Source: an uncultured Chloroflexota bacterium (lineage in GTDB: Bacteria; Chloroflexota; Dehalococcoidia; Lucifugimonadales; GCA-002694895). Taken from it: a stretch of DNA of 40,684 nucleotides. The translations under genes and the position numbers were made by a program. Below the pieces are notes generated by a model. That model worked only from the letters and a program-made list of their open reading frames with translations. It ran no database searches and had not been told where the DNA came from. The first letter of the stretch is position 1; the number at the start of each line of letters is the position of its first letter. The stretch is from assembly GCA_950054395.1 (NCBI GenBank), contig CATLOZ010000003.1, positions 1 to 40,684 on the forward strand, in the 5' to 3' direction. Positions 1 through 40,684 of this stretch are shown piece by piece.

Positions 1-297
1 CTCACAAATCAAATGTACATTTTGATCAGTATTATTTAAATAGTATATTGCTGGTTTGTGCGGGATATGGGAATGTTGAAGTAATCCTAATTCCTCAAGC
101 GCGTCTAAGGTTCTGTATATAGTAGTTTGGTCAATATTTAATTTAGATTTTTCATTAACCAAATGAGTTAATTGTTTTGCATTAAAATGGAAGTGAATGT
201 TTTTTTCTAATATATTGCAAATTAATTTTCGTGATCCCGTAATTCTGTACCCATTATTTTTCAATGTTTTCAATAAATTCATTTGATAATTATACAT
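1..297 (-). CDS. Fur-family transcriptional regulator (5' part, cut by window edge)
   Basis: The reverse strand encodes about 99 codons of a Fur/Zur/PerR-type metal-responsive repressor, and the C-terminal half lies beyond base 1. The protein begins MYNYQMNLLKTLKNNGYRIT; the start may be the ATG at 297 or the in-frame ATG at 282. What is visible is the winged-helix half: NGYRITGSRKLICNIL (helix 1), then the recognition segment TTIYRTLDALEELGLLQ typical of Fur proteins. It ends at HLICE, where the family's first CxxC zinc knuckle begins. The metal-sensing residues are outside the window, so iron, zinc and peroxide specificity cannot be told apart. It is divergent from the lipoprotein gene with a gap of less than 60 bp. 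Confidence 0.85.
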   Translation of the reverse strand, partial: MYNYQMNLLKTLKNNGYRITGSRKLICNILEKNIHFHFNAKQLTHLVNEKSKLNIDQTTIYRTLDALEELGLLQHSHIPHKPAIYYLNNTDQNVHLICE

Positions 298-377
298 TAA
301 GGTGTTGAAATAAAATTATGTTATTCAGATATGTAATAATGAGATAGAAAATTTATGTATTTATACTGATTTTTTTC

Positions 378-1703
378 GTGTTTGGATGTAGTAGCAACGC
401 AAATATTGAGGAATCTGGTCAACAACTAAAGCAACTTGATGAACCTCAAAAGGAAATAACCCCAAAACAACAATTAGATTCTGAGACAATTAAAGAAGAT
501 ACAGAAATTTCTGATGACCAAAATCAGAAAGATCAAAAATTAAAATCCTGTAAATTATCTGGTGGTGAATTAGTTGATGATGGATGGATAGGGAAAGATA
601 CGGGCTCTAATTATTGTAATCAGTGTAAATGCATGAATGGGGCTTTGGCCTGTACTAAGATGGCCTGCTTAGATAATGATTCTTCAGTCAAAGCCCCCGT
701 ACGAGATGTTTCTCAACAAGACGATTCAAAAGCTAAATCCGAAGAAGATGAACGGAAAAAGGATGATGAAGAACGTAAAGAAATTGAAGAAGATGAACGG
801 AAGAAAGAAGAGGCAAATCAACCCGAGTCGAACTCAAAAAAAGATGTTAAAAATAAACCTTTTTATGAAAACAATTGTTCATTGAAACCCGAGATAATTT
901 TAAAAGTATACGGGGATGTTGAACAACATAAGATTGAATCTGCTCAAAAGGCTATTGATAATTTGGACATTGTGTCCTCAGGTATTAAAGTTCCAGTTTA
1001 TGTATTGTTATGGGAAGTTAATGAAGAACGTGGATTGGATGAACAAAATGCAGAACTTTTAACAGATTTTATAATTTCAAAGTTTTTTCCACCTCCCTGG
1101 CCAGGAGATGAAGGTAGTGTTGAACATGTACGAGAAGATATTTATGGTAAAGTTCAGAAAGAATCTATAACTGCCGATTATTACCCAAAATCTTGTGCTG
1201 CAGGAATGTTTATTGCAGCAACAAATGTTTCAGACTTTAAAAATTACATAGGTAAAGTTATTTTCAATGAATATCATCATGTTTGGGATGGATCTTTTTA
1301 TGCTAATTCTCCTGGAGGATTTAAGCAAAACCCAGCTTGGTTAGGTGAGGGGATGGCTGAATATGATGGCATAAAAAAAGCCATAGCTATGGGATGGACA
1401 GATCAGAATTATTTAAATAAACAAATTTCTCAAATTAAATCAAAATTAATTAACAATTCAGATTATATTGATTTAGATAAAGATTCTTTTATAGCTTGCG
1501 ATCATTGCCCTGTCCATTCTTTAGAGAGAGGAATAGTTGCTGTTGATTATATAATAAGCAATTATATTAAGACAGATTTTGATACTTTTGCTAATAAGTA
1601 TTATTTGGACTTAAATAAATTTGGATGGGAAAAAGCTCTAAGTAATGCAGTGGGTGATTATGAGGTTTTTAAAAATTCATTTAAGCAATATGTGTTAAAA
1701 TAA
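378..1703 (+). CDS. Secreted lipoprotein with VWC-like Cys-rich module and gluzincin-like domain
   Basis: The open frame gives 441 codons from GTG 378, but this GTG is probably not the true start. In the same frame, codons 348-377 read KIYVFILIFFVF directly before the lipobox FGC, and an ATG at 339 is followed by AGA and then a TAG at 345, giving MR-stop-K plus a complete lipoprotein signal peptide. Counting from GTG 378, residues about 58-96 are Cys-rich (CNQCKC, then ACTKMAC), like the von Willebrand type C-like modules of secreted proteins. Residues 120-160 are a charged Glu/Lys linker. The C-terminal domain has NEYHH at 297-301 and PAWLGEGMAEY at 320-329, the layout of an HExxH...E metallopeptidase with the first His replaced by Asn. 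An outer-surface lipoprotein is inferred; catalytic activity is doubtful and the gene may be broken. Confidence 0.6.
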   Translation: MFGCSSNANIEESGQQLKQLDEPQKEITPKQQLDSETIKEDTEISDDQNQKDQKLKSCKLSGGELVDDGWIGKDTGSNYCNQCKCMNGALACTKMACLDNDSSVKAPVRDVSQQDDSKAKSEEDERKKDDEERKEIEEDERKKEEANQPESNSKKDVKNKPFYENNCSLKPEIILKVYGDVEQHKIESAQKAIDNLDIVSSGIKVPVYVLLWEVNEERGLDEQNAELLTDFIISKFFPPPWPGDEGSVEHVREDIYGKVQKESITADYYPKSCAAGMFIAATNVSDFKNYIGKVIFNEYHHVWDGSFYANSPGGFKQNPAWLGEGMAEYDGIKKAIAMGWTDQNYLNKQISQIKSKLINNSDYIDLDKDSFIACDHCPVHSLERGIVAVDYIISNYIKTDFDTFANKYYLDLNKFGWEKALSNAVGDYEVFKNSFKQYVLK

Positions 1704-1730
1704 TTCATCTTTATTTTGCCACATTATTTT

Positions 1731-2921
1731 ATGTTTAAATTGAAATACATAAAAAATGATTTTTATGGAGGAACTACTACAGCAGTGGTAGCTTTACCAT
1801 TAGCCTTGGCTTTTGGGGTAACTTCTGGTATTGGAGCTATTGCAGGACTTTGGGGGGCTATAATATTAGGATTTTTAGCATCTCTTTTCGGAGGAACTAA
1901 AAGTCAGATTTCAGGTCCGACGAGCCCTATGACTATTGTAATGTCTGGGATAGTTTTAACATATAACAATGAATTGGATTTGATTTTTACCATTGTTGTT
2001 CTAACAGGGTTAATTCAAATTTTGTTTGGTATTTTAAGGATTGGGAAATATATTCAATATGTTCCATCACCTGTCATTTCAGGATTTGTAACTGGTATAG
2101 GTTGTATTATAATAATTATTCAATTTGGGCCAATACTGGGTCATCAACTTCAAGGTAAAATTTTCGATATTTTACAGAATCTTATGATCATTAATCATAT
2201 AAATAATGATTCGTTAATAATTGGAATGATTGGATTATTTATATTATTAATTTATCCAAAAAGATTTAATAAATTTATTCCATCACCATTAATTTGTTTA
2301 TTTATTGGAATTTTACTTTCATATTACTTATTTACAAATGCAATATCTTTAAGAGAAATACCTGTAGGCCTACCAGGATTTATTTCATTTAATATGCCAT
2401 TATCTAAAGCTCCATTTATGTTTTTTTCAGCTTTCATTTTAGCTTTATTGGGTTCTGTAGATTCGCTGATAACTTCTTTGATAGCTGATAAAGCTACAAA
2501 TACTAAACATAATTCCAATAAAGAATTAATTGGACAGGGAATAGGAAATACTATTTCAGGCCTATTTGGTGCTCTTCCTGGAGCCGGGGCAACAATGCGT
2601 ACTATGGTAAATATAAAATCAGGTGGAGAGACAAATTTGTCAGGGATGATTCATGCTTTATTATTATTGGGAGTGGTATTGGGATTAGCTCCGTTAGCTG
2701 AAATAATCCCTAATTCTATATTAGCAGGAATATTAATCAAAATAGGATGGGATATTATTGACTGGGATTATATAAAAAATTTCAAGAATGAAAAAGTTAC
2801 AAATTACTGTTTGATGTTATTTGTATTATTTCTTACTGTTTTCATAGATCTGATAATTGCAGTATTTTCAGGTATTGTATTATATTGGATAGTAAATCTG
2901 ATTAATAAAAAATTAAAATGA
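1731..2921 (+). CDS. SulP-family inorganic anion transporter without STAS domain
   Basis: This is a polytopic membrane protein of about 396 residues. I start it at ATG 1731; an in-frame TTG at 1716 adds five residues. The N-terminal half shows the SulP/SLC26 signature: TTTAVVALPLALAFGVTSG, then GLWGAIILGF and QISGPTSPMTIV, which belong to the anion-binding core. Roughly ten or more hydrophobic segments follow to the C terminus. SulP proteins usually continue into a cytoplasmic STAS domain (total about 550 residues). Here the frame stops right after the last membrane helix (IVNLINKKLK), so no STAS is present. Sulfate or bicarbonate are typical substrates; which one cannot be read here. The stop overlaps the thiolase start in an ATGA, implying co-translation. 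Confidence 0.85.
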   Translation: MFKLKYIKNDFYGGTTTAVVALPLALAFGVTSGIGAIAGLWGAIILGFLASLFGGTKSQISGPTSPMTIVMSGIVLTYNNELDLIFTIVVLTGLIQILFGILRIGKYIQYVPSPVISGFVTGIGCIIIIIQFGPILGHQLQGKIFDILQNLMIINHINNDSLIIGMIGLFILLIYPKRFNKFIPSPLICLFIGILLSYYLFTNAISLREIPVGLPGFISFNMPLSKAPFMFFSAFILALLGSVDSLITSLIADKATNTKHNSNKELIGQGIGNTISGLFGALPGAGATMRTMVNIKSGGETNLSGMIHALLLLGVVLGLAPLAEIIPNSILAGILIKIGWDIIDWDYIKNFKNEKVTNYCLMLFVLFLTVFIDLIIAVFSGIVLYWIVNLINKKLK

Positions 2922-4096
2922 ATAATGAAATTGTTATAGTAGCAGCAAAAAGAACTCCGATAGGGTCTTTTCAGGGAGTATTTAATAATACAACAGCTGT
3001 TGAATTATCTACTGTGGTAACCAAATCAGTTATAGATCAAATATCTATTGATCCAAATGAAATTGATGAAGTTATAATAGGTTGTGTTTTAACTGCAGGA
3101 TTAGGACAGGCGCCAGCAAGACAAGTTTCAATAGCTTCAGGATTATCTTTAGATACCGGAGCTATTACAGTGAATAAAGTATGTAGTTCTGGTCTACAAA
3201 GTATTTTAATAGGCAACGATATGATAAAGGCAGGGACAGCTAATATAGTTTTAGCTGGTGGTATGGAATCTATGACGATGTCTCCGTACCTTATGCCAAA
3301 TGCCAGGCAGGGATATAGAATGGGATCTGGTGAAGTTATTGATCATATGTTTTATGATGGCCTGCAAAATCCTTATGATCAGAATTTGATGGGATATTTT
3401 GCTGAACAAACATCAAAAAAATATGGGTTTACCAGGGAAGATCAGGATTTATTTTCTATTGAATCAGTTAATAGATCTTTAAGAGCACAAAAGTCGGGAT
3501 TATTTGATGATGAAATTGAACCTGTTGTTGTAAAAACCAGAAGAGATATTACTACAATTTCCAAAGATGAAGAACCAGAGAAATGTGATATTGATAAAAT
3601 TCCATCAATGAGACCAACTTTTGATAAAAATGGTACTGTAACTGCGGCAAGTTCATCCTCGATTTCTGACGGAGCTGCATCCCTGATTATAATGTCTGCT
3701 GATGAAGCTGAAAGCCGAGGATTAAAGCCCCTGGCAATTATACGCGGGCATAAAAGACATTCACAGGAACCTGAATGGTTTACTACAGCAAATATAGGGG
3801 CTATTGATAAATTACAGAAAGAATTGAATTGGAATAAAGATTTAGTCGATTTATACGAAATTAATGAAGCATTTGCGTGTGTAACTATGGCTGCAATGAC
3901 AGATTTGGATATAGATCATAAAAAATTAAATATTCATGGTGGAGCTTGTGCTTTGGGACATCCGATTGGAGCTAGTGCTGCGAGAATTTTGATAACACTT
4001 ATTTATGCTCTCAGAAACAATAAAGGAAAATGTGGCATAGCATCAGCTTGTAATGGTGGTGGTGAGGCAGTTGCAATCGCTATAGAGATTCCATGA
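2918..4096 (+). CDS. Acetyl-CoA acetyltransferase (thiolase)
   Basis: A 392-residue biosynthetic-type thiolase, the usual length. It should condense two acetyl-CoA to acetoacetyl-CoA or cleave 3-ketoacyl-CoA in the cytosol. Visible motifs are the acylated cysteine in NKVCSSGLQS (C89), EINEAFA, the GGACALGHPIGAS segment with the catalytic His near residue 348, and the second catalytic Cys in SACNGGGEAVA near the C terminus. Substrate chain length cannot be determined from the sequence. The ATG overlaps the SulP stop codon by four bases, so the two are probably one transcript. No HMG-CoA, PHB or beta-oxidation partner lies next to it. Confidence 0.93.
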   Translation: MNNEIVIVAAKRTPIGSFQGVFNNTTAVELSTVVTKSVIDQISIDPNEIDEVIIGCVLTAGLGQAPARQVSIASGLSLDTGAITVNKVCSSGLQSILIGNDMIKAGTANIVLAGGMESMTMSPYLMPNARQGYRMGSGEVIDHMFYDGLQNPYDQNLMGYFAEQTSKKYGFTREDQDLFSIESVNRSLRAQKSGLFDDEIEPVVVKTRRDITTISKDEEPEKCDIDKIPSMRPTFDKNGTVTAASSSSISDGAASLIIMSADEAESRGLKPLAIIRGHKRHSQEPEWFTTANIGAIDKLQKELNWNKDLVDLYEINEAFACVTMAAMTDLDIDHKKLNIHGGACALGHPIGASAARILITLIYALRNNKGKCGIASACNGGGEAVAIAIEIP

Positions 4097-4229
4097 AAAA
4101 TAAATTTACTGTCTTTTCATTACAATTTATGGTTTACTATTTCACCTGAAGGTGTTTCAACAAATAATATTGGTCATAAAGTAGCACCGAAAAATTAGAT
4201 TTAATCGTTATTATTGTGGAGGTTTTAAA

Positions 4230-4628
4230 ATGCCATATATTGTAAATCATATTCATTTAAAATCAGAAGATCCAAAATTAACTGCTGATTGGTTTGTTAA
4301 AGCTTTTAATGTTGAAATAGTATCAGATAGAGTAAGAACTTTTGGAGATCGATTCATAGAAACTAAAGCTGAAGGCGGTATGAGGATTTTTATATCTGGA
4401 GCCAGAGATGGAGAAGAGTTGAATCCCCCTGATGATGATGCTCATTATGGATTGGAGCATTTTGGTTTTGATACTGATGATATCGAGTCTGATATCAAAA
4501 GACTTATTGGTATGGGAGCTATACATAAAGAAGGCCCGATTACTATGCCTAGTGGGATGAAAATAGGTTATATAGCTGCACCTGGTGGTATAAGAATAGA
4601 ATTAATTGAACCTCATTTAATGTCTTAA
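4230..4628 (+). CDS. VOC-superfamily protein (glyoxalase/dioxygenase fold)
   Basis: A compact 132-residue protein with the two beta-alpha-beta-beta-beta repeats of the vicinal oxygen chelate fold. The first repeat begins NHIHLKSEDPKLTADWFVKA, and the second carries YGLEHFGFDT and ends in IRIELIEP. The His in HIHL, the His in EHFGF and the Glu in IELIEP sit where VOC enzymes bind their divalent metal. A good ribosome-binding site (GTGGAGGT) lies about seven bases before the ATG. The family covers glyoxalase I, methylmalonyl-CoA epimerase, ring-cleavage dioxygenases and resistance proteins, and nothing here selects among them. It stands alone, about 130 bp after the thiolase. Confidence 0.8.
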   Translation: MPYIVNHIHLKSEDPKLTADWFVKAFNVEIVSDRVRTFGDRFIETKAEGGMRIFISGARDGEELNPPDDDAHYGLEHFGFDTDDIESDIKRLIGMGAIHKEGPITMPSGMKIGYIAAPGGIRIELIEPHLMS

Positions 4629-5016
4629 GTAGTTTTTATAATTGTGTAAACTTTCCAAACTGATATAATAATCAATCTGTAAGTATGTATATTTTCTATG
4701 GTCAGAAATATATCTTATGGTTTTTTGATAGCTCATTAACTATTAAGGTAATCACAATACATACTTGCAGACCAAAAAGTTATTTTCACTCAGAATTGCC
4801 ACAAGCAAAGCTCGTGCGAAAATTTAGGTATAACACTCCGAAGATATGACATATAAATAAATAATAACCCTTAAAGCCAATCGGCTTGATCAAATGGATA
4901 TGCTAGAATATTCTTTCAAATTGTAAATATATGGCAAGATTTGAACTTAATAGTGGGAATTATAGTGGGAATATGACTAAGTATTCCAATTAATATTCTT
5001 AATCTATGAAGGATAT
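4629..5016. other. 388-bp intergenic region with a long-range dyad and small repeats
   Basis: I find no credible coding sequence in this gap. Its main structure is an inverted repeat: CTGTAAGTATGTAT at 4677-4690 matches the reverse complement of ATACATACTTGCAG at 4757-4770 at 13 of 14 positions, the exception being a G-U pair in RNA, with 66 bases between. Further right are a short AAGCC/GGCTT hairpin (near 4874), two copies of ATAGTGGGAAT at 4950-4960 and 4962-4972, and a GGAATA/TATTCC hairpin at 4968-4987. A small RNA or the remnant of a lost element beside the tRNA are both possible; neither is shown. Confidence 0.4.
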
Positions 5017-5092
5017 AGGAGCGTAGCTCAGTCGGTAGAGCATTGGTCTCCAAAACCAAGGGTCAGGGGTTCGAACCCTCTCGCTCCTGCCA
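5017..5092 (+). tRNA. trnW: tRNA-Trp (CCA anticodon)
   Basis: A complete cloverleaf can be drawn. The acceptor stem AGGAGCG (5017-5023) pairs with CGCTCCT (5082-5088). The D arm is GCTCAGTCGGTAGAGC. The anticodon stem TTGGT/ACCAA encloses the loop CTCCAAA with anticodon CCA at 5050-5052. The T arm contains GGTTCGAACC. The discriminator base is G, and the 3' CCA is genome-encoded (5090-5092). A CCA anticodon with G73 is diagnostic of tryptophan. The 3' 30 bases are shared, on the opposite strand, with the end of the maf reading frame. Confidence 0.97.
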
Positions 5093-5725
5093 TATATTTA
5101 TAATCTTACACAAATCACTGTTTTTAATTTTTTTACTAAATTTAATAATTTTAAAGTGAAGTAATAATTCGATTAAATTGCAAATGGGTAATCCAATTAC
5201 ATTTAATGTACACCCGTTAATCTTTTGAACTGGAGAATTTTCTCCGTCTTGTATAGCGTATGCACCGGCTTTATCTTTAATATCAAAATTATTTATGTAA
5301 TATCGTATATTTTTTTGACCCCAATTTTTAAAATGTACTTTTGTAACTTTGGTGTTATATTTAATATCACCTGTTTTTGTATTTAGAATTGAAATCGTAG
5401 TTATGACTTCATGTAAATTATTTGAAAATTTAGATAACATTTCAAAAGCATCATTCTCATCTGATGGCTTACCGAAAATTCGATTTTGAAAAGCAATTAT
5501 TGTATCTGCAGCAATTATAAATTCTTTATTATCATTATTTATTTTTTTTAATTTATCATTGCTTGTTTTTATTGAATAAGATTTTGGAAGTTCGTTTTTA
5601 TTTGGCTTAAGTTCTGCTTTATTATTAATTATTACATCAAAATTTATTCCCAAAGATTTCAACAATTCAATTCTTCTGGGTGATTTTGAAGCGAGGCCTA
5701 TAGTTGCATTTTGTGTAAAATACAT
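5063..5725 (-). CDS. maf: Maf-family nucleotide pyrophosphatase
   Basis: This is a 220-residue Maf/YhdE-type house-cleaning NTP pyrophosphatase, which hydrolyses dTTP/UTP or modified nucleotides in the cytosol. The N terminus has the family signature LASKSPRRIELLKSLG. It is followed by AADTII, GKPSDENDAFEMLS, HEVITTISI and YYINNFDIKDKAGAYAIQDG, all standard Maf blocks. The family is usually about 190-200 residues. Here a charged tail (KFSKKIKNSDLCKIINIWQE) follows, and the last ten or so codons read antisense through the T arm and acceptor stem of tRNA-Trp before reaching a stop. The gene lies ten bases downstream of the secernin-like gene on the same strand, so the two are probably co-transcribed. 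Confidence 0.9.
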   Translation of the reverse strand: MYFTQNATIGLASKSPRRIELLKSLGINFDVIINNKAELKPNKNELPKSYSIKTSNDKLKKINNDNKEFIIAADTIIAFQNRIFGKPSDENDAFEMLSKFSNNLHEVITTISILNTKTGDIKYNTKVTKVHFKNWGQKNIRYYINNFDIKDKAGAYAIQDGENSPVQKINGCTLNVIGLPICNLIELLLHFKIIKFSKKIKNSDLCKIINIWQEREGSNP

Positions 5726-5735
5726 CTTTATATTA

Positions 5736-7061
5736 TTAAGATATTTGAGATTTTGATTTTACCAGTTCGTTTAAAGCAGACAGTACAGTATTTGTATTTT
5801 TAAGCATATATTGTGTTAATTCTTCATTCATTTGATTCAATTTATTATCTTGTTTTAATTGATTGGCATTTCTGGCAATTGATTTTGCAGACTTATAAAA
5901 TTCATTTTGTATTGGTTCCCAAATTTTTCTAATTTCAGAAGCTTTATCGTCATCTAGTATACCTTCCGTCCTACATGATTCTTCAATTGATCTAAATGAC
6001 CACCAGGGACTCTTAGGATCATAATTTTTATTTCCTATAGATAAGATTTTTGGGATTTCACCTTCTATAAACATAGGTATAAATATACCAAGGCAAGGCG
6101 AATACATTGAGGCCCAGTGAATATCTAATTGACTATTATCAGAATGCAATTCAGAAACTAAAGATGCAGCTGTGTTCCCATCAGAATCAGGATCTGGATA
6201 ATGCATACATATTGTTCTTGAATCTAGGAAATTTTGTGATATATTTGAATTTTCTCCGTCTGAATGATCTTTTAATATAAATATAATTTCTTTTACATTT
6301 ATGTTGCTTTTTAAATTTTGAAGATATGTACATGATCTTAATCTTCTGAATTCTCCTCTTCCATCATATCTTGAATCATAATCACAGAATGTTTTTGCAA
6401 AATTCAATTTTGGAGAGTCTATATGCAGGTTTAATGATTTTGCAGTATTAATAGCTGTATCAGATATATTATCCCAATTTGATTCAATTGAATGTATATT
6501 ACTTATTCCTTCAGCATCTTTCACTTTTTTTACTGCCCATTCATGGCCTGCAGTTTCAATGATGTATGCTTCTTTAGGGTCTGCTATTAAATATCCATTA
6601 TCATAGGTTCTTATATTGTGATTATTTTCAAAGACTCCTTGCCCAAATGTAGAAACTAAATCAGTGATAACTTTTACAGCCTCTTTTGCATTTTTAGACC
6701 TTTCTAAAGCTAATCTAACAATCTCCATTCCAATTAATTTAGGGGCGGGTGATGAAGGAATATGAGTTCCTAATCCTTCATTTCCTATTACAACCTGATA
6801 TTCATTGAACCCATGTTCATAACCCCAGCACCAAAAAGGTTTTGAACCTACATGTGCATAAGATATTTTTGTTGATGGAATTTTTATAAACTGGCATTCG
6901 GTATATTTACTTTGATTTTTTATTCTTGGTTTTTGTATTAAAGGTTGGCATTCTAATTTAGGGCGATCAGAATTCTTTCCAAATATAGTAGTATTATTAG
7001 AAGTGGAATTAGGTAATGCGACAACAGTATCACAAGAAATAATTGCTTCTTTAAATTCCAT
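5736..7061 (-). CDS. Secernin-like C69-family peptidase (N-terminal nucleophile hydrolase)
   Basis: The 441-residue product resembles secernins and C69 dipeptidases. The N terminus contains ISCDTVVALPNST with Cys10 as the likely nucleophile, then TTIFGKNSDRP, the best conserved secernin block. NEYQVVIGNEGLGTH and YIIETAGHEWAVKKV are further family segments. In this group a short leader is removed to expose the N-terminal Cys. The natural substrate is unknown; bacterial C69 members cleave dipeptides, while eukaryotic secernins have no firmly assigned reaction. No signal peptide is seen, so it is probably cytosolic. The gene is divergent from nadC across a 118-bp AT-rich gap and sits just upstream of maf. 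Confidence 0.85.
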   Translation of the reverse strand: MEFKEAIISCDTVVALPNSTSNNTTIFGKNSDRPKLECQPLIQKPRIKNQSKYTECQFIKIPSTKISYAHVGSKPFWCWGYEHGFNEYQVVIGNEGLGTHIPSSPAPKLIGMEIVRLALERSKNAKEAVKVITDLVSTFGQGVFENNHNIRTYDNGYLIADPKEAYIIETAGHEWAVKKVKDAEGISNIHSIESNWDNISDTAINTAKSLNLHIDSPKLNFAKTFCDYDSRYDGRGEFRRLRSCTYLQNLKSNINVKEIIFILKDHSDGENSNISQNFLDSRTICMHYPDPDSDGNTAASLVSELHSDNSQLDIHWASMYSPCLGIFIPMFIEGEIPKILSIGNKNYDPKSPWWSFRSIEESCRTEGILDDDKASEIRKIWEPIQNEFYKSAKSIARNANQLKQDNKLNQMNEELTQYMLKNTNTVLSALNELVKSKSQIS

Positions 7062-7179
7062 AATTTAATCAATTTTTAACTATTTATTTAATTAAAATTA
7101 ATTATGACTATTTAATATTAATTAATCTAGGGTAAATAATAAGAACTTGTTTATAATAATTTTTATATAAATTTTTTAA

Positions 7180-8052
7180 ATGCAAAATATGAATAAACCT
7201 TTATATGAACAGATGAATATTATAGATAAAGATTATGTTTTATCTAAATTGGAGCAATTTCTTTTAGAAGATTCTCCAAATGGAGATCCTACAACAGAAT
7301 TAACAGTTGATATTGAAAAAAATGCTACCGCTTCAGTTATATGTGAAGATGAATGTGTATTTGCTGGTGAACAAATTCTGAATGCATTGGATGATGATTT
7401 TCAAATTAGTATATTTACAAAAGATGGGACTGATTTACTAAAGGGTCAAAAAATTGCAACTTTAGAAGGAAATGCAAGACAATTATTAAAATTGGAAAGA
7501 ATACTTTTGAATTTATTGCAACGTTTATCAGGGATTGCTACTTTAACAAAAAAATATGTAAATATAGTAAATCCCAGTGGAATTAAAATTTTAGATACCC
7601 GTAAAACAACACCAGGATTAAGACTTTTGGAAAAATATGCAGTTAAAGTTGGAGGCGGTTATAATCACAGATTAGATTTATCTTCAGGATTATTAATCAA
7701 AGATAATCACTGGATTGCATCAAAAGAAGATTTTTATAAAATTATAAGAGATTATGATTTGAAATTACCTTTACAGGTAGAAGTTGATAATGAAAATCAG
7801 TTATTAGATTTACTTAATTATAAAGTTGATGCAATTTTATTAGATAATATGGAACCGGAATATGCAAAAAATTGTGTTGATATTATTCGTGCTAAAAGTA
7901 AAAGTATATTTATTGAAATATCTGGTGGTGTTACTTTAGAAAATTTATCTGATTATATAATAGATGGTGTAGATGCAATTTCTTCAGGCGCACTAATGCA
8001 TCAAGCGCAGAATCAAAAGTTAAAATTGGAATTTATGGAAGCTCAGATTTAA
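7180..8052 (+). CDS. nadC: Nicotinate-nucleotide diphosphorylase (carboxylating), quinolinate PRTase
   Basis: This 290-residue enzyme converts quinolinate and PRPP to nicotinate mononucleotide, CO2 and PPi in de novo NAD synthesis. Characteristic blocks are RILLNLLQRLSGIATLT, then ILDTRKTTPGLRLLEKYAV (phosphoribosyl-binding arginines and lysine), GGGYNHRLDLSSGLLIKDNH, and the C-terminal barrel strands VDAILLDNM and IEISGGVTLENL. I use ATG 7180; a second in-frame ATG at 7189 would remove three residues. A TATAAT at 7152-7157 may be the -10 box, but no -35 stands out. NadA and NadB are not in the window. Its TAA stop at 8050-8052 abuts the 3' end of the oppositely oriented RNase P RNA. Confidence 0.95.
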   Translation: MQNMNKPLYEQMNIIDKDYVLSKLEQFLLEDSPNGDPTTELTVDIEKNATASVICEDECVFAGEQILNALDDDFQISIFTKDGTDLLKGQKIATLEGNARQLLKLERILLNLLQRLSGIATLTKKYVNIVNPSGIKILDTRKTTPGLRLLEKYAVKVGGGYNHRLDLSSGLLIKDNHWIASKEDFYKIIRDYDLKLPLQVEVDNENQLLDLLNYKVDAILLDNMEPEYAKNCVDIIRAKSKSIFIEISGGVTLENLSDYIIDGVDAISSGALMHQAQNQKLKLEFMEAQI

Positions 8053-8394
8053 TGAGGTGATCTGTAAGCCGAGTTCTGTAGTGATAAACACTGACGATCA
8101 TCTATCTAGGCTTATTGTTGCCAATAAGCTCAAGCGATCTACCCAAAGTACTTGAATACGGGATAATCCATTTCCTTCTATATGATCTTTCACCAGGTGG
8201 GGTTTACCATGCCTTTATTGTTACCAATAAAGCGGTGAGCTCTTACCTCACCTTTTCACCCTTACTATTATTAATAGCGGTATATTTTCTGTGGCACTTT
8301 CCTTCAAGTCACCTTGACCAGTCGTTAACTGGCACCTTTCCCATTGGAGCTCGGACTTTCCTCTATTAAAAATAGCGATCGTCCAATCACCTCA
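8053..8394 (-). ncRNA. rnpB: RNase P RNA, bacterial type A-like
   Basis: Read on the minus strand, the RNA begins TGAGGTGATTGGACGATCGC and ends with ACAGATCACCTCA, and the two ends pair as the P1 helix. The universally conserved block GAGGAAAGTCCGAGCTCC occupies 8346-8363. Other hallmarks are GGTGAGGTAAGAGCTCACCGC, GGTAAACCCCACCTGGTG, the GTGCCACAGAAAATATACCGC segment, and near the 3' end ACAGAACTCGGCTTACAG. This RNA is the catalytic subunit that removes 5' leaders from pre-tRNAs. The length of about 342 nt is normal. An open frame crossing it on the plus strand is a shadow and is not annotated. The 5' end faces the Fe-S carrier gene, and transcription runs toward nadC. Confidence 0.95.
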
Positions 8395-8405
8395 TCATAT
8401 ATATT

Positions 8406-8411
8406 ATTATA
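8406..8411 (-). promoter_or_regulatory. Possible -10 box of rnpB
   Basis: On the minus strand TATAAT lies about 11 bases upstream of the expected RNase P RNA 5' end, the right distance for a sigma-70-type -10 element. No convincing -35 hexamer is present 16-18 bases further upstream. The whole 8400-8468 spacer is almost pure A/T, so chance matches are likely. Confidence 0.3.
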
Positions 8412-8477
8412 ATATATTTTTGGAATAATATGGATTTATAAGTATAATAATAATATATATATAAATAATTGATAATT

Positions 8478-8846
8478 ATGATGAACAAACCATCTGTACA
8501 AAGAGATAATTCTGGAGCTTTAACCATAAAGATATCATCTGATGCAGTTAATCATATTAGAAGCTTTGGGAACCTTGAGGGTAAAAATAAAACTAATTTA
8601 AGGGTTGCAGTGAAAGGTGGAGGGTGTTCTGGATTAACTTATGTTTTAGAATTAGCTGAAAATCCTAGTGATAATGAAAAAGTTATTAGTGAGAATGGGA
8701 TGGAACTTTATGTTGATAAAAAATCATATATTTTTCTTGCTGGAACTACTTTGGAATATCAAGGCGGATTAAATGGTAAGGGCTTTGTTTTTCAAAATCC
8801 AAATGCTAAAACAACCTGCGGTTGTGGTACTTCTTTCTCGGTATAA
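8478..8846 (+). CDS. A-type iron-sulfur carrier protein (HesB/IscA/ErpA family)
   Basis: A small Fe-S scaffold or carrier of about 122 residues that hands clusters to apo-enzymes. The three ligand cysteines of the family are present: C50 in VKGGGCSGLTY, and C114 and C116 in KTTCGCGTSF at the C terminus. The central LYVDKKSYIFLAGTTLEY is also typical. Tandem ATGs occur at 8478 and 8481, and an upstream in-frame TTG at 8469 is unlikely to be used. The gene ends seven bases before ygfZ; both act in Fe-S cluster delivery, so a two-gene operon is likely. Whether it is closer to ErpA or IscA cannot be settled by eye. Confidence 0.92.
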   Translation: MMNKPSVQRDNSGALTIKISSDAVNHIRSFGNLEGKNKTNLRVAVKGGGCSGLTYVLELAENPSDNEKVISENGMELYVDKKSYIFLAGTTLEYQGGLNGKGFVFQNPNAKTTCGCGTSFSV

Positions 8847-8852
8847 TTATTT

Positions 8853-9824
8853 ATGAACTTAGCTGAATTAAATTTAAATGTACGAATATACACTCCTTCT
8901 AAATATAAGTTTATTGCTGTAAAAGGTAAAGATAGTATAGATTTACTAGATAGATTGACTACTAATGATCTGAAAAGTTTAAAATCAATGGAACATGCTT
9001 ATTCTCTGCTAGTGTCTCCAAAAGGCAGAATGATTGAAATGCTAAGTGTATTAAATTTAGAAGGACAAATTATTTTAGGATGTTCTGCAGATTCTTTAAA
9101 TAAAGTTTTAGAGTGGATAGATTTTTATACATTTGGAGAAGAAGTTGAAATTATTCTTGATCAAAAAGATTATCAGTCTAAAATTATGATTATGGGTGAA
9201 AATTCTATTTCATTTATCAATTTTATTTTCGGCATTGATATGTCACTATCTGAAGGAAAATCTATGTTTATTGCTTTAAACAAGCAACATTACGGAAGAA
9301 TTAAGCTTCTAATAGTAAATAAAAATTATTTTGATTTTGGTCATTATGAAATTTATGCTTCGAGAGAAGATGTTGATTATGTCTTGAAATTATTTAAGCA
9401 AAATAGGCATAATTTCAAATTTGTTGATTATTTAAATGATGATAAATTTAATAATTATAGAATTGTAAATAATTTAGCTGGATACCCTACAGAAATTAAT
9501 GAAAATTACAATCCTCTGGAAGCGGGTTTGAAAAAATATATTAACTTTAGTAAAGGATGCTATGTTGGGCAGGAAGTAATAGCTAGATTAGATACGTATT
9601 CTAAAGTTAAAAATAGATTAGTTTTAATTAAAAGTGATACTGAAGTAGATTCAGAATTAATTAATAAAGATAAGCATATTGGAAATATAACATCTTATAC
9701 TTCCCCTGATTTTTATAATGGTGATTATAAATTGGCTTATATAAGAAAAAGTTTTATTAAGGATATTGAGTCTGATTTTAATTTCATCAACAATACAGGT
9801 AGTGAGATAAAAGTTTATATTTAA
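8853..9824 (+). CDS. ygfZ: YgfZ/GcvT-domain folate-binding protein (Fe-S cluster assembly/repair)
   Basis: The 323-residue product is related to the T-protein of glycine cleavage. It carries the YgfZ signature KGCYVGQEVIARLDTYSKV, with the conserved cysteine at residue 236. The N-terminal part has DRLTTNDLKSL and SLLVSPKGRMIEML, as in folate-binding GcvT-like domains. YgfZ proteins (IBA57 in mitochondria) use tetrahydrofolate to support maturation or repair of certain Fe-S enzymes. Placement directly behind the A-type carrier gene supports that role. It is convergent with fabL, and the two ends overlap by four bases (9821-9824). Confidence 0.9.
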   Translation: MNLAELNLNVRIYTPSKYKFIAVKGKDSIDLLDRLTTNDLKSLKSMEHAYSLLVSPKGRMIEMLSVLNLEGQIILGCSADSLNKVLEWIDFYTFGEEVEIILDQKDYQSKIMIMGENSISFINFIFGIDMSLSEGKSMFIALNKQHYGRIKLLIVNKNYFDFGHYEIYASREDVDYVLKLFKQNRHNFKFVDYLNDDKFNNYRIVNNLAGYPTEINENYNPLEAGLKKYINFSKGCYVGQEVIARLDTYSKVKNRLVLIKSDTEVDSELINKDKHIGNITSYTSPDFYNGDYKLAYIRKSFIKDIESDFNFINNTGSEIKVYI

Positions 9825-10579
9825 ATTAGATTATATCCCCCATCTATTATTATAGTTTGCCCTTTAATCATTTCAGATTTTTTACTGCAAAGAAAAATTA
9901 CTAGATTTGCTATATCTGCTTTTGTTAAAGACCTTCCTGAAGGATTATTTAAAGAATCTGATATCATACTTTTTTTATTTGGAAAACTTTTTAAAGCGTC
10001 TGTTTCAACTAATCCTGCTGATATTGCATTTACATTTATCTTTTTCTCTGCAAATTCAACAGCTAAATATTTTGTTATTGCTTCTAATGCTGCTTTTGAT
10101 GTTCCTACTGAAAAATAATATGGTACAACTTTTGTTGAACCTAAACTCGAAATATTAACTATTGAGCCTCCATCTTTCATAAGTTTTGAAGCTGCAATAG
10201 AACAGAGCCAGGGGGCTCTTGCATTTATATTTAATGTCCATTCCCAATGCTTGGTTTCAAGTTCTGAAGCTAATTTTTGCACACCTGAAGCTGCATTGTT
10301 TATTAGATAATCCACTTTTTTATATTTGGAATTAATTTCTTTAAAGAAATCAATTATTTGTTGTTCTTCATTTAAATTACATTTTATGACATCACAATTA
10401 ACTCCATACTTTAATATTTCATCTTTAGTTTCCTTGGCTTCCTTGTGATGTCTTGTGTAATTAAATATTATATTTGAGCCCTGTTCGGCAAATTGTTGAC
10501 AAATTTTTTTTCCAATCCCTCTACTTCCCCCAGTTACGATTGCTATTTTTGCTTTGAACTCATTTGTTTGATTATTCAT
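9821..10579 (-). CDS. fabL: Enoyl-[acyl-carrier-protein] reductase III, FabL-type SDR
   Basis: A 252-residue short-chain dehydrogenase. It carries the Rossmann motif TGGSRGIGK, then NNAASGVQKLASELETKHWEW and NISSLGS. The active site is Y155-x6-K162 (YFSVGTSK), not the usual YxxxK, and this wider spacing is the mark of enoyl-ACP reductases. The block NNAASGV plus ETxHWxWTxNINA, then SKAALEAxTKYLAVE and TDALKxFPN, closely recalls Bacillus subtilis FabL from memory. It should reduce trans-2-enoyl-ACP with NADPH, the last step of each elongation cycle. It lies 35 bases downstream of fabG on the same strand, in a fatty-acid synthesis cluster, which supports the call. FabL is intrinsically resistant to triclosan in known cases. 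Confidence 0.85.
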   Translation of the reverse strand: MNNQTNEFKAKIAIVTGGSRGIGKKICQQFAEQGSNIIFNYTRHHKEAKETKDEILKYGVNCDVIKCNLNEEQQIIDFFKEINSKYKKVDYLINNAASGVQKLASELETKHWEWTLNINARAPWLCSIAASKLMKDGGSIVNISSLGSTKVVPYYFSVGTSKAALEAITKYLAVEFAEKKINVNAISAGLVETDALKSFPNKKSMISDSLNNPSGRSLTKADIANLVIFLCSKKSEMIKGQTIIIDGGYNLI

Positions 10580-10614
10580 AATATGTTAATCATTGTAGTT
10601 TTATAATTGATAGG

Positions 10615-11364
10615 CTAAATTGCCATTCCTCCATCAACACTGATTACTTGTCCAGTTATATATTTTGCTTTTTCAGAACATAAAAAACTTGCAAGGTAAG
10701 CTATATCTTCTACTTCTCCAAAGTGTCCTTGAGGTATCCATTGCATTATAGTATCTTTTTGTTCTTGTTTTAAAACATCAACAGTTTCAGTGTTTATATA
10801 TCCAGGAGTTATTGTATTTACTGTAATATTTCTGGTTGCAACTTCTTTAGCTAAAGATTTTGTAAATCCCATCATTCCAGCTTTGGAAGAAGCATAATTT
10901 ACCTGACCTATGTTACCTCGGATACCTACAACTGAACCTATATTTAATATTCTTCCCCATTTCCTTTTCAACATAGATTTTATTGCAGGTTTTGAACAAT
11001 AAAAAATACTGTCTAAATTAGTCCTTAAAACCCTGTCCCAAGCTTCATCTGACATTCTGATTAATAGATTGTCATCAATTATTCCTGCATTGTTCACTAA
11101 TATATCCAAGTTCCCAAAAGTTGCAATAGATTCTTGGACTATAAGACTGCAATCATCTTTGTTACTAACATCCCCTTTCAATATTATTGATTTAACATTG
11201 TATTCATTAATTAATTCGTTGGAGATTTCCTCAGCTTCTTTTTTAGATTTATTATAATTTATAGCTACATTGACTCCTTGTTTGGCTAATTCAATAGAAA
11301 TAGCTCTTCCTATACCTTTTGATGCCCCAGTAATTAAAGCATTTTTATTTTTTGTATTATTCAT
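10615..11364 (-). CDS. fabG: 3-oxoacyl-[acyl-carrier-protein] reductase
   Basis: The 249-residue SDR has TGASKGIGR for NADPH binding, NNAGIIDDNLLIRM, and the catalytic triad S144 (NIGSVVG), Y157 and K161 (YASSK). It ends in ITGQVISVDGGMAI. This is a textbook FabG and reduces 3-ketoacyl-ACP to the (R)-3-hydroxyacyl-ACP. Its ATG lies inside the 3' end of plsX (8-base overlap), indicating translational coupling. FabL follows after a 35-base gap. Confidence 0.96.
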   Translation of the reverse strand: MNNTKNKNALITGASKGIGRAISIELAKQGVNVAINYNKSKKEAEEISNELINEYNVKSIILKGDVSNKDDCSLIVQESIATFGNLDILVNNAGIIDDNLLIRMSDEAWDRVLRTNLDSIFYCSKPAIKSMLKRKWGRILNIGSVVGIRGNIGQVNYASSKAGMMGFTKSLAKEVATRNITVNTITPGYINTETVDVLKQEQKDTIMQWIPQGHFGEVEDIAYLASFLCSEKAKYITGQVISVDGGMAI

Positions 11365-12394
11365 TATTATTATTTATTTTGTAATTTTTCAATTCTTTAT
11401 TCATTTCATTTATTAAATCATTTTCTATCCAGATAATAATACTTTTTATAGCATTGATTATAGTTTTATGTGTGGCTTTTCCGTGACCTAATGCAGCAAT
11501 GCCATTTACTCCAAATAGAGGGGCAGCACCATATGTTTCTCCAACATTGAATAAATTTAAGGCTTTTGTAGATATTACATTCAGTAAATCTTCAGAAATT
11601 TTATTTTGCAATTCCTCATATAGAAAATGTTCAATTAAATCTCCAGAGGATTCTAAGGTTTTTAATAATATATTCCCTACAAAGCCATCACAAACAACCA
11701 CTTCAGCTTTATTATGGAATAAGTCTTGAGGTTCAATATTTCCTATGAAATTAAGATTTGTATTTTTAAGTAAATCATAAGTATCTCTTATTAATTTATT
11801 ACCTTTACCTTCTTCTGAACCTACATTTAATATCCCTATTCTTGGATTGCTGATATTGAATGTTAGTTTTGCATATACAGTTCCAAGTACAGCAAAAGTA
11901 ACTAATTGAGATGGTTTGCAATCTATATTTGCTCCGATATCAAGTACAAGTGTATTGGGGGAATTCCCAATTATTGGGCCACCTACTGTAGGTCTTTCTA
12001 TCCCTTTAATGATACCCATTTTAAGGGCACATGCAGCCATTGAAGCACCAGTTGAACCCATAGAGATTAATCCATCAGCTTGACCATTTTTAACCAAATA
12101 AGCACTTATAACTATAGATGCTTTAGGGTTTTTCTTTAATGCTATAACTGGTTGATCTCCATCTTTGATGACCCCTTCTGAAGGTATTATTGTGATTCTA
12201 TTAGTTTCTATAGATTCTAATGCTTCTGGGCCTAGTTGACTTAATGAATTTTTTATTTGTATTTCGTCTCCTACAAGTAAAATATTAATCTTATTGTTAT
12301 TTTGTATGGATAATACAGCACCTTTGATGATTTCAAATGGTGCATTGTCTCCTCCCATTGCATCAATTGCTAAATTTATGGTTTTATCTACCAA
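11357..12394 (-). CDS. plsX: Phosphate acyltransferase PlsX
   Basis: This 345-residue enzyme converts acyl-ACP and phosphate to acyl-phosphate, the donor for PlsY in phospholipid synthesis. It begins with the signature AIDAMGGDNAPFEIIKGAV. Further family blocks are KDGDQPVIALKKNPKASIV, then GLISMGSTGASMAACAL, ERPTVGGP, NVGSEEGKGN, VVCDGFVGNILLK and AAPLFGVNGIAALGHG. It is a peripheral membrane protein in other bacteria. plsX overlaps fabG, the classic plsX-fab arrangement. In many bacteria rpmF and yceD sit immediately upstream of plsX on the same strand; here they lie divergently on the other side of the dehydratase pair. Confidence 0.97.
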   Translation of the reverse strand: MVDKTINLAIDAMGGDNAPFEIIKGAVLSIQNNNKINILLVGDEIQIKNSLSQLGPEALESIETNRITIIPSEGVIKDGDQPVIALKKNPKASIVISAYLVKNGQADGLISMGSTGASMAACALKMGIIKGIERPTVGGPIIGNSPNTLVLDIGANIDCKPSQLVTFAVLGTVYAKLTFNISNPRIGILNVGSEEGKGNKLIRDTYDLLKNTNLNFIGNIEPQDLFHNKAEVVVCDGFVGNILLKTLESSGDLIEHFLYEELQNKISEDLLNVISTKALNLFNVGETYGAAPLFGVNGIAALGHGKATHKTIINAIKSIIIWIENDLINEMNKELKNYKINNNNE

Positions 12395-12439
12395 GATTAT
12401 TTCCTTATTTTTAATATAAGTATTTTTACGAATGATATA

Positions 12440-12832
12440 TCAAAATTCGATTATAGCGAAGCCCTTTATGGCCTCTGTTCCATTACTTTTCTGAACTACC
12501 AAATCAATTTTCAATTTATTATCTTCATTTTTAATCACTTCGCCATATGTGGTTATTTCTTCATTCATATAAACAGGTGCTTTGAATTTTATGTCTATTG
12601 AACTCTTTGATAGCCATAAATCACCATATTCAGCAAATAACATTTCAGATAGAATTCCGCCTATCATCATCCCGTGAGCAATAGTGTTTTCAAATATACT
12701 TTTCTTAGCAAATGATTCATCTAAATGTATAGGATTTAAATCTCCGCTGGCTTTGGCATAATTATTAACATTTGATTGTATTATTTTATTTTTTATGGAT
12801 TTTAATTTATATCCGCATGAAAATTTATTCAT
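12440..12832 (-). CDS. MaoC-like (R)-3-hydroxyacyl-ACP dehydratase, catalytic subunit (HadB-like)
   Basis: A 130-residue hot-dog protein of the MaoC/R-hydratase type. The hydratase motif is clear: NYAKASGDLNPIHLDESFA, with D31 and H36 as the catalytic pair, followed by IAHGMMIGGILSEML and the C-terminal strands FKAPVYMNEEITTYGEV. Its start overlaps the stop of the preceding gene by four bases, so it is translationally coupled to the second hot-dog protein. In mycobacteria the FAS-II dehydratase is a heterodimer of exactly such proteins (HadAB/HadBC). The fab-cluster context and the lack of a fabZ here suggest the same role. A stand-alone (R)-enoyl-CoA hydratase is the alternative. Confidence 0.8.
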   Translation of the reverse strand: MNKFSCGYKLKSIKNKIIQSNVNNYAKASGDLNPIHLDESFAKKSIFENTIAHGMMIGGILSEMLFAEYGDLWLSKSSIDIKFKAPVYMNEEITTYGEVIKNEDNKLKIDLVVQKSNGTEAIKGFAIIEF

Positions 12833-13221
12833 CTTTCTTTTTGTACTAATAAATTTGCTATTGATTCACAATAACTATTTTTGTTCTGATCATAAATATT
12901 GATTTTCAGTGTTAAAATTCGATTTCCGCCTCTTATGGTATTTTTAGTTATTTTAGCTATTGTATGGATTTTGGAATTTTGTAATATAGGCATAGAATTA
13001 GTTGTTTTTTGAGAAAGATGTATTGTCCCTTCAGGTAATTCAAATAATTTGAATATTTCCCCAAAAATTATTGCAGTTGGAAATAATTTGGGTGCAAATT
13101 GTGTTTTTAGACTAGTATTATTATGGCTCATACTTTTCATGTAATTATTTAATATGTTTTTGCTTAGAAATATTTCAGAGTCAAGTAATATTTCGTCAGG
13201 TTGTAGAAGACTTAATTTCAT
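12829..13221 (-). CDS. Hot-dog fold partner subunit of MaoC-type dehydratase (HadA-like)
   Basis: The 130-residue protein lacks the D-x4-H hydratase motif. It has the N-terminal MaoC-like layout: FLSKNILNNYMKSMSH, then FAPKLFPTAIIFGEIFKLFELPEGTIHLSQ, then the strand-rich TIRGGNRILTLKINIYDQNKN. The run GTIHLSQ and the strands RILTLKINIYDQ resemble the non-catalytic half of two-domain MaoC proteins and mycobacterial HadA/HadC. It is the first gene of the leftward hadA-hadB-plsX-fabG-fabL run and overlaps hadB by ATGA. In HadAB-type enzymes this subunit holds the long acyl chain; that role is inferred here from fold, length and neighbour only. Confidence 0.65.
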   Translation of the reverse strand: MKLSLLQPDEILLDSEIFLSKNILNNYMKSMSHNNTSLKTQFAPKLFPTAIIFGEIFKLFELPEGTIHLSQKTTNSMPILQNSKIHTIAKITKNTIRGGNRILTLKINIYDQNKNSYCESIANLLVQKER

Positions 13222-13279
13222 TTAAATGATTTAATATTTGTAAATTTAAATTATATATTATCTTAATTTCAGGTAACAA

Positions 13280-13675
13280 ATGTACTATAACGTAGCTAGT
13301 TTAAACAATGAAAAGATAGGAAGTAATCGTGAATGGTTAATAGAATCAGTTAATTTAAAATATTCTGATTTAGGTTTAGTGAAAATTAAATCTGGAAATT
13401 TTAATTTAATTAAAATCGATAAAGGTGTTTGGATAGAGGGATCATTGAAAATAGTTATAAATATGGATTGTATAAGATGTTTAAGTCAATTAGATGTTTG
13501 TATGGATATTAATATAGATGAAGAATATAGATATGATTATTTTATGGATGATACAGTTGACGATAATTTCATCATAGATGATTCTAATCATTTAAGCTTA
13601 AAAGAGTGCTTGAGAGAATATATTTTTGTTACGTCTCCCATGAAACCTGTTTGTAATAAAATATGTAAATTATGA
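13280..13675 (+). CDS. YceD/DUF177 family protein
   Basis: A 131-residue DUF177 (YceD) protein. This family lies directly upstream of rpmF across bacteria and in some has been linked to 23S rRNA accumulation. The family block CIRCLSQLDVCMDINIDEEY (two Cys) and the acidic middle are present, as is LKECLREYIFVTSPMKPVCNKICK near the end. Usually the tail continues into a second small Cys-rich knuckle with a CPxCG-type motif and a final NLN-like tail. Here a TGA follows CKL, so the tail is about 15-20 residues short. The gene is divergent from hadA across 58 bp, and an AGGTAA lies before the ATG. Confidence 0.8.
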   Translation: MYYNVASLNNEKIGSNREWLIESVNLKYSDLGLVKIKSGNFNLIKIDKGVWIEGSLKIVINMDCIRCLSQLDVCMDINIDEEYRYDYFMDDTVDDNFIIDDSNHLSLKECLREYIFVTSPMKPVCNKICKL

Positions 13676-13733
13676 TTTGATAAATAGTTTGTTAAACTTG
13701 TTATTTAATGTAATATGTATTTTGGATTTAAAT

Positions 13734-13919
13734 ATGTCACCAGTACCTAAGAAAAAAACATCCCGAAAAAGAAAAAAAGACAGAGCTTCTCATTTTGGTA
13801 TTAAAAATGTACCATTGACAAAATGTAAGGAACCTAGCTGTGGGGCTTATATAGTGCCACATGCTGTTTGTCCTGAATGTGGGATGTATAAAGAAAGACA
13901 AGTATTAGATATTAAGTAA
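13734..13919 (+). CDS. rpmF: 50S ribosomal protein L32
   Basis: I start this 61-residue ribosomal protein at ATG 13734, where MSPVPKKKTSRKRKKDRASH is the standard L32 N terminus. The longer open frame from TTG 13677 only adds a hydrophobic stretch unlike any L32. The zinc ribbon is intact with four cysteines: KCKEPSCGAYIVPHAVCPEC. L32 sits near the peptidyl-transferase end of the large subunit. The yceD-rpmF-fab order is conserved in many bacteria and couples ribosome and lipid synthesis genes. fabD begins four bases after the stop. Confidence 0.97.
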   Translation: MSPVPKKKTSRKRKKDRASHFGIKNVPLTKCKEPSCGAYIVPHAVCPECGMYKERQVLDIK

Positions 13920-13923
13920 TATT

Positions 13924-14871
13924 ATGACAAACATTACGCAATCAAATAAATATGATTCCGGAATATCTTTTGTTTTCCCTGGACAAGGGAGTCAAAAAGT
14001 AGGAATGGGAAAAGATTTACTTGAATTTAAAACTTCAAAAGATATTTTTGATAGAGTAGATAATGCATTGGGTCGAAAATTAAGTTCAATTATATTTGAT
14101 GGGCCTGATGATAATTTGATGCAAACCTATAACGCACAACCAGCAATAATGACAGTTAGTATTGCTTGTTATGAAGCTATGAAAGAAAGATGTTCTAATG
14201 ATTTTCCAAGTCCTAAATATGTTGCCGGTCATAGTTTGGGAGAATATACATCTTTATATGTCTCAGGAGTTTTAGATCTTGAGGAAACTGCAAAATTAGT
14301 TTCTTTAAGAGGAAAACTTATGCAGGAAGCATGTGAAAAAAATCCAGGTACAATGGCTGCTATTATTGGGTTAGATGAGCAATCAGTATATGAGATAAGT
14401 AGACAAACCGGAACATATGTTTCTAATATTAATACTGATAGTCAAACAGTAATTAGTGGTAATAAAAGTGCAGTAGCTTCAGCAGTAGATTTAGCTACAT
14501 CGAGAGGTGCTAAGAGAGCGATCCCTCTAAAAGTTGCGGGAGCATTCCATTCTGATTTGATGAAACCAGCAGCTGAAGAATTGAAAAACTATATGAATGA
14601 TTTGGATTTTAAAGATCCTTTAATTCCAATTGTTGCAAATTGCACAGCTACTCCATTGACATCCGTTAGTGAAATAAAAGAAGAATTGATAAATCAAATA
14701 TGTAACTGTGTGGATTGGAATAGAAGTGTGAAATTTATGATAAACTCTGGTGTCAATTCTTTTGTAGAATTTGGTTATGGAGGAGTTTTAGGTAATATGA
14801 TTAAAAGAATTAGTTCTGAATCTGCAATAATATCTATTGATACAACAGAATCAATGAATTGTAATATTTAA
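13924..14871 (+). CDS. fabD: Malonyl-CoA:ACP transacylase
   Basis: This 315-residue enzyme loads malonyl groups onto ACP. It has FVFPGQGSQKVGMGKDL at the N terminus, the nucleophile S104 in AGHSLGEYTSL, H209 in AGAFHSDLMKPA, and VEFGYGGVLGNMIKR at the end. The length and motif order are those of stand-alone FabD, with no fused domains. It sits between rpmF and nusB in a rightward cluster that also holds acpP. No fabH or fabF follows in the window. Confidence 0.97.
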   Translation: MTNITQSNKYDSGISFVFPGQGSQKVGMGKDLLEFKTSKDIFDRVDNALGRKLSSIIFDGPDDNLMQTYNAQPAIMTVSIACYEAMKERCSNDFPSPKYVAGHSLGEYTSLYVSGVLDLEETAKLVSLRGKLMQEACEKNPGTMAAIIGLDEQSVYEISRQTGTYVSNINTDSQTVISGNKSAVASAVDLATSRGAKRAIPLKVAGAFHSDLMKPAAEELKNYMNDLDFKDPLIPIVANCTATPLTSVSEIKEELINQICNCVDWNRSVKFMINSGVNSFVEFGYGGVLGNMIKRISSESAIISIDTTESMNCNI

Positions 14872-14875
14872 ATTT

Positions 14876-15346
14876 ATGATTCAAAGAAAACATTTCCCTT
14901 ATAATCGTAGTTATTCAAGAATTTTAGCTTTGCAATATCTATATAGAGAAGAATTTTTGACATCTAATGATAAATTAAAAATCAACTTGGAACAGGCTAC
15001 AATTATCTTAGATGAACTAAAAATTGATGGATTTAAAAGTGATATCTCAAATTACAATGATTTAGATATTAAATATGCAAATGAGATTTTAACCGGCGTT
15101 CAAGCGGAAAAAAATGAAATTGATTCGTTAATTCAGCATTATGCTCCTTCTTTTCCATTGAAACAAGTAGCAATAATTGATAAAAATATTTTAAGAATAT
15201 GTATTTATGAAATAAAATTTAATGAATTAAATCCTAGCATTGCAATGGATGAAGCTATAGAAATAGCTAAAGTTTTTGGATCTGATAAATCTGGTGCGTT
15301 TATTAATGGGGTAATTGATTCATTTGTACAAAATGATAAGATATAA
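14876..15346 (+). CDS. nusB: Transcription antitermination factor NusB
   Basis: The 156-residue all-helical product has the NusB blocks YSRILALQYLYREEF at the N terminus and VAIIDKNILRICIYEI. The C-terminal PSIAMDEAIEIAKVFGSDKSGAFINGVID is close to the family consensus. NusB with NusE binds boxA RNA and allows processive transcription of rRNA operons. It begins four bases after fabD and is followed after 21 bases by acpP, so it appears to be translated from the same messenger as the lipid genes. Confidence 0.93.
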   Translation: MIQRKHFPYNRSYSRILALQYLYREEFLTSNDKLKINLEQATIILDELKIDGFKSDISNYNDLDIKYANEILTGVQAEKNEIDSLIQHYAPSFPLKQVAIIDKNILRICIYEIKFNELNPSIAMDEAIEIAKVFGSDKSGAFINGVIDSFVQNDKI

Positions 15347-15367
15347 ATAGTATTATAAGGAGTGAAT

Positions 15368-15619
15368 ATGAGTTTAGAAGATAAAGTAAAAAATATAGTT
15401 GCTGATAAATTAGGAGTTGAAGAAGATAAAGTTGTTCTTTCAGCTTCTTTTATGAATGATTTGGATGCAGATTCCCTGGATTTAGTAGAATTAATAATGG
15501 CTTTTGAAGAAGAATTTAGTACAGATGACTCGCCAGTTGAAATTTCAGATGAGGACGCAGAGAATATTACGACAGTTCAAAAAGCTTTAGATTTTTTAAC
15601 TAAGAAAGGTATATCTTGA
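15368..15619 (+). CDS. acpP: Acyl carrier protein
   Basis: An 83-residue acidic ACP. The 4'-phosphopantetheine attachment serine is S36 in [19 protein letters not shown], at the same residue number as in E. coli. ATG 15368 is chosen because AAGGAG at 15357-15362 lies five bases upstream, which is ideal; the in-frame GTG at 15362 overlaps that site and is rejected. It carries all intermediates made by FabD, FabG, the dehydratase and FabL. A 100-bp A/T-rich spacer separates it from ftsK. Confidence 0.97.
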
Positions 15620-15719
15620 AAAATTATATTTTTTATTAATATAATTAACCTTTGAATAAATGGTAATTTCAGATTAAATTCTCTATCATTCATACATAAA
15701 TCAAAGAACTTAAGATGTT

Positions 15720-17969
15720 ATGGATGTAATAAAGAATTTTATAGAATCAGCAAATAATCTTTTAGGATTAAGTATTCCTATTATATTGTTTATTTATTGC
15801 TTAAACTTTTTCTTGTTTTACATTCTAGGTTTAAATAAACTTTATTTGAAATTAAATGTAGTAGTTATTCTTATTTCTATTTTTATTATATTTCTGTTTG
15901 GAAATATAAGATCAGATTTAGCTGTTATTAATACTTTTATATCAACAAATGATGGTTCTCTGGGAGGAAGCATAGGTCAGAGCATGCAAATTTATTCCAG
16001 ATCAATTTTTTATACAACTATATTTTTATTTATCTTATCCATTCCTGCTTGTGTATTCCCTTTTAAAACAATGAAATTGTTATACAATTTACTTAGTATG
16101 TCATCTTTGGTTATTTTGATTGGTGTAAAATTATTTATTCGATTTTTTATTTCAATAATTTCTAAAACTAAATTTGTTTCTAATGAAACATTGCCCAAAA
16201 CAATTTTGTTGGATTCTCAATCAGAGCCAGTAGATTATATAGATAAAAGCGATGAACGAAGTACTGTGAAATTATCTGAAAATCTTATTGCTGTGGAACA
16301 TAATGAAATTTATTCGAAAAATAAACAAGAATCTAATCCTCTCTGGATAAATAATGAAACTAAGATTGATGATTATACTAAAATAAAAGATCGGCAAAAT
16401 AGTACTAGTTATTTTGATTCCAATTCTAAAAATGAACCTGTTAAACAATTATCTGAAAATACAAAATCTTATAATTTACCATCTATAGATTTATTAGATG
16501 ATTTAAAAGAAATTTCGATTTCAGAATCTGAAATTCATGCTACTGCACAAAAAATCCAGAACACTTTACACCAATATGATGTTGATGTTGAAATTGGGCA
16601 AGTTCGACCTGGTCCAGTTGTTACTTTATATGGTTTGAAACCTGGTTGGATTACCAAAATAAAAAAAGAGAAGCAGTTTGATTCTGATGGAAATGTTATG
16701 ACTGATGAAAATGGGCGGCAGATTATGAAAGAAGTTGAATCAAAAAACAGGGTAAGAGTAGATTCTATTATATCCAGAGAAAAAGATTTATCACTTGCTT
16801 TAAAAACTCCTTCAATAAGAATTGAAACCCCCGTTTTAGGGGAATCTCTTGTTGGTATTGAAGTGCCTAATCCTAACCCGGGGTTAATTGGAATTAAATC
16901 TCTTATAAAAGATTCTTCATTTAAAAATTTATTATTACAAAAAGATTCTTTACCAATTGCTTTAGGCAAAGGATCAGGCGGGGATAACATTACAATAGAT
17001 TTAACAAAAATGCCACATTTGTTAATTGCCGGAGCTACTGGTAGCGGGAAAAGTGTATGTATTAATGCTGTTGTGTCAAGTTTAATTTATAGCAGATCAC
17101 CAGATCAATTAAGATTATTGCTAGTTGACCCTAAAAGAGTAGAATTGACTCAATATAATGGAATACCTCATATGGTGACTCCTGTAATTGTAGAATTAGA
17201 TGCTGTTGCAAAAGTTTTCAGAGGAATAATTAATGAGATGTTTAAACGATATAAATTATTAGAATCTCATTCTGTCAGAAATATATCTGAATTAAATAAA
17301 AAATTTAGTAATGCTTTGCCATATTTAGTTATAGTTATTGATGAATTGGCTGATTTGATGATGACTAGCGGGATTGAGATTGAAAGATCTATATGCAGGT
17401 TGGCTCAATTAGGAAGAGCAACAGGTATACATTTGGTAATAGCAACTCAGAGGCCTTCTGTAGATGTTGTGACTGGATTAATTAAATCTAATTTTCCTAG
17501 TAGGGTAAGTTTTAGTGTTAGCTCAAGTATTGACTCAAGAACTATACTTGATACAACTGGAGCAGAAAAATTATTAGGAAAAGGTGACATGCTATACCTC
17601 CCAATTGATGCTACCTTACCATTCAGATTGCAAGGATGTTTTATTAATGATAGTGAAATATCTAAATTAGTTAATTTTTGGAGAAATAATTCTTTTATGA
17701 ATTCTCAATATGAAATCAATGTTTTTGATGACTTAAATCAAATTAATGAATCAACAAGCAGTGATGATTCAGATTCAAATAAAGATAGCTTGTATAACGA
17801 TGCTGTAGGATTAGCTAAATCAACTAAAAAGTTATCGATTTCTTTCCTTCAGAGAAAGCTTAGAATAGGTTATCCTAGAGCTGCCAGATTAATGGATGAA
17901 TTGGAAGAAGAAGGAATAGTAGGACCAATGCAGAATTCTATTAAAGCAAGAGATGTTATAATCAATTAA
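15720..17969 (+). CDS. ftsK: DNA translocase FtsK/SpoIIIE
   Basis: The 749-residue motor pumps chromosome ends through the division septum. The N terminus (about 1-140) is a membrane domain with four or so hydrophobic segments, followed by a poorly conserved Ser/Asn/Lys-rich linker to about 255. The alpha-beta motor follows: Walker A GATGSGKSV near residue 438, Walker B LVIVIDELADLMM near 540, and ATGIHLVIATQRPSVDVVTG, GAEKLLGKGDMLYLP. The C-terminal gamma winged helix has SISFLQRKLRIGYPRAARLMDELEEEGIVGP, which reads KOPS/SRS-like DNA. Insertion of a charged KKEKQFDSDGNVM loop near residue 315 is a small oddity. The linker is short compared with E. coli FtsK and closer in length to SpoIIIE. 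Confidence 0.96.
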   Translation: MDVIKNFIESANNLLGLSIPIILFIYCLNFFLFYILGLNKLYLKLNVVVILISIFIIFLFGNIRSDLAVINTFISTNDGSLGGSIGQSMQIYSRSIFYTTIFLFILSIPACVFPFKTMKLLYNLLSMSSLVILIGVKLFIRFFISIISKTKFVSNETLPKTILLDSQSEPVDYIDKSDERSTVKLSENLIAVEHNEIYSKNKQESNPLWINNETKIDDYTKIKDRQNSTSYFDSNSKNEPVKQLSENTKSYNLPSIDLLDDLKEISISESEIHATAQKIQNTLHQYDVDVEIGQVRPGPVVTLYGLKPGWITKIKKEKQFDSDGNVMTDENGRQIMKEVESKNRVRVDSIISREKDLSLALKTPSIRIETPVLGESLVGIEVPNPNPGLIGIKSLIKDSSFKNLLLQKDSLPIALGKGSGGDNITIDLTKMPHLLIAGATGSGKSVCINAVVSSLIYSRSPDQLRLLLVDPKRVELTQYNGIPHMVTPVIVELDAVAKVFRGIINEMFKRYKLLESHSVRNISELNKKFSNALPYLVIVIDELADLMMTSGIEIERSICRLAQLGRATGIHLVIATQRPSVDVVTGLIKSNFPSRVSFSVSSSIDSRTILDTTGAEKLLGKGDMLYLPIDATLPFRLQGCFINDSEISKLVNFWRNNSFMNSQYEINVFDDLNQINESTSSDDSDSNKDSLYNDAVGLAKSTKKLSISFLQRKLRIGYPRAARLMDELEEEGIVGPMQNSIKARDVIIN

Positions 17970-17994
17970 AATACATCAACAGATTGGCTGAAAT

Positions 17995-19746
17995 TTGGAT
18001 CATAATTCTACTAATGGAAATATAGATGAAATTAATGAGTTGATAGATAATTATTCTATTGAATCTTTAGAGAATTGCCTTCAGTGTGATAAGAAAATTA
18101 AGGATTCTGAATTATATTCTACTTATAAAATTTGTCACAATTGTAATTTTCATTTTTATATTAAACCATATGAAAGAATAAATTTACTGACAGACAGAGA
18201 ATCTTATGTTGAATTTAATCAGAAATTACCAAATGAATTTAATTATATTTATGATAAATATCCTGATTATGCTAAGAGAGCCCAAAAGGATACTGAACGC
18301 ACAGGATTAAATGATTCTGTTTTAACCGGATATGCATCTATTGGAGGGAATAGATGTATATTAACAATACTAGACTTTTCATTTATGGGAGGAAATTTAG
18401 GTTTAATCTCAGGAGAGAAAATTTCGTTAGCTATTGATTTGGCAGTATCAAAAAAACTACCTATTGTTTCTATAATTTCAAGTTCAGGAACTCGTTTAGA
18501 AGAAGGAATAATTTCAATAATGCAAATGGCAAAAATAACTTTATCTATGGCAAATGCAAAAAAATTTAATATACCTTCAATTTCATTATTAACTAATCCA
18601 TGTACTGGCCAAGCTTATGCGACATTAGCTACCTTTTCAGATATTATTATGTCTGAACCTGGTGCTTCTGTTGGATTGAGTCCTTTGAAAGATTTGAAAC
18701 ATTCTTCTGGGTCAGTAAAATTTGAATCGAGAACTTCTGATTCCCTTGTTTCCAGAGGATTGATAGATTCTATAGTGAATAGAAATCATCAAAAAGAGCA
18801 AATATCTAGAATTATTGATTTGTTAAATAATCGGCATAAATTAGTTTATGAAAACAAAAATAAAAAAGTAAATGAATTCGCTTTATCTAATATTCCGATA
18901 GATAAAAGAGAATATATTTCACAACATCCATCACGTCCATCGGCCTCACTTTTTTTGGATAAGGTTTTCGAACATTTTTTTGAACTCAAAGGTGATAGAT
19001 TGTTAGAAAATAGTGAAAGAATTGTTACAGGATTAGCACAATTGGGAGGGCAAACAGTCATGTTAGTAGCCCAAGAATATATTAAAGATGCAAGTTCATC
19101 AATTGGAAAAAATGGTTTGTCATCTACAGATTTCAGAAAATGTACAAGGGCAATTAGCTTGGCTTCGAAATTTAATATCCCAATAATTACATTTATTGAT
19201 ACAAAAGGACACGATCTGTCTTACGAAGAAGAAATAAAAGGTATAGGTGTTTCACTTGGAGGGACTTTGCTTGCTATGGCTGAATTGAATTCACCTTCAA
19301 TGTCTGTATTGATTGGCGTTGGAGGTAGTGAAGCAGCTTTAAGCTTAGATATTTCAGATCGTAGATTAATGCTTGAAAATGCTATATTAAAAATTCCAGA
19401 TAATAATACAGAAATAAATAAAAAAAATATGGTTTTGGGATCTAGAGAATGTAAAGAATTAGATATAGTGGATATTATAGTTCCAGAACCAATTGGAGGA
19501 TTACATTTAAATCCTGATGAATGTTTCAGTTTGTTAAGAAAAGTATTAATGATAGAATTAGCAGAATTAAATCAGATGTCTTCTAGATCAAGATTTAGAT
19601 CTAAATATAATAAATTTAGAGGTATTCCAGGTTTTAGTAATAATATGTTAACTGATTTGACAAATGATGTTCTGTCAGTAAAATCTAAACTTACTAATTA
19701 TTTAAACATTAAATTAGGTAAAGACAAATCAAGTAAAAAATCCTAA
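17995..19746 (+). CDS. Fused acetyl-CoA carboxylase carboxyltransferase, beta-alpha (AccD-AccA)
   Basis: A single 583-residue protein joins both carboxyltransferase subunits. The N-terminal AccD half has a four-Cys zinc ribbon (C28, C31, C47, C50 in CLQCDK...CHNCNF) and the crotonase-like core [30 protein letters not shown] and ASVGLSP. From about residue 305, [20 protein letters not shown] begins the AccA half, with [33 protein letters not shown] and [11 protein letters not shown]. Together they transfer the carboxyl group from carboxybiotin to acetyl-CoA, making malonyl-CoA. The only usable start is TTG 17995; no strong ribosome-binding site precedes it. Biotin carboxylase and BCCP are not in the window. 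The stop overlaps leuD, which is convergent, by four bases. Confidence 0.93.
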
Positions 19747-20360
19747 TTGTTTTTGACAATACCGCCAATGTTTGATCTGTTTGATTCAAAAATTTTGATT
19801 TCCTTTTCTTTTTCTAATGTTAATCCAATATCATCCAAACCATTTTGAAGACAATGTTTTCTGAATTTTTCTATTTCAAAATATTCTGATATTTCTTCTT
19901 CTGTATCCCATATTCGTTGAGATTCAAGATCAATGTTTAAAGTAAAATCATTAATTTTTTCACTTTTTCCTATTAATTTTTTCACTTTTTCTTTGCTTAA
20001 TTTGATTGGCAGAATTCCGTTCTGAAAACAATTGTTATAAAATATATCAGCAAAGCTTGGAGCAATTATAATTTGAAAACCATAATCATTTAATGCCCAT
20101 GGAGCATGTTCTCTGGAAGAACCTGATCCAAAATTTTCCCCAGTCAGTAATATAGATGCATTTTTATATTTATCTTTATTTAAAATGAATTCAATATTTA
20201 AAGAACCATCTTGATTAAACCTCCAGTCATAAAATAAATATTTGCCATATCCTGTCCTTTCAATTCTTTTTAAAAACTGTTTAGGTATTATTTGATCAGT
20301 ATCAATATTTACCCTATCTAAAGGTACGGTTTTTCCAGTATGTTTATTAATTGCTTTCAT
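19743..20360 (-). CDS. leuD: 3-isopropylmalate dehydratase small subunit
   Basis: A 205-residue swivel domain of isopropylmalate isomerase. It has [20 protein letters not shown] at the N terminus and the invariant [23 protein letters not shown], then [16 protein letters not shown]. It forms the active heterodimer with LeuC. Its ATG directly abuts the leuC stop (no gap), typical of coupled leuCD. It is the last gene of the leftward ilv-leu run. Confidence 0.97.
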
Positions 20361-21767
20361 TTATATCTCTCTAGTATCAATAAAATGTCCTGCTATTGCT
20401 GCTGCTGCTGCCATTTCAGGACTTACAAGATGTGTTCGTCCACCTTTTCCTTGACGACCTTCAAAATTTCTATTTGAAGTAGAAGCGCATCTTTCTTGGG
20501 GTTGCAGAATATCGGGATTCATCCCTAAGCACATAGAACATCCAGCTTCTCGCCATTCAAAACCTGCATCTTTGAATATTTTATCTAAACCTTTTTTTTC
20601 AGCAATTGATTTAACCAAAGTGGATCCGGGAACAACCATTGCATTTACATTTGAATTTACTTTTTTATTTTCAACTATTTTAGCTGCCGATTCTAAATCT
20701 TCTATTCTTGAATTAGTGCAAGATCCTATGAAAACTCTGTCAATTTTTATATCTTCGATTTTTGTATCTGGTTTTAGTCCCATATATTCCAATGCTTTTT
20801 CAATGGATATTTTTTCATCAGCATCAGTTGAATTTTCAGGGTTAGGAATTTTGCCTGTTATTGGAGCTACCATTCCAGGGTTAGTACCCCAGGTAACAAA
20901 AGGTTCGAAATTCTCACTGTTTATGATGATTTTTTTATCATAAACAGCGTCTTCGTCTGTTTTGAGATTAAGCCAACTATTTTTTGCTTTTTCGAAATCT
21001 TTGCCTTTGGGAGAAAATGCTTTGCCTTCAAGATATTTTATTGTTTTCATATCCGGAGCTATCATACCTGCTCTTCCACCAGCTTCTATTGACATATTAC
21101 AGACGGTCATTCTTCCTTCCATACTTAAATTAGTTATAGCTTCACCGGTATATTCAATTGCATGGCCAACAGCGCCACTAATTCCAATATTTTTAATTAT
21201 TCCTAATATTAAATCTTTTGCAGTCACTCCATTAGGTAAAGAACCTTTAATATGTATATTCATTGTTTTAGGCTTAAATTGTCTTAATGTTTGAGTTGCT
21301 AATACATGTTCTACTTCTGAAGTTCCGATTCCCATTGCAAATGATCCAAATGCACCATTTGTAGATGTATGGCTATCGCCACACACGATAATTTTACCAG
21401 GTTGTGTTAATCCAAGATCAGGTCCTATTACATGTACTATCCCTTGGTTTTTATGGTACATATCATATAATTGGACACCAAATTCTTCACAATTTTCACT
21501 TAATGTTTCAACTTGTTGTTTTGCTATTGGGTCTGATATTGAATCCCTCCCTATCCAGGTAGGTATAGAATGATCGGCAACTGCTATAGTAAGATCTGGG
21601 CGTCTTACTTTTCTTTTAGCTAACCGAAGTCCTTCAAATGCCTGAGGAGAAGTTACCTCATGGATCATATGTAGATCGACATAAAGTATTGATGGCTGAT
21701 CTTTTTGCTCATAAACAACATGAGCTTCCCAGATTTTTTCAAATAATGTTTTGTGAATTTTACTCAT
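20361..21767 (-). CDS. leuC: 3-isopropylmalate dehydratase large subunit
   Basis: This 468-residue aconitase-family protein isomerises 2- to 3-isopropylmalate. The [4Fe-4S] ligands are visible in CTNSRIEDL (FIGSCTNS) and in GCSMCLGMNPD. Other hallmarks are VADHSIPTW near the start and VCGDSHTSTNGAFG, EVEHVLATQTL, and SNRNFEGRQGKGGRTHLVSP at the end. The length is typical of bacterial LeuC rather than the shorter archaeal or homoaconitase type. It follows leuA by 15 bases. Confidence 0.97.
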   Translation of the reverse strand: MSKIHKTLFEKIWEAHVVYEQKDQPSILYVDLHMIHEVTSPQAFEGLRLAKRKVRRPDLTIAVADHSIPTWIGRDSISDPIAKQQVETLSENCEEFGVQLYDMYHKNQGIVHVIGPDLGLTQPGKIIVCGDSHTSTNGAFGSFAMGIGTSEVEHVLATQTLRQFKPKTMNIHIKGSLPNGVTAKDLILGIIKNIGISGAVGHAIEYTGEAITNLSMEGRMTVCNMSIEAGGRAGMIAPDMKTIKYLEGKAFSPKGKDFEKAKNSWLNLKTDEDAVYDKKIIINSENFEPFVTWGTNPGMVAPITGKIPNPENSTDADEKISIEKALEYMGLKPDTKIEDIKIDRVFIGSCTNSRIEDLESAAKIVENKKVNSNVNAMVVPGSTLVKSIAEKKGLDKIFKDAGFEWREAGCSMCLGMNPDILQPQERCASTSNRNFEGRQGKGGRTHLVSPEMAAAAAIAGHFIDTREI

Positions 21768-21782
21768 ATAGTGATTATTATG

Positions 21783-23306
21783 TTATTTATTTGATAATTT
21801 ATTTAATCCATCAATATATGCTTTTGCGCTAGCTACTAGAATATCTGTGTCAGATCCACGCCCTACAACTAAGCTTCCTTCATGTTCTAATTTCACTATA
21901 GCATCTCCAATAGCATCAATTCCTTCTGTTACAGCTTCTATTCTCCATTCATTTAAAATCACTTTTAAATCAATTTGCTTATTAATTGCTTTATAGATTG
22001 CATCAACAGGACCAGTGCCAGTTGATGTTGACCTTTTAATTTTATTATTTTGCGTATTTTTAATATCTATTTTAGCTGTGGGGTTTTTATTTGAGCCAGA
22101 TTCTATATCAATAGAAACTAATTCGAATTGCCCCGAAGATCTTTCAGATCTTTTTTGGTTTGACATTAATGATTCTAAATCCTGATTTGTCACTTCTCTT
22201 TTTTTGTCAGCTAATATTTTGAATTCTTCGAAAGTTTTATTAATTTCCTCAGATGATAAATTATAACCCAGATCTTCAAGTCTGGATTTTAGACCAGCTC
22301 TTCCACTCAATTTACTTAATACTAGTGTATTACCTGTAAGACCAATTGATTTGGGATCCATAATTTCAAAAGTAGATTTTGATTTTATTACACCATCTTG
22401 ATGTATTCCTGAAGCATGCCTGAATGCATTAGCTCCAACTATAGCTTTATTGGGTTGCACTGGAAATCCGGTTATATCACTAACTAGACGGCTAGTTTTA
22501 TAAATTTCTTTAGTATTAATATCAGTTTCTACTTTTAATAAATCTTTTCTGGTTTCGATTGCCATAATTACTTCTTCTAAGGCAGCATTTCCTGCTCTTT
22601 CTCCTAATCCATTTATGCATCCCTCAATTTGTCTTGCGCCTGCAGTAATTGCTGCCAAACTATTTGCAACAGATAATCCTAGATCATTATGACAGTGGAC
22701 GCTTGTAACTATTTTATCCATTCCAGGGACATTATGAATTATATTTTCAATTTGATTTTTAAATTCCCATGGCATCGTATATCCTACGGTATCAGGTATA
22801 TTAATTGTAGTGGCTCCTGCTTTTACTGTTGCTTCGATTAATTGATATAAAAAGTTCATGTCAGTCCTTGAAGCATCCATTGGGGAAAATTCAACATCAT
22901 CACAATACTTTTTGGCTTTTTCCACACAAAATACTGCCATATTTAACACTTCTTCTCTGTCTTTTTTTAATTGATTTATTATTTGTATATCTGAACTATT
23001 TATAAATACATGTATTCTCGGGTTTTCCGCATTTTTAATTGCAATCCAAGCTGCTTCAACATCGGATGGAACGCAGCGAGCTAATGCCGCAATAACTGGC
23101 TCTTTGATTTTCTCTGATATCAATTTTACTGACTCAAAATCCCCTGGTGATGAAGCTGGGAAACCAGCTTCAATGATATCCACATTCAATTTGTTTAATT
23201 GTGTGGCAATTTCAAGTTTTTCAAATTTTGTCAGGCCAATTCCTGCAGATTGTTCGCCATCTCTTAAAGTGGTATCAAAAATTAGAATTTTATTATCATT
23301 AGCCAT
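21783..23306 (-). CDS. leuA: 2-isopropylmalate synthase
   Basis: At 507 residues it is a full-length bacterial LeuA: catalytic TIM barrel plus C-terminal regulatory domain. The barrel begins FDTTLRDGEQSAGIGLT, and HCHNDLGLSVANSLA carries the metal-binding His pair. GCINGLGERAGNAALEEV and RHASGIHQDGV follow. The C-terminal LeuA dimer domain (about 390-500, with STSTGTGPVDAIYKAI and EGSLVVGRGSDTDI) is the site of leucine feedback inhibition in the family. It condenses acetyl-CoA with 2-ketoisovalerate and commits carbon to leucine. It lies 26 bases after ilvC. Confidence 0.96.
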   Translation of the reverse strand: MANDNKILIFDTTLRDGEQSAGIGLTKFEKLEIATQLNKLNVDIIEAGFPASSPGDFESVKLISEKIKEPVIAALARCVPSDVEAAWIAIKNAENPRIHVFINSSDIQIINQLKKDREEVLNMAVFCVEKAKKYCDDVEFSPMDASRTDMNFLYQLIEATVKAGATTINIPDTVGYTMPWEFKNQIENIIHNVPGMDKIVTSVHCHNDLGLSVANSLAAITAGARQIEGCINGLGERAGNAALEEVIMAIETRKDLLKVETDINTKEIYKTSRLVSDITGFPVQPNKAIVGANAFRHASGIHQDGVIKSKSTFEIMDPKSIGLTGNTLVLSKLSGRAGLKSRLEDLGYNLSSEEINKTFEEFKILADKKREVTNQDLESLMSNQKRSERSSGQFELVSIDIESGSNKNPTAKIDIKNTQNNKIKRSTSTGTGPVDAIYKAINKQIDLKVILNEWRIEAVTEGIDAIGDAIVKLEHEGSLVVGRGSDTDILVASAKAYIDGLNKLSNK

Positions 23307-23332
23307 CTATAAACCTCTTTAATGTAAATATA

Positions 23333-24334
23333 TTATTCCGACGAATCATTTAGAAAGGGCATCATACCTCTTAATTCTTTTCCTATGATTTCTATAGGAT
23401 GAGAACTATTTTGTTTTCTCAATTCATTAAATTTATGTAATCCTTCTTCGTTTTCATTTATCCATTCCCTTGCAAAAGAACCATCTTGAATGTCTTTAAG
23501 AACTTTTTGCATATTTTTTTTTACTGATTCGTCAATGATTACTGGGCCTCTAGTTAAATCTCCGTATTCAGCTGTAGTACTTATAGAATAACGCATATAA
23601 TTTAATCCGCCCTGATACATTAAATCTACAATAAGTTTTAATTCGTGAAGGCATTCAAAGTATGCAGATTCTGGTTGGTATCCTGCTTCGACTAATGTTT
23701 CAAATGCATATTTCACTAATTGTGCTGTCCCGCCACATAATACAGCTTGCTCACCAAATAAATCTGTTTCAGTTTCTTCTTTAAAAGTTGTAGTTAATAC
23801 ACCAGCCCGAGTACAACCAACTGCTTTTGCATAAGCTAATCCTGTGGAAATAGCATTTCCAGATGGATTTTGATGTATAGCTAAAAGTCCAGGAACTCCC
23901 GATCCTTTAGTAAATACTTCTCTCATTCTGTGACCAGGGGCTTTTGGTGCCACCATTACAACATCTACATTAGCTGGAGGTGTAATTGTGTTATAGTGAA
24001 TATTAAAACCATGAGCAAACATGAGAGTTTTACCTTTATTCATATGTTGTTCTATAGATTCTTTATATACTTTAGGCTGGATGGTATCAGGTAATAACAT
24101 CATTATTAAATCTGATGATTGAGATACTTCGGAAACTGTGCCTACTTCTAAGCCATCATTTTCAGCTTTTTTCCAACTTTTACTCCCTTTATATAAGCCA
24201 ACCTTCACATCTACTCCACTGTCATTAGCACTTAGAGCATGTGCGTGTCCCTGGCTGCCATAGCCTATGATAGCTATAGATTTATTATCAAATAAATTTA
24301 AGTCACCATCAGAATCGTAATACATTTTTGCCAT
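23333..24334 (-). CDS. ilvC: Ketol-acid reductoisomerase, class I
   Basis: The 333-residue enzyme isomerises and reduces acetolactate or acetohydroxybutyrate. It has the nucleotide-binding [19 protein letters not shown], the specificity loop [15 protein letters not shown], and [22 protein letters not shown]. The metal-binding [12 protein letters not shown] lies in the single knotted domain. The size marks the short class I form. The Ser and Lys residues in the loop after the second beta strand suggest NADPH, by comparison with known enzymes. It sits between ilvN and leuA with short gaps on both sides. Confidence 0.97.
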
Positions 24335-24348
24335 TTCCTACTCCATTT

Positions 24349-24861
24349 TTATTTATTTTTTTCTCTGTTCATTGCAATTAATCCTGTTCTCATTACTTCA
24401 ATTAATCCAAATGAAGACAGCAAATTTTGTAGAGCTTGAATTTTTTGATCATCACCGGTAGCCTCTATAATGATTGAAGAAGAGCTTACATCCACAATTT
24501 TAGCTCTGTAAATAGCAACTATCTGCATGATTTCACTTCTAGTTTTAGTGTCAGAGTTTACTTTTATTAGAGCAAGTTCTCTTGAAACTATATTGTCATC
24601 AGATATGTCATTTACTTTTATAATGTCTATAAGTTTATGTAATTGTTTAGTAATTTTTTCAACTATATCATCTCCGCCTTCAACTACTACAGTTAATCTT
24701 GAAAGATGGTCTATTTCACTATGCCCAACAGCTAAGCTTTGTATATTAAAACCTCTTCTCCTTAACATACTTGTTATCCTGTTAAGAACACCGGGTTTAT
24801 CATTTACTAATGCTGTAACTGTTCTTGTAGGAATAATGTTTTTTGTATCTTTAATGGTCAT
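24349..24861 (-). CDS. ilvN: Acetolactate synthase small (regulatory) subunit
   Basis: The 170-residue protein starts with an ACT domain: TVTALVNDKPGVLNRITSML, then RRGFNIQSLAVGHSE and SRLTVVVEGGD. A second ferredoxin-like domain follows (REIMQIVAIYRAKIVDVSSSSIIIEATG). It binds valine and activates IlvB. The start overlaps the ilvB stop by four bases, so the two subunits are translationally coupled. Sometimes called ilvH; the length fits this single-ACT type. Confidence 0.96.
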   Translation of the reverse strand: MTIKDTKNIIPTRTVTALVNDKPGVLNRITSMLRRRGFNIQSLAVGHSEIDHLSRLTVVVEGGDDIVEKITKQLHKLIDIIKVNDISDDNIVSRELALIKVNSDTKTRSEIMQIVAIYRAKIVDVSSSSIIIEATGDDQKIQALQNLLSSFGLIEVMRTGLIAMNREKNK

Positions 24862-26561
24862 TGTTTAATCTCCTGCGATGAAGGTTCTTCCATCATATCT
24901 TGAACAGTTGCTCCTGACGGAATGAAGGGATAAACATTTTCTTCAGATTCAACAATAAAATCTATTAACACAGGCCCATCATGTTTAATAGCATCTAGGA
25001 TTGCAGGTTTTACTTGTGTTTTGTCAGTAACCTTTAAGGCATAAATATCAAAAGCTTCTGCTAATTTTACAAAATCTGGAATACCTTTGTAGGATGTGGA
25101 TACATAAGATTTTTCATAAAATAGTTCCTGCCATTGTCGCACCATTCCCAAAAATCCATTGTTAATAATAGCAAATTTGATTGGGAGGTTATTTTCAGAA
25201 ATTGTAGCTAATTCAGACATCGTCATCTGAAATCCTCCATCACCGGCAATTGACCATACCATTTCGTTTGGTCTTCCTATTTGAGCTCCTAATGCTGCTG
25301 GTACTTCATAGCCCATTGCTCCAGCACCTCCGGACGTGATGATTTTATTTTTATCATTAAATGTATAATGTTGGGCAGCCCACATTTGGTGCTGACCTAC
25401 CCCGGTTACAATAATTGAATCCCCATTTGTCAATTCATGTAATTCTTTTATTATAAATTGAGGGAGTAATTTTTCAGTGTCTCTTAGCGCTAGGCTTGGA
25501 TGGTTGTTTTTTAACCTGTCTATTTGATTTAACCATGCAACATGTGTTTTTTCTTCGACTGATTTTACTAAATTTGACAATGCAATTTTCGCATCTGAAA
25601 CTATAGGAACATCTGCATGAATTATTTTGCCTATTTCAGAAGCATCAATATCTATATGAATTTTTTTAGATGCTAATGCAAATTTGTCAGGATTTCCAGT
25701 AATCCTATCGTCAAATCTCATTCCTACAGCAATTATAAGATCTGATTGATCTAGTATAAGATTAGAGTAAGCCATTCCATGCATACCTGGCCATCCGCAA
25801 TAAAGGAAGTGATTTGCAGGGAAAGAGCTTAACCCTAACAGAGTATTTATGACAGGTATTTGGCATTTTTCTGCTAATTCTAATAATTCATCATATGCTT
25901 TTGATATTTTAATGCCATGACCTGCTAAAAGAACTGGTCTTTTAGATTTTTTTATAAGTTCACACGCACGTTTTATTTGTTTTTGATTCACTGATGTATT
26001 GGGTTTGTATCCAGGTATATTGACGTTTTCGGGATAATTGAAAACACCATTTCCTTGAAGAATATCTTTTGGTATATCAACTAAAACGGGCCCAGGCCTA
26101 CCTGTGGTGGCTATATGAAATGCTTCTTTTATTGTTTCACCTAGATCGTTTATATCCATTACAAGATAATTGTGTTTTGTAATTGGTAGTGTTATTCCTG
26201 TAATATCTGTTTCTTGAAATGCATCGGTACCTATTACTGGCCTACCCACTTGGCCTGTAATTGCAACGATTGGGACAGAGTCCATTTTTGCAGTCATTAT
26301 TCCAGTTACTAGATTTGTGGTTCCTGGTCCTGAGGTTGCAAAAGCTACGCCAGCTTTTCCGGTTGCTCTAGCATAGCCATCTGCTGCGTGAGCTGCTCCT
26401 TGTTCATGTCTAACTAAAATATGTTTTAATTTTTTATATTCTGGAAGTACTTGATATAATGGAAGTATAGCTCCACCAGGAATTCCAAAAATATGCTCAA
26501 CACCTTCTCTGATTAGAGATTCGCAAACCATTTGTGATCCGTTCATTAATTTATTATTCAT
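24858..26561 (-). CDS. ilvB: Acetolactate synthase large (catalytic) subunit
   Basis: The 567-residue ThDP enzyme makes acetolactate from pyruvate, or acetohydroxybutyrate from pyruvate and 2-ketobutyrate. The catalytic glutamate lies in LVRHEQGAAHAADGYARATG. The ThDP/Mg motif is SIAGDGGFQMTMSELATISE with INNGFLGMVRQWQE after it. The FAD region has GMRFDDRITGNPDKFA. It is the first gene of the ilvBNC-leuACD operon and is preceded by a T-box leader. Confidence 0.97.
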   Translation of the reverse strand: MNNKLMNGSQMVCESLIREGVEHIFGIPGGAILPLYQVLPEYKKLKHILVRHEQGAAHAADGYARATGKAGVAFATSGPGTTNLVTGIMTAKMDSVPIVAITGQVGRPVIGTDAFQETDITGITLPITKHNYLVMDINDLGETIKEAFHIATTGRPGPVLVDIPKDILQGNGVFNYPENVNIPGYKPNTSVNQKQIKRACELIKKSKRPVLLAGHGIKISKAYDELLELAEKCQIPVINTLLGLSSFPANHFLYCGWPGMHGMAYSNLILDQSDLIIAVGMRFDDRITGNPDKFALASKKIHIDIDASEIGKIIHADVPIVSDAKIALSNLVKSVEEKTHVAWLNQIDRLKNNHPSLALRDTEKLLPQFIIKELHELTNGDSIIVTGVGQHQMWAAQHYTFNDKNKIITSGGAGAMGYEVPAALGAQIGRPNEMVWSIAGDGGFQMTMSELATISENNLPIKFAIINNGFLGMVRQWQELFYEKSYVSTSYKGIPDFVKLAEAFDIYALKVTDKTQVKPAILDAIKHDGPVLIDFIVESEENVYPFIPSGATVQDMMEEPSSQEIKQ

Positions 26562-26580
26562 ATTTATGTTTCATTTTTCA

Positions 26581-26608
26581 AAATAAAAACCCGCCCCAAA
26601 GGGACGGG
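26581..26608 (-). terminator. Rho-independent terminator of the T-box leader
   Basis: On the minus strand CCCGTCCC-TTT-GGGGCGGG (26590-26608) forms an eight-pair, GC-rich hairpin (one G-U), followed at once by TTTTTATTT. It competes with the T-box antiterminator and ends about 20 bases before the ilvB start codon at 26561. Confidence 0.93.
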
Positions 26609-26824
26609 ATATGTTACCCGTGGTACCACCCTAATTGCTATTATTAGAAAGCCACTTATGTAAGCGATAACGGGCCAATCCCGGCTATCTCTAATTATTC
26701 AAGATAGCACTCAAGGGTGAGTTCTGAAGATTTGAGATATCGACTTACACCATACGCGACTCGCTAAAACCCAAACTTCCTCATACTAATCCCTGTCTCT
26801 GCTTTAAATATTATATTTTCAGTG
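26581..26824 (-). promoter_or_regulatory. T-box riboswitch leader of the ilv-leu operon, likely leucine-specific
   Basis: The minus strand upstream of ilvB folds as a tRNA-sensing T-box. The conserved T-box sequence AGGGTGGTACCACGGG is at 26617-26632. A Stem I region is seen at about 26700-26803, including AGCGAG, GGTGTAAG and the specifier-loop context CAGAACTCACCC. The most likely specifier is CTC (Leu) at 26719-26721. A strong terminator stem follows the T-box sequence. In this family an uncharged cognate tRNA pairs with the specifier and the UGGN bulge, stabilises an antiterminator and allows read-through. A leucine specifier suits an operon ending in leuACD; the specifier choice is inference, the T-box itself is seen. 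Confidence 0.9.
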
Positions 26825-26831
26825 AGATAAT

Positions 26832-26860
26832 ATCATAAATAACATGTAGAATTGTGTCAA
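26832..26860 (-). promoter_or_regulatory. Sigma-70-type promoter of the ilv-leu operon
   Basis: On the minus strand TTGACA (26855-26860) and TATGAT (26832-26837) are separated by exactly 17 bases, a near-consensus housekeeping promoter. Transcription should start near 26824, giving a leader of about 245 nt before the terminator. The fit to the T-box supports it. Confidence 0.75.
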
Positions 26861-26916
26861 TTATCACAGAGGTTAAATATAGTACAAGTTCCAAAATACA
26901 CTAATTACAAGGAAAT

Positions 26917-27966
26917 ATGATGCATTTGTTGGAAAAATATAAGCAATTTTTACCTATTAATGATAATACTCCTATATTTAGTTTAGGAGAAGGAAATACA
27001 CCTTTAGTTAAATCTAATAATATATATAAAGAAATAGGATGTAAGGAATTATATTTTAAATTAGAAGGATGTAATCCGTCAGGATCTTTTAAAGACAGAG
27101 GAATGGTTATGGCTGTTTCAAAAGCTATTGAAAAAGGTTCTAAAAAAATTATATGTGCTTCAACTGGAAATACTAGTGCATCAGCAGCAGCTTTTGGAGC
27201 ATATTGCGGTTTAGAAACAATAGTTTTGATTCCTGAAGGAAAGATTGCTATAGGGAAATTATCTCAAGCAGTTGCATATGGAGCAAAAATTGTTTCTATA
27301 AATGGGAATTTTGATCAGGCATTAAATTTAGTAAAAGAAATATCTGAACAACAAAAAGATATAGAGCTAGTTAATTCTATTAATCCAAACAGAATTCACG
27401 GGCAAAAAACAGGTGCTTTTGAAATTGTAGATGAACTTGGATATGCTCCTGATGAAGTGTTTATTCCTGTTGGGAATGCTGGAAACATTACTGCTTATTG
27501 GGATGGTTTTAAAATTTACAATGATTTAAATACCTCTAATCTTCCTAAAATGATTGGATTTCAAGCAAAAAATTCAGCACCAATAGTAAATAAAAAAATT
27601 ATTGAAAATCCGGAAACAGTGGCTACTGCAATTAGAATTGGAAATCCGGCAAGTTGGGAATTTGCTGAAAAAGCATTACATGAATCATCTGGAAAAATAG
27701 ATGCGATTGATGATGATAGCATTGTTGAAGGATATAAAATTATAGCTTCTATGGAAGGTATATTTGCTGAACCGGCTTCGTGTATTACTGTTGCAGGACT
27801 TTATCATTTAAAGAAATTAGGATATGATTTTTCGGGGAAAACGATTGTTTGTATTTTGACAGGAAATGGTTTGAAAGATCCAGACTTTGCAAATAATTAT
27901 TTAAATTTTCAAATCCACAAAATGAACCCTGAATTTGAAGAATTAAAAAACTTTTTATTATCATAA
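26917..27966 (+). CDS. thrC: Threonine synthase
   Basis: This 349-residue PLP enzyme converts O-phosphohomoserine to threonine. SLGEGNTPLVKS at the N terminus, K59 in NPSGSFKDRGM (PLP Schiff base) and CASTGNTSASAAAFGAYCGL are the class II (short, plant/Bacillus-like) threonine synthase motifs. IPVGNAGNITAYWDGFK is the phosphate cradle. Tandem ATGs occur at 26917 and 26920 after CAAGGAAAT. It is divergent from the T-box operon. Threonine is the precursor of 2-ketobutyrate for IlvB, so the placement is metabolically sensible. thrA/B are not nearby. Confidence 0.95.
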   Translation: MMHLLEKYKQFLPINDNTPIFSLGEGNTPLVKSNNIYKEIGCKELYFKLEGCNPSGSFKDRGMVMAVSKAIEKGSKKIICASTGNTSASAAAFGAYCGLETIVLIPEGKIAIGKLSQAVAYGAKIVSINGNFDQALNLVKEISEQQKDIELVNSINPNRIHGQKTGAFEIVDELGYAPDEVFIPVGNAGNITAYWDGFKIYNDLNTSNLPKMIGFQAKNSAPIVNKKIIENPETVATAIRIGNPASWEFAEKALHESSGKIDAIDDDSIVEGYKIIASMEGIFAEPASCITVAGLYHLKKLGYDFSGKTIVCILTGNGLKDPDFANNYLNFQIHKMNPEFEELKNFLLS

Positions 27967-27984
27967 TTTATATAATAATTATTT

Positions 27985-29001
27985 ATGAATCCTATAGTTA
28001 AAATAAATTGTATTGAATTGACTTGGATTGACTCCAAAGAAAAAGTGCTTGAATGGGATAATTTGTTAATCGAATCTGATTTCCCACATCCTTTTTCTTC
28101 ATTTACTTTTTATAATTCTTGGGTTGAAACCTTTGTTGATGATTTAACTCAAATTAAAATGTTGTTCTTTTACAATAATAATAAATTGGTAGGTTTGGCA
28201 CCTATTTTTGTTGATCAGGATAATAAAAATGTTTCTATACTAGGAGATAAAGATTTATTTGATTATCGAGACATAATTTATATATCCGAATTTTACGAAG
28301 AAATTTATATTGAGCTTTTATCATATTTGAAATCACAAAAATGGTACCAGAATTACACAATAATTATGCAATCAATTCCTGAATCTTCTGAATTATTTAA
28401 TCTATTAAATGCGGATAAATTAATAGATTTTGCAGATGTAGAAATTAAACAAGAAGATGTTACTCCAATATTTAATATCAACGATGAATGGGATGATTAT
28501 TTATTAGCTTTAACTAAAAAACAAAGACATGAAATCAGAAGGAAATTAAGAAAATTCGAGTCACAAAATTTTCATTATAAACTTATTAAAGGTAATCAAG
28601 ATTTATCAAAATTTTTATCAGATTTTTATCAGCTATTCATAAATAGCAGAGAAGATAAAAAACAATTTTTAACAGATCAGCGTAAAACTTTTTTTAATAA
28701 AATGTTATTTGCTTTTGCTGAAAAAAATGAATTAAAAATTCTTTCTTATTATGATGGAAATATCTTAATATCTGCTTGTATAGTGATAGAATATGCAAAT
28801 ATATATTTTTTGTATAATAGTGCTTATTCCTTAGATTACAATTCTTTTAGTGTTGGACTTGTAAGTAAAATTATGGCATTAAAACAATCAATAGAAAATA
28901 ATAAACGGGCGTTCAATTTTTTAAGAGGTAATGAAAGATATAAATATGATTTGGGAGGAGAGGATATTAAGTTGTTTGAGATAAAATTGTCAATTACTTA
29001 G
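27985..29001 (+). CDS. CelD/BcsL-family GNAT acyltransferase
   Basis: A 338-residue protein of the CelD/BcsL type (Acetyltransf_6), a FemAB-related double-GNAT layout. Features: WDNLLIESDFPHPFSSFTFYNSWVE at the N terminus, then LALTKKQRHEIRRKLRKFES in the middle, which is the family's strongest block, and a C-terminal NFLRGNERYKYDLGGED. Members N-acylate amino-sugar or amino-acid groups in exopolysaccharide or cell-surface synthesis, though few are characterised. It lies 18 bases after thrC and 11 before the glycosyltransferase. Together with that enzyme it suggests synthesis of a glycosylated metabolite or surface glycan. Substrate unknown. Confidence 0.75.
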   Translation: MNPIVKINCIELTWIDSKEKVLEWDNLLIESDFPHPFSSFTFYNSWVETFVDDLTQIKMLFFYNNNKLVGLAPIFVDQDNKNVSILGDKDLFDYRDIIYISEFYEEIYIELLSYLKSQKWYQNYTIIMQSIPESSELFNLLNADKLIDFADVEIKQEDVTPIFNINDEWDDYLLALTKKQRHEIRRKLRKFESQNFHYKLIKGNQDLSKFLSDFYQLFINSREDKKQFLTDQRKTFFNKMLFAFAEKNELKILSYYDGNILISACIVIEYANIYFLYNSAYSLDYNSFSVGLVSKIMALKQSIENNKRAFNFLRGNERYKYDLGGEDIKLFEIKLSIT

Positions 29002-29012
29002 TCTGTGAATTT

Positions 29013-30224
29013 ATGAAAATATTAATTATTTCTTATCACACATGCCCGGAAAATAAATTGGGAAGCAAAGATTCTGGAGGCTTGAATATTTATCTTCATG
29101 AAATTTCCAATGAATTAGGCACTAAAGGACATACAGTAGATATATTTACTAGAGAACACGATATTCGTGATCCACTAGAAATAGAAATCAATAATAATTC
29201 TAAAGTAATTCATTTAAATGCTGGAGATTTGGCTGAAGAAAAACATCAGATGCATAATTATATAGATTTGTTTACTTCAAATTTGATTAATTATATTGAT
29301 GAACAGAATTTACAATATGATTTGATTTATTCAAATTATTGGATGTCTGGAATAGTAGGGGAACTTATTTCAGAGAAATTAAAAATTCCTCACATAATTA
29401 CTTTTCATACTATGGGTCTCACAAAACGTTCAGTTAATTATTTGGAGAATGAAAGTGATTTTAGAATTGAAAATGAATTAGATTTAATAAAAAAAAGTGA
29501 TGCTATTGTCGTTCCAACACACCAGGAAAAAGAAAATTTAATTTTAAATTATAAATCTGACAATAATATATATATTGTTTCTCCTGGCGTTGATTTAGAA
29601 AAATTTAAATCTAAAAATAAATTTGAATCTAGGGAAAAATTAGGATTATCACAAACTACTAAAATCCTACTTTCAGTTGGTCGACTCGAACCCATAAAAG
29701 GTTATGATGTACTAATAAATGCGTTAAGTTTTCTGAATATCAGTGATGACTTTGATGTACGATTATTGATAATTGGTGGTGATAGTAAATCACAAAATGA
29801 ATTAGAAAGATTGAATTCTTTAAAATTAAAACATGGATTAAGTAATCAAGTAAATTTTTTAGGTGCAATAGATCATGATGAATTGCCAATATATTTATCT
29901 GCTGCAGATGTTTTTGTAATGCCGTCTGCATATGAGACATTTGGTATAGCAGCCTTAGAAGCAAGTGCATGTAACTTACCTGTAATTGCTCCACAGGTTG
30001 GAGGATTAAAATCTGTTGTAAAACATGGTCAAACTGGATTTTTATCTGTTAACAAATCCCCGGAATCATTGATGCATTATTTGGAAATATTATTAAAAAA
30101 CAAACCTTTAAGAGAACTATTTGGAGTTAATTCCAGATTACATGCTATGAATTATAGTTGGGGAAAATCTTCAGAGGATTTAATATCAGTATTTGAAGAT
30201 GTATTATCTAAATGCCTTGTCTGA
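29013..30224 (+). CDS. GT4-family glycosyltransferase (MshA-like)
   Basis: A 403-residue GT-B enzyme. The acceptor half has DSGGLNIYLHEISNELGTKG, HTVDIFTRE, SNYWMSGIVGE and HTMGLTKRSVN, a layout seen in MshA and sucrose-phosphate-synthase-like GT4s. The donor half has VSPGVDLEKFK, LSVGRLEPIKGYDVL and the E-x7-E motif in SAYETFGIAALEASACNLPV, diagnostic for GT4 retaining transferases. Donor and acceptor cannot be assigned; MshA itself joins GlcNAc to inositol-phosphate, and the similarity is suggestive only. The 3' end overlaps the convergent GNAT gene by 21 bases. Confidence 0.85.
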   Translation: MKILIISYHTCPENKLGSKDSGGLNIYLHEISNELGTKGHTVDIFTREHDIRDPLEIEINNNSKVIHLNAGDLAEEKHQMHNYIDLFTSNLINYIDEQNLQYDLIYSNYWMSGIVGELISEKLKIPHIITFHTMGLTKRSVNYLENESDFRIENELDLIKKSDAIVVPTHQEKENLILNYKSDNNIYIVSPGVDLEKFKSKNKFESREKLGLSQTTKILLSVGRLEPIKGYDVLINALSFLNISDDFDVRLLIIGGDSKSQNELERLNSLKLKHGLSNQVNFLGAIDHDELPIYLSAADVFVMPSAYETFGIAALEASACNLPVIAPQVGGLKSVVKHGQTGFLSVNKSPESLMHYLEILLKNKPLRELFGVNSRLHAMNYSWGKSSEDLISVFEDVLSKCLV

Positions 30225-31016
30225 GAATTCATACCAATAACTTTCCTCTATATCCTTAAACCCATATTTTTTATACACATTTCTTGCACTTAAATTATCA
30301 TTGTCAACTTCTAAAATAAGGTTTTGGTACTTGTTTTTAATTAAAAAATTAATTGAACTTTCCAATAATTTTTTTGCTATTCCTTTTCCTCTTGATTGAG
30401 GGAGTGTTCCAATCATTGAAACATGTGCTGTTTTATTATTTTCATTATTTCTTGTAAGCCATACATATCCTTCAGGTTTATTGCTTTTTTTGTAAAATAA
30501 AACTCCGTCTTGTATATTATTTTTCGATTGAATTTTGTTTTTAATTTCTTTTATTGAATTAGGAGAAAACCCCCAACTATCTTTAAAAGAAGCATTTTGA
30601 ATTAAGTGTAAATTTTTAATCAAATGATTTTCATTTTTGATATTAACAATATGATTAGAATTTATATTCTGATATATTTCAGATTTTAATTTCACAAGAT
30701 CAAGGTTCATTTTTTTATATGTTTTAATTGGCATCATTGTGTTATGAGGCGGTAATTGTGATAAAAATTTATTGAGTTGTATGTGAATTACTTTGTATTC
30801 ATCAATATTTATATTGTGCTTATTAAGAATTTGTCGGAATTTGGAATAGAATAATTTAAAATCTAAAAGTTGTTTATCCTTTTCAGATGAAGTTTTCTTA
30901 ATTTTTATTGGAACTAGGACTATTCTTTTTATTTTTGGTTCAAAGATAATTTTTATTTGTTCATTAGCTTTAGTAGACTGATTTTTAATATCTGTAATAG
31001 GTATTATAATTTTCAT
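30204..31016 (-). CDS. GNAT N-acetyltransferase with long N-terminal region (MshD-like layout)
   Basis: The 270-residue product has a clear GNAT core at about 150-265: NASFKDSWGFSPNSIKEI, then HVSMIGTLPQSRGKGIAKKLLESS (the acetyl-CoA pyrophosphate loop QSRGKG) and LEVDNDNLSARNVYKKYGF. The first 130 residues are Lys- and Ile-rich with no recognised motif, possibly a degenerate first GNAT domain. This arrangement (decayed N-GNAT, good C-GNAT, FxDxWGxxP block) recalls mycothiol synthase MshD. The convergent GT4 neighbour is MshA-like, which is suggestive, not proof. The gene lies 18 bases downstream of the cupin. Confidence 0.7.
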   Translation of the reverse strand: MKIIIPITDIKNQSTKANEQIKIIFEPKIKRIVLVPIKIKKTSSEKDKQLLDFKLFYSKFRQILNKHNINIDEYKVIHIQLNKFLSQLPPHNTMMPIKTYKKMNLDLVKLKSEIYQNINSNHIVNIKNENHLIKNLHLIQNASFKDSWGFSPNSIKEIKNKIQSKNNIQDGVLFYKKSNKPEGYVWLTRNNENNKTAHVSMIGTLPQSRGKGIAKKLLESSINFLIKNKYQNLILEVDNDNLSARNVYKKYGFKDIEESYWYEFSDKAFR

Positions 31017-31034
31017 TAGATTTTTTCTGGTATA

Positions 31035-31400
31035 TTATTCTAGATATTTAGTTTTAGAAAAAGGATTGTTTGTTGCAAATATAATTGCTATTTTTACTTC
31101 TTCCTTGTTTAGATTTTTTAAAGAGTGTTCTGTTTTTTGAGGGATTAAAACTACTTGTCCTTTTTTAACATTTATTAATTCCCTTCCAATTCTTACCTCA
31201 ATAGACCCTTTTATTACGAATATAATTTCTTCGTTTTCATGTATGTGTAAAGTTGCTCCAGAGTTTGTTTTTATTATATGTATTGACAGAAAAGTTTCTT
31301 TAGAATTCGTATGATCAAAAATATCACTCCAATAATATCCTTCTCTTTTTAATTTATATTTTAAATTTTTTATATCAGTTATTTTAGAGTTGTTTTCCAT
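31035..31400 (-). CDS. Cupin-domain protein
   Basis: A 121-residue single cupin. Motif 1 is GATLHIHENEEIIFVIKGSIEVRIG (metal-binding His, His, Glu), and motif 2 is VVLIPQKTEHSLKNL with a final His. The beta-barrel may bind a metal and a small ligand, or act as an isomerase, dioxygenase or sensor; small cupins are too generic for a function. It is upstream of the GNAT gene on the same strand and divergent from the D-aminoacylase-like gene. Confidence 0.8.
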   Translation of the reverse strand: MENNSKITDIKNLKYKLKREGYYWSDIFDHTNSKETFLSIHIIKTNSGATLHIHENEEIIFVIKGSIEVRIGRELINVKKGQVVLIPQKTEHSLKNLNKEEVKIAIIFATNNPFSKTKYLE

Positions 31401-31488
31401 GATTTAGTCGGTAATAATAATTTTACTGTTTATAGTTATTATAAATATTAAATATTATATTTAAATATTAATTCACTAGGGATTATAA

Positions 31489-33081
31489 ATGTTCGATGTA
31501 TTAATAATAAATGGAAATTTAGTTGATGGTACCGGTAAAAAGGCATCAAAAGCAGATATAGGGATTATTGCGGATAAAATTGATCAAATAGGAAATTTAA
31601 AAGATGCATCTGCAAAAAAAATAATTGATGCAACTGGAAAAACATTATCACCAGGATTTATTGACACACATGCTCATTCAGATGGGGCATTACTTATTGA
31701 TCCTATTCATGAAAATGGAATAAGACAAGGTATAACAACTGAAATACTTGGCCAGGATGGACTTTCTTATGCCCCTTTATCTAAAGAAAATTATTTATTA
31801 AATAAAAGATATTTAGCGGGAATTTTAGGCAATCCTCCTGATGACCTAGATATGTCTTCAGTAGAAAAATTTAGATCACATTATGATAAAAAGTGTAGTA
31901 TAAATACTGTTTATCCTGTGGCACATGGAGCTTTACGAATTGAAACTGTTGGATTTTTGGATAGGCCTTTATTAGGGGATGATATGAAAAAAGCAAAACA
32001 GCTTTTATATAAATCTCTTGAAGAGGGAGCTGTTGGATTAGCGACAGGTATGTCATATTACCCGAATGCATGGTCTGATACAAAAGAATTGATTGAATTA
32101 TGTGAAATTGTTAGTGATAGTTCAAAAGTTTATATTACACATTTAAGGGATAGAAATACAGAAAGAGGTTTTATGGGAGGTGGTGTTTTAGAAGCTCTTG
32201 AAATAGGTAGGCAATCTGGGGTGAAAGTTCATTTTTCACATACTAGGACTAGTGCGTTGAATGTTGGACAAGTCCCTGAATTGATGAAAGATATTGATGA
32301 AGCGAAATCTGAAGGTATAGATGTTACTTTGGAATTATATCCTTACCCTACAGGTAGTACATATCCATTAAGTTTTTTACCTACTTTTGCGCATGAAGGT
32401 GGGCCGGACGAGATTATAAAAAAGTTAAATGACCCAAATGAATTTGAAAAAATAGTTAGTACTATGATAGAAGAATTATCCCCTTATAGAAGAGAAGCTT
32501 TTAAGGATGCAGTGTTTTCTTATTCTCCTAATAATCCAGAATTAGAAGGTATGAGTCTTTCAGATTTAGCAAAAATGAATAATCAATCACTAGAAGTAAC
32601 ATTATGTGAACTTTTAAGGGATAACAAATTACAACTTGGTTATAGAGGCGCACCCCCAATAAATGTCAGGGTATGGAGTCAATTGAATGAAGATGCTATA
32701 AATTTATTAAAACGAGATGATTATATGGTAGGTAGTGATGCAATACCGATGGGTAAATATTGTCACCCTAGAGCTTATGGATGTTTTCCTAGATTTCTAG
32801 GAAGATTAAGAAGATCTTTTTGGGAAAATGGACTTGAAGAAATGATCCAAAGAATGACGCAAAATCCAGCTGAAAGATTTGGATTATCAGGTAGAGGAGT
32901 ACTTAAAAAAGGAAATTTTGCTGATGTTGTTATTTTTGATGCCGATAATATTAACGATTTGGCAACTTATGATGATCCTATTCAGTATCCAGTAGGTATT
33001 GAAAATGTTTTGGTAAATGGGGAATTAGTTGTACATAATAATAAAGCTACAGGTCTTACACCAGGAAGAGCGATTCCTTAA
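31489..33081 (+). CDS. N-acyl-D-amino-acid deacylase family amidohydrolase
   Basis: The 530-residue protein belongs to the D-aminoacylase branch of the amidohydrolases. The N-terminal beta domain begins DVLIINGNLVDGTGKKASKA, and the barrel opens with SPGFIDTHAHSDG (metal-site H61, H63). VYITHLRDRN and VHFSHTRTSA hold the next His ligands. VGSDAIPMGKYCHPRAYGCFPRFLGR near residue 420 contains the catalytic Asp, and the end returns to LKKGNFADVVIFDAD. At the position where D-aminoacylase has a metal-ligand Cys (GNCG), this protein reads GQDG (D90), as in a common subgroup. Substrate probably an N-acyl-D-amino acid or related amide. Its stop overlaps the convergent aminotransferase by four bases. 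Confidence 0.85.
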   Translation: MFDVLIINGNLVDGTGKKASKADIGIIADKIDQIGNLKDASAKKIIDATGKTLSPGFIDTHAHSDGALLIDPIHENGIRQGITTEILGQDGLSYAPLSKENYLLNKRYLAGILGNPPDDLDMSSVEKFRSHYDKKCSINTVYPVAHGALRIETVGFLDRPLLGDDMKKAKQLLYKSLEEGAVGLATGMSYYPNAWSDTKELIELCEIVSDSSKVYITHLRDRNTERGFMGGGVLEALEIGRQSGVKVHFSHTRTSALNVGQVPELMKDIDEAKSEGIDVTLELYPYPTGSTYPLSFLPTFAHEGGPDEIIKKLNDPNEFEKIVSTMIEELSPYRREAFKDAVFSYSPNNPELEGMSLSDLAKMNNQSLEVTLCELLRDNKLQLGYRGAPPINVRVWSQLNEDAINLLKRDDYMVGSDAIPMGKYCHPRAYGCFPRFLGRLRRSFWENGLEEMIQRMTQNPAERFGLSGRGVLKKGNFADVVIFDADNINDLATYDDPIQYPVGIENVLVNGELVVHNNKATGLTPGRAIP

Positions 33082-34430
33082 AGGTTACTTTTTATTTCAG
33101 TAGAAATATCTCTTACTAATCCAACTAATTTGTTAAGATCATTTTCCGTTGTTTTGATATTTAGAGCTCCTGCATTTTTAGTTTGCATAAGAACTCCGTT
33201 GTTCAAAAGTCCCATAAATAAAACTTTTGTTAACAAATTGTTATTGTTAATAAAAGATCTGTAATCTTTAATTTTATTGCTATTAAAATTTATTCCAAAA
33301 AGAGAGCCAATTCCCGTAATTTGGCTATCTATTTCTAGTTCATCAAAAATAGAGTTTAATTTTATTCTGAGAGAGTCACCCATAGAATTCATATTTGTAT
33401 ATTTATCTTTTGTTAATGTAGACATAACTGCAGCGCCAGCTTCCATAGTTAAAGGGTTACCATTGAATGTTCCTGCATGAGATAATTTGTAATTATTACT
33501 TGAAGGATTTAATGTTTCCATTATTTCTTCTTTACCACCAAAAGCACCTACTGGCAATCCTCCACCTATGATTTTTCCTAATGAAGTTAAATCAGGTGTT
33601 ATACCAAAAATTTCCTGAGCACCGCCGGGAGCGAGTCTATAACTTTGAATTTCATCATAGATTAAAACAATATCTAATTCATTTGTAATATCTCTTGTAA
33701 ATTGAAGAAAATTTTGTTTTAGAGGCAAATATCCTAATCCGGATATAACAGGTTCCATTATCAGACATGCTAAATCTTCTCTGTGAGCATTAATAAGTTC
33801 CTTGCTTTTTTCAATATCATTAAATGGAAGGACTATTACATCATTAAGTAAACTTTTAGGTTGTCCAGGGTATTGCAAGATACCTGGGTGAGTAGATTCT
33901 TTTAAATCTTCTGCTTTAGGGGATACGCTAATAGATACATGATCATGTGTACCATGGTAACCACCTTCAAATTTTGCTATTTTATGTTTTTGTGTATACG
34001 CTCTTGCTGCCATGATGGCCATCATGGTTGCTTCTGTACCTGAGTTAGTAAATCTTAATGTTTCCATTGAACGAGTTCTATCTGTAATTAGTTTTGCCAA
34101 TTTTGCTTGTCCATCAGTTGGGGCGCTATATGCAGTACCTTTTTGTATTTGAGTATTTAAAACATTTTTTACCTCTTCAGATGAATGCCCAAGAATAAGG
34201 CTGGTAGCATTTATCATAAAATCTAGATAATTATTTCCGTCAATATCTGTCATAATTGAGCCATGTGCGTTATCTGCATAGAATGGATATGGCTCCATCC
34301 ATTGAGTTGTTCTAGTGCTTCCTCCGGGCATGTATTTCTCAGATATTTTTTGCATTTCATATGATTTTTTAGTTTTAGAAATATATTGATTTTTTTGTTT
34401 ATCAAGTAACTGATTTAATTTCTGATTCAT
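33078..34430 (-). CDS. Class III PLP aminotransferase, glutamate-1-semialdehyde-aminomutase-like
   Basis: This 450-residue fold-type I PLP enzyme has YMPGGSTRTTQ, LRFTNSGTEATMMAIMAAR (phosphate binding), YDEIQSYR with the PLP-pairing D259, and SLGKIIGGGLPVGAFGG with the Schiff-base K286. These are the motifs of the HemL-like class III family. True HemL is about 430 residues and lies among heme genes; none is seen here. The neighbour one step upstream on the same strand (19-base gap) is a phosphonoacetate-hydrolase-like enzyme, so an amino-phosphonate lyase or transaminase is conceivable. The fold is certain, the substrate is not. Confidence 0.82.
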   Translation of the reverse strand: MNQKLNQLLDKQKNQYISKTKKSYEMQKISEKYMPGGSTRTTQWMEPYPFYADNAHGSIMTDIDGNNYLDFMINATSLILGHSSEEVKNVLNTQIQKGTAYSAPTDGQAKLAKLITDRTRSMETLRFTNSGTEATMMAIMAARAYTQKHKIAKFEGGYHGTHDHVSISVSPKAEDLKESTHPGILQYPGQPKSLLNDVIVLPFNDIEKSKELINAHREDLACLIMEPVISGLGYLPLKQNFLQFTRDITNELDIVLIYDEIQSYRLAPGGAQEIFGITPDLTSLGKIIGGGLPVGAFGGKEEIMETLNPSSNNYKLSHAGTFNGNPLTMEAGAAVMSTLTKDKYTNMNSMGDSLRIKLNSIFDELEIDSQITGIGSLFGINFNSNKIKDYRSFINNNNLLTKVLFMGLLNNGVLMQTKNAGALNIKTTENDLNKLVGLVRDISTEIKSNL

Positions 34431-34448
34431 TTTTTCACCATAAATATA

Positions 34449-35558
34449 TTAGATAGAATCTATAATATAATTTCCAATCGATTTGTTTTCAATAAAATAA
34501 TCAGGGTTTTTAGTTGTGTTTATTCCTATCAATGGGATTTTTGTTTCGTATGTTGAAGCATGAGATCTTAAATCATTTGGAATTAGCGAAATATCAGAAT
34601 TTCCAAATACAACATCTTTTTGCCCTAATATCATCAAATCTCCTATTCTGTTAGAATTTAAATTGAATTTCTGACATGCTTCCGATTTATTTAAAACATC
34701 TTCAATACCATCAACACTTTTTAGTATCTTTTTAGATTCAAAAAGGTTCGAAAGATCATTTAGATATAAGTAAATAGATCCACCAAGATTAGAATGATGA
34801 ATTTCATGTTTATCTTTAATGATTGGTATAGCAGCTGAATGTATATTATATTTACTTAATTCATTTTCTATATTAACTAATTTGGTTTTATCAGACATTC
34901 CGTGGTCAGCAGTGATAAATATTTGATAGTCTGGATTTTTATTTATTAATTCGCAAATTGATTCATCAATTAATTTTAAATGTTCTAATGAATGAGTACT
35001 TTCGGGTTTAAATTTATGCATAGGATAATCTGTTAATGAAATATATGAAAAATCAGGGGATTTTTCATATATAAGCATTGATGCAGTTGAGATAGTCCAA
35101 GAATTTGCTTTTATAGTATATATGCTGGGCGCTTCACCAAATTTTTTTATTAAAAATGTGGAAGGATTTTCTGTGGAATAGCTTAAATTATTATTAAAAT
35201 TATTATTTATTAATAACGTTTTTAATTTATTTTTTGAAGTAGCTAATATACTAGTAAGGTTTTTTTTATTACATATATTAAAAATAGTTTCTGACATCAC
35301 ATATTTGTTATCTTCTAAATATGTACCCTGATTTAGATTTTTAGAATAATGGTAATTTGAACATATCCCATGCTTTGATGGATAAACTCCGGAAATAATT
35401 GATAGATTATTAACATTTGTTACTGAAGGCATCATGCTTTTAACAGGTTTTGTAAATGATCTTTTTTTCAGAGAAATGAATTCCATTTTATGATAATTAA
35501 TATATTCGTAGTCCCAGCCGTCAATACATATAACAATAAACTTATTCATATTTACCAT
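34449..35558 (-). CDS. Alkaline-phosphatase-superfamily hydrolase, phosphonoacetate-hydrolase-like
   Basis: The 369-residue protein has a full set of two-metal residues of the nucleotide-pyrophosphatase/phosphonoacetate-hydrolase group: D13 (CIDGWDYEY), nucleophile T47 (MPSVTNVNNLSIISG), D177 and H181 (TDYPMH), D218 and H219 (TADHGM) and H332 (LRSHASTYETKIPLIG). The PSxTNxNNLSI block followed by HGICSNY recalls PhnA of Pseudomonas, which splits phosphonoacetate into acetate and phosphate. No signal peptide is seen, so it would act in the cytosol. An alternative is another phosphodiesterase/phosphonatase of this superfamily. No phn transporter or C-P lyase gene is present in the window. Confidence 0.75.
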   Translation of the reverse strand: MVNMNKFIVICIDGWDYEYINYHKMEFISLKKRSFTKPVKSMMPSVTNVNNLSIISGVYPSKHGICSNYHYSKNLNQGTYLEDNKYVMSETIFNICNKKNLTSILATSKNKLKTLLINNNFNNNLSYSTENPSTFLIKKFGEAPSIYTIKANSWTISTASMLIYEKSPDFSYISLTDYPMHKFKPESTHSLEHLKLIDESICELINKNPDYQIFITADHGMSDKTKLVNIENELSKYNIHSAAIPIIKDKHEIHHSNLGGSIYLYLNDLSNLFESKKILKSVDGIEDVLNKSEACQKFNLNSNRIGDLMILGQKDVVFGNSDISLIPNDLRSHASTYETKIPLIGINTTKNPDYFIENKSIGNYIIDSI

Positions 35559-35610
35559 TGTGAATAGATATTTTTAATTATAGAATATTTTTATATGAAG
35601 TTTGATAATT

Positions 35611-36822
35611 ATGGATAGAGAATTTGAAAATATTCTAATTAAAGAGATTGTTAGACAAAACGAGTCTATTGTTCTTATAGCATCTGAAAATTATGCTAGT
35701 AAATCAGTAAGAACTGCACAAGGTTCAATATTTACTAATAAATACGCTGAAGGATATCCTGGGAAGAGATACTATGGGGGTTGTGAATACGTTGATCAGA
35801 TAGAAATATTGGCAATTCAAAGAGCTAAAGATTTATTTGGTGCTGAACATGTAAATGTACAACCCCATAGTGGAGCTCAGGCAAATATGGCAGTTTATTC
35901 AGCATTATTTGATTCTAAGAGTGTAATAATGTCTTTACCGTTAGATCAAGGAGGGCATCTAACACATGGTTCAAAAGTAAATTTTTCAGGTAATTTATAT
36001 AATTTTGAATTTTACAATGTAGATAGAGAAACCGAACAGATTGATTATGAAGCTTTAGAAAAACATGCGCAAACAGTAAATCCACAGGCAATTTTATCAG
36101 GATTCACAGCTTATCCCAGAGAAATAGATTTCGAAAGAATAAAAAGTATTTGTAAAAAAATTGATTGTATGATGATCGTTGATATGGCACATATTTCGGG
36201 TTTAGTAGCAGCAAAATTACATAGTGATTGTGTGAAATATGCTGATGTTGTTACCAGTACTACACATAAAACTTTAAGAGGTCCTAGGGGAGGAATAATA
36301 CTTTCTAAAAATATCTATGCCAAATCTATTGATAAAGCTGTTTTTCCAAATATTCAAGGCGGACCAATGATGCATACTATAGGAGCAAAAGCAGTAGCTT
36401 TTGCAGAAGCAAGCACTAATGAGTTTGTCAATTATCAAAAACTTGTAATTAGTAATGCAAAACTATTAGGAAAATTATTATCTGCTGAAGGACTTAGAAT
36501 TGTCACAGGTGACACTGACACTCATATGATATTGGTTGATGTTACTCCTTTTAATTTAACAGGTAAAATAGCTGAAGAAAAATTGGCTGAAGTTGGATTA
36601 ATAGTAAATAGAAATACAATTCCTTATGATTCTAATCCACCTAGGGTGGCAAGTGGGATAAGAATAGGAACTCCTGCAATTTCTACACGAGGTATGAATG
36701 CTGAAGCAATTTCAATTATCGTCGATTGTATAATTGGAATATTAAAAGAAAAGGAAGAATCAAAATTAATAAAAAATAAAGTAAAAGAACTAGCTAATAA
36801 ATTCCCTATTGATCTTAAATAG
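35611..36822 (+). CDS. glyA: Serine hydroxymethyltransferase
   Basis: About 403 residues from ATG 35611 (an in-frame TTG at 35602 is less likely). It interconverts serine and glycine with tetrahydrofolate, the main one-carbon source. Visible blocks are ESIVLIASENYASKSV, NKYAEGYPGKRYYGGCE, QPHSGAQANMAVY, VDMAHISGLVA, VTSTTHKTLRGPRGG (PLP lysine) and NRNTIPYDSNPPRVASGIRIGTPA. The length is normal. It overlaps the convergent RNase III gene by eight bases. Confidence 0.97.
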   Translation: MDREFENILIKEIVRQNESIVLIASENYASKSVRTAQGSIFTNKYAEGYPGKRYYGGCEYVDQIEILAIQRAKDLFGAEHVNVQPHSGAQANMAVYSALFDSKSVIMSLPLDQGGHLTHGSKVNFSGNLYNFEFYNVDRETEQIDYEALEKHAQTVNPQAILSGFTAYPREIDFERIKSICKKIDCMMIVDMAHISGLVAAKLHSDCVKYADVVTSTTHKTLRGPRGGIILSKNIYAKSIDKAVFPNIQGGPMMHTIGAKAVAFAEASTNEFVNYQKLVISNAKLLGKLLSAEGLRIVTGDTDTHMILVDVTPFNLTGKIAEEKLAEVGLIVNRNTIPYDSNPPRVASGIRIGTPAISTRGMNAEAISIIVDCIIGILKEKEESKLIKNKVKELANKFPIDLK

Positions 36823-37327
36823 ATTTTTGTTTTTCCTCGTTTTTTAACATTTTAGTATTTTTTACAGGTCCTTTCTTAATTAGATTTTTTATTTCATTAG
36901 TATAATTATTCCAAAAAAATGCTTTTACTTTTGTTATTCCAGAGTCAATATAAATTGCTCCAATTAAAGCTTCAAAGCAGTTTGATAACATTGAATCAGT
37001 AATCCCTACTTTGTTTTGGCCTTTACTTACATTAATATACTTTTCAAGTTTGATTTTTTTTGCAAATTTTGTAAATGTTTGATTTGAAATTATATTAGAT
37101 CTGATTATTGAAAATTTCCCACTATTTTCATTAAATCTTAGATTTTTATATAAATGAACTGTGATTATGAAATACATAATAGAATCACCAACAAATTCAA
37201 GTATTTCATTTGATTCTAGATTTTCATTTTCAAATCTTAACGATGAATGGGTTAATGCAGATTCAAGTAATTTGGGATTTTTAAATGTTATTCCTAATTT
37301 TTTTTCTATTTTAAAGTTTTCATTCAT
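36815..37327 (-). CDS. rnc: Short RNase III (nuclease domain only, altered metal-site residue)
   Basis: The 170-residue protein has the RNase III signature in SALTHSSLRFENENLESNEIL, continuing EFVGDS, which keeps E41, E44 and D48. GKFSIIRSNIISNQTF and SNCFEALIGAIYIDSG follow. Two oddities: the usual double-stranded-RNA-binding domain (about 70 residues) is missing, and the second metal-ligand Asp (three residues before the conserved Glu) is Asn116. RNase III matures rRNA and regulates mRNAs in the cytosol. Mini-RNase III also lacks the dsRBD, but its sequence around the active site differs from this canonical-looking form. Whether it cleaves RNA is uncertain. Confidence 0.85.
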   Translation of the reverse strand: MNENFKIEKKLGITFKNPKLLESALTHSSLRFENENLESNEILEFVGDSIMYFIITVHLYKNLRFNENSGKFSIIRSNIISNQTFTKFAKKIKLEKYINVSKGQNKVGITDSMLSNCFEALIGAIYIDSGITKVKAFFWNNYTNEIKNLIKKGPVKNTKMLKNEEKQKSI

Positions 37328-37342
37328 TTATTGCATTGTACA

Positions 37343-37379
37343 TGTATTTAATATTTTGATAAATTATTTATTAAATACA
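37343..37379. promoter_or_regulatory. Operator-like dyad between rnc and glnII
   Basis: A perfect 11-bp inverted repeat, TGTATTTAATA at 37343-37353 and TATTAAATACA at 37369-37379, is separated by 15 bases. A TTGATA at 37356-37361 within it could be a -35 element for glnII. The position, 45 bases before the glnII start, suits a regulator-binding site. The arms are A/T-rich, and the binding protein is unknown. Confidence 0.55.
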
Positions 37380-37423
37380 AATAATTGAAATTTATTTTAA
37401 TTACTTATTTAAAGGAGTATACA

Positions 37424-38434
37424 ATGCCGGAAATCTGTGCGGAATATATTTGGATTGATGGTACGAAACCAACACCCCAACTTAGATCTAAAACTAAGAT
37501 TCTTACTTTCGGAGAAACTCCTCCAATATGGAGCTTTGATGGATCTAGCACTAATCAGGCTACAGGAAATAATTCAGATTGTGTACTTAATCCGGTATTT
37601 ATTTGCCCTGACCCTATAAGAGGTGATGATAATATTTTAGTTCTTAATGAAGTTTTGAATACTGATATGACTCCACATGAAACTAACACAAGAGTTCAAG
37701 CTTCAAAAATAGCTGAAAAATACAAAACTCATGAAAGTTTATTTGGTATAGAACAAGAATATACTTTATTAGATCCTTTTACTAATGCTCCAATAGGATT
37801 TCCAGAAGAAGGCTTTCCTGAACCTCAGGGACCTTATTATTGTAGTACAGGTGCCTCATGGATATTTGGAAGAGAAATGGTTGAAGAACATCTTGAGATG
37901 TGTCTGGATGCAGGTTTAACCATTTCTGGGATAAATGCTGAAGTAATGCCCGGGCAATGGGAATTTCAAATTGGACCAATAGGAACTTTAGAAGTAAGTG
38001 ATCATTTATGGATAGCTAGATGGTTATTATTTAGAATAGGTGAGATGCATGGAATACAACCTTCGCTTGACCCAAAGCCCGTGTCAGGAGATTGGAATGG
38101 GGCTGGAGCACATACAAATTTTTCAACAAAAACAATGAGAGAAAATTATCAGGCTATTATAGATGGATGTGAAGCTTTAAGTGAAACTCATAAATTACAT
38201 ATAAAAAATTATGGGGAAGGAAATGAAAGAAGATTAACAGGATTGCATGAAACTCAATCTATAGATCAATTTACTTATGCAGTATCAGATAGAGGAGCTT
38301 CTATTAGAATACCGTGGCAGGTAGTAGCTGATAAAAAAGGATACCTTGAAGATAGAAGGCCATCTGCAAATATGGATCCCTATGTTGTTACACGATTAAT
38401 TGTTGAAACTGTTTGCAGTGATTTGCCGCAATAA
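37424..38434 (+). CDS. glnII: Glutamine synthetase, type II (eukaryotic-like GSII)
   Basis: The 336-residue enzyme starts at ATG 37424, preceded by AAAGGAG at 37411-37417; the longer frame from 37385 has no support. It makes glutamine from glutamate, ammonia and ATP. The sequence is the short GSII type: YIWIDGTKPTPQLRSKTK, WSFDGSSTNQATG, GIEQEYTLLDP, NAEVMPGQWEFQIGP, GDWNGAGAHTNFST, and RLTGLHETQSIDQFTYAVSD with RGASIRIP. The adenylylated tyrosine loop of GSI is absent, so control by GlnE does not apply; transcription control is suggested by the dyad upstream. GSII is rare in bacteria but known in rhizobia and streptomycetes. Confidence 0.95.
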   Translation: MPEICAEYIWIDGTKPTPQLRSKTKILTFGETPPIWSFDGSSTNQATGNNSDCVLNPVFICPDPIRGDDNILVLNEVLNTDMTPHETNTRVQASKIAEKYKTHESLFGIEQEYTLLDPFTNAPIGFPEEGFPEPQGPYYCSTGASWIFGREMVEEHLEMCLDAGLTISGINAEVMPGQWEFQIGPIGTLEVSDHLWIARWLLFRIGEMHGIQPSLDPKPVSGDWNGAGAHTNFSTKTMRENYQAIIDGCEALSETHKLHIKNYGEGNERRLTGLHETQSIDQFTYAVSDRGASIRIPWQVVADKKGYLEDRRPSANMDPYVVTRLIVETVCSDLPQ

Positions 38435-38454
38435 GAATTTTTTAATATTTTTAA

Positions 38455-38490
38455 TTGCAATAAATGATTTAGTATAGTTATAATCATTTA
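38455..38490 (+). promoter_or_regulatory. Promoter with overlapping dyad upstream of pdxS
   Basis: TTGCAA (38455-38460) and TATAAT (38479-38484) are 18 bases apart, a plausible sigma-70 promoter. Over the spacer and -10 box lies a perfect 9-bp inverted repeat, TAAATGATT (38461-38469) and AATCATTTA (38482-38490). A repressor bound there would block RNA polymerase. The -10 hexamer is perfect and the -35 matches four of six positions. Confidence 0.55.
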
Positions 38491-38517
38491 TAGAATTTAT
38501 TTCGAGGAGATAAAAAA

Positions 38518-39441
38518 ATGGCGCTAAAATCTGGAAGTAAGAAAGTTTCATCTGATAAAACTAATACTGGAACGTGGAAAGTAAAAGCAGGATTAGCTCA
38601 GATGTTAAAAGGTGGAGTAATTATGGATGTTGTTACATCAGAACAAGCTAAAATTGCAGAGGATGCAGGTGCGTGTGCTGTAATGGCTTTAGAAAGAGTT
38701 CCATCTGATATAAGAAAAGATGGTGGGGTTGCAAGAATGTCTGACCCTAGTATGATTGCAGGAATTATTGATGCGGTTACCATACCAGTTATGGCAAAAG
38801 CTCGTATTGGACATTTTGTTGAAGCCCAAATTCTTGAAGAAATGGGAGTTGATTATATTGATGAATCAGAAGTTTTAACACCTGCAGATGAAAATAACCA
38901 TATAAATAAACATAATTTTAAAGTTCCTTTTGTTTGTGGTTGCAGAGATCTTGGCGAAGCTTTACGTAGAATTGGTGAAGGGGCAGCAATGATCCGTACA
39001 AAAGGTGAGGCTGGTACTGGAAATGTAGTGGAAGCAGTAAGACATGCCAGATCAGTTCTAGGTGAGGTTAAAAGGATTCAAACTATGGATGCTACTGAAT
39101 TAATGTCTCTTGCAAGAGATCTAAAAGCTCCTTATGAATTAATTAGAGGAATTCATGATAACGGTAAATTGCCAGTAGTTAATTTTTCTGCTGGTGGTAT
39201 TGCTTCTCCAGCTGATGCTGCGCTAATGATGCAGATAGGTGTTGAAGGAGTTTTTGTTGGATCAGGAATTTTCAAATCAGAAAACCCTGATGTTATGGCC
39301 AAGGCAATAGTAAAAGCAACAACACATTATAATGATCCGGAAATGTTGGTAGAAATTTCAAAAGGACTTGGATCTTCAATGCCAGGCCTTGATGTTAGAA
39401 CTATGCCAGAGGATCAAAAAATGGCACAGAGAGGTTGGTGA
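38518..39441 (+). CDS. pdxS: Pyridoxal 5'-phosphate synthase subunit PdxS
   Basis: The 307-residue TIM-barrel protein makes PLP from ribose 5-phosphate, glyceraldehyde 3-phosphate and ammonia. GAGGAG at 38504-38509 precedes the ATG. Characteristic residues: D37 in [10 protein letters not shown]94 in [11 protein letters not shown] (ribose-binding lysine), [22 protein letters not shown] with the second lysine, and [20 protein letters not shown]. It is the deoxyxylulose-independent pathway. pdxT follows after four bases, giving the standard PdxS-PdxT complex. Confidence 0.98.
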
Positions 39442-39445
39442 AAAT

Positions 39446-40018
39446 TTGCATATAGGTGTTTTAGCTCTTCAGGGAGACTATGCCGAACATATAAATATGC
39501 TGCAATCAAATAATGCTGATGTTTCTGAAATAAGATTACCATCTCAGTTGGATGATGTAGATGGACTCATAATTCCAGGTGGTGAAAGTACAACTATTGT
39601 TCAACTTATAGATATATATGATTTTAGAACAAAATTAGTTGAGATGGCCTCTGAAGGGTTTCCTATTTGGGGGACTTGTGCCGGAATGATTGTTATGGCG
39701 AGAGAATTAACTGATCATAGGCCAGCCCCGCTGAATTTAATGAATATAAAAGTAAGTAGAAATGCTTTTGGAAGACAAATAGATAGCTTTGAAGAAGATT
39801 TAACTATTAAAGGAATTGAGGGAAAATTCCCTGCAGTTTTTATAAGAGCACCTATAGTAGTGGAAAATGATTCAAGTGTTGATATATTGTGTTCTATAGA
39901 TAAACCTTCAGGTCCTGTAGCAGTTCAACAAGGGAAGTTATTAGCCACATCTTTTCACCCTGAATTAACCAATGATAGCAGAATGCATGAATATTTTTTA
40001 TCAATAGTAAAAATGTAG
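39446..40018 (+). CDS. pdxT: Pyridoxal 5'-phosphate synthase glutaminase subunit PdxT
   Basis: I start PdxT at TTG 39446, giving 190 residues beginning MHIGVLALQGDYAEHINML, the usual length and N terminus; GAGG at 39431-39434 is a reasonable ribosome-binding site. The upstream extension to 39368 lies inside pdxS and is rejected. Class I glutamine-amidotransferase elements are visible: IIPGGESTT, the nucleophile Cys in WGTCAGMIVMA, and the catalytic His-Glu in SFHPELTND. It hydrolyses glutamine and channels ammonia to PdxS, and glnII lies just upstream. Confidence 0.96.
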   Translation: MHIGVLALQGDYAEHINMLQSNNADVSEIRLPSQLDDVDGLIIPGGESTTIVQLIDIYDFRTKLVEMASEGFPIWGTCAGMIVMARELTDHRPAPLNLMNIKVSRNAFGRQIDSFEEDLTIKGIEGKFPAVFIRAPIVVENDSSVDILCSIDKPSGPVAVQQGKLLATSFHPELTNDSRMHEYFLSIVKM

Positions 40019-40022
40019 TTAG

Positions 40023-40684
40023 TTGGAAAAAGAATTAAATTTATTAATCAAAATATTACCTAAATACCTTTATGAGATTTTATCTAATCATAAAAATGTG
40101 GATAATCTTAATGAAATTGTTTTAGATTTTGGCAGACCGCCTGAGGCAAGATTTACAGACGGTTCAGAAATATTTAATGACTATGAAATATCGAAAGAAG
40201 ATTTAGATTATGTTCAAAAAGGGGTAGGTAAGTTTATGCCTGATAATCGCGCGGGTATACAAAGGACACTTCATAGAATTTCTGCAATAAGAAATAGAGA
40301 GAATAAAATTATAGGTTTGACATTGAGGGTAGGCAGAGCAATTGAGGGAGCCATAGATATTATTCGAGATATTGTCCAAAAAGGGGAGAGTGTTTTAATT
40401 TTAGGACCTCCTGGAGTTGGTAAAACTACAATGTTGCGAGAAGTAGCAAAATTTTTAGCTGACGAAATGAATAAAAGAGTCATAATTGTTGATACATCTA
40501 ATGAAATCGCCGGAGATGGAGATATATCTCATCCAGCGATAGGCAATGCTAGAAGAATGCAGGTAAATTCACCTGTAATGCAACATTCGGTGATGATAGA
40601 GGCAGTAGAAAATCATATGCCTGAAGTTATTGTTATTGATGAAATTGGAACTAATGCAGACGCTCTGGCTGCCAGAACTATTGC
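40023..40684 (+). CDS. SpoIIIAA/ycf45-like AAA ATPase, R3H-family (5' part, cut by window edge)
   Basis: The frame opens at TTG 40023, four bases after the pdxT stop, and runs off the window after about 220 codons. The N terminus reads LPKYLYEILSNHKNVDNLNE and IVLDFGRPPEAR, as in ycf45/SpoIIIAA relatives. Walker A is LILGPPGVGKTTMLREVA and Walker B VIVIDEIGTNADALAAR, with DTSNEIAGDG between. In cyanobacteria, chloroplasts and some other bacteria such proteins carry a C-terminal R3H nucleic-acid-binding domain, which would lie beyond the window. The role is poorly defined; SpoIIIAA in Bacillus acts in the sporulation channel, but no other spoIIIA gene is visible. Confidence 0.85.
   Translation, partial: MEKELNLLIKILPKYLYEILSNHKNVDNLNEIVLDFGRPPEARFTDGSEIFNDYEISKEDLDYVQKGVGKFMPDNRAGIQRTLHRISAIRNRENKIIGLTLRVGRAIEGAIDIIRDIVQKGESVLILGPPGVGKTTMLREVAKFLADEMNKRVIIVDTSNEIAGDGDISHPAIGNARRMQVNSPVMQHSVMIEAVENHMPEVIVIDEIGTNADALAARTI

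Follow-up and report, generated by a model that had tools for sequence, protein, structure and literature searches.

A PhnA-like hydrolase of a SAR202 bacterium most likely belongs to a so far unrecognised sister subfamily of phosphonoacetate hydrolase

The metal of phosphonoacetate hydrolase (PhnA) is zinc, and phnA is a counted marker of marine phosphonate use. The solved structures of this enzyme include 1ei6 and, from S. meliloti 1021, 3szy and 3t02. It shares its metal site and the fold of the alkaline phosphatase superfamily with the nucleotide pyrophosphatases/phosphodiesterases (ENPPs and Xac NPP). The class III PLP fold (PF00202) is that of PbfA, the R-HAEP ammonia-lyase (NF049939). 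According to one mechanistic account, two lysines of PhnA steady the aci-carboxylate leaving group (PMC10574752), and phnA reads were filtered at 50% identity in one survey (PMC9381506).

In the window, a stretch of 40,684 nucleotides from a SAR202 bacterium, two genes neighbour each other on the minus strand: a putative PhnA-like C-P hydrolase of 369 aa (34449..35558; alkaline phosphatase superfamily, PF01663) and a class III aminotransferase of 450 aa (33078..34430; PF00202, glutamate-semialdehyde-aminomutase-like branch) whose functional link to the hydrolase is not established. Both reading frames lie where a sequence-only reading had placed them; that reading also had them 19 bases apart, of which the adjacency and shared strand stand while the actual gap is 18 bases. 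The match of both genes to their families is far beyond chance. Translation of the hydrolase probably starts at Met4 of the listed frame (position 35549), because the orthologue in G017 begins at that residue (G-numbers denote genomes, L-numbers loci). The divergent flank of the hydrolase is a serine hydroxymethyltransferase gene (35611..36822, plus strand), kept in all four genus genomes compared, and an amidohydrolase-family gene (31489..33081, plus strand) converges on the aminotransferase with a 4-base overlap of its stop; the latter flank is also present in G069 and G083. Amino-acid genes are abundant in the block.

The hydrolase matches the TIGR02335 profile (E 2.4e-51) at 175.1 bits, below the cut-off of 407.55, with four canonical PhnA controls scoring 494.8-536.8 bits. 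It also matches PF01663 and the PhnA crystal structures, 1ei6 at E 5e-44; its identity to these enzymes is 26-31%, and it is about 50 residues shorter. The predicted AlphaFold model (pLDDT 94.9) resembles PhnA best (1ei6, Z 47.8; 3szy, 47.0; 3t02, 46.7), whereas the closest non-PhnA structure is an NPP at Z 30.7, and the ENPPs and Xac NPP stand at Z about 30 and 14-19% identity. Alignment recovered every metal and nucleophile residue that the sequence-only reading had expected. The metal ligands, all on the minus strand and given with their S. meliloti PhnA counterparts, are D13 (D29; 35520..35522; 114/116 family rows), D177 and H181 (D211 and H215; 35016..35030; 115/116 each), D218 and H219 (D250 and H251; 34902..34907; 116/116) and H333 (H377; 34560..34562; 115/116), and the threonine nucleophile T47 (T68; 35418..35420, minus) is found in 116/116 rows. 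The PhnA lysine pair, within K109-N110-K111 (K130 and K132; 35226..35234, minus), is likewise found throughout the 116 family rows, whereas both outgroup proteins lack it, and the Asn and Arg/His of the PhnA site are shared as well. The predicted PSxTNxNN block reads PSVTNVNN.

The phylogeny comprised 118 rows, namely 116 family members and two outgroups (pyrophosphatase/alkaline-phosphatase-type proteins), with proteins under 250 aa, the long-branched L144 and nine loci duplicating contigs already included (L097-L105) left out, and with L139, L143 and L156 absent as no gene of theirs was assigned to the family cluster. The hydrolase falls in a clade of 38 Dehalococcoidia rows (SH-aLRT 99), outside the separate canonical PhnA clade of 18 rows (SH-aLRT 100). 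The PhnA superclade is split from the outgroup proteins at SH-aLRT 98; deep branches are weak (SH-aLRT 5-24), which makes any branching order among the non-canonical clades tentative. In the phylogenetic check against nucleotide pyrophosphatases, set beforehand, the hydrolase grouped with neither outgroup. An NPP identity is rejected on tree, lysine pair and fold (Z about 30-31 versus 47-48), and the same evidence bears out the earlier assignment to a PhnA-type hydrolase. Fifteen alignment columns, gaps included, are fixed differently between the canonical (18 rows) and the Dehalococcoidia (38 rows) proteins. One of them is the T288 column, with K248 in the hydrolase and K or R in 54 of the 60 other non-canonical rows. 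Replacements that run through the subfamily where canonical PhnA is conserved are S186 to N152, Q214 to M180, T288 to K248, M101 to Y80 and N103 to E82. Non-canonical PhnA-like proteins of Desulfobacteraceae, Planctomycetota, Acidobacteriota, Halobacteriales and other groups (among L111-L176, L073 and L076) share with the hydrolase its residue set and a TIGR02335 score below the cut-off (173.4-224.6 bits where scored).

The adjoining gene was confirmed as a class III PLP enzyme by PF00202 and its PLP-lysine context (SLGKIIGGG), and its top structure match is 6k8h, an aminotransferase class III (335 bits). The suggestion that it is a PbfA-type lyase did not survive: NF049939 (cut-off 525) does not appear among its 25 top NCBIfam matches, which go down to 118.6 bits, and its identity to two proteins that pass the PbfA model is only 23% (59 bits) and 28% (52 bits), with PbfA controls reaching 615.7 and 717.3 bits. 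A PbfA identity is thus ruled out by model rank and identity. Although it lies in a HemL-like branch, HemL identity is rejected too, at 356.2 bits on TIGR00713 against a cut-off of 527.3 and 30% identity to E. coli HemL, so that the alternative named beforehand as refuting the earlier view, a HemL, did not materialise. No HemL above the TIGR00713 cut-off was found in the assembly of the window bacterium.

Gene order in relatives was taken from a simple ORF caller, with which small genes and starts are uncertain. In G000 the two genes adjoin on one strand at a distance of 18 bases, and in G017 at 2 bases; in L036 and L064 an orthologue of the aminotransferase (49%) also shares the strand of the hydrolase gene, 2.5 and 3.3 kb away from it. 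L036 and L064 have further neighbours in common besides the aminotransferase. In G069 and G083, of the same genus, the aminotransferase and the entire block are kept while the hydrolase gene is reduced to remnants, which lie at the expected place and strand and whose scores were each reached in none of 500 shuffles. The loss of its gene in these two genomes shows that the hydrolase is dispensable, and since both keep the aminotransferase without an intact hydrolase, the aminotransferase does not depend on it; different neighbours surround the aminotransferase in G028, G177 and G098. It is most likely, on gene order, a long-standing neighbour and not a proven partner. A leader-motif pattern gave no match.

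In the 76%-complete genome of the window bacterium, none of PhnW, PhnY, PhnD, PhnX and PhnE passed its test, and for PepM nothing closer came up than remote members of the lyase family (best E 7.3e-22). The sequence-only reading was correct that no phnW, phnY or transporter stands beside the two genes in the window, and the search it proposed for a phnY-like dehydrogenase and a phosphonate transporter found none of the tested families in the genome at this completeness. Across the sampled order a PhnA-like hydrolase gene occurs in 52 of 197 genomes (matches at E < 1e-60) and PhnW above the TIGR02326 cut-off in 0/197, making a hydrolase without PhnW the common situation. PepM-like genes (at least 260 bits) were found in 13/197 genomes, five of which have the hydrolase (Fisher p 0.33). 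Where PepM and PhnW-like genes share a contig the proportion is 5/6 (p 0.005), in a set narrowed after the first test, with several genomes of one family or genus and the hydrolase adjoining those genes only in G093. Dependence of the hydrolase on phosphonate biosynthesis was rejected, the narrower 5/6 set not being taken as proof.

Phosphonate genes within 8 kb, counts that depend on analyst-set thresholds and contig ends, are clear in one of the 38 Dehalococcoidia rows, two more having only a loosely matching aldehyde dehydrogenase, whereas 10 of 58 non-canonical relatives outside Dehalococcoidia lie in phosphonate loci. The one clear row is L039, from the order member G093, where the hydrolase gene is followed, 55 bases on, by pepM (330.8 bits against a cut-off of 319.55) together with ppd and a phnW-like gene. 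Outside Dehalococcoidia, relatives likewise below the PhnA cut-off have such neighbours in L125, L137, L142, L158 and L163. The L125 relative stands with a PhnW of 435 bits (cut-off 360.8) and a PbfA of 717.3 bits (cut-off 525), PbfA also accompanying a relative in L171. Binding proteins of the phosphonate/phosphite type accompany the relatives in L137 and L142, scoring 108.3 and 111.7 bits against a cut-off of 112.05. In L163 a neighbouring dehydrogenase has PhnY as its best model (514.5 bits, cut-off 635.65), and L158 has a PhnY-like dehydrogenase judged by similarity. Haloarchaeal relatives adjoin a methylisocitrate-lyase/PEP-mutase family enzyme, MmgE/PrpD and a TPP enzyme.

We consider it likely that the hydrolase cleaves C-P bonds with the help of metal ions, belongs to a PhnA sister subfamily and acts alone, and that the aminotransferase has its own job; the subfamily has most likely gone unrecognised so far and the hydrolase is most likely solitary. 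From this analysis come the predicted fold, residues, phylogenetic place, distribution and gene loss, and from these we infer metals, substrate and chemistry. As in PhnA, two metal ions bound by D13, D177, H181, D218, H219 and H333 would hold the phosphonate, Thr47 would attack the phosphorus, and K109 and K111 would steady the carbanion-like carboxylate leaving group; the reaction would yield phosphate together with a small organic acid, which for phosphonoacetate would be acetate. Because the incomplete genome yielded neither PhnW, PhnY and PhnX nor a Phn transporter, the hydrolase probably works by itself on a phosphonate taken into the cell in finished form. The aminotransferase would be a long-kept gene that lines up with the hydrolase gene only in genomes still carrying it.

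The same chemistry on a different substrate, a substituted or larger carboxy-phosphonate whose leaving group is some other stabilised carbanion, is possible though doubtful. It would account for the subfamily-specific changes and varied gene contexts: the fifteen differently fixed columns, including K248 and its K/R counterparts, may indicate another substrate than phosphonoacetate, and the haloarchaeal neighbourhoods and the pepM-ppd setting of L039 point the same way. However, the catalytic and lysine positions are all those of PhnA, and L125, L158 and L163 suit phosphonoacetate itself. The view of the two genes as a compact phosphonate-scavenging pair, in which the PLP enzyme turns an aminophosphonate into phosphonoacetaldehyde or phosphonoacetate precursors, draws on the adjacency in G000 and G017, the two further loci with an aminotransferase orthologue no more than 3.3 kb away and the genuine PbfA genes of L125 and L171, yet we hold it improbable. 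The enzyme is not PbfA by model or identity, it persists in G069 and G083 where the supposed unit has broken up and has other neighbours in three further genomes, and the 76%-complete genome yielded no PhnY-type aldehyde dehydrogenase, without which the known route from phosphonoacetaldehyde to phosphonoacetate is closed. Least probable is a phosphate-ester enzyme of amino-acid metabolism on a PhnA scaffold, linked for example to homoserine kinase and aspartokinase. The hydrolase adjoins thrB/lysC in 12 of the 38 clade rows, which could speak for another role, and amino-acid genes are plentiful in the window block; but this linkage is mostly limited to family f41 and may be just inherited gene order, while the lysine pair and PhnA fold suit C-P cleavage and the relatives' phosphonate contexts do not suit esters.

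At 26-31% identity to the solved PhnA enzymes, the hydrolase may be missed by 50% identity filters. Tentatively, a widespread and unrecognised PhnA sister subfamily might let SAR202 bacteria obtain phosphate or carbon with a single gene, from a carboxy-phosphonate that is available ready-made and may differ from phosphonoacetate; the TIGR02335 cut-off or such surveys would overlook this subfamily. If the hydrolase is active, the C-P cleavage capacity of SAR202 bacteria would be undercounted, and if its substrate differs, an unnamed natural phosphonate would have to be sought. The decay of the gene in two relatives offers a natural test of its dispensability, and SAR202 cluster contigs occur among the loci that carry such hydrolase genes.

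The reading frame at 34449-35558 (minus strand) encodes a genuine hydrolase of the PhnA type, belonging to a sister subfamily not previously recognised; we do not claim that it is PhnA (phosphonoacetate hydrolase) itself. The PhnA model TIGR02335 matches it at 175.1 bits (E 2.4e-51; cut-off 407.55) and a sequence search recovers PDB 1ei6 at E 5.2e-44. When 116 family rows are aligned with two outgroups, D13, T47, D177, H181, D218, H219 and H333 correspond to D29, T68, D211, H215, D250, H251 and H377 in PhnA of S. meliloti, the metal ligands and nucleophile of that enzyme. K109/K111 likewise align with K130/K132, and this lysine pair is found in all 116 family rows and in neither outgroup. According to a passage in a review, PhnA requires two lysines for stabilisation of its aci-carboxylate leaving group (PMC10574752). 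With the predicted model of the hydrolase (pLDDT 94.9), Foldseek ranks PhnA chains on top (E 1.8e-38), and VIA-align superposes it on them with Z 46.7-47.8 and an rmsd of 2.1-2.5 over 360-367 residues, nucleotide pyrophosphatases/phosphodiesterases ranking next at only Z 30.7. The aligned residues and the fold bear out the PhnA-type assignment of the sequence-only reading, and the enzyme is likely to work like PhnA.

Phylogeny places the hydrolase in the PhnA-type family but outside the canonical clade. Canonical PhnA, including that of S. meliloti, forms a single clade of 18 rows (SH-aLRT 100), four of which score 494.8-536.8 bits with TIGR02335, and the hydrolase falls within a clade of 38 Dehalococcoidia rows (SH-aLRT 99); among non-canonical proteins, six reach 173.4-224.6 bits and three more 201.9-217.3 bits. 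The two clades are fixed differently at 15 alignment columns, some of them gaps, and the canonical to Dehalococcoidia changes include S186 to N152, Q214 to M180 and G379 to S335. Canonical T288 is K248 in the Dehalococcoidia clade, and 54 of the 60 remaining non-canonical rows have K or R there. Among the 197 genomes sampled from the order, which we infer to be SAR202, 72 hold a match to the hydrolase at E 1e-3 and 52 a long match of the hydrolase's own kind (E below 1e-60). A second match type, with 29-31% identity, occurs in seven (G031, G033, G037, G047, G063, G078 and G090), and the five such matches fetched (loci L053-L057) all lie within the canonical clade. Pattern scanning of named genomes yielded at least 587 relatives, of which 80 were kept. 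Among the titles listed by a literature library on phnA, phosphonoacetate or phosphonate with SAR202 or Chloroflexi, none describes a PhnA-like hydrolase in SAR202, and passages of two SAR202 papers mention phosphonate use or transport in general terms only (PMC11245477; PMC5395668).

The sequence-only reading had joined this gene to a class III aminotransferase, likened to PbfA-type lyases (R-HAEP ammonia-lyase; passages in PMC8154272, PMC12366243), as a compact phosphonate-scavenging pair. The aminotransferase, at 33078-34430 (minus strand), does lie on the same strand, 18 rather than 19 bases away by the reading frames, but it is a neighbour of the hydrolase and not PbfA. PbfA was ruled out by identities of 23% and 28% (59 and 52 bits) to two proteins passing the PbfA model, which is absent from the best 25 model matches of the aminotransferase. 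Glutamate-1-semialdehyde aminomutase (HemL), named as the identity that would overturn the reading, is not supported as an assignment either, with 356.2 bits against a cut-off of 527.3 and 30% identity (242 bits) to the E. coli protein. The closest structure is 6k8h (335 bits), and identity to GabT is 26% (118 bits). Its family makes the role of an everyday transaminase for amines or beta-amino acids the likeliest; relatives at E 1e-60 occur in 187 of the 197 genomes, many as paralogues, and are far commoner than the hydrolase.

Nor is the pair fixed. The nearest relative sharing the arrangement is G017, and two further genomes of the genus, G069 and G083, keep the block (GT4, GNAT, cupin, amidohydrolase, aminotransferase, SHMT, RNase III, GlnA, PdxS and PdxT) but lack the hydrolase gene. 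Six shared proteins group G017 with these two (84.5-86.8% identity) and leave the genome of the window outside (77%). Because the gene is present in the latter and in G017, it appears to be ancestral and to have been lost later in G069 and G083. Relics in these two genomes (L225, 9343-9655, and L224, 4887-5018) agree with this loss: G083 retains a broken hydrolase C-terminus directly before the aminotransferase (62% over 34 residues, E 6e-6), and G069 a 13-codon frame fusing the first and last codons, with local scores of 95 and 48 above all 500 shuffles (maxima 44 and 42). The aminotransferase is kept among different neighbours in G028, G177 and G098; the fifth genus genome, G052, has no close copy of either gene and is uninformative. 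Some link between the two is possible, since L036 and L064 carry an aminotransferase orthologue 2.5-3.3 kb from the hydrolase gene on the same strand.

The absence of phnW, phnY and phosphonate transporter genes holds for the families searched in this incomplete genome. The window, contig C3, belongs to an assembly of 1.26 Mb (84 contigs, 76% complete), in which PhnY and a PhnD-type binding protein have no match and PhnW-AepZ reaches 197.7 bits (cut-off 360.8). Across the five genus genomes PhnX reaches 38.5 bits (cut-off 220) and PhnE 39.2 (cut-off 216.7). None of the 197 genomes of the order has PhnW (TIGR02326) above its cut-off; eight carry weaker matches (E 1e-60), six of them on a contig with PepM.

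Phosphonate-type genes lie within 8 kb at 6 of the 15 canonical loci, at 3 of the 38 from Dehalococcoidia and at 10 of the 58 that are otherwise non-canonical, two of the three Dehalococcoidia cases with a loosely matching aldehyde dehydrogenase only; Dehalococcoidia members are mostly solitary. In Desulfobacteraceae (L125, 6388-14445) a non-canonical PhnA-like gene accompanies PhnW (435 bits), a HAD hydrolase, PbfA (717.3 bits) and an acylating aldehyde dehydrogenase whose best model is sulfoacetaldehyde dehydrogenase SauS, and the route might run via acyl-CoA instead of PhnY. Phosphonate/phosphite-type binding proteins scoring slightly below cut-off stand near relatives at L137 and L142, a PhnY-like dehydrogenase (514.5 bits, below the cut-off of 635.65) at L163, and one resembling it at L158. 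At L039 (G093, 2416-6723; contig JAPULR010000107.1, shared with L098), pepM begins 55 bases after the PhnA-like gene, followed by a split ppd and a phnW-like gene. Judged by these contexts, the wider family most likely carries out C-P chemistry.

Several further arrangements were observed. At L039 a C-P hydrolase heads an aminoethylphosphonate biosynthesis cluster. Homoserine kinase and aspartokinase genes adjoin the PhnA-like gene in 12 of the 38 Dehalococcoidia-clade rows (L044, L050, L058, L059, L062, L063, L065, L067, L068, L072, L108 and L110). On plasmids of Halorussus limi (L073) and Haladaptatus salinisoli (L076) it belongs to a conserved cluster that also contains a methylisocitrate-lyase/PEP-mutase family enzyme, MmgE/PrpD, a TcuA-like dehydrogenase, Fe-ADH, a TPP enzyme and MFS transporters and that may represent a carboxy-phosphonate pathway not yet described. 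Two PhnA-like genes stand in tandem behind an ABC transporter at L141 (9983-12311) and L145 (9971-11892), and on a Rhizobium plasmid (L179, 8914-14029) phnA precedes a second alkaline-phosphatase-family gene and then phnD-phnE-phnC. In the window itself, a tRNA-Trp gene (5017-5092, plus strand) overlaps the 3' end of a 220-residue reading frame on the opposite strand (5063-5725, minus).
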